A stretch of DNA of 43,233 bases from Solirubrobacter phytolaccae (GTDB lineage Bacteria > Actinomycetota > Thermoleophilia > Solirubrobacterales > Solirubrobacteraceae). Shown piece by piece: positions 1 to 43,233 of this stretch (its first letter is position 1; each line of letters begins with the position of its first letter). The DNA is taken from assembly GCF_027587195.1 (NCBI RefSeq), contig NZ_JAPDDP010000070.1:1-43233 (forward strand). Reading direction: 5' to 3'. The notes beneath the pieces were generated by a model, which worked only from the letters and a program-made list of their open reading frames with translations, did no database searches and was not told the origin of the DNA. A program made the position numbers and the translations under genes.

Positions 1-1
1 C

Positions 2-301
2 GCCGACCGCCGCCGCTCCGGCGCCGCCCTCACGGACGCGGCCCGCGACCCCGCGGACCGCCTCGCCGAGCGCGACGCCACGTTGCGGGCGTTCGCCGCC
101 CTCAGCGAGCCCGACCGCGAAGCCCTGCGTCTCGTCGCGTGGGAGCGCCTGAGCCTCGCCGACGCCGCCCGCGCCGCGGGCGTGAGCCGCCCGGCCTTCG
201 CGATGCGCGTCCACCGCGCCCGCCGCCGTCTCGCCGTGCATCTGCGCGAGCAGGGCGCCGCGCTCGACCTCGACTTCCCCTTGGAGCCTCTCGATGCCTG
301 A
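2..301 (+). CDS. RNA polymerase sigma factor, sigma-70/ECF type (5' truncated by window edge)
   Basis: This is the C-terminal end of a sigma factor; the reading frame is open to the left edge. The visible 99 residues contain a region-4 helix-turn-helix: SEPDREALRLVAWERLSLAD followed by AARAAGVSRPAFAMRVHRAR. This is the usual pattern of -35-recognising ECF/sigma-70 proteins, with an acidic-hydrophobic helix, then the AAxxAGVS turn, then a basic recognition helix. The last bases overlap the start of the next gene by 8 bases, so the two are surely co-transcribed and probably translationally coupled. That arrangement is typical of a sigma factor with its membrane partner. The subgroup cannot be told because regions 1-3 are outside the window. 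Confidence 0.85.
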   Translation, partial: ADRRRSGAALTDAARDPADRLAERDATLRAFAALSEPDREALRLVAWERLSLADAARAAGVSRPAFAMRVHRARRRLAVHLREQGAALDLDFPLEPLDA

Positions 302-1199
302 TCCCGTTCTCGAGCTGCGCGAGTCCGATCCCGCCGCCCACGCGCGCGTCTCCCCGCCGCCGGACGACGTCCTGCGCGCGATCCTCGCCACGCCGCCCGA
401 GCAGCATCGACGCCGTACCCGGCGCGCGCCCCGCGTCGCGCTTGCCGTGACGGCCCTGGCCGCGGCCGCCGTGGTCGCGCTCGCCGCGCTGCCCGGCGCC
501 GACCACGCTCCAGGGCCGATCCGGGCGAGCCTCGCCGAGCGCGCGTTCGCCGCCACCGCGCCCCGGGACCTCATCACGTACACCGAGACGACCAGCGTCC
601 AGACCGGCCTGCCGACCCTGGAGAGCTACGACAAGCTGCGCCAGTGGCAGTACCGGGACCGCATGCACAACGTCATGGAGACCCGGCAGCCGCGCGGCGA
701 GTGGCGCTATGAGCACGACCAGGACGGCGGCACGTTCCGCACGCTGATGCACAACGACAAGGGCGGCCACGAGGTCCAGGTGACCAAGAAGACCGACCCG
801 GGCTGGGACCCCGAGGAGCTCGAGCAGGGCTTCAAGGTCGGCGTCACGACGCTGGTCGACCGGTTCCGCGAGGAGATCCGCGGCGCGGAGGACCTGGGGG
901 AGACGACGTTCAACGGCAAGCCCGCCCACGCGTACCGCGCGGGGCCCAGCGAGCGGCGGATGCCGCCCGGCACGACGGTCTACTACGTCGACCCGGAGAC
1001 CGCGAAGCCGCTCGGCAGCAGGACGACGATCACCGGCTACGAGCCGAAGATCGTCGACGGCAAGCCCGAGCAGGGCAAGCCGCTCGGCACCACGACGATC
1101 ACGACCACCGTCGACCGCTACGAGCAGCTGGAGCCGACGCCCGAGAACCTGAAGCTCCTGGACGCGCCGAACATCGACGCGGCGCAGCAGCAGCGTTAG
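294..1199 (+). CDS. Membrane-anchored protein of unknown function, partner of the upstream sigma factor
   Basis: A 301-residue protein. The cytoplasmic N-terminus is about 45 residues and Arg-rich (RRRTRRAPR), followed by one transmembrane segment (about residues 47-67) and a long extracytoplasmic domain. The ATG lies inside the last codons of the sigma gene. The outer domain is rich in Thr and charged residues, with short beta-like stretches such as TTVYYVDPETAKPLG that recall lipoprotein-sorting (LolA-like) folds; that resemblance is weak. By position it could be an anti-sigma factor, but I see no zinc-binding HxxxCxxC motif of the ZAS type. The function is therefore unassigned. The stop codon overlaps the convergent gene at 1196-1504 by 4 bases. 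Confidence 0.8.
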   Translation: MPDPVLELRESDPAAHARVSPPPDDVLRAILATPPEQHRRRTRRAPRVALAVTALAAAAVVALAALPGADHAPGPIRASLAERAFAATAPRDLITYTETTSVQTGLPTLESYDKLRQWQYRDRMHNVMETRQPRGEWRYEHDQDGGTFRTLMHNDKGGHEVQVTKKTDPGWDPEELEQGFKVGVTTLVDRFREEIRGAEDLGETTFNGKPAHAYRAGPSERRMPPGTTVYYVDPETAKPLGSRTTITGYEPKIVDGKPEQGKPLGTTTITTTVDRYEQLEPTPENLKLLDAPNIDAAQQQR

Positions 1200-1504
1200 A
1201 CCGAGAAGGGCCCCGGAGCCACGCCGGCCTCGCCGCCGTCGACCGCTTCCGGGGCAACTTCTTCCCATCCGCCTTCGAGCAGGGAGGCATGATGGTCCGA
1301 GTGGCGAATGGCAAGGGTGCCGATGAACACGCCTTTGGTCTGCTTGCGCAACACCGCGTACCACAGCGTGCTGGCGTCCCGGTCTCCGCGGACGGGATGC
1401 CAGGGACGCGGCGGCGGATCGCTGCCGTTGGCCACGCCGGTCTGCACGAGCCGGTTCAGGGTGGCGATCTGACCGGATGACGTGTCGATGAAGAACGCGC
1501 TCAC
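1196..1504 (-). CDS. Small hypothetical protein, divergent from xerD
   Basis: A 102-residue protein starting at GTG 1504 (MSAFFIDTSSGQIATLNRL...). I recognise no family. It is likely real because third positions are G/C-rich in this frame, the composition is protein-like (Trp, His, Ile and Phe spread through it), and a TAGTCT -10 element sits 8 bases before the GTG, as for other genes here. It contains a Pro/Trp-rich centre (DPPPRPWHPVRGDRD), a mid-region WYAVLRKQTKGVFIGTLAIR and an acidic, Gly-rich tail. It has no signal peptide or membrane helix. A GTG at 1510 is an alternative start. The 3' end overlaps the convergent membrane protein gene by 4 bases. Confidence 0.5.
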   Translation of the reverse strand: MSAFFIDTSSGQIATLNRLVQTGVANGSDPPPRPWHPVRGDRDASTLWYAVLRKQTKGVFIGTLAIRHSDHHASLLEGGWEEVAPEAVDGGEAGVAPGPFSV

Positions 1505-1512
1505 TCCCACCC

Positions 1513-1518
1513 AGACTA
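1513..1518 (-). promoter_or_regulatory. -10 element TAGTCT of a leaderless transcript
   Basis: On the minus strand TAGTCT ends 8 bases before GTG 1504, with no Shine-Dalgarno sequence in between. The spacing matches the leaderless pattern seen at many other starts in this window. No clear -35 box is visible. Confidence 0.4.
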
Positions 1519-1531
1519 CGAAGGCACGGCC

Positions 1532-2506
1532 ATGACGCAACCCGTGCCCGCGGGATCGCCCTCTGGGCGATCCCGACAGCCAAACGAGCCCGTAGGGCGA
1601 GGCTTGGCCGCGATCTCCGAGCCGTGGCGCGCCGCGCTGCGGACCTTCGACGCCGACCTGCAGCTCCGCGGCTCGGCCGAGCGCACCCGCAAGGCGTACG
1701 GGACCGACGCCGCCGAGCTGGCCTCCTGGGCGACCGCGAACGGCCTCGGCCCCGCCCAGGTCGACTACAAGGCCCTGCGCCGCTGGGCGGCCCGACTGTC
1801 CCAGAAGGGCGCCGCCCCGCGCACGATGGCGCGCAAGCTCGCATCCACCCGCAGCCTCTTCCGCTCCCTGGTCGAGCACGGCGAGATCGCGTCCAATCCG
1901 GCGGACCTGCTGCCCGCGCCCAAGCTCCCCCAGAGCCTGCCGAAGACCCTCAAGCCCGAGGACATCGAGCGGCTGCTGGAGAAGATCCCGGCCTCGACGC
2001 CACTAGAGATGCGCGACCGCGCGCTGTTCGAGCTCGCCTACAGCTCCGGCCTGCGCGCCGAGGAGCTCGTGGACCTCGACACGGGCTCTGTCAACTTCGA
2101 CGAGGAGCAGGTGAGAGTCGAGGGCAAGGGCTCCAAGACCCGCTTCGTGCCCGTGGGGGAGCCCGCGCTGCGCACGATCGCCGCCTACCTCGAGCGCGCC
2201 CGTCCCGCCTTGCAATCCGCCGACCAGGATCCGGCGCTTTTCCTCTCCAAGAGCGGAAAGCGGCTGTCCACGAGCGATGTCCGGCGCCGCCTGCGGGTGT
2301 GGGCGAAGCACGCTGCGACGCAGACGGGCGTGCATCCGCACGCCCTTCGCCACTCGTTCGCGACGCATCTGCTGGACGGCGGCGCGGACCTGCGCGCGAT
2401 CCAGACGATGCTCGGACACGCGAGTATCTCGACGACCCAGGTCTACACTCGGGTAGAGTCCGCTCGGCTGCGGGCGGCGTATGCGAAGAGTCACCCGCGG
2501 GCGTAA
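1532..2506 (+). CDS. xerD: Tyrosine site-specific recombinase, XerC/XerD type
   Basis: A 324-residue recombinase expected to resolve chromosome dimers at dif by strand exchange through a phosphotyrosine. The N-terminal SAM-like core-binding domain covers about residues 33-120 and the catalytic domain about 140-315. All active-site residues are present: R175 (SSGLRAEEL), K199 (EGKGSK), H270 and R273 (HPHALRHSF), H296 (MLGHASIS) and Y305 (TTQVYTRV). The annotated N-terminus carries about 30 non-conserved residues encoded partly by a strong hairpin (1551-1575), so translation may start lower, for example at TTG 1604. AAGG at 1520-1523 is a weak Shine-Dalgarno for ATG 1532. The following sigma gene starts 17 bases after the stop, suggesting an operon. 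XerC and XerD cannot be separated by eye. Confidence 0.93.
   Translation: MTQPVPAGSPSGRSRQPNEPVGRGLAAISEPWRAALRTFDADLQLRGSAERTRKAYGTDAAELASWATANGLGPAQVDYKALRRWAARLSQKGAAPRTMARKLASTRSLFRSLVEHGEIASNPADLLPAPKLPQSLPKTLKPEDIERLLEKIPASTPLEMRDRALFELAYSSGLRAEELVDLDTGSVNFDEEQVRVEGKGSKTRFVPVGEPALRTIAAYLERARPALQSADQDPALFLSKSGKRLSTSDVRRRLRVWAKHAATQTGVHPHALRHSFATHLLDGGADLRAIQTMLGHASISTTQVYTRVESARLRAAYAKSHPRA
1551..1575. repeat. Perfect 11-bp hairpin with 3-base loop at the 5' end of xerD
   Basis: The arms CGGGATCGCCC (1551-1561) and GGGCGATCCCG (1565-1575) are exact reverse complements with loop TCT. There is no T-run, so it is not an ordinary terminator. It begins 20 bases inside the longest xerD frame and encodes a non-conserved Gly/Ser stretch. 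It could be an operator between the divergent genes, an mRNA structure controlling translation, or a sign that xerD starts downstream. Confidence 0.75.
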
Positions 2507-2512
2507 GGAACT

Positions 2513-2526
2513 AAGGGGCCGTCCTG
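2513..2526 (+). promoter_or_regulatory. Shine-Dalgarno AAGGGG and CTG start codon of whiG
   Basis: AAGGGG (2513-2518), then five bases, then CTG (2524-2526). This decides the start because no ATG, GTG or TTG exists upstream of 2632 in the open frame, while conserved sigma-factor residues are encoded from about 2557 onward. Confidence 0.65.
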
Positions 2527-3309
2527 GAGACCAACGTAAAAGCGATCGAGCTGAAGGAGCTGTGGACCGTCTACAAGACGGACGGCTCCGATCGTGCACG
2601 TGAACAGCTCGTCGTCGCTTATTCACCACTTGTGAAGTACGTCGCCGGCCGCATGTCCTCGGGACTGCCGGCGCACGTCGAAGAGGCCGACCTGATCTCG
2701 TACGGCCTGCTCGGGCTGATCAACGCGATCGAGCGGTTCGACCTCTCACGCGACATCAAGTTCGAGACCTACGCGATCACGCGCATCAAGGGCGCGATCA
2801 TCGACGAGCTGCGCGCCCTGGACTGGGTGCCGCGGTCCGTCCGTGCCCGCGCCCGTGAGATCGAGAAGGTCCACGCCAAGCTCGAGCACCAGCTGCACCG
2901 CACGCCGACCGACGAGGAGATGGCGAAGGCGCTGGACCTCACGGTCGAGGAGTTCCAGGAGTCGCTGGTCAAGATCTCCACGTCGACGGTCGTCGCGCTG
3001 GACGAGCTGTGGGCCGTTTCTGATTCGTCGGGTGACAGCGTGTCGCTGCTGGACACGCTGCAGGACCCGGACGCGCCCGACCCGGAGGCGCTGCTCGCGC
3101 AGTCCGAGCTCAAGGACCGCCTGGCGGACGCGATCGCCGCGCTGCCGGAGCGCGAGAAGCTCGTGATCGCCCTCTACTACTACGAGAACCTGACGCTCCG
3201 AGAGATCGGCGAGGTCCTCGGCGTCACCGAGTCACGCATCTCCCAGCTGCACACGAAGGCCGTGCTGCGGCTGAAGTCTCGGCTCCAGGCCGAGAACCTT
3301 CGCGACTAA
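2524..3309 (+). CDS. whiG: FliA/WhiG-family RNA polymerase sigma factor, apparent CTG start
   Basis: A 261-residue sigma-28-type factor. Region 2 includes SPLVKYVAGRM and ADLISYGLLGLINAIERFDL. Region 3 includes TPTDEEMAKALDLTVEEFQE. Region 4 includes LPEREKLVIALYYYENLTLR and EIGEVLGVTESRISQLHTKA. WhiG/FliA factors drive sporulation or motility genes and are often held by an anti-sigma factor; no such gene is visible here. The family N-terminus (ELWTVYKTDGSDRAREQLVV) lies upstream of the first canonical start, GTG 2632. In this frame there is no ATG, GTG or TTG between the stop at 2512 and 2632, so CTG 2524 is the likely start, preceded by AAGGGG at 2513-2518 with a 5-base spacer. It follows xerD by 17 bases. 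Confidence 0.9.
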   Translation: METNVKAIELKELWTVYKTDGSDRAREQLVVAYSPLVKYVAGRMSSGLPAHVEEADLISYGLLGLINAIERFDLSRDIKFETYAITRIKGAIIDELRALDWVPRSVRARAREIEKVHAKLEHQLHRTPTDEEMAKALDLTVEEFQESLVKISTSTVVALDELWAVSDSSGDSVSLLDTLQDPDAPDPEALLAQSELKDRLADAIAALPEREKLVIALYYYENLTLREIGEVLGVTESRISQLHTKAVLRLKSRLQAENLRD

Positions 3310-3332
3310 CGTCACAAGCGTCAAAAGCCCTG

Positions 3333-3338
3333 TAGCGT
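3333..3338 (+). promoter_or_regulatory. Possible -10 TAGCGT for the EF-G-like gene
   Basis: TAGCGT lies 38 bases before ATG 3377 in the 67-base gap after whiG. A good Shine-Dalgarno (GAGAGGAG) sits just before the ATG, so here a normal leader is expected. The -35 is unclear. Confidence 0.3.
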
Positions 3339-3376
3339 TCCTCTCGGCCATTTCTTGGGAGAGAGGAGCGCCAGGC

Positions 3377-5440
3377 ATGTCGTACGCCGCAGATAGGATT
3401 CGCAACGTGGCCCTAGTGGGCCACCGAGGGAGCGGGAAGACGTCGTTGCACGAGGCCTTGATGTTCGAGGCCGGCGCGACGACGAGGCTCGGCTCGGTGG
3501 CTGACGGCACCACGGTCTCAGACGCCGACGAGGACGAGAAGTCCCGCGGCATGTCGATCTCCGCGTCACTCGCCTCGTTCGAGTGGCGCGACGTGAAGGT
3601 CAACCTGATCGATACCCCCGGCGAGCCCAGCTTCATCGCCGACGCGCTGGGAGCCCTGCGCGTCTGCGAGTCGGCCGTGTTCGTCGTCAACGGCGTGATG
3701 GGCGTCGAGGTCTCCACGCGCCGCCTGTGGGAACGGGCGCAGGAGCTGCACGTGGCCCGTCTCGTCTTCGTCAACATGCTCGATCGCGAGCGAGCGGACT
3801 TCTTCCGTGCGCTGGACTCGCTGAAGGAGGCCTTCGGGCCGCACGTCGTCGCGACCGAGATCCCGATCGGCGTCGAGCATGACCTCAACGGCCTCGTCGA
3901 CCTGGTCGACATGAAGGCCTACCAGTACGACGCCGAGGGCAACTGCACCGAGATCCCGATCCCGGAGGAGCTGCAGGCCCAGGCGGAGGAGTACCGCGAG
4001 AAGTTGATGGACGAGGTCGCGGAGAACCATGAGTCGCTGATGGAGCGCTACCTCGAGGGCGAGGAGATCTCCCACGACGAGATCGTCCAGGCGCTCGAGG
4101 AGGGCACGGACACGGGGCACATCTTCCCGGTCACGTGCGGCATCGCCACTACGCGGCTGGGCGCGAACCGGCTGCTCGACGCGATCATCGACGACCTCCC
4201 GTCGCCCGCCCAGCACGAGCGGATCACGGTCGAGGAGGGCTTCGAGCTCGAGCCCGACCCCGAGGGCGAGATGTTCGCGTACGTGTTCAAGACGCGCGCC
4301 GACCCGTTCGCGGGTCGCATCAACCTGTTCCGCGTCTACCAGGGCACGATGAACCACGACACGCAGGTCATGAACACCCGCACCCATCACAAGGAGCGGG
4401 TCGGCCAGCTGCTCGTGCCACGCGGCAAGGACGTCAGCCACGCCGACGAGTTCGGGCCCGGCGACATCGGCGCGGTGGCCAAGCTCAAAGAGACCCACGC
4501 GGGCGACTGGCTCGCGGCGCGCGACCAGCCGATCCACATGCCGCGGATCAAACTGCCGGCGCCGGTCATGGCCTTCGCGATGGAGCCCAAGAACAAGGGC
4601 GACGAGGACAAGGTCCACACCGCGCTGCGCCGCCTGCAGGAGGAAGATCCGACGATCGACCTGCACCGCGACGAGCAGACGGGCGAGCAGATCGTCGCCG
4701 GCCTCTCGCAGATCCACGTCGAGGTGATCATCGACCGGATGCGCTCGCGCTTCGGGGCCGAGGTCACGCTCAAGCCGCCGCGCGTGCCCTACCGGGAGAC
4801 GATCCGCGGGACCGCGAAGGCCCACGGGCGCCACAAGAAGCAGACGGGCGGCCGCGGCCAGTTCGGCGACTGCCACATCGAGGTCGAGCCGCTGCCCGAG
4901 GGCGACTTCGAGTTCGTCAGCGCGATCAAGGGCGGCGCGATCCCGAACGGCTTCATCCCGGCCGTCGAGAAGGGCGTCCGCGAGGCGATGATGAGCGGCG
5001 CCGTCGCGGGCTTCCCGGTCAAGGGCGTCAGGGTGACCCTGTTCGACGGCTCCTACCACACGGTGGACTCGTCGGAGATGGCGTTCAAGATGGCCGGCAG
5101 CATCGCGATGCGTGACGCGATGTCCCAGTGCACGCCGGTGCTGCTGGAGCCGATCATGCTCATCAGCTGCTCCGTGCCGGACGACTCGGTCGGCGACGTG
5201 ATGGGCGATCTCAGCTCCCGCCGCGGGCGTCCGCTGGGCACCGAGCCCGCCGGCGGCATGACCGAGGTCAAGGCCGAGGTGCCGATGAGCGAAGTCCTCA
5301 GCTACGCGCCGGATCTGCGCGCCGTGACGGGCGGCCAGGGCGAGTACACGCTCGAGTTCCTGCGCTACGAGGAGATCCCCGCGCACCTCGCCCAGAAGGT
5401 CGCCGAGAAGGCGAAGGAAGAGGCCGAAGCGGTCGCATAA
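3377..5440 (+). CDS. EF-G-like translation factor (EF-G2 type) with altered GTPase motifs
   Basis: A 687-residue protein with the full EF-G layout: G domain, domain II, domains III-V (for example the domain IV segment GRGQFGDCHIEVEPLPEGDF). The P-loop is intact (GHRGSGKTS, residues 15-23). Three other nucleotide motifs depart from canonical EF-G. Switch I has RGMSIS instead of RGITI. Switch II reads DTPGEPSF (79-86), with Glu where EF-G/EF-Tu have the catalytic His. G4 is NMLD (133-136) instead of NKxD. EF-G2-type paralogues in mycobacteria and Thermus also differ in switch II, and the mycobacterial one is reported to lack ribosome-dependent GTP hydrolysis. A ribosome-associated but non-translocating role is therefore likely. 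The start ATG has GAGAGGAG upstream. This is not the housekeeping fusA. Confidence 0.92.
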   Translation: MSYAADRIRNVALVGHRGSGKTSLHEALMFEAGATTRLGSVADGTTVSDADEDEKSRGMSISASLASFEWRDVKVNLIDTPGEPSFIADALGALRVCESAVFVVNGVMGVEVSTRRLWERAQELHVARLVFVNMLDRERADFFRALDSLKEAFGPHVVATEIPIGVEHDLNGLVDLVDMKAYQYDAEGNCTEIPIPEELQAQAEEYREKLMDEVAENHESLMERYLEGEEISHDEIVQALEEGTDTGHIFPVTCGIATTRLGANRLLDAIIDDLPSPAQHERITVEEGFELEPDPEGEMFAYVFKTRADPFAGRINLFRVYQGTMNHDTQVMNTRTHHKERVGQLLVPRGKDVSHADEFGPGDIGAVAKLKETHAGDWLAARDQPIHMPRIKLPAPVMAFAMEPKNKGDEDKVHTALRRLQEEDPTIDLHRDEQTGEQIVAGLSQIHVEVIIDRMRSRFGAEVTLKPPRVPYRETIRGTAKAHGRHKKQTGGRGQFGDCHIEVEPLPEGDFEFVSAIKGGAIPNGFIPAVEKGVREAMMSGAVAGFPVKGVRVTLFDGSYHTVDSSEMAFKMAGSIAMRDAMSQCTPVLLEPIMLISCSVPDDSVGDVMGDLSSRRGRPLGTEPAGGMTEVKAEVPMSEVLSYAPDLRAVTGGQGEYTLEFLRYEEIPAHLAQKVAEKAKEEAEAVA

Positions 5441-5487
5441 ACGGTTGCGGAGGGGGTGGGGGAGCGTTGCTAGCCTCACCCTCTCCG

Positions 5488-6225
5488 ATGGCCCGTACCC
5501 GCGACATCCGCACGAACCAGCTCGACGTCGCGTGCGACATCTGCGGGCGGACGCTGCTGCGCGGTGAGCATCCCGAGCACTACCTCGCGGGCGGCGAGCG
5601 CCGGACGGTGTGCGACCTGTGCATCACGCGCGCCCAGCACGAGGGCTGGATCCGCGAGTCGGGCGCCGACGACCTCGAGCTGCGCCACCCGCGCAGCGAG
5701 GGCCGCGGGCTGATCGACCGCTTCCGCGCCGGCCGGCGAGACCGCGCGGCGTCGCGCCAGGAACCGGGCGAGCCCGAGTACGACGAGCTGCCCGCGGCGC
5801 CGCCGTCGCGGCTGGAGCCCCCGCCGCCGGTTCGCGCCCCGCGTCCGGAGCCGGCACCGGCACCGCCGCCGCGGTCCGCCTCGCGCAACATCCGCGCCGT
5901 GCCCACCAACGCGGACCTGAAGATGCAGCGCGCGCTGGACGTCTTCAACACGTCCGACCACACTCGCACGGTCGGCGGCGTCGCCCGCTCGCTCGGGCCG
6001 CCCGCGGTCTGCGTGCGCCCCCGTCCGGACCGTCCGGCGGTCGTCGCGATCACCGTCATGTGGGAGCTGTCCTGGTACCGCTTCGAGGTCGACCTGTCCG
6101 ACGAGGCGGGCGGCGTGCGGCGCGACGCGCAGGGTGACGAGCTGTCCGAGTTGATCCCGGAAGAGCAAGTGCCGAACGCCGCTGCGGATGAACGCGGCGC
6201 TCTGCACCTCCAAATCAACACATGA
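5488..6225 (+). CDS. Hypothetical protein with N-terminal zinc-ribbon-like CxxC pair and proline-rich linker
   Basis: A 245-residue protein of unrecognised family. Near the N-terminus are two CxxC knuckles (CDICGRTLL and VCDLCITRA) that could bind one zinc ion. A low-complexity Pro/Ala/Arg linker follows (about residues 95-135). The C-terminal half is folded-looking, with an ALDVFNTSDHTRTVGGVARS helix segment and a beta-rich end around MWELSWYRFEVDLSDEAGG. There are no membrane segments. A TAGCCT -10-like element (5471-5476) lies 11 bases before the ATG, predicting a very short leader. It follows the EF-G-like gene by 47 bases and is followed by another small gene. Confidence 0.75.
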   Translation: MARTRDIRTNQLDVACDICGRTLLRGEHPEHYLAGGERRTVCDLCITRAQHEGWIRESGADDLELRHPRSEGRGLIDRFRAGRRDRAASRQEPGEPEYDELPAAPPSRLEPPPPVRAPRPEPAPAPPPRSASRNIRAVPTNADLKMQRALDVFNTSDHTRTVGGVARSLGPPAVCVRPRPDRPAVVAITVMWELSWYRFEVDLSDEAGGVRRDAQGDELSELIPEEQVPNAAADERGALHLQINT

Positions 6226-6252
6226 CCGATCTCTTTCCGCGGGCCGAGTCAC

Positions 6253-6258
6253 TAGGAT
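6253..6258 (+). promoter_or_regulatory. -10 element TAGGAT of a leaderless transcript
   Basis: TAGGAT ends exactly 7 bases before GTG 6266, so transcription should begin at or next to the start codon. AGGA inside it could double as a weak Shine-Dalgarno if the gene is also read from upstream. Confidence 0.5.
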
Positions 6259-6265
6259 CGGCGCC

Positions 6266-6481
6266 GTGATCTACTGCGTCGTACCCGAGCCCCTTGCCGA
6301 CGAGCTCTATCCGAAGCTCGCGGGCTACTACGAAGACGATCCCAACGTGACGGTCATCGTCGACCGCCGCAAGAAGGAACGCCGCCTCCCCGGTTCAACC
6401 GGCGGCGGCCAGCGCGAAGTTCGTGATCGGCGCCGCGCGCGCATCACGGGCGACTTCGCGCCCCTCACTGCCGGCGACTGA
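6266..6481 (+). CDS. Small basic hypothetical protein (71 aa)
   Basis: Starts at GTG 6266 (MIYCVVPEPLADELYPKLAG...). The frame is open upstream to an ATG at 6188, but that part overlaps the previous gene and does not look like protein. The N-terminal half is a compact alpha/beta segment containing YYEDDPNVTVIVDRRKKERR. The Arg/Lys-rich second half (RREVRDRRRARI-like) suggests nucleic-acid or phosphate contact. Function unknown. It is convergent with the response-regulator gene, with only three bases between the stops. Confidence 0.65.
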   Translation: MIYCVVPEPLADELYPKLAGYYEDDPNVTVIVDRRKKERRLPGSTGGGQREVRDRRRARITGDFAPLTAGD

Positions 6482-6484
6482 CGA

Positions 6485-7687
6485 CTACCAACGCGCTGAG
6501 GACCGAATAACGCGAAGGATCTCGTCGTCCGACGAGCCCTTCGTGAGGAAGCCGACGGCTCCGGCTCGCATCATGTCGTACTGAGAGTTCGGTGAGTCGT
6601 CGGCGCTGATCGCGACGATCTTCACGTCCGGCAGCCCTTCGCGGATCTCCACGGCGGCCCGCGCGCCGCCGCCCCCGGGCATGTTGACGTCCAGCAGGAC
6701 CACGTCCGGCCGTCGGCGCAGCGCGAGCTCGACCGCCTGGTTGGCGTCCTCGGCCTCGCCGACGACCTCGAAGCCGGGTTCCCGCTTGAGGATCGCGCCG
6801 AGCATCAGGCGCGAGACGGGATCGTCGTCGGCCAGCAGCAGCCGGATCGCCTGCCCCTCGGCGGCGCCCTGCCCCGCGACACCGCCCGCGGACTGCGCGG
6901 CCTCGACCAGCGCCGCCTCCGCCGACGCCAGCAGCGGCCCCGGCTCGGGCTCCGAGCCCGTCATGACGATCCCGACGCTCACGCTCGTGCCCTCCGGCAC
7001 GGCGAGCTCCGTCGCGTCGCGCAGCCGGTTCGCGGCCAGGCTCGCGGTCTCCAGCCCCTGTTCGGGCAGCAGCACGACGAACTGCGCCGGCCCGTAGCGG
7101 TAGAGCACGTCACCTGAGCGGATCTGGTGCGCGAGCGCCGCGCCCGCGCGCCGGACCGCGTCTTCGCCGCCCGGCTGCACGCCGATCATCGCGACGCAGT
7201 ACGCGTGCCCGTAGCGCACGACCCGCGCGCACAGCGCCACGAGGTCCTCGTCGAGCCGCAGGCGCGAGCCCGCGCCGGTCAGCGGGTCGCGACGCGCGTC
7301 GCTCGTCATCCGGCGGTGCATCGTCACCAGCCGGTCGGCGGTGATCAGCCCGCGCTCGAGCTCGGCGGGGTCGGGCGGCTTGGCGAGTACGTCGTCGGCG
7401 CCGGCGCGCACCGCCTCGCGCGAGGCCTGCTCGTCCACGCGCGCGCTCAGGATCATGATGTACGTGTAGCCGCCGCCCTGGGCCGCGCGCACGCGCGCGG
7501 TCAGCTCGGTCCCGTCGAGGCCGGGCATCGCCCAGTCGGTGATGACCACGTCGGGACGCTCAGCCTCGAAGCGCCGCCAGCCGTCGGTGCCGTCCTCGGC
7601 TTCGAGCACCTCGTGACCGAGGCGCCGGACCGTGGACGCGACCATGAGCCGTGTTCCAGGCTCGTCATCGACGATGAGAATCTTCAC
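6485..7687 (-). CDS. Response regulator: receiver - degenerate GGDEF - receiver
   Basis: A 400-residue protein from GTG 7687. Receiver 1 (about 1-120) has the acidic pair D7/D8, phosphoacceptor D51 (VITDWAMPG) and K103. The middle domain (about 128-270) begins with the RRDPLTGAGSRLRLDEDL signature of GGDEF domains, but the active-site loop reads GPAQF (199-203) instead of GG(D/E)EF, so it should not make c-di-GMP. Receiver 2 (about 281-400) has D333 (VVLLDVNMPGG) and a Lys at LTKGSS. It is probably a phosphorelay target of the adjacent hybrid kinase and may bind nucleotide or act as a scaffold. Receiver 2 closely resembles the stand-alone receiver at 13500-13856. No DNA-binding domain. Confidence 0.9.
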   Translation of the reverse strand: MKILIVDDEPGTRLMVASTVRRLGHEVLEAEDGTDGWRRFEAERPDVVITDWAMPGLDGTELTARVRAAQGGGYTYIMILSARVDEQASREAVRAGADDVLAKPPDPAELERGLITADRLVTMHRRMTSDARRDPLTGAGSRLRLDEDLVALCARVVRYGHAYCVAMIGVQPGGEDAVRRAGAALAHQIRSGDVLYRYGPAQFVVLLPEQGLETASLAANRLRDATELAVPEGTSVSVGIVMTGSEPEPGPLLASAEAALVEAAQSAGGVAGQGAAEGQAIRLLLADDDPVSRLMLGAILKREPGFEVVGEAEDANQAVELALRRRPDVVLLDVNMPGGGGARAAVEIREGLPDVKIVAISADDSPNSQYDMMRAGAVGFLTKGSSDDEILRVIRSSARW

Positions 7688-7770
7688 GCGGCAGGCGGAC
7701 CGGGGCTTGCAAGTCTGGTCGCTGACCGGGCGACCCTCACACCGGCTACGTCTTTCGTCCGTTCCGGCCG

Positions 7771-10850
<3,080 letters not shown>

Positions 10851-10854
<4 letters not shown>

Positions 10855-13514
10855 TCGGCGTCGCGCTCGCGACGCTCGTCGCCCTGGCCGCGCTGGCGTT
10901 CGCGTGGCGCGCGACCCGGGCCCGCGACACCGCGCTCGCGGCCGAGCGCCGCATGCGCCGGCTCGCCGTGCACGACCAGAACATCGCGCTCACGCTGATC
11001 GACCGCGACCTGCGGGTCGTCGAGCTCGAGGGCGAAGCGCTCGAGCGCTCGGGCTGGTCGCGCGACGAGTTCCTCGGCAACCGGCTGCCCGACGTGCTCG
11101 ACGCGGAGCGCTCGGCGACCCTGTTCGCGCTGATCGACGAGGCGCTGAAAGGCCACCCCGGCACGTTCGAGACCGCGAGCTCGCGCAACGGGCGCGACTA
11201 TCGGATGGACGTGCTGCCGTTCGCCGAGGGGCGCGAGATCACGCACGCCGCGATCGTCCTACGGGACATCACCGACGAGGTCGCCCTGCGCCGCTCCCTC
11301 GAGGAGCGCGAGATCTTCCTGCGCGCCGTGCTCAACGAGCTCGGCGACCGGGTCCGCGTCGTCGACGCCGGCGGGCGCCTGCACGCCTTCGACGGCTCCG
11401 CGGTCGACGACGACCTGCACCCGCTCGAATGGGCGGAGCACTTCGGCCTGCGCCACCTCGACGGCCGCCCGCTCGGCCCGCACGAGTCGCCGCTGCTGCG
11501 CGCGCTGCGCGGCGAGCGCCTGACCAACGTGGAGGTCACGCTGGACTCCGACGAGGGCCGGCGCACCGTGCTCGCCAGCGGCGGTCCGGTGCTCGGACCG
11601 ACGGGCGACAAGCTCGGCGCGGTCATGGTCAGCCTCGACCTGACCGACTACCGCGACGCGGAGATGCGCCTGCGCCGCAGCGAGGAGCGTCACCGCCGCG
11701 TCATCGACAGCGTCAGCGACTGCGTGTTCGAGACCGACGCGCAGGGCCGCTGGACGCACCTCACCGGCACCTGGACGATCGCCACCGGCTTCAGCGTCGA
11801 GGAGTCGCTCGGCAAGCCCGTGTGGGCGTTCGTGCACCCCGACGACCGGCCGGACCACGCGCGCGCCTTCGCTCCGCTGATGAGCGGCGAGTGCGCCGCG
11901 CTGCGCCACTCGCACCGCTACCTGACCGCCGCCGGCGCCGAGCGCTGGGGCGAGGTGCAGGTGCGGGCGATCAGCGGCTGGGACGGGCTCCCGACCGGCT
12001 TCGTGGGCGTCATGCGCGACACGACCGACGAGCGCCGCGCGCAGCAGCACGTCGCCGCCGAGCAGGCCGTGATGCGCCGCCTGACGTCGATGGAGAGCCT
12101 CGAGGACGCCGGCCCGGCGCTGCTGGAGATCCTCGGCCACGAGCTGGGCTGGGACGGCGCCGAACTGTGGCGGATGGGCGACGACGAGCGCCTGAGCCGC
12201 TTCTCCTCCTGGACCGCCCCCGGGACGAGCCTCGACCGCTTCATCCGCGCCGGCGACTGGCTCTCCCACGAGGTCGGCGACGGCTTCCCGGGCATGGCCT
12301 GGATGTCGCGCGTGCCGCTGTGGATCGGCGACATCACCAGCGATCCGATGTCGACCCGCCGTGAGGAGGCGGTCGCCGAGGGCATCTACTCCCTGGTGGC
12401 CCTGCCGCTGCGCGCGCACGGTGCGCCGGTCGGCGTGATCACGCTCATCTCGCGTACGCCGCGGGAGCCCGAGAGCGGCCTCACGCGCCTGCTCGAGGCG
12501 ATCGGCGGCCAGGTCACCTCGTTCCTGCAGCGCCGGGACGCCGAGGCCCGCGTGGCCGCGCAGGCCGAGGACCTGAAGACCCTGTCGAACGTCGCGCACC
12601 AGCTCGCGGCCGAGAACGACCTGTTCGCGGCGCGCAACACGCTCTGCCGCGCGACCCGCGACGTCACGAGCGCCGCGTCCGTCGTGCTGCTCGAGCCGTC
12701 GGGCGCCAACGCGCTCGCGGTCTCCGCGGCCGCCGGCGCCGCCGTGCTCGGCATGTCGGTCGAGCTCGACGCGCTCGCGATCACGGCCGAGGCGTACCTC
12801 ACGGGCGAGCTCGTCCACGTCGCCGACGTGCTCGACGACGTGCGCGCCGCGAGCTGCCAGGCCGTCGCGGGCTCCACCTCCGCCGCCTGGGTGCCGGTGC
12901 TGCGCGACGGGCGCTCCGTGGGCGTGCTGGCCGTCGGCTGGCTCGAGCGCCGCGCGGAGCTGTCGGCGCGGGACGCCGAGCTGCTGCGCCTGCTCGCCGC
13001 CGAGGCCGCGATCACCATCCACCGCACCGACCTGCTGGCCCGCCTGCAGTCGACGGCGCGGACGGACCCCTTGACCGAGCTCCCGAACCGCCGCGTGTGG
13101 GACGAGGACGTCGCGCGCGAGCTCGAGCGCGCGCGCCGCCACGGCGGGTCGCTGTGCCTCGCGATGCTCGACCTGGACCGCTTCAAGGCCTACAACGACC
13201 AGTACGGGCACCAGGCCGGCGATGAGCTGCTCGCCGCGGCCGCCGACGCGTGGCGCCCGGAGCTGCGCGCGACGGACACACTCGCCCGCTACGGCGGCGA
13301 GGAGTTCGCGGTCCTGCTCCCGCACTCGGACGAGGAGGGCGCGCGGATCGTGGTCGAGCGCCTGCTCGCGGTCGTCCCGTTCGGGCAGACCGCTTCGGCC
13401 GGCATCGCCATCTGGAACGGCTCCGAGAGCGAGGACGAGCTGCTCGCCCGCGCCGACGCCGCGCTGTACGACGCCAAGCACGCCGGGCGTGCCCGGGCGC
13501 TAGTCGCCGCGTAG
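10851..13514 (+). CDS. Diguanylate cyclase with PAS and GAF sensor domains
   Basis: An 887-residue protein. It has one N-terminal hydrophobic helix (about 2-20), then PAS-like modules (about 35-155, 155-275 and 275-400, the third with [20 protein letters not shown] and [12 protein letters not shown]), two GAF-like domains (about 400-560 and 575-730) and a C-terminal GGDEF domain (about 735-887). The active site is an intact GGEEF (815-819), preceded by RATD, which fits the RxxD product-inhibition I-site spacing. It should therefore make c-di-GMP under feedback control. There is no EAL domain. Translation is coupled to the hybrid kinase by an ATGA overlap. Its 3' end overlaps the convergent receiver gene by 15 bases. 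Confidence 0.94.
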
Positions 13515-13856
13515 AGCGCGTGCGATCTCAGCCGGCGGCGTGCCTTTGATCACGTAGCCGTCGGCGCCCGCGGCTTCCATCGCGTCACGCTGCTCGCCGC
13601 CTTCGTGGGCGCTCAGGGCGAGGACTCGCGTTGTGGGCGCGGCCGCCTTGATCTCCCGCGCGGCGTGCGGTCCGCCGCCGCCCGGCATCTCCACGTCGAG
13701 CAGGACGACGTCGGGCGCGTGCTCCCGCGAGAGCGCGATCGCCTCCGTCGCGTCCTCGGCGGCGGCCACCAGCTCGAGCTCCGGGTCGCTCTTGACGACG
13801 GCGCTCAGCAGCATCCGCATGACGGGGTCGTCGTCGGCGATCAGCACGCGCGGCAT
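13500..13856 (-). CDS. Stand-alone response-regulator receiver domain
   Basis: A 118-residue single-domain receiver from ATG 13856. It has the acidic triad (LIADDDPVM), the phospho-Asp in VVLLDVEMPGG and the conserved Lys in YVIKGTPP. No output domain follows, so it should act as a phosphate shuttle or sink, or by protein contact. It is a clear paralogue of receiver 2 of the 6485-7687 protein: both share ADDDPV, DVVLLDV-MPGGGG, AA-EI and a KG close to the end. It is convergent with the cyclase gene (15-base overlap), so it sits as the right bookend of the signalling island. TATCGT at 13866-13871 (minus strand) is a possible -10, 9 bases before the ATG. Confidence 0.9.
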   Translation of the reverse strand: MPRVLIADDDPVMRMLLSAVVKSDPELELVAAAEDATEAIALSREHAPDVVLLDVEMPGGGGPHAAREIKAAAPTTRVLALSAHEGGEQRDAMEAAGADGYVIKGTPPAEIARALRGD

Positions 13857-13877
13857 CCGTCCGTCACGATAACCGCC

Positions 13878-14318
13878 ATGGACGTCATCGCTCGCCTGTA
13901 CGACGCGTTCGCCCGCCGCGACGGGGACGAGATGGCGTCGCTGTACGCGCCGGACGCGCACTTCCGCGACCCGGCGTTCGGCGACCTGACCGGCGTCGAG
14001 GCGGGGGAGATGTGGCGCATGCTCACGGCGCGGGCGGAGGACCTGTCGCTCGAGCTGGTCTCGCACGACGAGTCCTCCGCGCACTGGATCGCGACGTACA
14101 CGTTCACGCAGACCGGGCGCAAGGTCGTCAACGACGTGCACGCGACGTTCGTGGTGCGCGACGGGCTCATCGTCGATCACGTGGACGCGTTCAGCTTCTG
14201 GCGCTGGTCGCGTCAGGCGCTCGGGCCGGCCGGGCTCGTGCTGGGCTGGACACCGCTGCTGCGGGGCAAGGTGCGCAAGCAGGCCCGGGCCGGCCTGGAT
14301 CAGTTCATGCGGCGCTGA
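13878..14318 (+). CDS. SnoaL/NTF2-like fold protein
   Basis: A 146-residue protein starting MDVIARLYDAFARRDGDEMA, followed by SLYAPDAHFRDPAFGDLTG. This is the classic start of SnoaL-like (NTF2-fold) proteins. The central strands (SSAHWIATYTFTQTGRKV, VNDVHATFVVRDGLIVDHVD) form the cone-shaped pocket. Such proteins range from polyketide cyclases to ketosteroid isomerase-like enzymes and simple binders. The C-terminal basic tail (LLRGKVRKQARAGLDQF) is unusual for the family. The specific substrate is unknown. Only 21 bases separate it from the divergent receiver gene. It overlaps the ParB-like gene by 14 bases at the 3' end. Confidence 0.85.
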   Translation: MDVIARLYDAFARRDGDEMASLYAPDAHFRDPAFGDLTGVEAGEMWRMLTARAEDLSLELVSHDESSAHWIATYTFTQTGRKVVNDVHATFVVRDGLIVDHVDAFSFWRWSRQALGPAGLVLGWTPLLRGKVRKQARAGLDQFMRR

Positions 14319-14742
14319 CGACCGCGTCGATCGTGATCGCGCCGCGCGACTTGGCGACCGACACGCGGTGGTGGCCGTCGACGACGGCGTAGCCCGCGTG
14401 GGTGCGGACGACGTTGATCGGCGGGATCATCTCGCCGCGCTGCTCGGCCATCCACAGCCGCTCCCAGCGGGCGCGGGTGCGCTTGGCCGCCGGGCGGAAG
14501 TCGCTGTCGAACTGGCGCGCGCGGGCGGGCTCGACGGTCGCCGAGATCTGCTCGAGCGGGATCTCCTTGACGCCGCTGGTGTGGCGCGGGGCGGTGCGGT
14601 AGCTCGTGCTGTGGACCTGCAGGCGCACGCAGTCCTGGCACTGACGGCGCAGCCGGTTGACGATCGCGGCGCGGCGCTGTGCGCGGGCCGCCTTGTCGAA
14701 GGCGCGCTGAGCGTCCATGTGGGTGTTGCCGGTGGGGAGCAT
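14305..14742 (-). CDS. ParB-like nuclease-domain protein in a LacI operon
   Basis: A 145-residue protein (start ATG 14742; alternative ATG 14718). The C-terminal two-thirds is a ParB/Srx-type fold with the diagnostic VVDGHHRVSVAKS (120-132), preceded by PPINVVRTHAGYAVV. The N-terminal third is a basic helix (FDKAARAQRRAAIVNRLRRQ) with a CQDC pair (35-38). ParB-like folds bind or hydrolyse nucleotides such as CTP. The protein lacks the central HTH of chromosome ParB, so partitioning is not implied. The start is 5 bases after the LacI stop, so it is under the same operator-controlled promoter. No Shine-Dalgarno is visible. Confidence 0.75.
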   Translation of the reverse strand: MLPTGNTHMDAQRAFDKAARAQRRAAIVNRLRRQCQDCVRLQVHSTSYRTAPRHTSGVKEIPLEQISATVEPARARQFDSDFRPAAKRTRARWERLWMAEQRGEMIPPINVVRTHAGYAVVDGHHRVSVAKSRGAITIDAVVSAA

Positions 14743-14747
14743 GTGTG

Positions 14748-15782
14748 TCAGGGGGAGGGGGCTGTGGATGAGCGGGGAACGAGCTCGGTGGGGAGGAGGA
14801 CCGAGGCTCGGGGCGTTGCGGTGTCGAGCAGGAGCCGGAGCGCCGCGGCGCCCTTCTCCTGATGAGGCTGGCGGACGGTGGTGAGGCCCGCGCGGGCCGC
14901 TTCGGGCGCGTCGTCGAAGCCGGCGACCGAGAGCTGCTGGGGGACGGCGACGCCGCGTTCCTGGGCGGCCTGCAGCACGCCGAGGGCCATCTGGTCGGAC
15001 TCGCAGACGATCGCGGTGGGGCGGTTCGCGCGGTCCAGGAGCTTGCCGCCGGCGACCCGGCCCGTCGCCTGGTCGAAGCCCGGGGCGGAGGCGAGCGCCA
15101 CGGTGTCGAAGGGCACGCCGGCGCCCTCGATCGCGTCGCGCCAGCCGCGCAGGCGCTCGCGGTCGACGTGATACTGCATCGCGGCGAGCGCCTCGTCGGC
15201 GGTGTTGAAGGTGTTCTCCCAGCCGAGCACGACCCCGAACCGGCGGTGGCCGAGGTCGATCAGGTGCTGCGCCGTGCGGCGCGCGCCCACGCGGTCGTCG
15301 ATGTTCACGGCCAGGTCGGCGCGGCCGGGCTCGTAGTCGATCATCGCGAACGGCAGCCGGCGCTCGAGGATCGCGTCCATCCGCGCGTCGTCGTCGGCCA
15401 TGCAGTAGACGACGAAGCCGTCCACGAGCGCCGTGCGGACGAGGTGTGCGTCCCGGTCCTTGATCCGCGGGACGAGCGTGATGCCGAGCTCTTCCTGCTC
15501 GCACACCGAAGCGACGCCGTGAAGCATCTGCACCGCCGCCGGGTCCGTGAAGGCGAGCGTGAGCGGCGCGTCGATGATCACGCCGATCGAGCCCGTCTTG
15601 CCCTTCGAGAGCGCACGTGCACCCGGGTCCGGGCCGCCGTAGCCCAGCTCCCGCGCCTTCGCGAGCACGCGCTCACGCAGCTCCGGAGAGAGCTGGTCCG
15701 GACGGTTGAACGCGTTCGAAACCGTCATGCGGGAGACGCCGACGGCTTCGGCGATCGTGGCGAGTGTGGGTCGAGCTGACAT
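14748..15782 (-). CDS. LacI-family transcriptional regulator
   Basis: A 344-residue repressor from ATG 15782. The N-terminal HTH and hinge (PTLATIAEAVGVSRMTVSNA and the FNRPDQLSPELRERVLAKAR segment) are typical. The C-terminal periplasmic-binding-protein-like domain contains GSIGVIIDAPLT, LVDGFVVYCMADDD, RPTAIVCESDQMALGVLQAA and VAGFDDAPEA. The effector is probably a sugar or related small molecule, not deducible here. The ATG touches a near-perfect palindrome that also covers its -10 box, so strong autorepression is expected. It forms an operon with the ParB-like gene downstream. No sugar transporter or glycosidase is nearby, which is unusual for a LacI gene. Confidence 0.93.
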   Translation of the reverse strand: MSARPTLATIAEAVGVSRMTVSNAFNRPDQLSPELRERVLAKARELGYGGPDPGARALSKGKTGSIGVIIDAPLTLAFTDPAAVQMLHGVASVCEQEELGITLVPRIKDRDAHLVRTALVDGFVVYCMADDDARMDAILERRLPFAMIDYEPGRADLAVNIDDRVGARRTAQHLIDLGHRRFGVVLGWENTFNTADEALAAMQYHVDRERLRGWRDAIEGAGVPFDTVALASAPGFDQATGRVAGGKLLDRANRPTAIVCESDQMALGVLQAAQERGVAVPQQLSVAGFDDAPEAARAGLTTVRQPHQEKGAAALRLLLDTATPRASVLLPTELVPRSSTAPSP

Positions 15783-15812
15783 CTGTACCGGTAAATACTT
15801 TACCGGTACAGA
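15782..15812. promoter_or_regulatory. LacI-type operator: 14-bp perfect inverted repeat
   Basis: Arms 15782-15795 and 15799-15812 are exact reverse complements (core TGTACCGGTAAA and TTTACCGGTACA) around a TAC spacer. Each arm itself contains the 8-bp palindrome TACCGGTA (15786-15793 and 15801-15808) with centres 15 bp apart. The ensemble reads as two LacI-type half-site pairs arranged symmetrically. One arm ends in the LacI start codon and the other overlaps the -10. Confidence 0.85.
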
Positions 15813-15824
15813 CGAGAAAGTCAA
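15797..15824 (-). promoter_or_regulatory. Promoter of the LacI gene, TTGACT-16-TAAAGT
   Basis: On the minus strand, -35 TTGACT (15819-15824) and -10 TAAAGT (15797-15802) are separated by 16 bases. This is one of the best consensus promoters in the window. The -10 lies inside the operator, giving simple steric autorepression. The -35 overlaps the stop codon of the upstream yczE-like gene. Confidence 0.75.
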
Positions 15825-16414
15825 GCGGGTGCGGGTGCGGGCGTCGGCACTTTGAACGTCGGGATCATCAGCTGCAGCAGCGGGCCGATGGACAGCGCGT
15901 AGACGATGGTGCCAAGCCCGACCGTGCCGCCCAGCACGAAGCCGATGGCCATGATCGTCAGCTCGAGCCCGGTTCGAACCTTGCCGACCGAGATGCCCGT
16001 CTTGCGCACGAGGCCGGTCATCAGGCCGTCGCGCGCGCCAGGCCCGAAGTTCGCGCCGAGGTACGCCGCGCCCGCGACGGCGTTCAGGCCGACGCCGGCG
16101 GCGAGCATCAGCAGCTGGACGGGGAGCGTCCCGCCCTCGGGGATGAAGGAGAGCCCGAAGTCCGCGGCGATGCCGACCACGAACACGTTGCTGATCGTGC
16201 CTAGGCCTGGCTTCTGCTTGAGCGGGATCCACAGCAGCAGCACGCCGACGCTGGCCACGACCACGACCGTGCCGAAGCTCAGCCCGGTGTGCTCGGCGAC
16301 GCCCTCGTGGAAGACGTCCCACGGCCCGAGGCCGAGCATCGCGTGCACCTGCAGCGCCATGCTGAGCCCGTAGAGGACGAGGCCGGCGTAGAGCTGCAGG
16401 AGTCGACGGGTCAT
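15821..16414 (-). CDS. yczE: YczE-family (DUF161/YitT-like) integral membrane protein
   Basis: A 197-residue polytopic membrane protein with about five hydrophobic segments. Family hallmarks include YAGLVLYGLSMALQVHAML, GLGPWDVFHEGVAEHTGLSF, the basic loop IPLKQKPGLGTISN and GANFGPGARDGLMTGLVRKT. The function is unknown; it is thought to be a transporter-like membrane protein. Starts at 16423 or 16426 are also possible (MMQAMTRR). It is divergent from a MocR regulator, matching the published association of yczE genes with a subgroup of MocR proteins, so the regulator probably controls this gene. It has no leader peptide and is not obviously co-transcribed with the LacI gene, which has its own promoter. 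Confidence 0.88.
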   Translation of the reverse strand: MTRRLLQLYAGLVLYGLSMALQVHAMLGLGPWDVFHEGVAEHTGLSFGTVVVVASVGVLLLWIPLKQKPGLGTISNVFVVGIAADFGLSFIPEGGTLPVQLLMLAAGVGLNAVAGAAYLGANFGPGARDGLMTGLVRKTGISVGKVRTGLELTIMAIGFVLGGTVGLGTIVYALSIGPLLQLMIPTFKVPTPAPAPA

Positions 16415-16476
16415 GGCCTGCATCATCGACGCGAGTGGCATTGAATTCCATAGCCAATCGTGAGAAAGTGGACCGC

Positions 16477-16560
16477 ATGACGTCCGACCACAAGCCATCC
16501 GGCCTCCACTCGGCGACCGGCTGGCGGCGTACCGCGGCTGTGCGAGGCGCGGCCTCATGA
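16477..16560 (+). CDS. Possible 27-residue leader ORF of the MocR gene
   Basis: ATG 16477 opens a 27-codon frame (MTSDHKPSGLHSATGWRR...) whose TGA overlaps the ATG of the MocR gene as ATGA. A Shine-Dalgarno-like GAGAAAGTGG stretch precedes it. Its first residues echo the MocR N-terminus (MTSDRGLSGPHLA). The 12-mer CATGACGTCCGA is repeated exactly at 16476-16487 and 16556-16567. It may be a translated leader, or merely the relic of an 80-base duplication of the gene's 5' end. Confidence 0.35.
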   Translation: MTSDHKPSGLHSATGWRRTAAVRGAAS

Positions 16561-17999
16561 CGTCCGATCGCGGCCTCTCCGGTCCCCATCTCGCGCGGCT
16601 GCTCGGTGAATGGCGTTCCGGCGGCGCGGCCTATGCGGCGCTCGCGCGGGCCATCCGGCTGCTCGTCCTGGACGGGCGACTGCCGCTGCGCACGCGGCTC
16701 CCGGGTGAGCGCGAGCTGGCGGAGGCGCTCGGCGTGAGCCGCACCACCGCGACCGCCGCGTACTCCGCGCTGCGCGAGGAGGGCTTCCTCGCCAGCCGGC
16801 GTGGCGCGGGCTCGTGGACGCGGCTGCCCGCCGACCCCGGACTCGCCTCGCTGCCCGCGCCCGCGGGTGAGGACGTGATCGACCTCAGCTGCGCCGCGAC
16901 CGCCGCGCCGGACGGCGACCTGCACCACGCGCTGGCGGCGGCGACCGCCGAGCTGCCGCGCTACCTGCCCGGCCCGGGCTACGACTCGGCGGGCCTGCCG
17001 GTGGCGCGCGAGGCGATCGCGGCCTACCTCACGCGGCTCGGCGCGCCGACGACACCGGACCAGATCCTCGTCACGGCGGGCGCGCTGCACGCGCTCACGC
17101 TGCTCCTGCGCGTGCTGTCCGGCCCCGGCGACCGCGTGCTCGTCGAGCACCCGACCTACGCGGCGGCGCTCGACGCCGTGCGCGCCTCGGGCGCCCGGCC
17201 CGTACCGGTCCCGATGCTCGACGGCGGTTGGGACCTCGAGATGTTCGCCGCGACGTTCCGCCAGGCCGCGCCCGGCCTCGCGTACGTGATCGCCGACCAC
17301 CAGAACCCGACCGGCCACTCGATGCCGCAGGCCGACCGTGAGCGGCTCGTCTCCCTCGCGCGCGCGACGCGCACGCCGCTCGTCGTCGACGAGGCGATCG
17401 TCGGCCTGCACCTCGACGGCGAGCCCGAGCGCTCGGTCGCCGCGCTCGACGAGTCCGGCGAGACCGTGATCACGATCGGCTCGATGAGCAAGACCTTCTG
17501 GGCCGGCCTGCGGATCGGCTGGGTCCGCGCGAACCCGTCCCTGATCCAGCGCCTCGCCGCGGCCCGCGCCGCGCTGGACATCGGCAGCCCGGTGCTCGAG
17601 CAGCTCATGGCCGTCGAGCTGCTCGGTCGCGCCGACGCGATCCTCGCCCGTCAGCGCGAGGCGGCGCTCGTCCGCCGTGCGGCGCTCGTCGAGGCCTTGC
17701 GGGAGGAGCTCCCGTCGTGGCGGTTCACGGTCCCGGCCGGCGGGCTGTGCCTGTGGATCGAGCTCGACGCGCCGCGCTCGACGGCGCTCGCTGCGCTGGC
17801 CGACCGCCACGGCGTCCGGCTCGCCGCCGGTCCGCGCTTCGGCGTCGACGGCGCGTTCGAGCGGTTCATCCGGCTCCCGTACTCCTTGCCCGAGGACGTG
17901 CTGCGCGACGTCGTCTCACGCTTGGGGCCGGCGTGGCGCGGCGTGATGGCGGGCGGCACGGCGGTCGGCTCGGGGAGCGCGCCGGCACTTGTCGCGTAG
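16557..17999 (+). CDS. MocR-family (GntR HTH + aminotransferase-like) transcriptional regulator
   Basis: A 480-residue regulator. The N-terminal winged helix of GntR type (about residues 24-90) has PGERELAEALGVSRTTATAA and YSALREEGFLASRRGAGSW. The C-terminal fold-type I aminotransferase domain (about 110-470) has the PLP-binding Lys K312 in GSMSKTFWAGLRIGW, and DHQNPTGHSM and VVDEAIVG around the cofactor. MocR proteins sense PLP or PLP adducts rather than acting as transaminases. The divergent neighbour is a YczE membrane protein, which identifies the YczR-like subgroup. The start is coupled to a putative leader frame by ATGA. The end is followed by the SOS-type control region 7 bases after the stop. 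Confidence 0.93.
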   Translation: MTSDRGLSGPHLARLLGEWRSGGAAYAALARAIRLLVLDGRLPLRTRLPGERELAEALGVSRTTATAAYSALREEGFLASRRGAGSWTRLPADPGLASLPAPAGEDVIDLSCAATAAPDGDLHHALAAATAELPRYLPGPGYDSAGLPVAREAIAAYLTRLGAPTTPDQILVTAGALHALTLLLRVLSGPGDRVLVEHPTYAAALDAVRASGARPVPVPMLDGGWDLEMFAATFRQAAPGLAYVIADHQNPTGHSMPQADRERLVSLARATRTPLVVDEAIVGLHLDGEPERSVAALDESGETVITIGSMSKTFWAGLRIGWVRANPSLIQRLAAARAALDIGSPVLEQLMAVELLGRADAILARQREAALVRRAALVEALREELPSWRFTVPAGGLCLWIELDAPRSTALAALADRHGVRLAAGPRFGVDGAFERFIRLPYSLPEDVLRDVVSRLGPAWRGVMAGGTAVGSGSAPALVA

Positions 18000-18006
18000 C
18001 CGCTAG

Positions 18007-18020
18007 CGAACGGGTGTTCT
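18007..18020. promoter_or_regulatory. Upstream SOS (LexA) box, one mismatch
   Basis: CGAACGGGTGTTCT matches the Gram-positive/actinobacterial LexA consensus CGAAC-RNRY-GTTCG at all but the last base. It is 15 bases, centre to centre, from a perfect second box, giving tandem boxes about 1.5 helical turns apart. Confidence 0.7.
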
Positions 18021-18021
18021 G

Positions 18022-18035
18022 CGAACAGATGTTCG
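18022..18035. promoter_or_regulatory. Perfect SOS (LexA) box
   Basis: CGAACAGATGTTCG is an exact match to CGAAC-RNRY-GTTCG, with 5-bp arms that are perfect inverted repeats. It sits two bases upstream of the -10 TAAGCT (18038-18043), so bound LexA would block RNA polymerase at the promoter of the 79-residue gene. Confidence 0.85.
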
Positions 18036-18037
18036 TG

Positions 18038-18043
18038 TAAGCT
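18038..18043 (+). promoter_or_regulatory. -10 element TAAGCT of the SOS-boxed leaderless promoter
   Basis: TAAGCT ends 7 bases before ATG 18051 without a Shine-Dalgarno sequence. The -35 region is occupied by the two LexA-type boxes. Confidence 0.65.
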
Positions 18044-18050
18044 GCGGCGC

Positions 18051-18290
18051 ATGGAGCCCGCCGTACACCGCATCTCGGTCATTGCCGAGCAACCGCCCGC
18101 GATCTGGGATCGCCTGGAGACCGTCCTCGAAGCGGGCGGAAGTCCGCCGATCGCCATGACCCGCACGCCGTCGACGATCACGTTCACGTGCGACACGGGG
18201 GACTTCATGTTGCGGGCGCGGGTGGCGGATGCGTTGATGACCGTCTGCGACCACGGTGAGTGGCGCCGCAGTTTTCAGCCCGAGGACTAG
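18051..18290 (+). CDS. Small unknown protein, predicted DNA-damage-inducible
   Basis: A 79-residue protein (MEPAVHRISVIAEQPPAIWD...). I do not recognise a family. It looks like a compact alpha/beta domain: a strand (HRISVIAE), a helix (AIWDRLETVLEAGG), two strands (AMTRTPSTITFTCD and DFMLRARVADAL) and a C-terminal acidic tail. The two Cys residues are not in a CxxC motif. It has no signal peptide or membrane helix. Two tandem SOS boxes and a leaderless promoter precede it, so LexA control is the strongest clue. Its stop codon TAG forms part of the -10 of greA, which follows directly. A role linked to RNA polymerase or repair during SOS is inference only. Confidence 0.7.
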   Translation: MEPAVHRISVIAEQPPAIWDRLETVLEAGGSPPIAMTRTPSTITFTCDTGDFMLRARVADALMTVCDHGEWRRSFQPED

Positions 18291-18293
18291 AAT
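18288..18293 (+). promoter_or_regulatory. -10 element TAGAAT of greA, overlapping the preceding stop codon
   Basis: TAGAAT uses the TAG stop of the 79-residue gene as its first three bases and ends 7 bases before TTG 18301. It predicts a leaderless greA transcript independent of the SOS promoter, in addition to read-through from it. Confidence 0.5.
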
Positions 18294-18300
18294 GGCGGGC

Positions 18301-18768
18301 TTGACCGACCGTGTTGTCATGACCGCTGAGGCCCAGAAGGCGCTTCAGGACGAGCTCGAGCAGCTCGAGACGGTGTCGCGGAAGGAGATCGCCGAGCGCA
18401 TCAAGACCGCGCGCGAGTGGGGCGATCTCAAGGAGAACTCCGAGTACCACGACGCCAAGAACGACCAGGCGCACCTGGAGACGAAGATCCTTCGCATCCG
18501 GGAAGCCCTGCTCAACGCGGACGTCCGCGAGGTGCAGACCTCGACGGAGCGGGTCGGGTTCGGCAGCAAGGTCGAGGTCGAGGACTCCAAGTCCGGCAAG
18601 ACGCTGACCTACACGCTCGTGTCGCCGTCAGAGGCCGTCCCGGGCGAGGGCAAGCTCTCGATGGACTCGCCCGTCGGCAAGGCGCTCGAGGGCGCGAAGG
18701 TCGGGCAGACGGTCAAGCTCACGACGCCGCGCGGCACCAAAGAGCTGAAGATCCTGTCTATCGGCTGA
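18301..18768 (+). CDS. greA: Transcription elongation factor GreA
   Basis: A 155-residue GreA (starting MTDRVVMTAEAQKALQDELE). It rescues backtracked RNA polymerase by stimulating cleavage of the nascent RNA through the secondary channel. The N-terminal antiparallel coiled coil carries the acidic tip with AREWGDLKENSEYHDAKNDQ (about residues 37-56). The C-terminal FKBP-like domain includes VGFGSKVEVEDSKSGKTLTY, SPVGKALEGAKVGQTVKL and TPRGTKELKILSIG. Start TTG 18301 fits the leaderless -10; ATG 18292 (MAGLTDRVV) is an alternative that would couple to the upstream stop. It lies directly downstream of a gene with tandem SOS boxes, so it may be partly damage-induced. The 3' end overlaps the convergent hydrolase gene by 11 bases. 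Confidence 0.95.
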   Translation: MTDRVVMTAEAQKALQDELEQLETVSRKEIAERIKTAREWGDLKENSEYHDAKNDQAHLETKILRIREALLNADVREVQTSTERVGFGSKVEVEDSKSGKTLTYTLVSPSEAVPGEGKLSMDSPVGKALEGAKVGQTVKLTTPRGTKELKILSIG

Positions 18769-19798
18769 AGCGCCGGAGGCTGTCGACGAGCACGTCGGGC
18801 ACTTCCAACGCCGGGAAGTGCCCGCCGTAGTCCGGCGTCTCCCAGCGCTCGATGTTCGCGAACGCGAGCTCGGCCACCTCGCGCGGCACGTGGATCATCT
18901 CGCGCGGGAAGTCCAAGTACGTCATCGGCACCGTGATCTTCTCGCCGGCCGCGACCACCTGGTCGAGCGCGAACCCGCCGTGCAGGCGCGCGTGGTACGG
19001 CCAGAACGACGTGCCGATCGACCCGGTGATCCAGTAGATCATCGTGGTGGTCAGCACGTCGTCGCGCGGCACGCCTAGCTCGTCGGTCCACGAGTCGAAC
19101 TTCTCCGCGATCCAGGTCATCAGGCCCACGGGTGAGTCGAACAGCCCGTAGGTCAGCGTCTGCGGCTTGGTGCCCATGATCTGGATGTAGCCGCCCTCTT
19201 CCTGCGACCAGTGGGCGAGCTCCTCGCGCGCCTTGGCGGCGTGCTCCGGGTAGGACTCCGTCTTGCGCAGCGGCATCATGTTCAGGTGCAGCGCGCGCAC
19301 CGCGTCGGGGAACGCGTACGCCATCCGGCAGCCGATGTGCGCGCCCCAGTCGCCGCCGGCGACCAGGTACTCGCGGTGCCCGAGCGCGCCCATCAGCGCG
19401 TGCATCGCGTCGGCCATCTCGGCGGTGCCCGCGCGGCCCAGCCCGACCGACCAGCCGTAGCCCGGCAGTGAAGGCACGACCACGCGGAAGTGCTCGCGCA
19501 GGTCGGCGATCACGCGGTTGAACTCCCACACCGTCGACGGCCAGCCGTGCAGCAACAGCAGCGGCGGCCCGTCGCCCTCGACGATGCAGTGCATCCCGTC
19601 CACGACGTACTGCTCGAAGCCGTTGAGCACGTCCTCGGCGACGCGCCAGTCGTACTCCTCGCGCCAGTAGGCGGCGAGCTCCATCGCGTCCGTGAGGCCG
19701 TATCCGGCCGGCCCGTCGTCGGGCCAGCGGGTCGCGTCCAGCCGGCGCGACAGGTCCAAAAGCACGTCTTCGGCGACGTTGATCGAGAAGCGCTCCAC
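18758..19798 (-). CDS. Epoxide hydrolase, microsomal type (alpha/beta hydrolase with EHN domain)
   Basis: A 346-residue enzyme from GTG 19798. The N-terminal EHN region has the typical LDATRWPDDGPAGYGLTDAM and YWREEYDWRVAEDVLNGFEQ. The alpha/beta-hydrolase core has the oxyanion motif HGWP (84-87), nucleophile D150 in VAGGDWGAHIG, and a late His in YGGHFPALEVPD that serves as the base. It should open epoxides to diols through an ester intermediate. The start was chosen because TAGGGT lies 7 bases upstream and the family N-terminus begins here; the frame is open further upstream. It follows the M20 gene on the same strand with 10 bases between. The physiological substrate is unknown. Confidence 0.88.
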   Translation of the reverse strand: MERFSINVAEDVLLDLSRRLDATRWPDDGPAGYGLTDAMELAAYWREEYDWRVAEDVLNGFEQYVVDGMHCIVEGDGPPLLLLHGWPSTVWEFNRVIADLREHFRVVVPSLPGYGWSVGLGRAGTAEMADAMHALMGALGHREYLVAGGDWGAHIGCRMAYAFPDAVRALHLNMMPLRKTESYPEHAAKAREELAHWSQEEGGYIQIMGTKPQTLTYGLFDSPVGLMTWIAEKFDSWTDELGVPRDDVLTTTMIYWITGSIGTSFWPYHARLHGGFALDQVVAAGEKITVPMTYLDFPREMIHVPREVAELAFANIERWETPDYGGHFPALEVPDVLVDSLRRFSR

Positions 19799-19805
19799 GA
19801 GCCGG

Positions 19806-19811
19806 ACCCTA
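19806..19811 (-). promoter_or_regulatory. -10 element TAGGGT for the epoxide hydrolase, overlapping the M20 stop
   Basis: On the minus strand TAGGGT ends 7 bases before GTG 19798, and its TAG is the stop codon of the amidohydrolase gene. This is the same stop-codon/-10 overlap as seen at greA. Confidence 0.5.
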
Positions 19812-20921
19812 CCCGAGCACCTTGTTCGCCACGTCAACGTGCAGCCGCGTCCCGATCGCGAGCGCCCGCTCGTCGATCACGAACCGCGGGTGATGGTGCG
19901 GGAACGGGCCGCCCGCGCCGACGAACGCGTAGCACCCGGGCGCCTCGGCCAGGTACGCCGAGAAGTCGTCGCCGCCCATGATCGGGTCCGGCTCGACCAG
20001 CTCGTCGCGTACCACGGAGCGCACCAGCTCGGTGGCGACGGGGTCGTTCACGACCGGCTTGTAGCCGTACACGAACCGCAGCTCGAAGGAAGCGCCGTGC
20101 GCCGCGCTCACGCCGTGCCCGATCTCCTCGATCAGCTTCGGGATGAGCGACCGCACGTCGGGATCGAACGACCGCGCCGTGCCGGTCAGCCGCGCCTCGC
20201 CCGGGATGACGTTCGGCGCGTCGCCGGCGTGGATGGAGCCGATCGTGACCACGGCGGGCTGCAGCGGGTCGATCCGGCGCGCGACGATGTGCTGGAGCGA
20301 GCCCACGAGCTCCGCCGCGCACGCGACCGTGTCGACCGCGGTGTGGGGGAGCCCGGCGTGACCACCGCGCCCGGTGATCGTGATCTCGAAGAAGTCCGCC
20401 GCGGCCATCCAGTCGCCCGGCACGGCCGCGACCTTCCCGTACTCGAGCGGCGTCCACAGGTGGCAGCCGTAGACGAAGTCCACGCCCTCCATCACGCCCG
20501 CCGCGATCATGTCGCGCGCGCCGCCCGGGGCGAGCTCCTCGCCGTGCTGGAAGATGAAGCGCACCTCGCCGCGCGGCACGCCGTCGGCGGCGAGGGTCTT
20601 GGCGGCCCCGAGGAGCATCGCGGTGTGCCCGTCATGCCCGCACGCGTGCATCGCGCCCGGCCGCTCGGACGCGAAGTCGACGCCGCTCTCCTCCTGGATC
20701 GGCAGCGCGTCGATGTCCGCGCGGAGCGCCACGACCGGGCCGTCGCCGTCCCCGCGCAGGCGCCCGAGCACGCTCGTCTCGGTCGGTCGCGAGACCTCCA
20801 CGCCGAGCTCCGCCAACGTCTGCGCGACGAACGCCGACGTCTCGTGCTCCTCGAAGCTCACCTCGGGGTGGCGGTGCAGATGCCGCCGCCACGCCACCAC
20901 GTCTTCCTCGACCCCGGCCAT
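19809..20921 (-). CDS. M20-family amidohydrolase (hippurate/N-acyl amino acid hydrolase type)
   Basis: A 370-residue metallohydrolase from ATG 20921. Metal-site motifs are intact: HACGHDGH (92-99) after the ALRADIDALP strand, HGEE (126-129) with the following LAPGGA, and a late His in FPHHHPRFVID. The dimerisation lid begins ITGRGGHAGLPHTAVD. It belongs to the group that splits N-acyl amino acids, hippurate or IAA conjugates (M20D). Its sub-specificity cannot be read from the sequence. It has no signal peptide, so it is cytoplasmic. The epoxide hydrolase gene follows. It is divergent from a secreted-protein gene 40 bases away. Confidence 0.93.
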   Translation of the reverse strand: MAGVEEDVVAWRRHLHRHPEVSFEEHETSAFVAQTLAELGVEVSRPTETSVLGRLRGDGDGPVVALRADIDALPIQEESGVDFASERPGAMHACGHDGHTAMLLGAAKTLAADGVPRGEVRFIFQHGEELAPGGARDMIAAGVMEGVDFVYGCHLWTPLEYGKVAAVPGDWMAAADFFEITITGRGGHAGLPHTAVDTVACAAELVGSLQHIVARRIDPLQPAVVTIGSIHAGDAPNVIPGEARLTGTARSFDPDVRSLIPKLIEEIGHGVSAAHGASFELRFVYGYKPVVNDPVATELVRSVVRDELVEPDPIMGGDDFSAYLAEAPGCYAFVGAGGPFPHHHPRFVIDERALAIGTRLHVDVANKVLG

Positions 20922-20961
20922 CCGCGCATGCTTGCACGGTCGGCGGGGTACTCGCACCGCC

Positions 20962-21768
20962 GTGAAACTCAAGTTTGCGGTAGTGATGATGGCCGCCTTC
21001 GCTGTGAGCGCTTCCGACGCGCTCGCGCAGACGCAGTACGCCGGCTCCGCGACGGTCTCCAAGGGCCGGATCGCGGTTCCGCTGATCTCGCTGACGGTGC
21101 AGCCGGACGGCAACGTCGTCGGGCGCCTCGCCTACAACGTCCGCTGTCGCAAGACCAACTTCCCGACGATGACCACGCGCCTGACCGGCCGCGTGAACGG
21201 CGCGACCTTCACCGTGACCGGCCGCAGCCGCCTGGGCAGCGGGCTCGGGACGCTGCGCTTCACGCTCACCGGCACGCTCGCACCCGACTCCGCGACCGGC
21301 CAGGTCCGCCTACGCGGCTGCCACAAGTACACGCGCACGTTCGCGCTGCGGACGCCCAGCGCGCCCGCCGGTGCCCCCGCGTTGCCGGCGCCCAGCGTGC
21401 CCGTGTTCGGCTTCACGAGCCAGTCGGCGGGCGGCGTGTCGCTGCCGCTCGCGCTGCGCGTGGCCGCCAACGGTCGCTTCTACGGCTCGTGGGCGTCGAC
21501 GATGCGCTGCGGCAACCGCACGCTGGCCTGGAACAACGCCACGCCCGTCACCTCCGTGCGCGCGGACGGCTCGTTCGTCCGCAACGAGCGGTTCACGGTC
21601 CGCTACGACGACGGCTCCAGCGAGCGCTACCGCGTGAACTTCAGCGGCCGCTTCCTCGCGGACGGCGTCTCGGGGACGCTTCGGGTGCGGATGCGCTACC
21701 GCGAAGGACGGAACACCAACTTCGAGCCCTGCGACAGCGGCGTCGTGACGTGGGCGGCGCGCCCCTGA
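20962..21768 (+). CDS. Secreted protein of unknown function with internal duplication
   Basis: A 268-residue protein from GTG 20962 with a clear signal peptide (MKLKFAVVMMAAFAVSASDA, cleavage near LA-QT). The mature part is two similar beta-rich halves (about residues 26-136 and 145-268). Each has a Cys after a beta strand (AYNVRCRK; STMRCGNR) and another near its end (LRGCHKY; FEPCDSG), suggesting one disulfide per repeat. Both halves contain a variant of G-v-SGTLRVR or ATGQVRLRG. The halves are joined by an Ala/Pro linker (SAPAGAPALPAPS). No family is recognised. It is probably an extracellular or surface beta-sandwich protein. Its stop is 15 bases before the FKBP gene. Confidence 0.75.
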   Translation: MKLKFAVVMMAAFAVSASDALAQTQYAGSATVSKGRIAVPLISLTVQPDGNVVGRLAYNVRCRKTNFPTMTTRLTGRVNGATFTVTGRSRLGSGLGTLRFTLTGTLAPDSATGQVRLRGCHKYTRTFALRTPSAPAGAPALPAPSVPVFGFTSQSAGGVSLPLALRVAANGRFYGSWASTMRCGNRTLAWNNATPVTSVRADGSFVRNERFTVRYDDGSSERYRVNFSGRFLADGVSGTLRVRMRYREGRNTNFEPCDSGVVTWAARP

Positions 21769-21771
21769 CGG

Positions 21772-21777
21772 TACGGT
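21772..21777 (+). promoter_or_regulatory. -10 element TACGGT of a leaderless transcript
   Basis: TACGGT ends 6 bases before ATG 21784, and no Shine-Dalgarno is present. Confidence 0.45.
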
Positions 21778-21783
21778 GCGGTC

Positions 21784-22152
21784 ATGAGCAAGCCCGAAGT
21801 GACGATTCCGGAGGGAGCGCCCTCCTACCAGCTCGAGCTCGAGGACCTGACGGTCGGCGAGGGCGATGAGGCCACCGCCGGCAGCATCGTCGAGGTCCAC
21901 TACGTCGGCGTGTCGTGGAAGACCGGCAAGCAGTTCGACGCGTCCTGGGACCGCGGCGACACGTTCAAGTTCGGCCTCGGCAAGGGCCAGGTCATCCGCG
22001 GCTGGGACGAGGGCGTGGCGGGCATGAAGGTCGGCGGCCGCCGCAAGATCACGATCCCGCCGGACCTCGCCTACGGCAAGCGCGGCGCGGGCGGCGCGAT
22101 CGGGCCGGACGAGACGCTCGTGTTCGTCGTCGACCTGATCGGCGTGCGGTAG
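21784..22152 (+). CDS. FKBP-type peptidyl-prolyl cis-trans isomerase
   Basis: A 122-residue single-domain FKBP. Family signatures run through it: AGSIVEVHYVGVSWKTGKQF, DASWDRGDTFKFGLGKGQVI, RGWDEGVAGMKVGGRRKITI, PPDLAYGKRGAGGAIGPDET and LVFVVDLIGV. The pocket residues Tyr, Phe, Asp, Val-Ile, Trp and Tyr of FKBP12 are all matched. There is no signal peptide, so it is a cytoplasmic folding helper. It has its own leaderless promoter and is convergent with the HAD gene, with three bases between the stops. Confidence 0.96.
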   Translation: MSKPEVTIPEGAPSYQLELEDLTVGEGDEATAGSIVEVHYVGVSWKTGKQFDASWDRGDTFKFGLGKGQVIRGWDEGVAGMKVGGRRKITIPPDLAYGKRGAGGAIGPDETLVFVVDLIGVR

Positions 22153-22155
22153 CGC

Positions 22156-22935
22156 CTACTCGAGCAGGGCGGCGAGGTCGGCCACGGAGTCGACGATCCG
22201 GGACGGTCGGTACGGGTAGCGCTCGGCCGACTCGACCGTGCTGATCCCGGTCAGCACGAGGATCGTCTCCAGGCCGGCCTCGAGCCCCGACACGATGTCG
22301 GTGTCCATCCGGTCGCCGATCATCGCGGTCGTCTCGGAGTGGGCGTCGATCGCGTTCAGCGCGCTGCGCATCATCAGCGGGTTCGGCTTGCCGACGTAGT
22401 AGGGCTCGACGCCGGTCGCGCGGGTGATGAGCGCGGCGACGGACCCCGTGGCCGGCAGCGGGCCGTCCGGCGACGGGCCGGTCGGGTCGGGGTTGGTGGC
22501 GATGAAGCGCGCGCCGTTGACGATCAGCCGGATCGCGAGCGCGATCCGCTCGAACGAGTACGTGCGCGTCTCACCCAGGACCACGTAGTCGGGGTCGCGC
22601 TCGGTGAGCGTGTAGCCCGCGTCGTGCAGCGCGGTCGTGAGGCCGGCCTCGCCGATCACGAACGCCGAGCCGTTCGGGCGCTGGCTCTCCAGGAAGCTGG
22701 ACGTCGCCAGCGCCGAGGTCCAGATCGCGGACTCCGGGACTTCGAGCCCGCTCGCCTTCAGCCGCGCCGCGAGGTCCCGGGGCGTGTAGATGGAGTTGTT
22801 GGTCAGGACGAGGAACGGCGCGTCGCGCTTGCGCAGGTTGGCGAGGAAGCGGTCGGCACCAGGAATGGCGTGCTCTTCGTGCACGAGCACGCCATCCATG
22901 TCCATCAGCCACGAGTGGATCTCTCGACGGGTCAC
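22156..22935 (-). CDS. HAD-IIA family phosphatase (NagD/phosphoglycolate phosphatase-like)
   Basis: A 259-residue HAD hydrolase from GTG 22935. Motif I is DMDGVL (nucleophile D12, acid D14), motif II is LTNNS, the Lys is in [10 protein letters not shown], and motif III is [10 protein letters not shown]. The large C2-type cap lies between motifs II and III. The family includes NagD, 4-nitrophenylphosphatase and pyridoxal or glycolate phosphate phosphatases; the substrate is not deducible. The start is supported by TAACCT 8 bases upstream and by the [16 protein letters not shown]-terminus. Confidence 0.92.
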
Positions 22936-22943
22936 GGTCTCGC

Positions 22944-22949
22944 AGGTTA
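22944..22949 (-). promoter_or_regulatory. -10 element TAACCT of a leaderless transcript
   Basis: On the minus strand TAACCT ends 8 bases before GTG 22935, without a Shine-Dalgarno sequence. Confidence 0.45.
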
Positions 22950-23045
22950 CGCACTACCCTGCCGCTCCGATTGCGTCATCGGCGGGTTCTTGCGTGGTAG
23001 GTCTGGTGGCGTGACGCGAGTGAAGCGAGGGTCTGAGGAGTGCAG

Positions 23046-23816
23046 TTGAAGCGCACAGCAGTGGTGTCGGCGGGCGTCTTGGTGGTCGGAGCGGCCGTGC
23101 TCGCGCAGTCGGGAACCGCGCAGAACTCGCGGATCGCCGCCGATGAGGGTGGCCTCGCGGTCTCCCCGTTCGGGGTCGATCACGCGGCGACGATCGGGTC
23201 CACCGACTCGATGACCGTCACCAACCGCAGCAAGCAGGCGCTGGACATCGCGGTCGCGCCGCGGCCGTGGACGCAGTCGTCCTCCGGCGCCGTGAGCCCG
23301 AACCGGCGCTCGACGCTCGGCGCGGTCAAGGTCAGCGCGACCGACTTCACGCTCGCCCCGGGCGAGAGCCGCAAGGTCGACGTGACGCTCGGCGCCACGG
23401 CCTCGGGCGGGTCGCTGTTCGGTGCGCTCGAGGTGGTCGGGCTGCCGACGGACATCGCTTCGCGCAAGGGCGTCGTGACGGGCTACCGGCTCGTCGGCGC
23501 GCTGCGCTACCACGCGGCGGCGAAGACCTACAAGCTGGTCGCCGGCACGCCGAAGGTCGCGTCCGACAAGACGATCGTCCTCCCGCTCCGCAGCCAGGGC
23601 AACACGAACGAGGCCGTGAGCGGCACGGTGCGCGTCAAGGGCGCTCTGGGCACCAAGAACGGCTCCGTGAAGGCGACCCGGATCCTCCCGGGCAAGCAGG
23701 TCAACATCGCGCTCGCGTCCGGCAAGACCCTGAAGGCCGGGTCCTACACCGCCACCGTCACGCTCAAGCAGGGCACCCTGCGCACGACGGTGACGAAGAA
23801 GCTGCGCGTCAAGTAG
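23046..23816 (+). CDS. Secreted beta-sandwich protein of unknown function
   Basis: A 256-residue exported protein. TTG 23046 is preferred because GAGGAG (23035-23040) ends 5 bases before it and the product starts MKRTAVVSAGVLVVGAAVLA, a standard signal peptide. GTG 23040 would leave no room for a Shine-Dalgarno. The N-terminal half (SDSMTVTNRSKQALDIAV, DFTLAPGESRKVDVTL, GGSLFGALEVVG) resembles the Ig-like fold of DUF916/WxL-interacting or chaperone-like domains. The C-terminal half is a second beta domain ending TATVTLKQGTLRTTVTKKLR. No sortase signal or anchor is visible. This is one of the few genes here with a real Shine-Dalgarno sequence. Function unknown. Confidence 0.75.
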   Translation: MKRTAVVSAGVLVVGAAVLAQSGTAQNSRIAADEGGLAVSPFGVDHAATIGSTDSMTVTNRSKQALDIAVAPRPWTQSSSGAVSPNRRSTLGAVKVSATDFTLAPGESRKVDVTLGATASGGSLFGALEVVGLPTDIASRKGVVTGYRLVGALRYHAAAKTYKLVAGTPKVASDKTIVLPLRSQGNTNEAVSGTVRVKGALGTKNGSVKATRILPGKQVNIALASGKTLKAGSYTATVTLKQGTLRTTVTKKLRVK

Positions 23817-23819
23817 GGC

Positions 23820-24455
23820 TCAGTGCGCGGCCTTGCGGGCCGCGACCTCGAGCTCGATCGCCAGTCCGGCGAGTGGCGTTCCCCAGCTCTCCAGGGAGGT
23901 CGGGGACGCCACCGAGTAGCCGGACCCGACCGCGGAGACGGCGCCGCGGAGCGCCCACTTCGCGAACGTGTCGGCGAAGCGCTCGATCGGTGACGTGCAG
24001 TCGCCGGTGTCGGTCGTGAGGCAGGCGCCGCTGTGGGGGAGCTCGGCGGCCAGCTGGTCACGCAGGTCGGTCGGGACGACCGCCTGGTCGACCACGTGCC
24101 CGAGCTCGTGCAGGACGACGGTGGGACGGTCGATCTTGCGCTCCCCGTTGAGGTAGGCGAGGTTGAAGACGACCTGGTAGTCGCCGTCGGGGCGCGGCCG
24201 CATCATCCCGACGTGCGGGGCGCCCGGCTCCGCGTAGGTGCCGATGATGACCTTGCCGTCGACCTCGTCGATCAGCTGACGCGCCTCGGGCCGGGCCTGG
24301 TCGATCGCCTCGATGATCCACTGCTTGTCCTGCTCGCGGACGGTCGTGTCCCAGCGGAACGTGGCGGCGCGGACGGCCGGGTCGACCGCCGGCCCGTCGC
24401 TCCCGCAACCGGCGGCGAGGGCGAGCACGGAGAGTCCAAGCGCAAGACGCTTCAT
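23820..24455 (-). CDS. Putative zinc-metalloprotease-like lipoprotein
   Basis: A 211-residue lipoprotein from ATG 24455. The signal sequence MKRLALGLSVLALAAG is followed by the lipobox Cys C17. The mature part has HELGH (116-120) in TVVLHELGHVVDQ, the HExxH zinc motif. SPIERFADTFAKWAL, about 50 residues later, could supply the third ligand through its Glu. The spacing and short length resemble small gluzincin-like peptidases, but I cannot name the family. The substrate is unknown. It is attached outside the membrane. It is convergent with the previous gene (three bases) and divergent from an MFS gene. Confidence 0.75.
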   Translation of the reverse strand: MKRLALGLSVLALAAGCGSDGPAVDPAVRAATFRWDTTVREQDKQWIIEAIDQARPEARQLIDEVDGKVIIGTYAEPGAPHVGMMRPRPDGDYQVVFNLAYLNGERKIDRPTVVLHELGHVVDQAVVPTDLRDQLAAELPHSGACLTTDTGDCTSPIERFADTFAKWALRGAVSAVGSGYSVASPTSLESWGTPLAGLAIELEVAARKAAH

Positions 24456-24513
24456 CGTGCTCGATACATCGGCTTTGGCGTGCATGCCTTGAGCGCCGGG
24501 TACGTAGGCGCAC

Positions 24514-25776
24514 ATGAGCTCCATGCCGGCGGGCAGGGCCGCGGTACGAGTGCAGGAAGGCTGGTTCGCCGCGCTCGGCGTGAAGGGGCGCCGTGCCTTC
24601 CGGGCCGCGTACGCGGGGTACATGCTGGACGCGTTCGACCTGATCGTGTTGACGCTGTCCTTGACCGCGATCGGGGCGACGTTCAGCGTCGGCACGGGCG
24701 CGACGGGCGCGTTGTCGACGGTCACGCTGTCGGCGTCGGCGATCGGTGGCGTGCTCGGCGGGGTGCTCGCCGATCGGATCGGGCGGGCGCGGACGCTGAT
24801 GCTCTCGGTCGCCGTCTATTCGTTGTTCACGTTCTTGAGCGGGTTGGCGACCTCGTACGAGATGCTGCTGGTGTTCCGGGTCTTCCAGGGCATCGGGTTC
24901 GGCGCCGAGTGGGGCGTGGGGGCGGTGCTGGTGGCGGAGCTCGTGCGGCCCGAGTCGCGCGGGCGGGCGCTGGGCGTGGTCCAGAGCGCGTGGGCGGCGG
25001 GCTGGGCGCTGGCCGTGGTCGCGTACCTGATCGCGTTCGAGGTGTTCGCCGAGGGCACGGCCTGGCGCGTGCTGATGTGCCTGGGCATCCTGCCGGCGCT
25101 GCTGATCCTCTACGTGCGGTCGCGGGTGGAGGACCCGGAGGTGTTCCGCTCGGCGGAGAAGCAGGAGACCGGCGCGCCGCTGCGTGAGATTCTGAGCGGG
25201 CCGCTGCTTCGGACCACGCTGGCGGCCTCGGTGCTGGCGACCGGCATCCAGGGCGGCTACTACGCGATGTTCACGTGGATTCCGACGTACCTGAAGGACG
25301 AGCGCGACCTCACCGTGGTCGGCACGTCGGGCTATCTGTTCGTGGTCATCGCGGGCGCGTTCCTCGGCTACCTGACCGCCGGCTTCGTGCACGACCGGCT
25401 CGGCCGGCGGCGGACCTTCGCGTTGTTCGCGGCGTTGGCGGGCTGCGCGCTGGTCCTGTACTTCCTGGTGCCCGAGGGGGCGAACACGGCGCTGTTGATC
25501 GTCGGCTTCCCGCTGGGCTTCTTCGCCTCGGGGTGCTTCAGCGGCTTCGGCTCCTATCTGGCCGAGCTGTTCCCGACCCACGCCCGCGCGACCGGTGGTG
25601 GCTTTTGTTACAACGTCGGCCGCGGCGTGGGCGCGCTGTTCCCGGGCATCATCGGGTTCCTCGCGGCCGCGATCGGGCTGGGCGGCGCGATCGCCTTCGG
25701 CGTGTTCGGCTACGTGCTCGCCATCTGCGCCCTGGCCGTGCTGCCGGAGACCGCGGGAAGGGACATCGCGTCGTGA
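24514..25776 (+). CDS. MFS transporter, metabolite:H+ / aromatic-acid symporter-like
   Basis: A 420-residue carrier with 12 predicted membrane helices. The cytoplasmic loop 2-3 motif is ADRIGRARTLML, repeated in the second half as HDRLGRRRTFAL. The first helix has MLDAFDLIVLTLSLTAI, with the membrane Asp residues usual for the AAHS/metabolite:H+ symporter group. The fourth helix contains FRVFQGIGFGAEWGVG, also diagnostic of that group (sialate, aromatic and dicarboxylic acid carriers). ATG 24523 is an alternative start. The stop overlaps the GTG of the cyclase-family gene (GTGA), so the two are translationally coupled and the hydrolase probably acts on the imported compound or its derivative. 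Confidence 0.92.
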   Translation: MSSMPAGRAAVRVQEGWFAALGVKGRRAFRAAYAGYMLDAFDLIVLTLSLTAIGATFSVGTGATGALSTVTLSASAIGGVLGGVLADRIGRARTLMLSVAVYSLFTFLSGLATSYEMLLVFRVFQGIGFGAEWGVGAVLVAELVRPESRGRALGVVQSAWAAGWALAVVAYLIAFEVFAEGTAWRVLMCLGILPALLILYVRSRVEDPEVFRSAEKQETGAPLREILSGPLLRTTLAASVLATGIQGGYYAMFTWIPTYLKDERDLTVVGTSGYLFVVIAGAFLGYLTAGFVHDRLGRRRTFALFAALAGCALVLYFLVPEGANTALLIVGFPLGFFASGCFSGFGSYLAELFPTHARATGGGFCYNVGRGVGALFPGIIGFLAAAIGLGGAIAFGVFGYVLAICALAVLPETAGRDIAS

Positions 25777-26522
25777 ACCTGTCGGAGCTGCTTTCGGCTC
25801 GGGTGTACGACCTCGAGCAACCCCGCCACGCCGGCCTGCCGATCCACCCGGCCCACGAGCCCGGCGTGTCCCTCACCTTGCACCGTCGCCACGAGCACGG
25901 CGGGGCGGAGCGCCGCACCGGCGCCTCGGCGCTGCTGGTCATGGCCGAGCACACCGGCACGCACATCGACGCCCTGTGCCACCAGGCGTATGACGGCGAG
26001 CTCCATGGCGGCGTGCCGGTCACGCCGCAGATCCAGACGCCGACGGGCTTCACCGAGCTGGGCATCGACACGGTCGCGCCGATCGTGCGCCGTGGCGTCC
26101 TGTTCGATTGCGCGCCGTGTGAAGCCGTGGGGCCGGCGGAGCTGGAAGCCTGCGGGGTGGAGGTGCGGGAGGGCGACGTGGCCCTGGTCCGCCTGGGCTC
26201 GGGCGCGCTGTTCGGCGACCCGGAGGCCTACCTGTCGGCCGGCGGCGTGACCGCCGCGGGCTCGCGCTGGCTGGCCGAGCGCCGCCCCTTCGCGGTCGGC
26301 GCGGACAACTGCGCGTGGGACACGATCGACGGCCACGACCCCGACCTCGGCTCGATCCCGGGCCACACGATCCTGATCGTCCAGTCGGGCATCCACATCA
26401 TCGAGTCGCTGTACCTCGAGGAGCTGGCGGCCGACGGCGTGACGGAGTTCGGTTTCGTGTGCCTGCCTTTGAAGCTCCGGGGCGGCACGGGGTGCCCCGT
26501 GCGTCCGATTGCGCTGGTTTGA
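25773..26522 (+). CDS. Cyclase-family (kynurenine formamidase-like) metal-dependent hydrolase
   Basis: A 249-residue protein from GTG 25773, overlapping the MFS stop by 4 bases. It contains the metal motif HTGTHIDALCH (60-70), matching HxGTHxDxPxH except that Ala-Leu-Cys replaces the usual Pro region. It also has AVGADNCAWDTIDG, the later Asp/Asn signature, and HTILIVQSGIHIIESLYLEE near the end. Family members include bacterial arylformamidase (KynB), isatin hydrolase and polyketide cyclases. The coupled carrier suggests breakdown of an imported cyclic or N-acyl aromatic compound; the exact substrate is unknown. Ring-opening hydrolysis is a reasonable guess. Confidence 0.9.
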   Translation: MNLSELLSARVYDLEQPRHAGLPIHPAHEPGVSLTLHRRHEHGGAERRTGASALLVMAEHTGTHIDALCHQAYDGELHGGVPVTPQIQTPTGFTELGIDTVAPIVRRGVLFDCAPCEAVGPAELEACGVEVREGDVALVRLGSGALFGDPEAYLSAGGVTAAGSRWLAERRPFAVGADNCAWDTIDGHDPDLGSIPGHTILIVQSGIHIIESLYLEELAADGVTEFGFVCLPLKLRGGTGCPVRPIALV

Positions 26523-26568
26523 CGCAAACGCGTCTAGATCCGTAACACCATCATCGAGAAAGTGAGGG

Positions 26569-26615
26569 GGGTGCGGTCGGAAAGCTTCCTCTCAGGCAGT
26601 TTTCCGACCGCACCC
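26569..26615. repeat. 15-bp perfect inverted repeat upstream of the DUF559 gene
   Basis: Arms GGGTGCGGTCGGAAA (26569-26583) and TTTCCGACCGCACCC (26601-26615) are exact reverse complements around a 17-base loop, with G-T and G-C pairs possible further out. The right arm ends 3 bases before GTG 26619. There is no T-tract. It could be an operator, a mobile-element remnant, or a structure gating translation. Confidence 0.8.
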
Positions 26616-26618
26616 TCG

Positions 26619-27332
26619 GTGGACCTGGCGATCGCGAGGCTCGCCGAGAGCCAACACGGCCTCGTCACGACCGCGCAGCTCGCGCGGCCGCTCTTGAGCC
26701 ACTGGGCCGCGGCTGAGCTCCACGGGCTCATCAGCTGGCGCGCCTCCCTTATCGATGTCGTTGTCCCACGTAAACGTCAGGCACCGCCAGGCGCGAGGTT
26801 CCGCGAGGCGAACCGCATCCACTGGCGCGACCGCACCGACCGGGACGACATCCCCGTCACCTCCGTCGCCCGCCTCCTCGTCGACCTCACGGACGTCGTC
26901 CGCGTCCCGCACGAGATCACCGCCGTGATCCGCCAAGCGGCCTACAACGGCGCCTACTCGCTTCTCGCCACCCAGGACGCCCGAGCAAGAGCCAACGGCA
27001 GACGCAACATCAAGCTCCTGGACGAGGCGATCGAGCTCTACGAGGCCGGAAGTGCCGGCACCCGTTCCCGCGGCGAGATCCGCGCGCTCATCCTTCTCGA
27101 CGCCCAAGGCCTGCCGCGCCCGATCGTCAACACCACGTTCCTCGGCGAGGAGGTCGACTTCCACTGGCCGGAGCGGAAGCTCATCGTCGAGCTCGACGGC
27201 CCGGCACACACGCGCCCGCCGAGCCGCCGCAGCGACGCCGAGCGCGACGAGTTGTTCCGCAACGCCGGCTACGAGCTCATCCGCGTCCGTGAGCCCTGGG
27301 ACGTCGTGGAGGTCATTCGGCGAGGTCGGTGA
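26619..27332 (+). CDS. DUF559/AbiEi-type protein with PD-(D/E)XK nuclease-like C-terminus, apparently shortened
   Basis: A 237-residue protein from GTG 26619 ([20 protein letters not shown]). The N-terminus is the AbiEi-like winged-helix start. The C-terminus is a DUF559/Vsr-like domain: [20 protein letters not shown], then [20 protein letters not shown] and V, with the D-x(n)-E-x-D pattern of PD-(D/E)XK enzymes. Relatives usually have about 50 more residues between AQL and the [12 protein letters not shown] segment, covering HTH helix 3 and the wing. Here ARP joins directly to [12 protein letters not shown], suggesting an in-frame deletion. GTG 26562 or 26571 would add residues encoded by the hairpin. 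The role is unknown and may be defence- or mobility-linked. The 3' end overlaps the convergent gene by 20 bases. Confidence 0.75.
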
Positions 27333-28065
27333 CGAACATGTGCCCGGGGGCGTGGGTGATCATCAACTCCGGCCGACTGGCGGCCGCGACCGCCTGCGGG
27401 GTCACGCCGCACGCCCAGAACACGGGGACCTCGCCGTCGCGGAGCTCGACGGCGTCGCCGTACTCGGGCGCGTCGAGGGCGGCGATCCCCAGCGCTGACG
27501 GGTCGCCGACGTGCAAGGGCGCGCCGTGTGCGGACGAGAATCGCGACGTGATCTCCGCGGCGCGCTTGGCCTGGTCGGGCGTCATCGGCCGCATCGAGAC
27601 CACCAACGGCCCGGAGAAGCGCCCCGCCGGGCGGCACGGCACCGACGTGCGGTACATCGGCACGTTCACGCCCTGCTCGATGTGGCGGACGGGCAGGCCG
27701 GCGGCCAGCAGCGCGCGTTCGAAGGTGAACGAGCACCCGATCAGGAACGCGACGAGGTCCTCGCGCCACTCGACGCGATCCGGCTCGTCGACGAGCTCGC
27801 CGCGCCGGAACACGCGGTAACGGGGGAGGTCGACGCGCAGGTCGGCGCCCGGCGCGGTCGCGACCGGCTCCACCGACCCGGGCTCGAGCACCTCGAGCAC
27901 CGGGCAGGGCCGGGGGTTGGCGACGCAGAAGCGCAGGAAGTCGAACGCGTCCGCCTCTGGGAGCACGACGAGGTTCGCCTGCGAGAAGCCGGGGGCGAGC
28001 GCCGCGGTGGGCCCGTCGAGCTCGCCGCGGCGGATGGCGGCGCGGACCTCGGCGGGGGTGCTCAT
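27313..28065 (-). CDS. DUF1445/UPF0317 putative hydro-lyase (D-glutamate cyclase-like)
   Basis: A 250-residue protein from ATG 28065. It opens with the family signature [20 protein letters not shown] followed by [11 protein letters not shown]. It continues with [44 protein letters not shown] and ends [16 protein letters not shown] plus [15 protein letters not shown]. Bacterial members are annotated as hydro-lyases, and the domain forms the C-terminus of mammalian D-glutamate cyclase; the bacterial substrate is not settled. It is divergent from an MFS carrier 24 bases away, so import and conversion of the same metabolite is likely. It overlaps the DUF559 gene by 20 bases. Confidence 0.9.
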
Positions 28066-28075
28066 CAGGGCTTTG

Positions 28076-28081
28076 TATCGT
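28076..28081 (+). promoter_or_regulatory. -10 element TATCGT of a leaderless transcript
   Basis: TATCGT ends 8 bases before GTG 28090, inside the 24-base gap between two divergent genes. Confidence 0.45.
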
Positions 28082-28089
28082 CCCGCCGC

Positions 28090-29115
28090 GTGCTCACGCG
28101 CTGGGGCCTCGTCGCCGCTTACGCCGCGGCGGCTGGTGCGAACCAGCTGCTGTGGCTGACGTACGCCCCGATCACGACGCGCACGGCGGAGCACTACGGC
28201 GTCTCGGAGTCGGCGGTCGGGTGGCTCAGCCAGGTCTTCCCGCTGCTGTACGTCGTCCTGGCGATCCCGGCGGCGATCGCCCTCCGGCGCGCGTTCCGCC
28301 CCGCCTTGCTCGCGGGCGCCTGGCTGACGGCGCTCGGCGGCGCGGTCCGGCTGGGGGACACGTTCACGGCGGCGCTCATCGGCCAGATCCTGGTCGCGAT
28401 CGCCCAGCCGCTGCTGCTCAACGCGGTCACCTACGTCGCGACCACCGCGCCGGACGAGCCCAAGGGCGTGGCGATCGGCTCGGCGGGGATCTTCGCGGGG
28501 ACGGCGTTGGCGCTGCCGCTCGCGCCGGCGTTGTCCATACCGACGCTCTTGGTCGTGGACGCGATCGTGGCCGTCGTGGTCGCCATCGCGCTCACCGCGG
28601 TGATTCGACCGGCCCACGCCGTGTCGGCAGCGCCACTGCCGCGCCGAGCACGACCGGCGCTGGTGGCCTTCCTCGGTTTCGGCGTGTTCGTCGCCCTGAT
28701 GACGTGGCTGCAAGCCCTCCTGGAACCCTCGGGGACGAGCGAAGAGACGACGGGCTTGCTCCTTTTCTCGATGGTGCTTTCCGGTGTCGCCAGCTCGGCG
28801 TTGCTGTCGCCACTCGTGATCGCGCGGGGCAAGGAGCGCACGTTCCTCCGCACCGCGGCGGTGATCGCCGCCGCGTCCTGCCTCGTCCTCGCCCTCGCGC
28901 CCGGAGCCGCGTGGCTGGTCGTCGTCCCGCTCGGCGCCGTGCTGCTCGGCGCGCTGCCCGTGCTGCTCAGCCGCGCCGATCCCGCCCTCATCTGGCTCGC
29001 GGGCAACACCGGCGGGATCGTCGTGGCCGTGCTCGTGCAGGCCGTCAACAGCCGCCCGGGCCTCGCGTTCTCGCTCCTGGCGGCGATCGCCGCAAGCGTG
29101 CTTGCGGTGGCCTGA
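28090..29115 (+). CDS. MFS transporter divergent from the DUF1445 gene
   Basis: A 341-residue integral membrane protein from GTG 28090 with about 10-12 hydrophobic helices. The first, [21 protein letters not shown], is followed by [20 protein letters not shown] and [15 protein letters not shown], the N-terminal layout of the FLVCR/MFS group. It is shorter than usual (about 400) because the loops are tight. The substrate is unknown. Its place next to a DUF1445 enzyme suggests the two share a metabolite. It is followed after 34 bases by a coiled-coil gene. Confidence 0.85.
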
Positions 29116-29149
29116 AGGAACCCGGCCGGTCGCCGCGAATGGCACGGGC

Positions 29150-29569
29150 ATGAGCGAGACGGATCACCGCAACGAGCCGCACGTCTCTCCCGGAGAGCTG
29201 CGCGCCGCCCTCATCCCGCGCGGGGAGGTACGCCGCAACCCGGTGCTCGTCAACGAGCACGAGGAGATGGCGGAGGAGGAGATCCGGCAGCTGCGGGAAG
29301 CGCTCGAGACCGCCCACGCCGACGGCAGCGAGCTGCGCGTGGAGCTCGACGCGATCCGCCGCAGCATCGACGCCTCCCGCGCCGATCAGATCGAGCTGCG
29401 CGCTGCGCTCGACGCCGCCCGTGGGGACGCCGCCGAGCTACGCGCGGAGCTCGCCACGACCAAGGCCGAGTCGCGCGAGCGCCGCAACGCCCTTGAAAAG
29501 CTCGCCAACGCCGGCCTCTTCAAGCGCCGCCGGGTCATCTCCGACCTGACCGGCCGCGGCATCCTCTAG
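29150..29569 (+). CDS. Coiled-coil hypothetical protein
   Basis: A 139-residue cytoplasmic protein from ATG 29150. Residues about 38-115 are an uninterrupted heptad-rich helix made of repeated blocks: [60 protein letters not shown]. Blocks recur at about 21 residues (EL-R-xLDAxR), pointing to duplication. The C-terminal [20 protein letters not shown] is basic and may contact nucleic acid or membrane. No family is recognised. It abuts the convergent SDR gene with no spacer. Confidence 0.7.
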
Positions 29570-30280
29570 TTACTGGGGGCGCAGCCGCAGCCCCTGCATC
29601 CCGCCGTCGACGTGGAGCACCGTGCCTGTCGTGGCGGTTGACGTCGCAAGGTAGACGATCGCCTCCGCCACCTCCTCGGCGGAGACGAGCCGTCCCATCG
29701 GCTGGCGCGCGTTCAGGGCGGCGCGCTCGGCGTCGGGATCCTCGGCGGCGTCCAGCAGCCGGCCGATCCACGGCGTGTCCGCGGTGCCCGGCGCCACGCA
29801 GTTCACGCGGATGCCCTCGCGCACGTGGTCGGCGGCCATCGCGAGCGTGAGCGACAGCACGGCGCCCTTGGTCGCGCTGTAGAGCGCGCGCTGCGGCAGG
29901 CCCGCCGTGGCCGCGACCGAGCACGTGTTGACGATCGCGGCGCTCGACGACTCACGCAGGAACGGCAGCGCCGCGCGGCTCACGCGCACCATGCCGACGA
30001 CGTTGATGTCGAAGACGCGGTGCCACTCCTCGTCGCTGTTGTCGGCGACCGTGCCCGCCGCGCCGACGCCCGCGTTGTTGACCACGACGTCGATCCCGCC
30101 CAGGCGCTCCGCGGCCTCCTGCACGGCCGCGTCGACGGCCGCCGCGTCGGTCACGTCGACGACGACGCCGTCGGACGCGTCGCGGTCGAGCACCACGACG
30201 TCGAACCCGCGCTCGCGGAGCTGGGATACGACCGCGGCGCCGATCCCCGACGCCCCGCCGGTGACGATCGCGCGACTCAT
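29570..30280 (-). CDS. Short-chain dehydrogenase/reductase (SDR)
   Basis: A 236-residue classical SDR from ATG 30280. It has the nucleotide motif TGGASGIG (7-14), NNAG (68-71) and the catalytic S121, Y134 and K138 in YSATKGA. The Asp ending strand 2 (VVVLDRDAS, D32) favours NAD over NADP. The substrate loop runs through APGTADTPWIGRLLD. The ATG overlaps the stop of the TPP-enzyme gene, giving strict coupling, so both likely serve one pathway: the 2-hydroxyketone or aldehyde made by the TPP enzyme could be the SDR's substrate (inference). Confidence 0.93.
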   Translation of the reverse strand: MSRAIVTGGASGIGAAVVSQLRERGFDVVVLDRDASDGVVVDVTDAAAVDAAVQEAAERLGGIDVVVNNAGVGAAGTVADNSDEEWHRVFDINVVGMVRVSRAALPFLRESSSAAIVNTCSVAATAGLPQRALYSATKGAVLSLTLAMAADHVREGIRVNCVAPGTADTPWIGRLLDAAEDPDAERAALNARQPMGRLVSAEEVAEAIVYLATSTATTGTVLHVDGGMQGLRLRPQ

Positions 30281-31809
30281 ACCAGCGCCTCGATCAGGTG
30301 CGGGCCGGGCTCGGCGATCGCTTCCTGCAGCGCGTCGATCAGCCCCGGAACGTCATCCACGCGCCGCCCGGGTACGCCCTGGGCACGCGCCAGCCCCGCG
30401 AAGTCCAGCTCTGGTCGGCCGATGTCCATCAGGGCGCGCGCGGCGGCCCCGTCCCCTTCGGCGCCCACGCGCGAGAACTCGAACTCGAGAATCGCGTATG
30501 AGCGGTTGGCGACGACGATCGTGGTCACGTCGAGCTCCTCCCGGGCCTGCGTCCACAGGGCCTGGATCGTGTACATGGCGGACCCGTCCGCCTCGAAGTT
30601 GAAGACGGGACGCCCCGGCGCGCCCACGGCGGCGCCGGTCGCGGCGGGCAGGCCCCAGCCGATCGCGCCGCCGGTCAGGAACAGGTAGTCGTGCTCGCCG
30701 GCGCCGCCCGTCTGCTCCTGGAAGAGCGCGGAGGCCGTCACCGCCTCGTCGACGACGACCGCGTCGTCGGGCAGCAGGGCGCCCACCGCGGCCGTCAGCG
30801 TCATCAGGTCCAGCGCGCCGCCCGTCGGCAGCTCCGGCCGGGCGAGCGGCTCCACCGGCTCCGGCTCGGCGCCGACCAGGTCCGCGACCGCCTCCAGCGC
30901 GGTCAGCGCGTCCTCCTCGGCGGTCGCGAGCACGGTCACGGCGGAGTCGGGAGACCACAGCAGGCTCGGCTTGCCGGGGTACGCGAAGAACCCGACCGGC
31001 GGCCGCGTGCCGACGACGATCAGCTGCTCGAACCCGGCCAGCGCGTCGACGGCCAGCTCGGTGAGGTAGGGGAGGAGCCGCGCGCGCGGCCGGGACCCGC
31101 CGCGCGACAGGACGGGCGTGAACGTGTCGTGGACGACCGCCGCACCCGTCCCGGCGGCGATCCGCGCGGCGGCCGCGAGCCCGCGCTCACGCGTGGTCGA
31201 GCCGCCGAGGAGCAGCGCGGCCTTGCCGGACCGCAACGCGCGCGCAGCCGCCTCGACCGCCTCCTCGGGCACGGTCGGCAACCCGCCGACGGAGAGCGGC
31301 GCGGCCGGGCCGAGGCTCTCGTCCCACCCCGCGTCCGCGGGGAGCACCAGCGTCGCGACCGCTCCGCTGCGCGCGACCGCCACCGCCTCCGCGGCCAGCA
31401 CGGCGGCCTCGCGGGCGTCGCGCGCGCTGCGCAGCCAGTGCGAGGCCGGCCCGGCGATCGCCTCGACGTCACTCGTCAGCGGCGCGCCGAGCGGCCGATG
31501 CAGCACGGCGTGGTCGCCGACGAGGTTGACCATCGGCGTGCGGCCCTTGTAGGCGTTGTGCACGTTCGCGAACGCGTTCCCGAAGCCCGGGCCGAGGTGC
31601 AGGAGGGTCGCCGCGGGCTTGCCCGCCAGCCGCGCGTAGCCGTCCGCCGCGGCCGAGGCGACGCCTTCGAACAGCGTCAGGATCCCGCGCACCTCGGGCA
31701 CGCGGTCCATCGCCGCGACGAGGTGCATCTCCGACGTGCCCGGGTTGGCGAAGCAGACCTCGACGCCGGACGCGGCCAGCGTCCGCAGCACGCTCTCGGC
31801 ACCATTCAT
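30277..31809 (-). CDS. Thiamine-pyrophosphate enzyme (acetolactate synthase / benzoylformate decarboxylase-like)
   Basis: A 510-residue TPP enzyme from ATG 31809. The N-terminal PYR domain has catalytic E48 (LTLFEGVASAAADGYARL) and the GTSEMHL motif. The central domain contains ALRSGKAALLLGGSTTRERG. The C-terminal PP domain has EADGSAMYTIQALWTQAREE and the Asn-containing VVANRSYAILEFEF end of the TPP-Mg loop. GTSE in place of GGS-type residues, and HLGPGFGNAFANVHNA, are shared with benzoylformate/2-oxoacid decarboxylase relatives. The AHAS FAD-binding pattern is not obvious. It is probably a 2-oxoacid decarboxylase or carboligase with unknown substrate. It is coupled to the SDR gene by ATGA. 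Confidence 0.9.
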   Translation of the reverse strand: MNGAESVLRTLAASGVEVCFANPGTSEMHLVAAMDRVPEVRGILTLFEGVASAAADGYARLAGKPAATLLHLGPGFGNAFANVHNAYKGRTPMVNLVGDHAVLHRPLGAPLTSDVEAIAGPASHWLRSARDAREAAVLAAEAVAVARSGAVATLVLPADAGWDESLGPAAPLSVGGLPTVPEEAVEAAARALRSGKAALLLGGSTTRERGLAAAARIAAGTGAAVVHDTFTPVLSRGGSRPRARLLPYLTELAVDALAGFEQLIVVGTRPPVGFFAYPGKPSLLWSPDSAVTVLATAEEDALTALEAVADLVGAEPEPVEPLARPELPTGGALDLMTLTAAVGALLPDDAVVVDEAVTASALFQEQTGGAGEHDYLFLTGGAIGWGLPAATGAAVGAPGRPVFNFEADGSAMYTIQALWTQAREELDVTTIVVANRSYAILEFEFSRVGAEGDGAAARALMDIGRPELDFAGLARAQGVPGRRVDDVPGLIDALQEAIAEPGPHLIEALV

Positions 31810-31816
31810 GGCCGGG

Positions 31817-31822
31817 AGGCTA
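31817..31822 (-). promoter_or_regulatory. -10 element TAGCCT of a leaderless transcript
   Basis: On the minus strand TAGCCT ends 7 bases before ATG 31809. It is paired divergently with the TAGGCT element at 31847-31852; the whole intergenic region is 49 bases. Confidence 0.5.
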
Positions 31823-31846
31823 ATCCCAGGCGACGCGAGATGTCCG

Positions 31847-31852
31847 TAGGCT
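31847..31852 (+). promoter_or_regulatory. -10 element TAGGCT of a leaderless transcript
   Basis: TAGGCT ends 6 bases before GTG 31859 (and 3 before the in-frame GTG 31856), favouring 31859 as the start. Confidence 0.5.
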
Positions 31853-31858
31853 GAAGTG

Positions 31859-32488
31859 GTGACCGACGACGCGCTCCCCGAGCTCCGCGCCTCCGACGCA
31901 GACCGCGAGCACACGGCCGACCTGCTCCGCCACGCGATGGGCGAGGGACGACTCACCATGGAGGAGCTCGACGAACGGCTCGACGTCGCCTACGCGGCTC
32001 GAACCCAGCGCGAGCTCGACAAGCTGACCGCGGACGTCGTCGTCCCCGGTGACGCGCACCGCGTGAACCAGCGGATGCCCGTCAAGTCCGGCGGCGGGTC
32101 CGAGTGGGTCGTGTCGGTCATGAGCGGGCACGACCGCAAGGGCCGCTGGCGCGTCGGGCGGCACCTGAAGATCGTCAGCATCATGGGCGGCTCGAGCGTG
32201 GACCTCAACGACGCCGAGCTGACCGACCGCGAGACCACGATCACCGTCTTCTCGCTGATGGGCGGCTCCGAGGTGCGCGTGCCGGACAACGTGAACGTCG
32301 TCATCTCCGACTTCGCGTTCATGGGCGGCAACGACGCGAAGGTCGGCGAGATGCTCCCCGACCCGGGCGGCCCGACCATTCACATCAAGATGATCTCGAT
32401 CATGGGCGGCTCGGACGTCCAGCGCGGCCGGAAGCTCACCCGCGAGGAGCGCAAGCTCAAGAAGCACCTAGAGCGAGGCGGGCACTAG
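31859..32488 (+). CDS. DUF1707 protein with LiaF-like C-terminal repeats
   Basis: A 209-residue protein from GTG 31859. The N-terminus (LRASDADREHTADLLRHAMG followed by EGRLTMEELDERLDVAYAAR) is the DUF1707/SHOCT-like domain widespread in actinobacteria. The rest is a right-handed beta repeat resembling the LiaF C-terminal cell-wall-stress domain, with four MGG turns at residues 109-111 (IMGGSSV), 134-136 (LMGGSEV), 155-157 (FMGGNDA) and 182-184 (IMGGSDV), about 21-27 residues apart. Many relatives have membrane helices; this one does not, so it should be soluble. The function is likely regulatory, but untested. It overlaps the convergent gene by 21 bases. Confidence 0.88.
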   Translation: MTDDALPELRASDADREHTADLLRHAMGEGRLTMEELDERLDVAYAARTQRELDKLTADVVVPGDAHRVNQRMPVKSGGGSEWVVSVMSGHDRKGRWRVGRHLKIVSIMGGSSVDLNDAELTDRETTITVFSLMGGSEVRVPDNVNVVISDFAFMGGNDAKVGEMLPDPGGPTIHIKMISIMGGSDVQRGRKLTREERKLKKHLERGGH

Positions 32489-32797
32489 CTCCAGGCCGCG
32501 CGGGACGAGCAGCGCCGTGATCGAGCCGATGGCGAAGCGCTCTGTCGTGCCGGGTGGGAGGTCGCCGCGGGCCATGCGGTCGGTGCGCTCCGGCGCCTTC
32601 AGGCCGAACAGGCGATGGCCGTGCTCGGCGGCGTAGAGCCGCAGCGCGCGGCCCGCGTCCGGGCGGGACAGCCGCCAGCCGGCGGCGATCAGGTTCGCTC
32701 CGTGCCACAGCTCCCAGCGCCAGCGGCGGAACGGGAACCGTCCCGGCGGAAGCGCGTAGAGGCTGTAGCTGAACTCGAGGCCGTGAACAGTCGGCAC
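32468..32797 (-). CDS. Hypothetical protein (109 aa)
   Basis: Starts at GTG 32797 (MPTVHGLEFSYSLYALPPGR). The frame stays open upstream to 33196, but that part is antisense to the DsbA-like gene. The sequence is protein-like: a Trp/Arg-rich segment (FRRWRWELWHGANLIAAGWR), a helix (RPDAGRALRLYAAEHGHRLF) and a hydrophobic C-terminus (FAIGSITALLVPRGLELVPA). I recognise no family. A TAGGTT element lies 11 bases before the GTG; TTG starts just upstream are possible. It overlaps the DUF1707 gene by 21 bases at the 3' end. Confidence 0.6.
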   Translation of the reverse strand: MPTVHGLEFSYSLYALPPGRFPFRRWRWELWHGANLIAAGWRLSRPDAGRALRLYAAEHGHRLFGLKAPERTDRMARGDLPPGTTERFAIGSITALLVPRGLELVPASL

Positions 32798-32866
32798 GTT
32801 GACCGTCAAACCTAGCGGCAATCTTCGCGCAAGGAATGGGCAACGTCGCCAACGCAAGCTGGCGGC

Positions 32867-32959
32867 ATGAACTTGACCAAGACCGCCCAGCTCGTCGCCT
32901 TCGCCGTCATCGCCGTCTCGAGCGTCGCGCTGGGCGCCACCGCGGAGCGTCGCGACTAA
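32867..32959 (+). CDS. Possible 30-residue hydrophobic peptide
   Basis: ATG 32867 opens a 30-codon frame, MNLTKTAQLVAFAVIAVSSV then ALGATAERRD, ending in TAA. It is one short basic N-terminus, one hydrophobic helix and a charged tail, so it could insert in the membrane or be a cleaved signal peptide. CAAGCT lies 6 bases before the ATG, one base off the -10 pattern used here. It is too short for composition tests and sits 21 bases before the DsbA-like gene. Confidence 0.4.
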   Translation: MNLTKTAQLVAFAVIAVSSVALGATAERRD

Positions 32960-32966
32960 CGTTTCG

Positions 32967-32972
32967 TAAGAT
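32967..32972 (+). promoter_or_regulatory. -10 element TAAGAT of a leaderless transcript
   Basis: TAAGAT ends 8 bases before ATG 32981, with no Shine-Dalgarno sequence. Confidence 0.5.
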
Positions 32973-32980
32973 CGCGGTCC

Positions 32981-33811
32981 ATGACCGCGGTCAAGATCAT
33001 CGAGTACACCGATCCGGGGTGCCCCTTCGCCTTCAGCGCCGAGCCGTTCCGGTGGCGGCTGAACTGGCTCTACGGCGACCAGCTGGAGTGGCACCTGCGC
33101 CTGGTGGTGCTGGCCGAGTCTCCGGAGGAGTACGTCGAGAAGGGCTTCACCGTCGAGATGCAGGCGGCCGGCGCCAAGTGGCTCGCCGGTGAGCACGGAA
33201 TGCCGATGGACACGCGGGTGCGGTCACGGATGGCCGCCACCGAGCCCGCGTGTCGCGCGGTCGTCGCCACCCGCGAGCACGCGCCGGAGCTCGAGTGGCC
33301 GCTGCTGCGGCGCTTGCGGATCCGCAACTTCGAAGGCGCCTTCCTCGACGACACCGCGACGCTCGCCGACGCCGCCGTCGACGTCGGCCTCGATCCCGCG
33401 CAGCTCAGCGCGTGGATGGAGACCACCGACCTCGGCGAGGACAAGGCCACGGCGCGCAACCCGTCGCCCGCCGCGCTCGCCCAGTCGCACAAGCTCGCCA
33501 AGTGGGAGGGCGGCATGCGCTACACGTGCCCGTCCTACGAGATCAGCGGCCCTGCCGGCACGATCGCCGTGCCGGGTTTCCAGCCCTGGGCGGCCTACGA
33601 GGTCGCGCTCGCCAACGTCGCGCCCGACCTGCTGCGCCGCGAAGCGCCGGCGGACGTGAGCGAGCTGCTGAGCTGGGCGGGGTCGCCGCTCGCGTCCAAG
33701 GAGGTCGCGGTCGTGATGGACACGGACGTCCCGACCGCCCGCGAGGCGCTCGGCCGCGTCGCCGCCGAGCACCACGTCGGCGCCGACGGCTTCTGGACGC
33801 TCACGGACTGA
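32981..33811 (+). CDS. DsbA-family (FrnE/HCCA isomerase-like) thioredoxin-fold protein lacking the second Cys
   Basis: A 276-residue protein. It begins KIIEYTDPGCPFAFSAEPF, the DsbA-like N-terminal strand and active-site turn. The CxxC is reduced to C14-P-F-A17, so dithiol oxidase activity is unlikely; single-Cys members act as isomerases or glutathione-dependent enzymes. The helical insertion (about 80-160) and the C-terminal thioredoxin half, with VPGFQPWAAYEVALANV after a cis-Pro-like VP, fit the family. The end, VVMDTDVPTAREALGRVAAE followed by HHVGADGFWTLTD, is typical of actinobacterial members. There is no signal peptide, so it is cytoplasmic. It overlaps the IclR gene by 11 bases at the 3' end. 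Confidence 0.85.
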   Translation: MTAVKIIEYTDPGCPFAFSAEPFRWRLNWLYGDQLEWHLRLVVLAESPEEYVEKGFTVEMQAAGAKWLAGEHGMPMDTRVRSRMAATEPACRAVVATREHAPELEWPLLRRLRIRNFEGAFLDDTATLADAAVDVGLDPAQLSAWMETTDLGEDKATARNPSPAALAQSHKLAKWEGGMRYTCPSYEISGPAGTIAVPGFQPWAAYEVALANVAPDLLRREAPADVSELLSWAGSPLASKEVAVVMDTDVPTAREALGRVAAEHHVGADGFWTLTD

Positions 33812-34559
33812 CGCCGCGGATGCGGGTGGCGATCTGCTTCGCCGCCCGCATCGTGTGCTCCGCCAGCTCTGCGCGCTCGCCCGTCTCGGCCGGGAACGTG
33901 AGCGCGACCGCCGCGATCGGGTGCTGCGCGTGGTCGAGCACCGCGGTCGCGACGCTCGCCAGGCCCGGCGTGACGTAGCCGTCCTCCTCGGCGTAGCCGC
34001 TGGCGCGCGCGGTCGTGAGCGCCGCCTTCAGCTGCGTGAGCGAGGCCGGGCCCGCCTCGTGGCGGCGCGTGAGCACCCGCCGGCTGGGGAACAGCGCGTC
34101 GAGCTGCGGCTGCGGCAGCGCGGCGAGCATCGCGAGGCCGCTCGCGGTCAGGTGCGCGGGCAGGCGCACGCCGACGTCCGTGACGAGGTCCGGCCGGTTC
34201 GGCGCGCGCTCCTCGATCACGTACAGGACGTCGCGGCCGTGCAGCACCGCGAGGTGCGCGTTGTGCGTGGTCGCGCTGACCAGCCGCGTGAGGACGGTCT
34301 GCGCGATCCAGCGCAGCGGCTCCTGACGCAGGTACGCGGAGCCGATCTCGTACGCGGCGACGCCGAGGCCGTACCGCCGCTGCTCGGGCAGGTGGACGAC
34401 GAAGCCCTCGTCGGCGAGGACCTTCAGCAGGTGGTAGGTGGACGAGCGGGGGAGCTGCAAGTCCCGTGCGATTGCCGAGGCGGGAAGGGGTTGCGCGTGC
34501 CGGGCCAGCAGGCGCAGGACCTTCAGGGCGTGGGTGGCGGCTGGGGCGTTCTTTGGCAT
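33801..34559 (-). CDS. IclR-family transcriptional regulator, likely hut regulator
   Basis: A 252-residue protein from ATG 34559. The N-terminal winged helix (about 8-65) has HALKVLRLLARHAQPLPASA and IARDLQLPRSSTYHLLKVLA. The C-terminal effector domain includes HNAHLAVLHGRDVLYVIEER, LPAHLTASGLAMLAALP and AEEDGYVTPGLASVATAVLD. It is divergent from hutHUFI, and two matching 16-bp palindromes lie in the shared region, one close to each gene, so it is the probable hut regulator responding to urocanate or a related intermediate (inference). The frame is open upstream to 34688, but the family N-terminus begins at this ATG. Confidence 0.92.
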   Translation of the reverse strand: MPKNAPAATHALKVLRLLARHAQPLPASAIARDLQLPRSSTYHLLKVLADEGFVVHLPEQRRYGLGVAAYEIGSAYLRQEPLRWIAQTVLTRLVSATTHNAHLAVLHGRDVLYVIEERAPNRPDLVTDVGVRLPAHLTASGLAMLAALPQPQLDALFPSRRVLTRRHEAGPASLTQLKAALTTARASGYAEEDGYVTPGLASVATAVLDHAQHPIAAVALTFPAETGERAELAEHTMRAAKQIATRIRGVSP

Positions 34560-34575
34560 GGAGTCCAGCGCGGAG

Positions 34576-34593
34576 TGTCTCAGGTATGAGACA
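34576..34593. promoter_or_regulatory. IclR-type operator 1
   Basis: TGTCTCA-GGTA-TGAGACA, 7-bp perfect arms. It lies 16 bases upstream of the IclR start codon and shares the core GTCTCAG-TA-GAGAC with operator 2 (34718-34737). Confidence 0.75.
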
Positions 34594-34631
34594 GGGCGCT
34601 GCCAACACCAGCTTCCCAGTGCGTCGTTCTC

Positions 34632-34648
34632 GTTACGGATTCCGTAAC
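34632..34648. promoter_or_regulatory. Distinct palindrome GTTACGGA-T-TCCGTAAC
   Basis: Perfect 8-bp arms with a single-base centre, between the two IclR-type sites. The sequence is unrelated to them, so a second regulator may bind here. Confidence 0.65.
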
Positions 34649-34717
34649 AAACTCGACGCGCTCGATGCGCAACCCGCGCGGCTGGCACTCACCCCCCTCG
34701 GTGCCCACCGTCGAGCA

Positions 34718-34737
34718 CCGTCTCAGATACGAGACGG
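34718..34737. promoter_or_regulatory. IclR-type operator 2
   Basis: CCGTCTC-AGATAC-GAGACGG, 7-bp perfect arms, 52 bases upstream of the hutH start. It matches operator 1 at 14 of 16 core positions (GTCTCAGRTAYGAGAC). The sites are 142 bases apart, suitable for looping. Confidence 0.75.
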
Positions 34738-34789
34738 AACGAGCTGCAATCCGTGGCGCAACACGAACCCCGCTGGTCCAATCGACCGC

Positions 34790-36300
34790 GTGTTCAAGCC
34801 GCACCCGGTCACCGTCGGCATCGGCGCCCCGACCTTCCAAGACGTCGTCAACGTCGCACGCCACGACGCGCCCGTCGAGCTCTCCACCGAGGCGTTCGCC
34901 GAAATCGCCAAGACGCGGCGAACGATCGACGCCCTCGCCGCCGACAGCACGCCGCACTACGGCGTCTCGACCGGGTTCGGCGCGCTCGCGACGCTGCACA
35001 TCCCGCACGAGAAGCGCGTCCAGCTCCAGCGCAGCCTGATCCGGAGCCACGCCGCCGGCTCCGGTCCCGAAGTGGAGCGCGAGGTCGTGCGCGCGCTGAT
35101 GTTCCTGCGCCTGTCCACCCTCGCGACGGGCCGGACCGGCGTGCGCCCCGAGACCGCAGCGGCCTACGCGCGGCTCATCAGCGACGGCCTCACGCCGATC
35201 GTGCACGAGTACGGCTCGCTCGGCTGCAGCGGTGATCTCGCGCCGCTGTCGCATTGCGCGCTCGCGCTGATCGGCGACGGCCCGGTGCGTGATGCCGACG
35301 GCACCGTCACCACGTTCCCGGACCCGATCACGCTGCACGAGAAGGAAGGGCTCGCGCTGATCAACGGCACGGACGGGATGCTCGGCATGCTCGTCCTGGC
35401 CATCCACGACCTGCGCAACCTGCTCACGACGGCGGACATCACGGCCGCGATGAGCGTCGAGGGGCTGCTCGGCACCGACCGCGTCTTCGCGCAGGAGCTG
35501 CACGCCCTTCGTCCCCAGCACGGCCAGCAGCACAGCGCCGCGAACCTCCGCCGCCTCCTCAAAGACAGCGCGATCGTCGCCAGCCACCGCGGCCCGGAGG
35601 ACACGCGCGTGCAGGACGCGTACAGCCTCCGCTGCGCGCCGCAGGTCGCCGGCGCGGCGCGCGACACGCTCGACCACGCGGAGCACGTTGCGCGGCGGGA
35701 GCTGGAGTCCGCGATCGACAACCCGGTCGTGACCGAGGACGGGCGGATCGAGTCCAACGGCAACTTCCACGGCGCGCCGGTCGGCTACGTGCTCGACTTC
35801 CTGGCGATCGCGGCGGCCGACGTCGCGAGCATGGCGGAGAGAAGAACCGACCGGTTCCTCGACGTGTCGCGCAGCCACGGCCTGCCGGCGTTCCTGGCCG
35901 ACGATCCCGGCGTGGACTCGGGCTACATGATCGCCCAGTACACGCAGGCGGCGCTCGTCAGCGAGATGAAGCGCCTGGCGGTTCCGGCCTCCGTCGACTC
36001 CATCCCCAGCAGCGCGATGCAGGAGGACCACGTCTCGATGGGCTGGTCCGCCGCGCGCAAGCTGCGCCGCTCGCTCGACGCGCTCACCCAGGTGCTGGCG
36101 ATCGAGCTCCTCACTGCCGCGCGCGGCATCCAGCTGCGGGCGCCCCTGACCCCGGCGCCCGCGACCGCCGCCGTCATCGACGCCCTCGGCACCGAACCCG
36201 GCCCTGACCGCTTCCTCGCGCCCGAGATCGCGGCGGCCACCGACTTCGTCAAAGCGGGCGGCCCGCGCAGGGCCGCCGAAGCGATCACCGGAGAGCTCGC

Positions 36301-36304
<4 letters not shown>
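34790..36304 (+). CDS. hutH: Histidine ammonia-lyase
   Basis: A 504-residue enzyme from GTG 34790. It converts L-histidine to urocanate and ammonia, using an MIO group formed autocatalytically from a tripeptide. That tripeptide is C146-S147-G148 in [20 protein letters not shown], so Cys replaces the common Ala. Other hallmarks are [17 protein letters not shown]-like basic segments ([20 protein letters not shown]), [39 protein letters not shown] and [12 protein letters not shown]. Length is normal (about 510). The start was chosen because the family N-terminus begins near HPVTVGIG; the frame is open far upstream through the control region. Its stop overlaps the ATG of hutU. Confidence 0.97.
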
Positions 36305-37913
<1,609 letters not shown>

Positions 37914-37917
<4 letters not shown>

Positions 37918-39068
37918 CGCAGACCTACTTCGCCGACTACGCGTGGCTGGGCGGCGACGCCGTGAGCCGCGACGTCGCGATCGACGTCACCGACGGGCGC
38001 ATCGTCGCGGTGCGCCCGGGCGCGGAGCGCGCGGGCACCCACTTGCGCGGCGTGACCCTGCCCGGCCTCGCCAACGCGCACTCGCACGCCTTCCAGCGGG
38101 CGCTGCGCGGCCGGACCCAACGCGGCGGCGGCAGCTTCTGGACGTGGCGCGAGGACATGTACGCGCTGGCGACCACGATGACGTCGGACCGTTGCTTCGA
38201 GCTGGCCAAGGGGGCGTACGCGGAGATGCTGCAGGCCGGCATCACGACCGTCGGCGAGTTCGACTACCTGCACTTCTCGGATGCGCTGATCGCCGCGGCG
38301 CGTGAGGTCGGCATCCGGCTCACGCTGCTGGACGCGTGCTACCTCGCGGGCGGCTTCGACGAGCCGCCGAACGCGGCCCAGCGCGGGTTCAGCGATGGCG
38401 ACGCGGCGAAGTGGGCCGAGCGCGTCTCCGCCATCAAGGGCGCGAAGGTCGGTGCCGCGATCCACTCCGTCCGCGCGGTCCCGCGCGACCAGCTCGACAC
38501 GGTCGTCGAGTTCGCCCGCGGCAAGCCCTTGCACTTCCACGTCTCCGAGCAGCGCGCGGAGAACGATGCGTGTCTGGCCGCCCACGGCCTCACACCCGTG
38601 CAGCTCCTGGCCGAGCACGGTGCGCTCGGCCAGGGCTCCACGGCCGTCCACGCGACCCACCTGCACGACGGCGACGACCTGGGCGAGACCACGACCTGCA
38701 TGTGCCCGACGACCGAGCGCGACCTCGCCGACGGCATCGGCGACGCGGGTCCGCGGCTCGCCCTCGGCAGCGACAGCCACGCGGTCATCGACCTGTTCGA
38801 GGAGGCTCGGGCGGTGGAGCTCAACCTGCGGCTGAAGACCGAGCGGCGCGGCCACTTCACGGCGGCGGCGCTCCTGCGCGGCGCGACCAACCACGGCTGT
38901 CTGGGCTGGGAGGACGCGGGCCGGATCGAAGTCGGCGCCCGCGCGGACCTCGTCACGCTCGACCTGACCTCGCCCCGCCTGGAAATGGCCGAGGAGGCCA
39001 CCATGCTCGAGTCGATCGTCTTCGCCGCCACCGCCGCCGACGTGAGCAACGTGATCGTCGGATGCTGA
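37914..39068 (+). CDS. hutF: Formimidoylglutamate deiminase
   Basis: A 384-residue amidohydrolase-superfamily enzyme from GTG 37914. It releases ammonia from N-formimidoyl-L-glutamate, giving N-formyl-L-glutamate. Metal ligands are H56 and H58 in [20 protein letters not shown], His in [14 protein letters not shown], His in [13 protein letters not shown] and Asp in [36 protein letters not shown] is a HutF signature. It is somewhat shorter than the usual 450 residues. It commits the operon to the five-step hut route, which needs HutG. It overlaps hutU by 4 bases and hutI by 7. Confidence 0.93.
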
Positions 39069-40225
39069 TCACCAACCTCGGCACGCTGGTCACCAACGAC
39101 CCCGAGCTGGGCACGTTGCACGACGCCGCGATCCTGTTCGAGGCCGGCAAGGTGGCCTGGGTCGGGACCGAGATCCCGGAGGGCGCGGGGGAGACCCGGC
39201 TCGACGCGGAGGGCCGCGCGCTGATCCCCGGCTTCGTCGACTCCCACGGCCACCTGCTGTTCGCGGGCGACCGCGCGGAGGAGTTCGCCGCGCGCATGGA
39301 GGGCCGCCCGTATTCGGCCGGCGGGATCAAGACCACGGTCGCGGCGACGAGAGCCGCGTCCAACGAGCAGCTCCAGGCGAACCTCGACCGGCTGGTGGAC
39401 GAAGCGCTGCGCTCCGGCACCACGACCGTCGAGACCAAGTCCGGCTACGGCCTGACCGTGCCCGACGAGGAGCGCGCGCTCCGCCTCGCCGACGGCCTGG
39501 AGCGCACGTTCCTCGGCGCCCACGTCGTCCCGCCCGAAGCGAGCGCCGACGCCTACACGGACCTCGTCAAGGGCGCGATGCTCGACGCCTGCGCGCCGCA
39601 CGCGACCTGGATCGACGTCTTCTGCGAGGACGGCGCCTTCGACGGCGATCAGACGCGGGCGATCCTCGAGGCCGGCCGCGCGAAGGGCCTCACCCCGCGC
39701 GTGCACGCCAACCAGCTCCAGCACGGGCCGGGCGTGCAGATCGCGGTCGAGCTCGGCGCCGCCTCCGCCGACCACTGCACGCACGTCACGGACGCCGACA
39801 TCGACGCGCTCGCCAACTCAGGCACTGTCGCGACCCTGCTGCCCGGCGCCGAGTTCTCCACGCGCGCCGTCTATCCCAACGCGCGGCGGCTGCTCGACGC
39901 GGGCGTCACCGTCGCCCTCGCCGCCGACTGCAACCCGGGCTCGAGCTACACGACGAACATCCCGTTCTGCATCGCGATTGCCGTACGCGAGATGTTCATG
40001 ACGCCCGACGAGGCCGTCCGCGCCGCGACCCTGGGCGGCGCGAAGGCGCTCCGGCGGGACGACATCGGCCACCTCGCCCCGGGGGCGAGAGCCGACGCCG
40101 TCCTGCTCGAAGCGCCTTCACATCTGCATCTGGCCTACCGGCCGGGCGTGCCGCTGGTCGCGGAGGTGTGGAAGGACGGGGTCAGCCGTGGATCTGGACG
40201 TCCATCGTCTTGTCGTCGTGCGTGA
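39062..40225 (+). CDS. hutI: Imidazolonepropionase
   Basis: A 387-residue enzyme from ATG 39062 that hydrolyses imidazolone propionate to N-formimidoyl-L-glutamate. Metal ligands are H62 and H64 in [17 protein letters not shown]. Also present are [71 protein letters not shown] and [20 protein letters not shown]. The last 10-12 residues ([12 protein letters not shown]) look unlike the family and are encoded opposite the convergent gene, so the original stop may have been lost and the frame extended by 44 overlapping bases. Confidence 0.95.
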
Positions 40226-40712
40226 ACGTCGTGGCGCCGTTGCCGACGCGCTGCTCGATCGACACGACGTGGTTGCCCGGCGGGACGCGCTTGACCCACT
40301 CGAACGCGTGCCCGTCGCCACTCGCATCCTCTGAGTCGATGGCCTGGAAGTTCGCGCCGTCCGGGTCCATCGGCACGCCGTCGACGAGCGCGCGGACGTA
40401 GCAGTAGTCGTTGGGCGCGCCGGCGAAGCCCGTGCACGACGTCTCGGCCGTGAGCAGCACCTTGATGCAGCGCTCGCCGCCCAGCTCGATCGGGACCTGA
40501 AGGGTGGGGATGGGCGCCCACGGGACCGAGCTCGTCGAGCCGTGCCCGCTGACGGTGCGGACGGTGCTCGCGAGCGCCGGGCCGCAGTCGGTGGTCTTGG
40601 CGACGCCGGCCACGGGCCCGCGGTCGTGGTCGTCGTTGAGCACCTGAGCGGTGGCGACGGTGGCGGTGGCCGCCAGGGCGGCGAGGGTGAGGGGGAGGAT
40701 GCGTTTGCGCAT
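40182..40712 (-). CDS. Secreted hypothetical protein
   Basis: A 176-residue protein from ATG 40712 with a signal peptide ([20 protein letters not shown], cleavage near TA-QV). The mature part is beta-rich with Cys residues in [24 protein letters not shown] and NDYCYVRA, which could form two disulfides. It ends [33 protein letters not shown], typical of small extracellular beta-sandwiches. No family recognised. CAGGGT lies 7 bases before the ATG, one base off the local -10 pattern. The 3' end overlaps hutI by 44 bases, the longest convergent overlap here. Confidence 0.75.
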
Positions 40713-40757
40713 GGGGACGACCCTGCACCGCGACCGAACTGTGAACCATCCGGGAAT

Positions 40758-40783
40758 CCCCTTGAGGTGAAGCACTCAAGGGG
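40758..40783. promoter_or_regulatory. 9-bp palindrome over the LuxR-gene promoter
   Basis: Arms CCCCTTGAG (40758-40766) and CTCAAGGGG (40775-40783) are perfect reverse complements with an 8-base centre. The left arm contains the -35 (TTGAGG, 40762-40767) and the right arm ends 2 bases before the -10 (TAGTGT, 40786-40791; 18-base spacer). It is ideally placed for repression or autoregulation. Confidence 0.75.
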
Positions 40784-40785
40784 TT

Positions 40786-40801
40786 TAGTGTCGGCAACAT
40801 C
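40786..40801 (+). promoter_or_regulatory. -10 TAGTGT followed 7 bases later by a predicted ATC start codon
   Basis: TAGTGT (40786-40791), then seven bases, then ATC at 40799. The spacing equals that of the canonical leaderless starts, and the following codons spell the family N-terminus (ILGRTPELRAI). No ATG, GTG or TTG occurs in frame between the upstream stop (40763) and 40841. Confidence 0.6.
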
Positions 40802-43144
40802 CTCGGACGAACGCCAGAGCTGAGAGCGATCACGGCGGCCGTGCGTGAGCTTGCCTCCGCCGCGTTCATCACGGTGCACGGCGAGCCGGGGATCGGCAAG
40901 ACGCGGCTGCTGCGCGAGCTCGCCGACGTCGCCCGGGCGCACGGCGTGCCGGTCGACGAGGGGCTCGACCTCCCGCGTCCGCCGGTGGTCGTGATCGCCG
41001 ACGACCTCGACGAGGCCGACGCCGACGAGCTGGAGACGTTCGCCCGGCTGCTGCGCACACCGCCGCGTGGGGGCGTGCTGATCGCGCTCGCCTACCGCCG
41101 TCTGCCCGCTGCCCTGTCAACGGCGCTGGACGGCGCGACCCGCCGCGGCCTCGTCACCGACCTACCGCTCGCCCCGCTCGCCGCCGAGGACACCGCCGCC
41201 TACGGGCCGGCGCTGCAGCGCCTGAGCGGCGGGAACCCGTTCTACCTGCTCGAGCTCGCGCAGCACGCGGGCGGCGTGCCGCCGGCGATCGGCGCTTCGG
41301 TCGCGGGGGAGCTCGCGCGCCTGAGCGAGCCGGCCAAGGCGCTGGTGCGGGGTGCCGCGGTCGGGCGTGAGAGCCTGGAGCTCGCCGTCGCGGCGTCGGG
41401 CGAGCCGGAGGACCTCGCGGCGCTCGACGAGGCCGTGGACGCCGGCCTGCTTGTCGCGACCGGTGTGCCGCGCCACTACCGCTTCCGCCATCCGATCGTG
41501 CGGATGGCGGTCTACGACGCCACCTCGCCGGGCTGGCGGCTCGCAGCGCACGCTCGTGTCGCCGACGCCCTGCGCGACGGGCCAGCCAAGGCCCGGGCGC
41601 ACCATCTAGAGCGTTGCGCGAAGGCGGGGGACGAGGAGGCGGTCGCGGTGCTCGCCGAGGCCGCGGCGGGCGCGCCGCCCGAGACCGCCGCGCGCTGGTA
41701 CGCGGCCGCGCAGCGGCTCAAGCGCGACCGCCGCCGCTCGCTGCTCGTCCCGCTCGCGCATGCGCTGGCCACCACCGGGCAGCTCGAGAAGTCGCTGCAG
41801 GCCCTGCGTGAGGCGCTCGCGCTCGTCCCCGGCGACGCGCGCCTGATCGCCGCCGTCGCGACCTGCGAGCACCTGCTCGGCCGTTACGCGACCGCGCACG
41901 CGCGGCTCAGCACGCTGCCCGAGCACGACGTCGCGCTGCTCGTCGACGCGGTCTACGAGCCGGACTACGTGGCGCTCAAGTCGCGCGCGAAGCGGGCCGT
42001 GGTGGCGGAGCCGGAGAGCGGCACGGCGTGGGCGCTGCTCGCGCTCGCCCACGGGACGCTCGGCGAGCTGACGACCGCCGAGGAGGCGCTGCAGGAGGCG
42101 GCCGCGATCGTCGACGCGACGCCCGACGAGCAGCTCTCCGACAGCGCGTACTACCTCGGGTTCGCGGAGTACATGTGCGAGCGCGACCTCGACGCGATCC
42201 GCCACTTCCGCCGCCCCGCGCAGGGACCCTTCCGGCTACCGATGCTCGTCGGGCTGGCGCACGCGCTGGAGCGCCAGGGGCGATTGCCCGAGGCGCTGGA
42301 GGTCGCCGAGCGCGCGGTCGACCTCGCCCGTCACGACCAGCTGCTGTCGTGGGCGCGCGCCGAGGAGGCGTACATCGCGGCGGTGATGGGCGAGCGCGAG
42401 CGCGCGGTCGAGGCCGCCGACGAGGCCGTCGCGCTGGCGAGCCGGCTTGACGCGAGCTTCCTCACGATCGCCACGCACGCGTTGACCGCCGCGACGTTCC
42501 TCGAAGCCGGGCGGCCCGAGCGCAGCCTCGAGCAGGTGCGGCTGGCGGGGGAGAAGCTCGATCCGGGACGGCGCGCGCTGCTGCTGGTCGTGCAGGGCTT
42601 CGCCGAGGGCGCGCTCGGCCGGCCGGCGGCGGCCGTCGAGTGCGTCGAGCGCGCGCGGGCCCTGGTGGACGGCCTGCCGCTGCGCGTTCCGCAGGCGATG
42701 GTGCGCAACGCCCGCGCCCGCCTCGCCCTGCTGGCCGGCGACCGGGAGAGCGCGGCCGCGCTGGCCGCGACCGACTCGCCGTTCCCGCTCTCGGCCGCCG
42801 AAGGCCACCTGATCCGCGGCCTCGCGCTCGGCACGACGGAGGACCTCGTGGCCGCGCAGGCCGTGCCCGGCGCCCGGCGACTGCACGACGAGGCCGCCCG
42901 CGAGCTCCGCCGCCTCGGCCACACGGCGCCCGGCCGGCAGCGCCGGTTCGCCCGCGGGGAGCTCTCCGGCCGCGAGCGCGAGATCGCCGAGCTGGTCGCG
43001 CAGGGCCGCAGCAACCGCGAGATCGGCGCCGCGCTCTACCTGGCCGAGAAGACCGTCGAGGGCCACCTCACGAACATCTTCGGCAAGCTGGGAGTGCGCT
43101 CCCGCGCCGAGGTCGCGGCCTACATGGGCCGCGCCTACGCCTGA
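40799..43144 (+). CDS. Large LuxR-family regulator with N-terminal ATPase (LAL/MalT-like), apparent ATC start
   Basis: A 781-residue regulator. N-terminus ILGRTPELRAITAAVREL matches the LGRxxEL opening of this family; Walker A is GEPGIGKT (28-35) and Walker B VVVIADDLDEAD. SGGNPFYLLELAQ marks the end of the ATPase. A long helical TPR-like region (about 230-700) follows, with repeated AxALxxxGxLxxAlea patterns. The C-terminal HTH (about 722-781) is LSGREREIAELVAQGRSNRE, IGAALYLAEKTVEGHLTNIF, GKLGVRSRAEVA. The ATPase is compact: about 45 residues between Walker A and B. The first canonical start (GTG 40841) would delete the conserved LGR segment, so ATC 40799 is favoured. The effector and targets are unknown; an autoregulatory palindrome covers its promoter. 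Confidence 0.88.
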   Translation: MLGRTPELRAITAAVRELASAAFITVHGEPGIGKTRLLRELADVARAHGVPVDEGLDLPRPPVVVIADDLDEADADELETFARLLRTPPRGGVLIALAYRRLPAALSTALDGATRRGLVTDLPLAPLAAEDTAAYGPALQRLSGGNPFYLLELAQHAGGVPPAIGASVAGELARLSEPAKALVRGAAVGRESLELAVAASGEPEDLAALDEAVDAGLLVATGVPRHYRFRHPIVRMAVYDATSPGWRLAAHARVADALRDGPAKARAHHLERCAKAGDEEAVAVLAEAAAGAPPETAARWYAAAQRLKRDRRRSLLVPLAHALATTGQLEKSLQALREALALVPGDARLIAAVATCEHLLGRYATAHARLSTLPEHDVALLVDAVYEPDYVALKSRAKRAVVAEPESGTAWALLALAHGTLGELTTAEEALQEAAAIVDATPDEQLSDSAYYLGFAEYMCERDLDAIRHFRRPAQGPFRLPMLVGLAHALERQGRLPEALEVAERAVDLARHDQLLSWARAEEAYIAAVMGERERAVEAADEAVALASRLDASFLTIATHALTAATFLEAGRPERSLEQVRLAGEKLDPGRRALLLVVQGFAEGALGRPAAAVECVERARALVDGLPLRVPQAMVRNARARLALLAGDRESAAALAATDSPFPLSAAEGHLIRGLALGTTEDLVAAQAVPGARRLHDEAARELRRLGHTAPGRQRRFARGELSGREREIAELVAQGRSNREIGAALYLAEKTVEGHLTNIFGKLGVRSRAEVAAYMGRAYA

Positions 43145-43233
43145 GCGCGCGCGGCGAGGGCGTCACGTTGCCGGTCGCGGGCGCGCCGCGCCGACCCGTG
43201 CCGCCGGCCGCGCCGTGCCGGCCGTGCCGCGCC
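43135..43233 (-). CDS. Possible 3' end of a convergent gene (truncated by window edge)
   Basis: On the minus strand a frame is open from the right edge to TAG at 43135-43137 (ending RARDRQRDALAARAQA). It would overlap the LuxR gene by 10 bases, the same style of convergent overlap seen throughout the window. The sequence is Arg/Ala/Gly-rich and the DNA is low-complexity (repeats of CGTGCCGGC type), so this is weak. Confidence 0.25.
   Translation of the reverse strand, partial: GAARPARRGRRHGSARRARDRQRDALAARAQA

What the first reader, a model, noticed from the sequence alone, without database searches (positions are those of the whole stretch)
18007..18768. Tandem SOS boxes control an unknown 79-residue protein directly upstream of greA
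Seen: CGAACGGGTGTTCT and CGAACAGATGTTCG, 15 bases centre to centre, fit the LexA consensus CGAAC-RNRY-GTTCG (13/14 and 14/14), and a leaderless -10 follows at once. The gene encodes an unrecognised small alpha/beta protein and is followed by greA without a gap. Known: LexA boxes of this form mark SOS genes in Gram-positive and actinobacterial genomes, and GreA rescues backtracked polymerase, which affects repair and transcription-replication conflicts. Inference: the pair is a damage-inducible module that adjusts elongation during SOS, with the small protein a candidate polymerase or repair partner. I know of no described SOS-regulated greA unit.
Basis: partly seen in the sequence, partly recalled or inferred. 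Interest (0 to 1): 0.75.

Follow-up and report, generated by a model that had tools for sequence, protein, structure and literature searches.

The report
DNA-damage switch on second greA copy
In the soil bacteria Solirubrobacter, a second copy of a gene that restarts stuck RNA polymerase, together with a small protein seen only in that genus, sits behind what looks like the binding site of the DNA-damage (SOS) repressor, which suggests that these bacteria adjust transcription as part of their response to DNA damage.

Summary
Two LexA-type boxes (18007-18020, 18022-18035) lie just upstream of a 79-aa ORF (18051-18290), followed one base later by greA (18292-18768). The genus is Solirubrobacter. 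The proximal box, a TANNNT -10 and the leaderless-type start are kept in 7 of 7 genomes held for the genus (six distinct); the distal box in 3 of 7. The same box stands before lexA in 30 of 30 lexA loci examined in the order, and near imuB, dnaE2, dinB and uvrA here. LexA control is very likely, but not shown experimentally. It is under purifying selection, has no recognised family, and is predicted ferredoxin-like. Best reading: a LexA-repressed two-gene operon supplying extra GreA, probably cleavage-competent, plus a genus-specific accessory protein during SOS. What the small protein does is a guess.

The parts
18007..18020 (.). distal LexA-type box CGAACGGGTGTTCT (13/14)
   Evidence: a distal box 15 bases upstream of the proximal one is present in G000, G002 and G004 only (3 of 7 congeneric genomes)
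18022..18035 (.). proximal LexA-type box CGAACAGATGTTCG (14/14), at -29 to -16 of the inferred start
   Evidence: perfect box in 7 of 7 Solirubrobacter genomes
18038..18043 (+). -10-like element TAAGCT; leaderless start inferred at the A of ATG 18051
   Evidence: TANNNT at this place in 7 of 7 genomes; no sigma-70 consensus hit
18051..18290 (+). 79-aa protein, no known family, predicted ferredoxin-like fold
18283..18287 (+). GAGGA, Shine-Dalgarno-like, inside the last codons of the 79-aa ORF and upstream of the greA start
   Evidence: GAGGAC in 7 of 7 genomes
18292..18768 (+). greA2, GreA paralogue with a GDLKEN coiled-coil tip
   Evidence: TIGR01462 159.7 bits, cut-off 139

Best explanation
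A LexA-repressed two-gene SOS operon. LexA on one or two boxes covers the -35/spacer region of a leaderless promoter (inferred from position). After DNA damage, RecA-stimulated LexA self-cleavage frees the promoter (established pathway, not tested here). The transcript yields a 79-aa Solirubrobacter-specific protein and, through a Shine-Dalgarno-like GAGGA inside its 3' end, a second GreA (GreA2) that keeps the acidic tip and is probably cleavage-competent. Most likely role: raise Gre activity above the level of GreA1 to clear backtracked or lesion-stalled RNA polymerase during repair and replication restart. The small protein acts as an accessory, possibly on GreA2 or RNA polymerase; this last step is a guess from gene order.
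For: Box conserved in 7 of 7 Solirubrobacter genomes. The same motif lies within 250 bp upstream of lexA in 30 of 30 lexA loci examined (36 of 37 genomes had a lexA match), perfect in 26 and with one mismatch in 4. In this genome boxes lie at imuB-, dnaE2- (one mismatch each), dinB-, uvrA- and dnaB-like genes, and recA has a 9/10 box. One-base gap between the genes and GAGGAC in 7 of 7. GDLKEN tip in 7 of 7 (its catalytic role is recalled). The 79-aa ORF has pN/pS 0.27 overall and 0.05 for residues 47-79, against 1.1 and 2.1 in the other two frames (six distinct rows). Gre factors rescue backtracked RNA polymerase and matter in replication-transcription conflicts (PMC12448304, passages).
Against: No expression or binding data. 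No sigma-70 consensus promoter was found at the site. A separate promoter for greA2 is not excluded (TAGAAT overlaps the stop/start). Outside the genus greA2 has no perfect box, so SOS control is not a general property of GreA2. The small protein has no homologue that suggests a function.
Confidence: 0.7

Rival explanations
1. The box matters for the small protein only: greA2 is expressed mainly from its own promoter near the gene junction, and the small protein is an SOS effector unrelated to GreA (for example a checkpoint or DNA-binding factor).
For: In the 33 greA2 loci of other genera printed no related upstream ORF is seen and greA2 starts from its own leader region. TAGAAT, one change from TATAAT, overlaps the stop/start at 18288-18293.
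Against: The TAGAAT letters are largely fixed by the stop and start codons, and no promoter hit was found in 17900-18900. The box-ORF-greA2 unit stays together in 7 of 7 genomes with the one-base gap and GAGGAC unchanged.
Confidence: 0.21
2. The 79-aa ORF is only a leader that couples translation into greA2; the protein itself does nothing.
For: It contains the greA2 Shine-Dalgarno-like sequence and has no known domain.
Against: Residues 47-79 are nearly invariant (pN 0.03) while synonymous sites differ at pS 0.57. The fold is predicted with mean pLDDT 81.
Confidence: 0.06
3. The boxes are chance or are bound by a regulator other than LexA.
For: Sites with 1-2 mismatches are common at this base composition.
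Against: Perfect RNRY boxes are about ten-fold over the control in these genomes, sit at SOS genes, and this one is conserved in 7 of 7.
Confidence: 0.03

Closest known systems
LexA/RecA SOS regulon of Actinobacteria (Streptomyces venezuelae, PMC9380542, passages seen)
   Same: lexA, recA, dnaE2, dinP and uvrA among the targets; a box of the same type (the Streptomyces consensus is recalled, not read)
   Different: Here a greA paralogue and a genus-specific 79-aa protein sit behind a box; greA is not named in that paper's main text (the two 'grea' hits are the word 'greater')
GreA transcript-cleavage factor (TIGR01462)
   Same: Nearly full-length match over the curated cut-off, both Pfam GreA_GreB domains, GDLKEN tip
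   Different: Second paralogue, behind a LexA-type box, less conserved within the genus than GreA1 (mean identity 80% against 88%, six genomes each)
GreA-like VC0015a of Vibrio cholerae (PMC3936754, passages seen)
   Same: A second GreA-like protein beside the true GreA, connected with SOS
   Different: There its loss prevents aminoglycoside-induced SOS, so it acts before induction; here the gene itself is predicted to be a LexA target

Membership tests
LexA (SOS) regulon member | LexA-box motif of the organism in the promoter | tested here: met
   perfect box 18022-18035 plus a 13/14 box; the same motif at lexA in 30 of 30 loci examined, 26 perfect
LexA (SOS) regulon member | site conserved in orthologous promoters | tested here: met
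   7 of 7 Solirubrobacter genomes, with varying spacer and upstream DNA; no perfect box at 37 greA2-side rows outside the genus
LexA (SOS) regulon member | induction by DNA damage and LexA binding | not testable with these tools
   needs RNA-seq and gel shift or ChIP
GreA (TIGR01462) | score over curated cut-off and near full-length alignment | tested here: met
   159.7 bits, cut-off 139, profile 1-150 of 151
GreA (TIGR01462) | acidic pair at the coiled-coil tip (GDxxEN; residue roles recalled) | tested here: met
   GDLKEN in 7 of 7
GreA (TIGR01462) | transcript cleavage with RNA polymerase | not testable with these tools
   needs a cleavage assay
a known family for the 79-aa protein (Pfam, NCBIfam, PHROGs, PADLOC, PDB sequences) | significant profile match | tested here: not met
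   best Pfam E 0.13 and PHROGs E 0.15 among 7 members; no hit in NCBIfam (E up to 1), PADLOC (E up to 0.1) or PDB sequences (E up to 10)
ferredoxin-like fold of the 79-aa protein | beta-alpha-beta-beta-alpha-beta order and structural match | tested here: inconclusive
   order E4-10 H16-28 E35-38 E42-47 H52-65 (H71-74) E75-77; best Foldseek E 0.012; VIA best Z 8.0 to generic ferredoxin-like domains

The most novel reading that the evidence does not exclude
A damage-inducible transcription-elongation module: LexA releases a dedicated GreA paralogue together with a purpose-made small partner that alters how Gre or RNA polymerase behaves at lesions, so that SOS directly reprograms elongation. I found no description of this for greA in the searches made.
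Probability: 0.3. Interest if true: 0.78.

Novelty: new variant of a known kind. Interest (0 to 1): 0.52.

Why it matters
SOS regulons are known mainly for repair, bypass-polymerase and checkpoint genes. A Gre factor under LexA would mean that a bacterium treats backtracked RNA polymerase as part of DNA-damage management. It would also give a natural system in which GreA1 (no box) and an inducible GreA2 can be separated genetically, to ask when transcript cleavage helps or hinders repair.

Tried and rejected
Homologues of the 79-aa protein outside Solirubrobacter: of 146 family genomes searched, 8 match: the 7 of the genus (all 7 held for it) and G100, with a 16-residue tail only. The G100 match appears to be the Patulibacter MAG scaffold L071 (same position, not proven identical). 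I reject it as an assembly chimera: a Patulibacter-type greA2 N-terminus, a run of N, then the ORF tail with a Solirubrobacter-type greA2 N-terminus that continues into a Patulibacter-type C-terminus; this is inference from sequence, not proof. The Pseudomonas hit L072 (32%) was set aside; its surroundings look by eye like a TonB-receptor gene. No relative in viral contigs or plasmids.

Fold searches gave only generic ferredoxin-like domains (copper-chaperone HMA domains, aspartate-kinase regulatory domains, eIF2-alpha and others), Z at most 8, which warns may mean a common arrangement only. No function is taken from them.

Upstream ORFs of greA2 in other genera: in the 33 of 37 greA2-side loci outside the genus that I printed, none looks by eye like the 79-aa protein. 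Box upstream of greA elsewhere: 0 of 84 greA rows in 49 genomes outside the genus have a perfect box within 600 bp (464 bp for L126); six have a one-mismatch site (L095, L100, L102, L114, L129, L132). Across the phylum 68 loci (28 over 600 bp, 40 over about 600-700 bp; two of the 28 re-test known copies, so 66 are new) gave no perfect box and three one-mismatch sites. Not every greA match was fetched, and LexA boxes of distant Actinomycetota may differ from this motif.

Literature: 0 papers for greA + LexA + 'SOS box' (whole word); 32 for greA + LexA, of which I saw titles and abstract starts, none announcing LexA control of greA. One search listed 20 of 1,265 (its term also matched 'great'), one search listed 15 of 114. 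Passages were read in PMC9380542, PMC12448304 and PMC3936754 only. Most subscription papers are not held, so I do not claim that it is absent from print.

Full report
OBSERVATION. The two boxes, their spacing, the 79-aa ORF and greA are present as described. The second box is the only perfect CGAAC-N4-GTTCG in the window. The ORF stop (18288-18290) and the greA ATG (18292) are separated by one base, with GAGGA (18283-18287) just upstream of the greA start and inside the ORF's last codons.

ORGANISM. The window is contig C137 of a 7.74-Mb assembly. The five full-length matches to the 79-aa protein in named genomes (76-82% identity) are all Solirubrobacter, so the window is from that genus (class Thermoleophilia; rank name recalled).

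IS THE MOTIF THE LEXA BOX HERE? Yes, by position. The lexA gene of this genome has CGAACACACGTTCG upstream. I examined 30 lexA loci out of 36 genomes with a lexA match (37 searched): all 30 have the motif within 250 bp upstream, 26 perfectly and 4 with one mismatch. In the own genome other sites lie at genes matching IMS polymerases (imuB-like, one mismatch; dinB-like), a PHP/DNA-pol-III-alpha protein (dnaE2-like, one mismatch), UvrA, DnaB, a DprA-like protein, a radical-SAM protein and a YhcG-type nuclease. Not all sites make sense as SOS sites: of the 20 regions fetched several lie at genes with no evident link to damage. recA has a 9/10 box in 3 of 4 genomes and an 8/10 box in the fourth. 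Perfect RNRY boxes number 10-13 per genome on the + strand against 0-1 for the reversed pattern, in six genomes.

IS THE SITE AT THE ORF-greA UNIT CONSERVED? In all seven Solirubrobacter genomes held a perfect box lies at the same place before the ORF, followed by GTGTA[AGC]G[CA]TG and, 6-7 bases later, ATG. The four spacer bases differ (AGAT, ACGT, ATAT, GTAT) while both half-sites stay intact. The distal box is present in three (G000, G002, G004). Seven is a small number and two of them (G001, G006) are identical here. The flanking genes are only partly shared: a relative of the window's MocR-like gene was found in the loci of four of the six distinct genomes (G000, G002, G004 and, farther upstream, G005), and a relative of the epoxide-hydrolase-like gene in five of six (not G005).

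WHICH greA? All 61 genomes of the sample have a greA match and 50 have two or more, some of them partial or under the cut-off. A tree of 100 sequences puts the own genome's other copy in a 50-row clade with 100/100 support that excludes the window's copy; the bootstrap had not fully settled. I call the window's copy greA2. greA2-side rows outside the genus number 37 in 37 genomes, none with a perfect box within 600 bp upstream. Of the seven greA1 rows of the genus, six have no site with at most one mismatch within 600 bp and one (G003) has a one-mismatch site at -374. Both paralogues keep an acidic tip (GDLKEN or GDISEN-like types; catalytic role of these residues recalled). greA2 is less conserved within the genus (mean identity 80.3%) than greA1 (88.0%), six genomes each, which fits a conditional role but does not prove one.

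THE 79-AA PROTEIN. It is found in 7 of 7 Solirubrobacter genomes and in none of the other 139 family genomes apart from one short match judged chimeric. No significant family match in Pfam, NCBIfam, PHROGs, PADLOC or PDB sequences. Residues 47-79 are nearly invariant with many synonymous changes (pN/pS 0.05, uncorrected, six distinct rows), so the protein is selected as such. AlphaFold2 on the 7-row alignment gives mean pLDDT 80.6, pTM 0.63, and a beta-alpha-beta-beta-alpha-beta order; structural matches are generic.

MECHANISM. Shown: motif, conservation, gene order, open frames, selection. Established elsewhere: LexA repression relieved by RecA after damage (recalled); Gre factors reactivating backtracked RNA polymerase and helping at replication-transcription conflicts (PMC12448304, passages). 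Inferred: the boxes at -29 to -16 and -44 to -31 block the leaderless promoter; damage induces both genes; GreA2 adds to GreA1 during SOS. Guessed: the small protein works with GreA2 or RNA polymerase.

NOVELTY. No title, abstract start or passage that I saw links LexA boxes to greA, and a phylum-wide sample of greA upstream regions showed no perfect box. The parts are known kinds (SOS regulon, GreA); the combination and the small protein are new to me, so I file it as a new variant of a known kind.

Noticed in passing
L018:1650-1663 (G000:C79:74149): A perfect LexA-type box lies 28 bases before a dnaB-type (replicative helicase) gene; relatives of this gene also lie beside a perfect box in G001 and G002.
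   Followed up: partly
L021:2002-2015 and 2037-2050 (G000:C94:41501): Two boxes at the start of a 655-aa radical-SAM protein that seems to carry an intein-like insertion within its cysteine motif (judged by eye); relatives lie beside perfect boxes in G001, G002 and G004, and relatives of its C-terminal part near boxes in G003 and G005.
   Followed up: partly
L020:1522-1535 (G000:C90:36521): A perfect box 30 bases before a YhcG-type PDDEXK nuclease that matches the PADLOC candidate defence family PDC-S02, which suggests a damage-inducible defence gene.
   Followed up: partly
L017:1342-1355 (G000:C38:1342): A perfect box overlapping the likely start of a 256-aa cysteine-rich protein (HNH-like by eye, no Pfam match at E 1e-5), divergent from a GlmU-like gene (named by eye); the same pair beside a box in G005.
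   Followed up: partly
L205 (G000:C94, upstream of recA): recA has a degenerate box (CGCACAGATGTTCG, 9/10 in three genomes, 8/10 in a fourth), weaker than the box at lexA or greA2.
   Followed up: no
L071 (JAVHXX010000173.1) 4175-4870: A Patulibacter MAG scaffold looks chimeric at greA2: Patulibacter-like and Solirubrobacter-like sequence meet around a run of N.
   Followed up: yes
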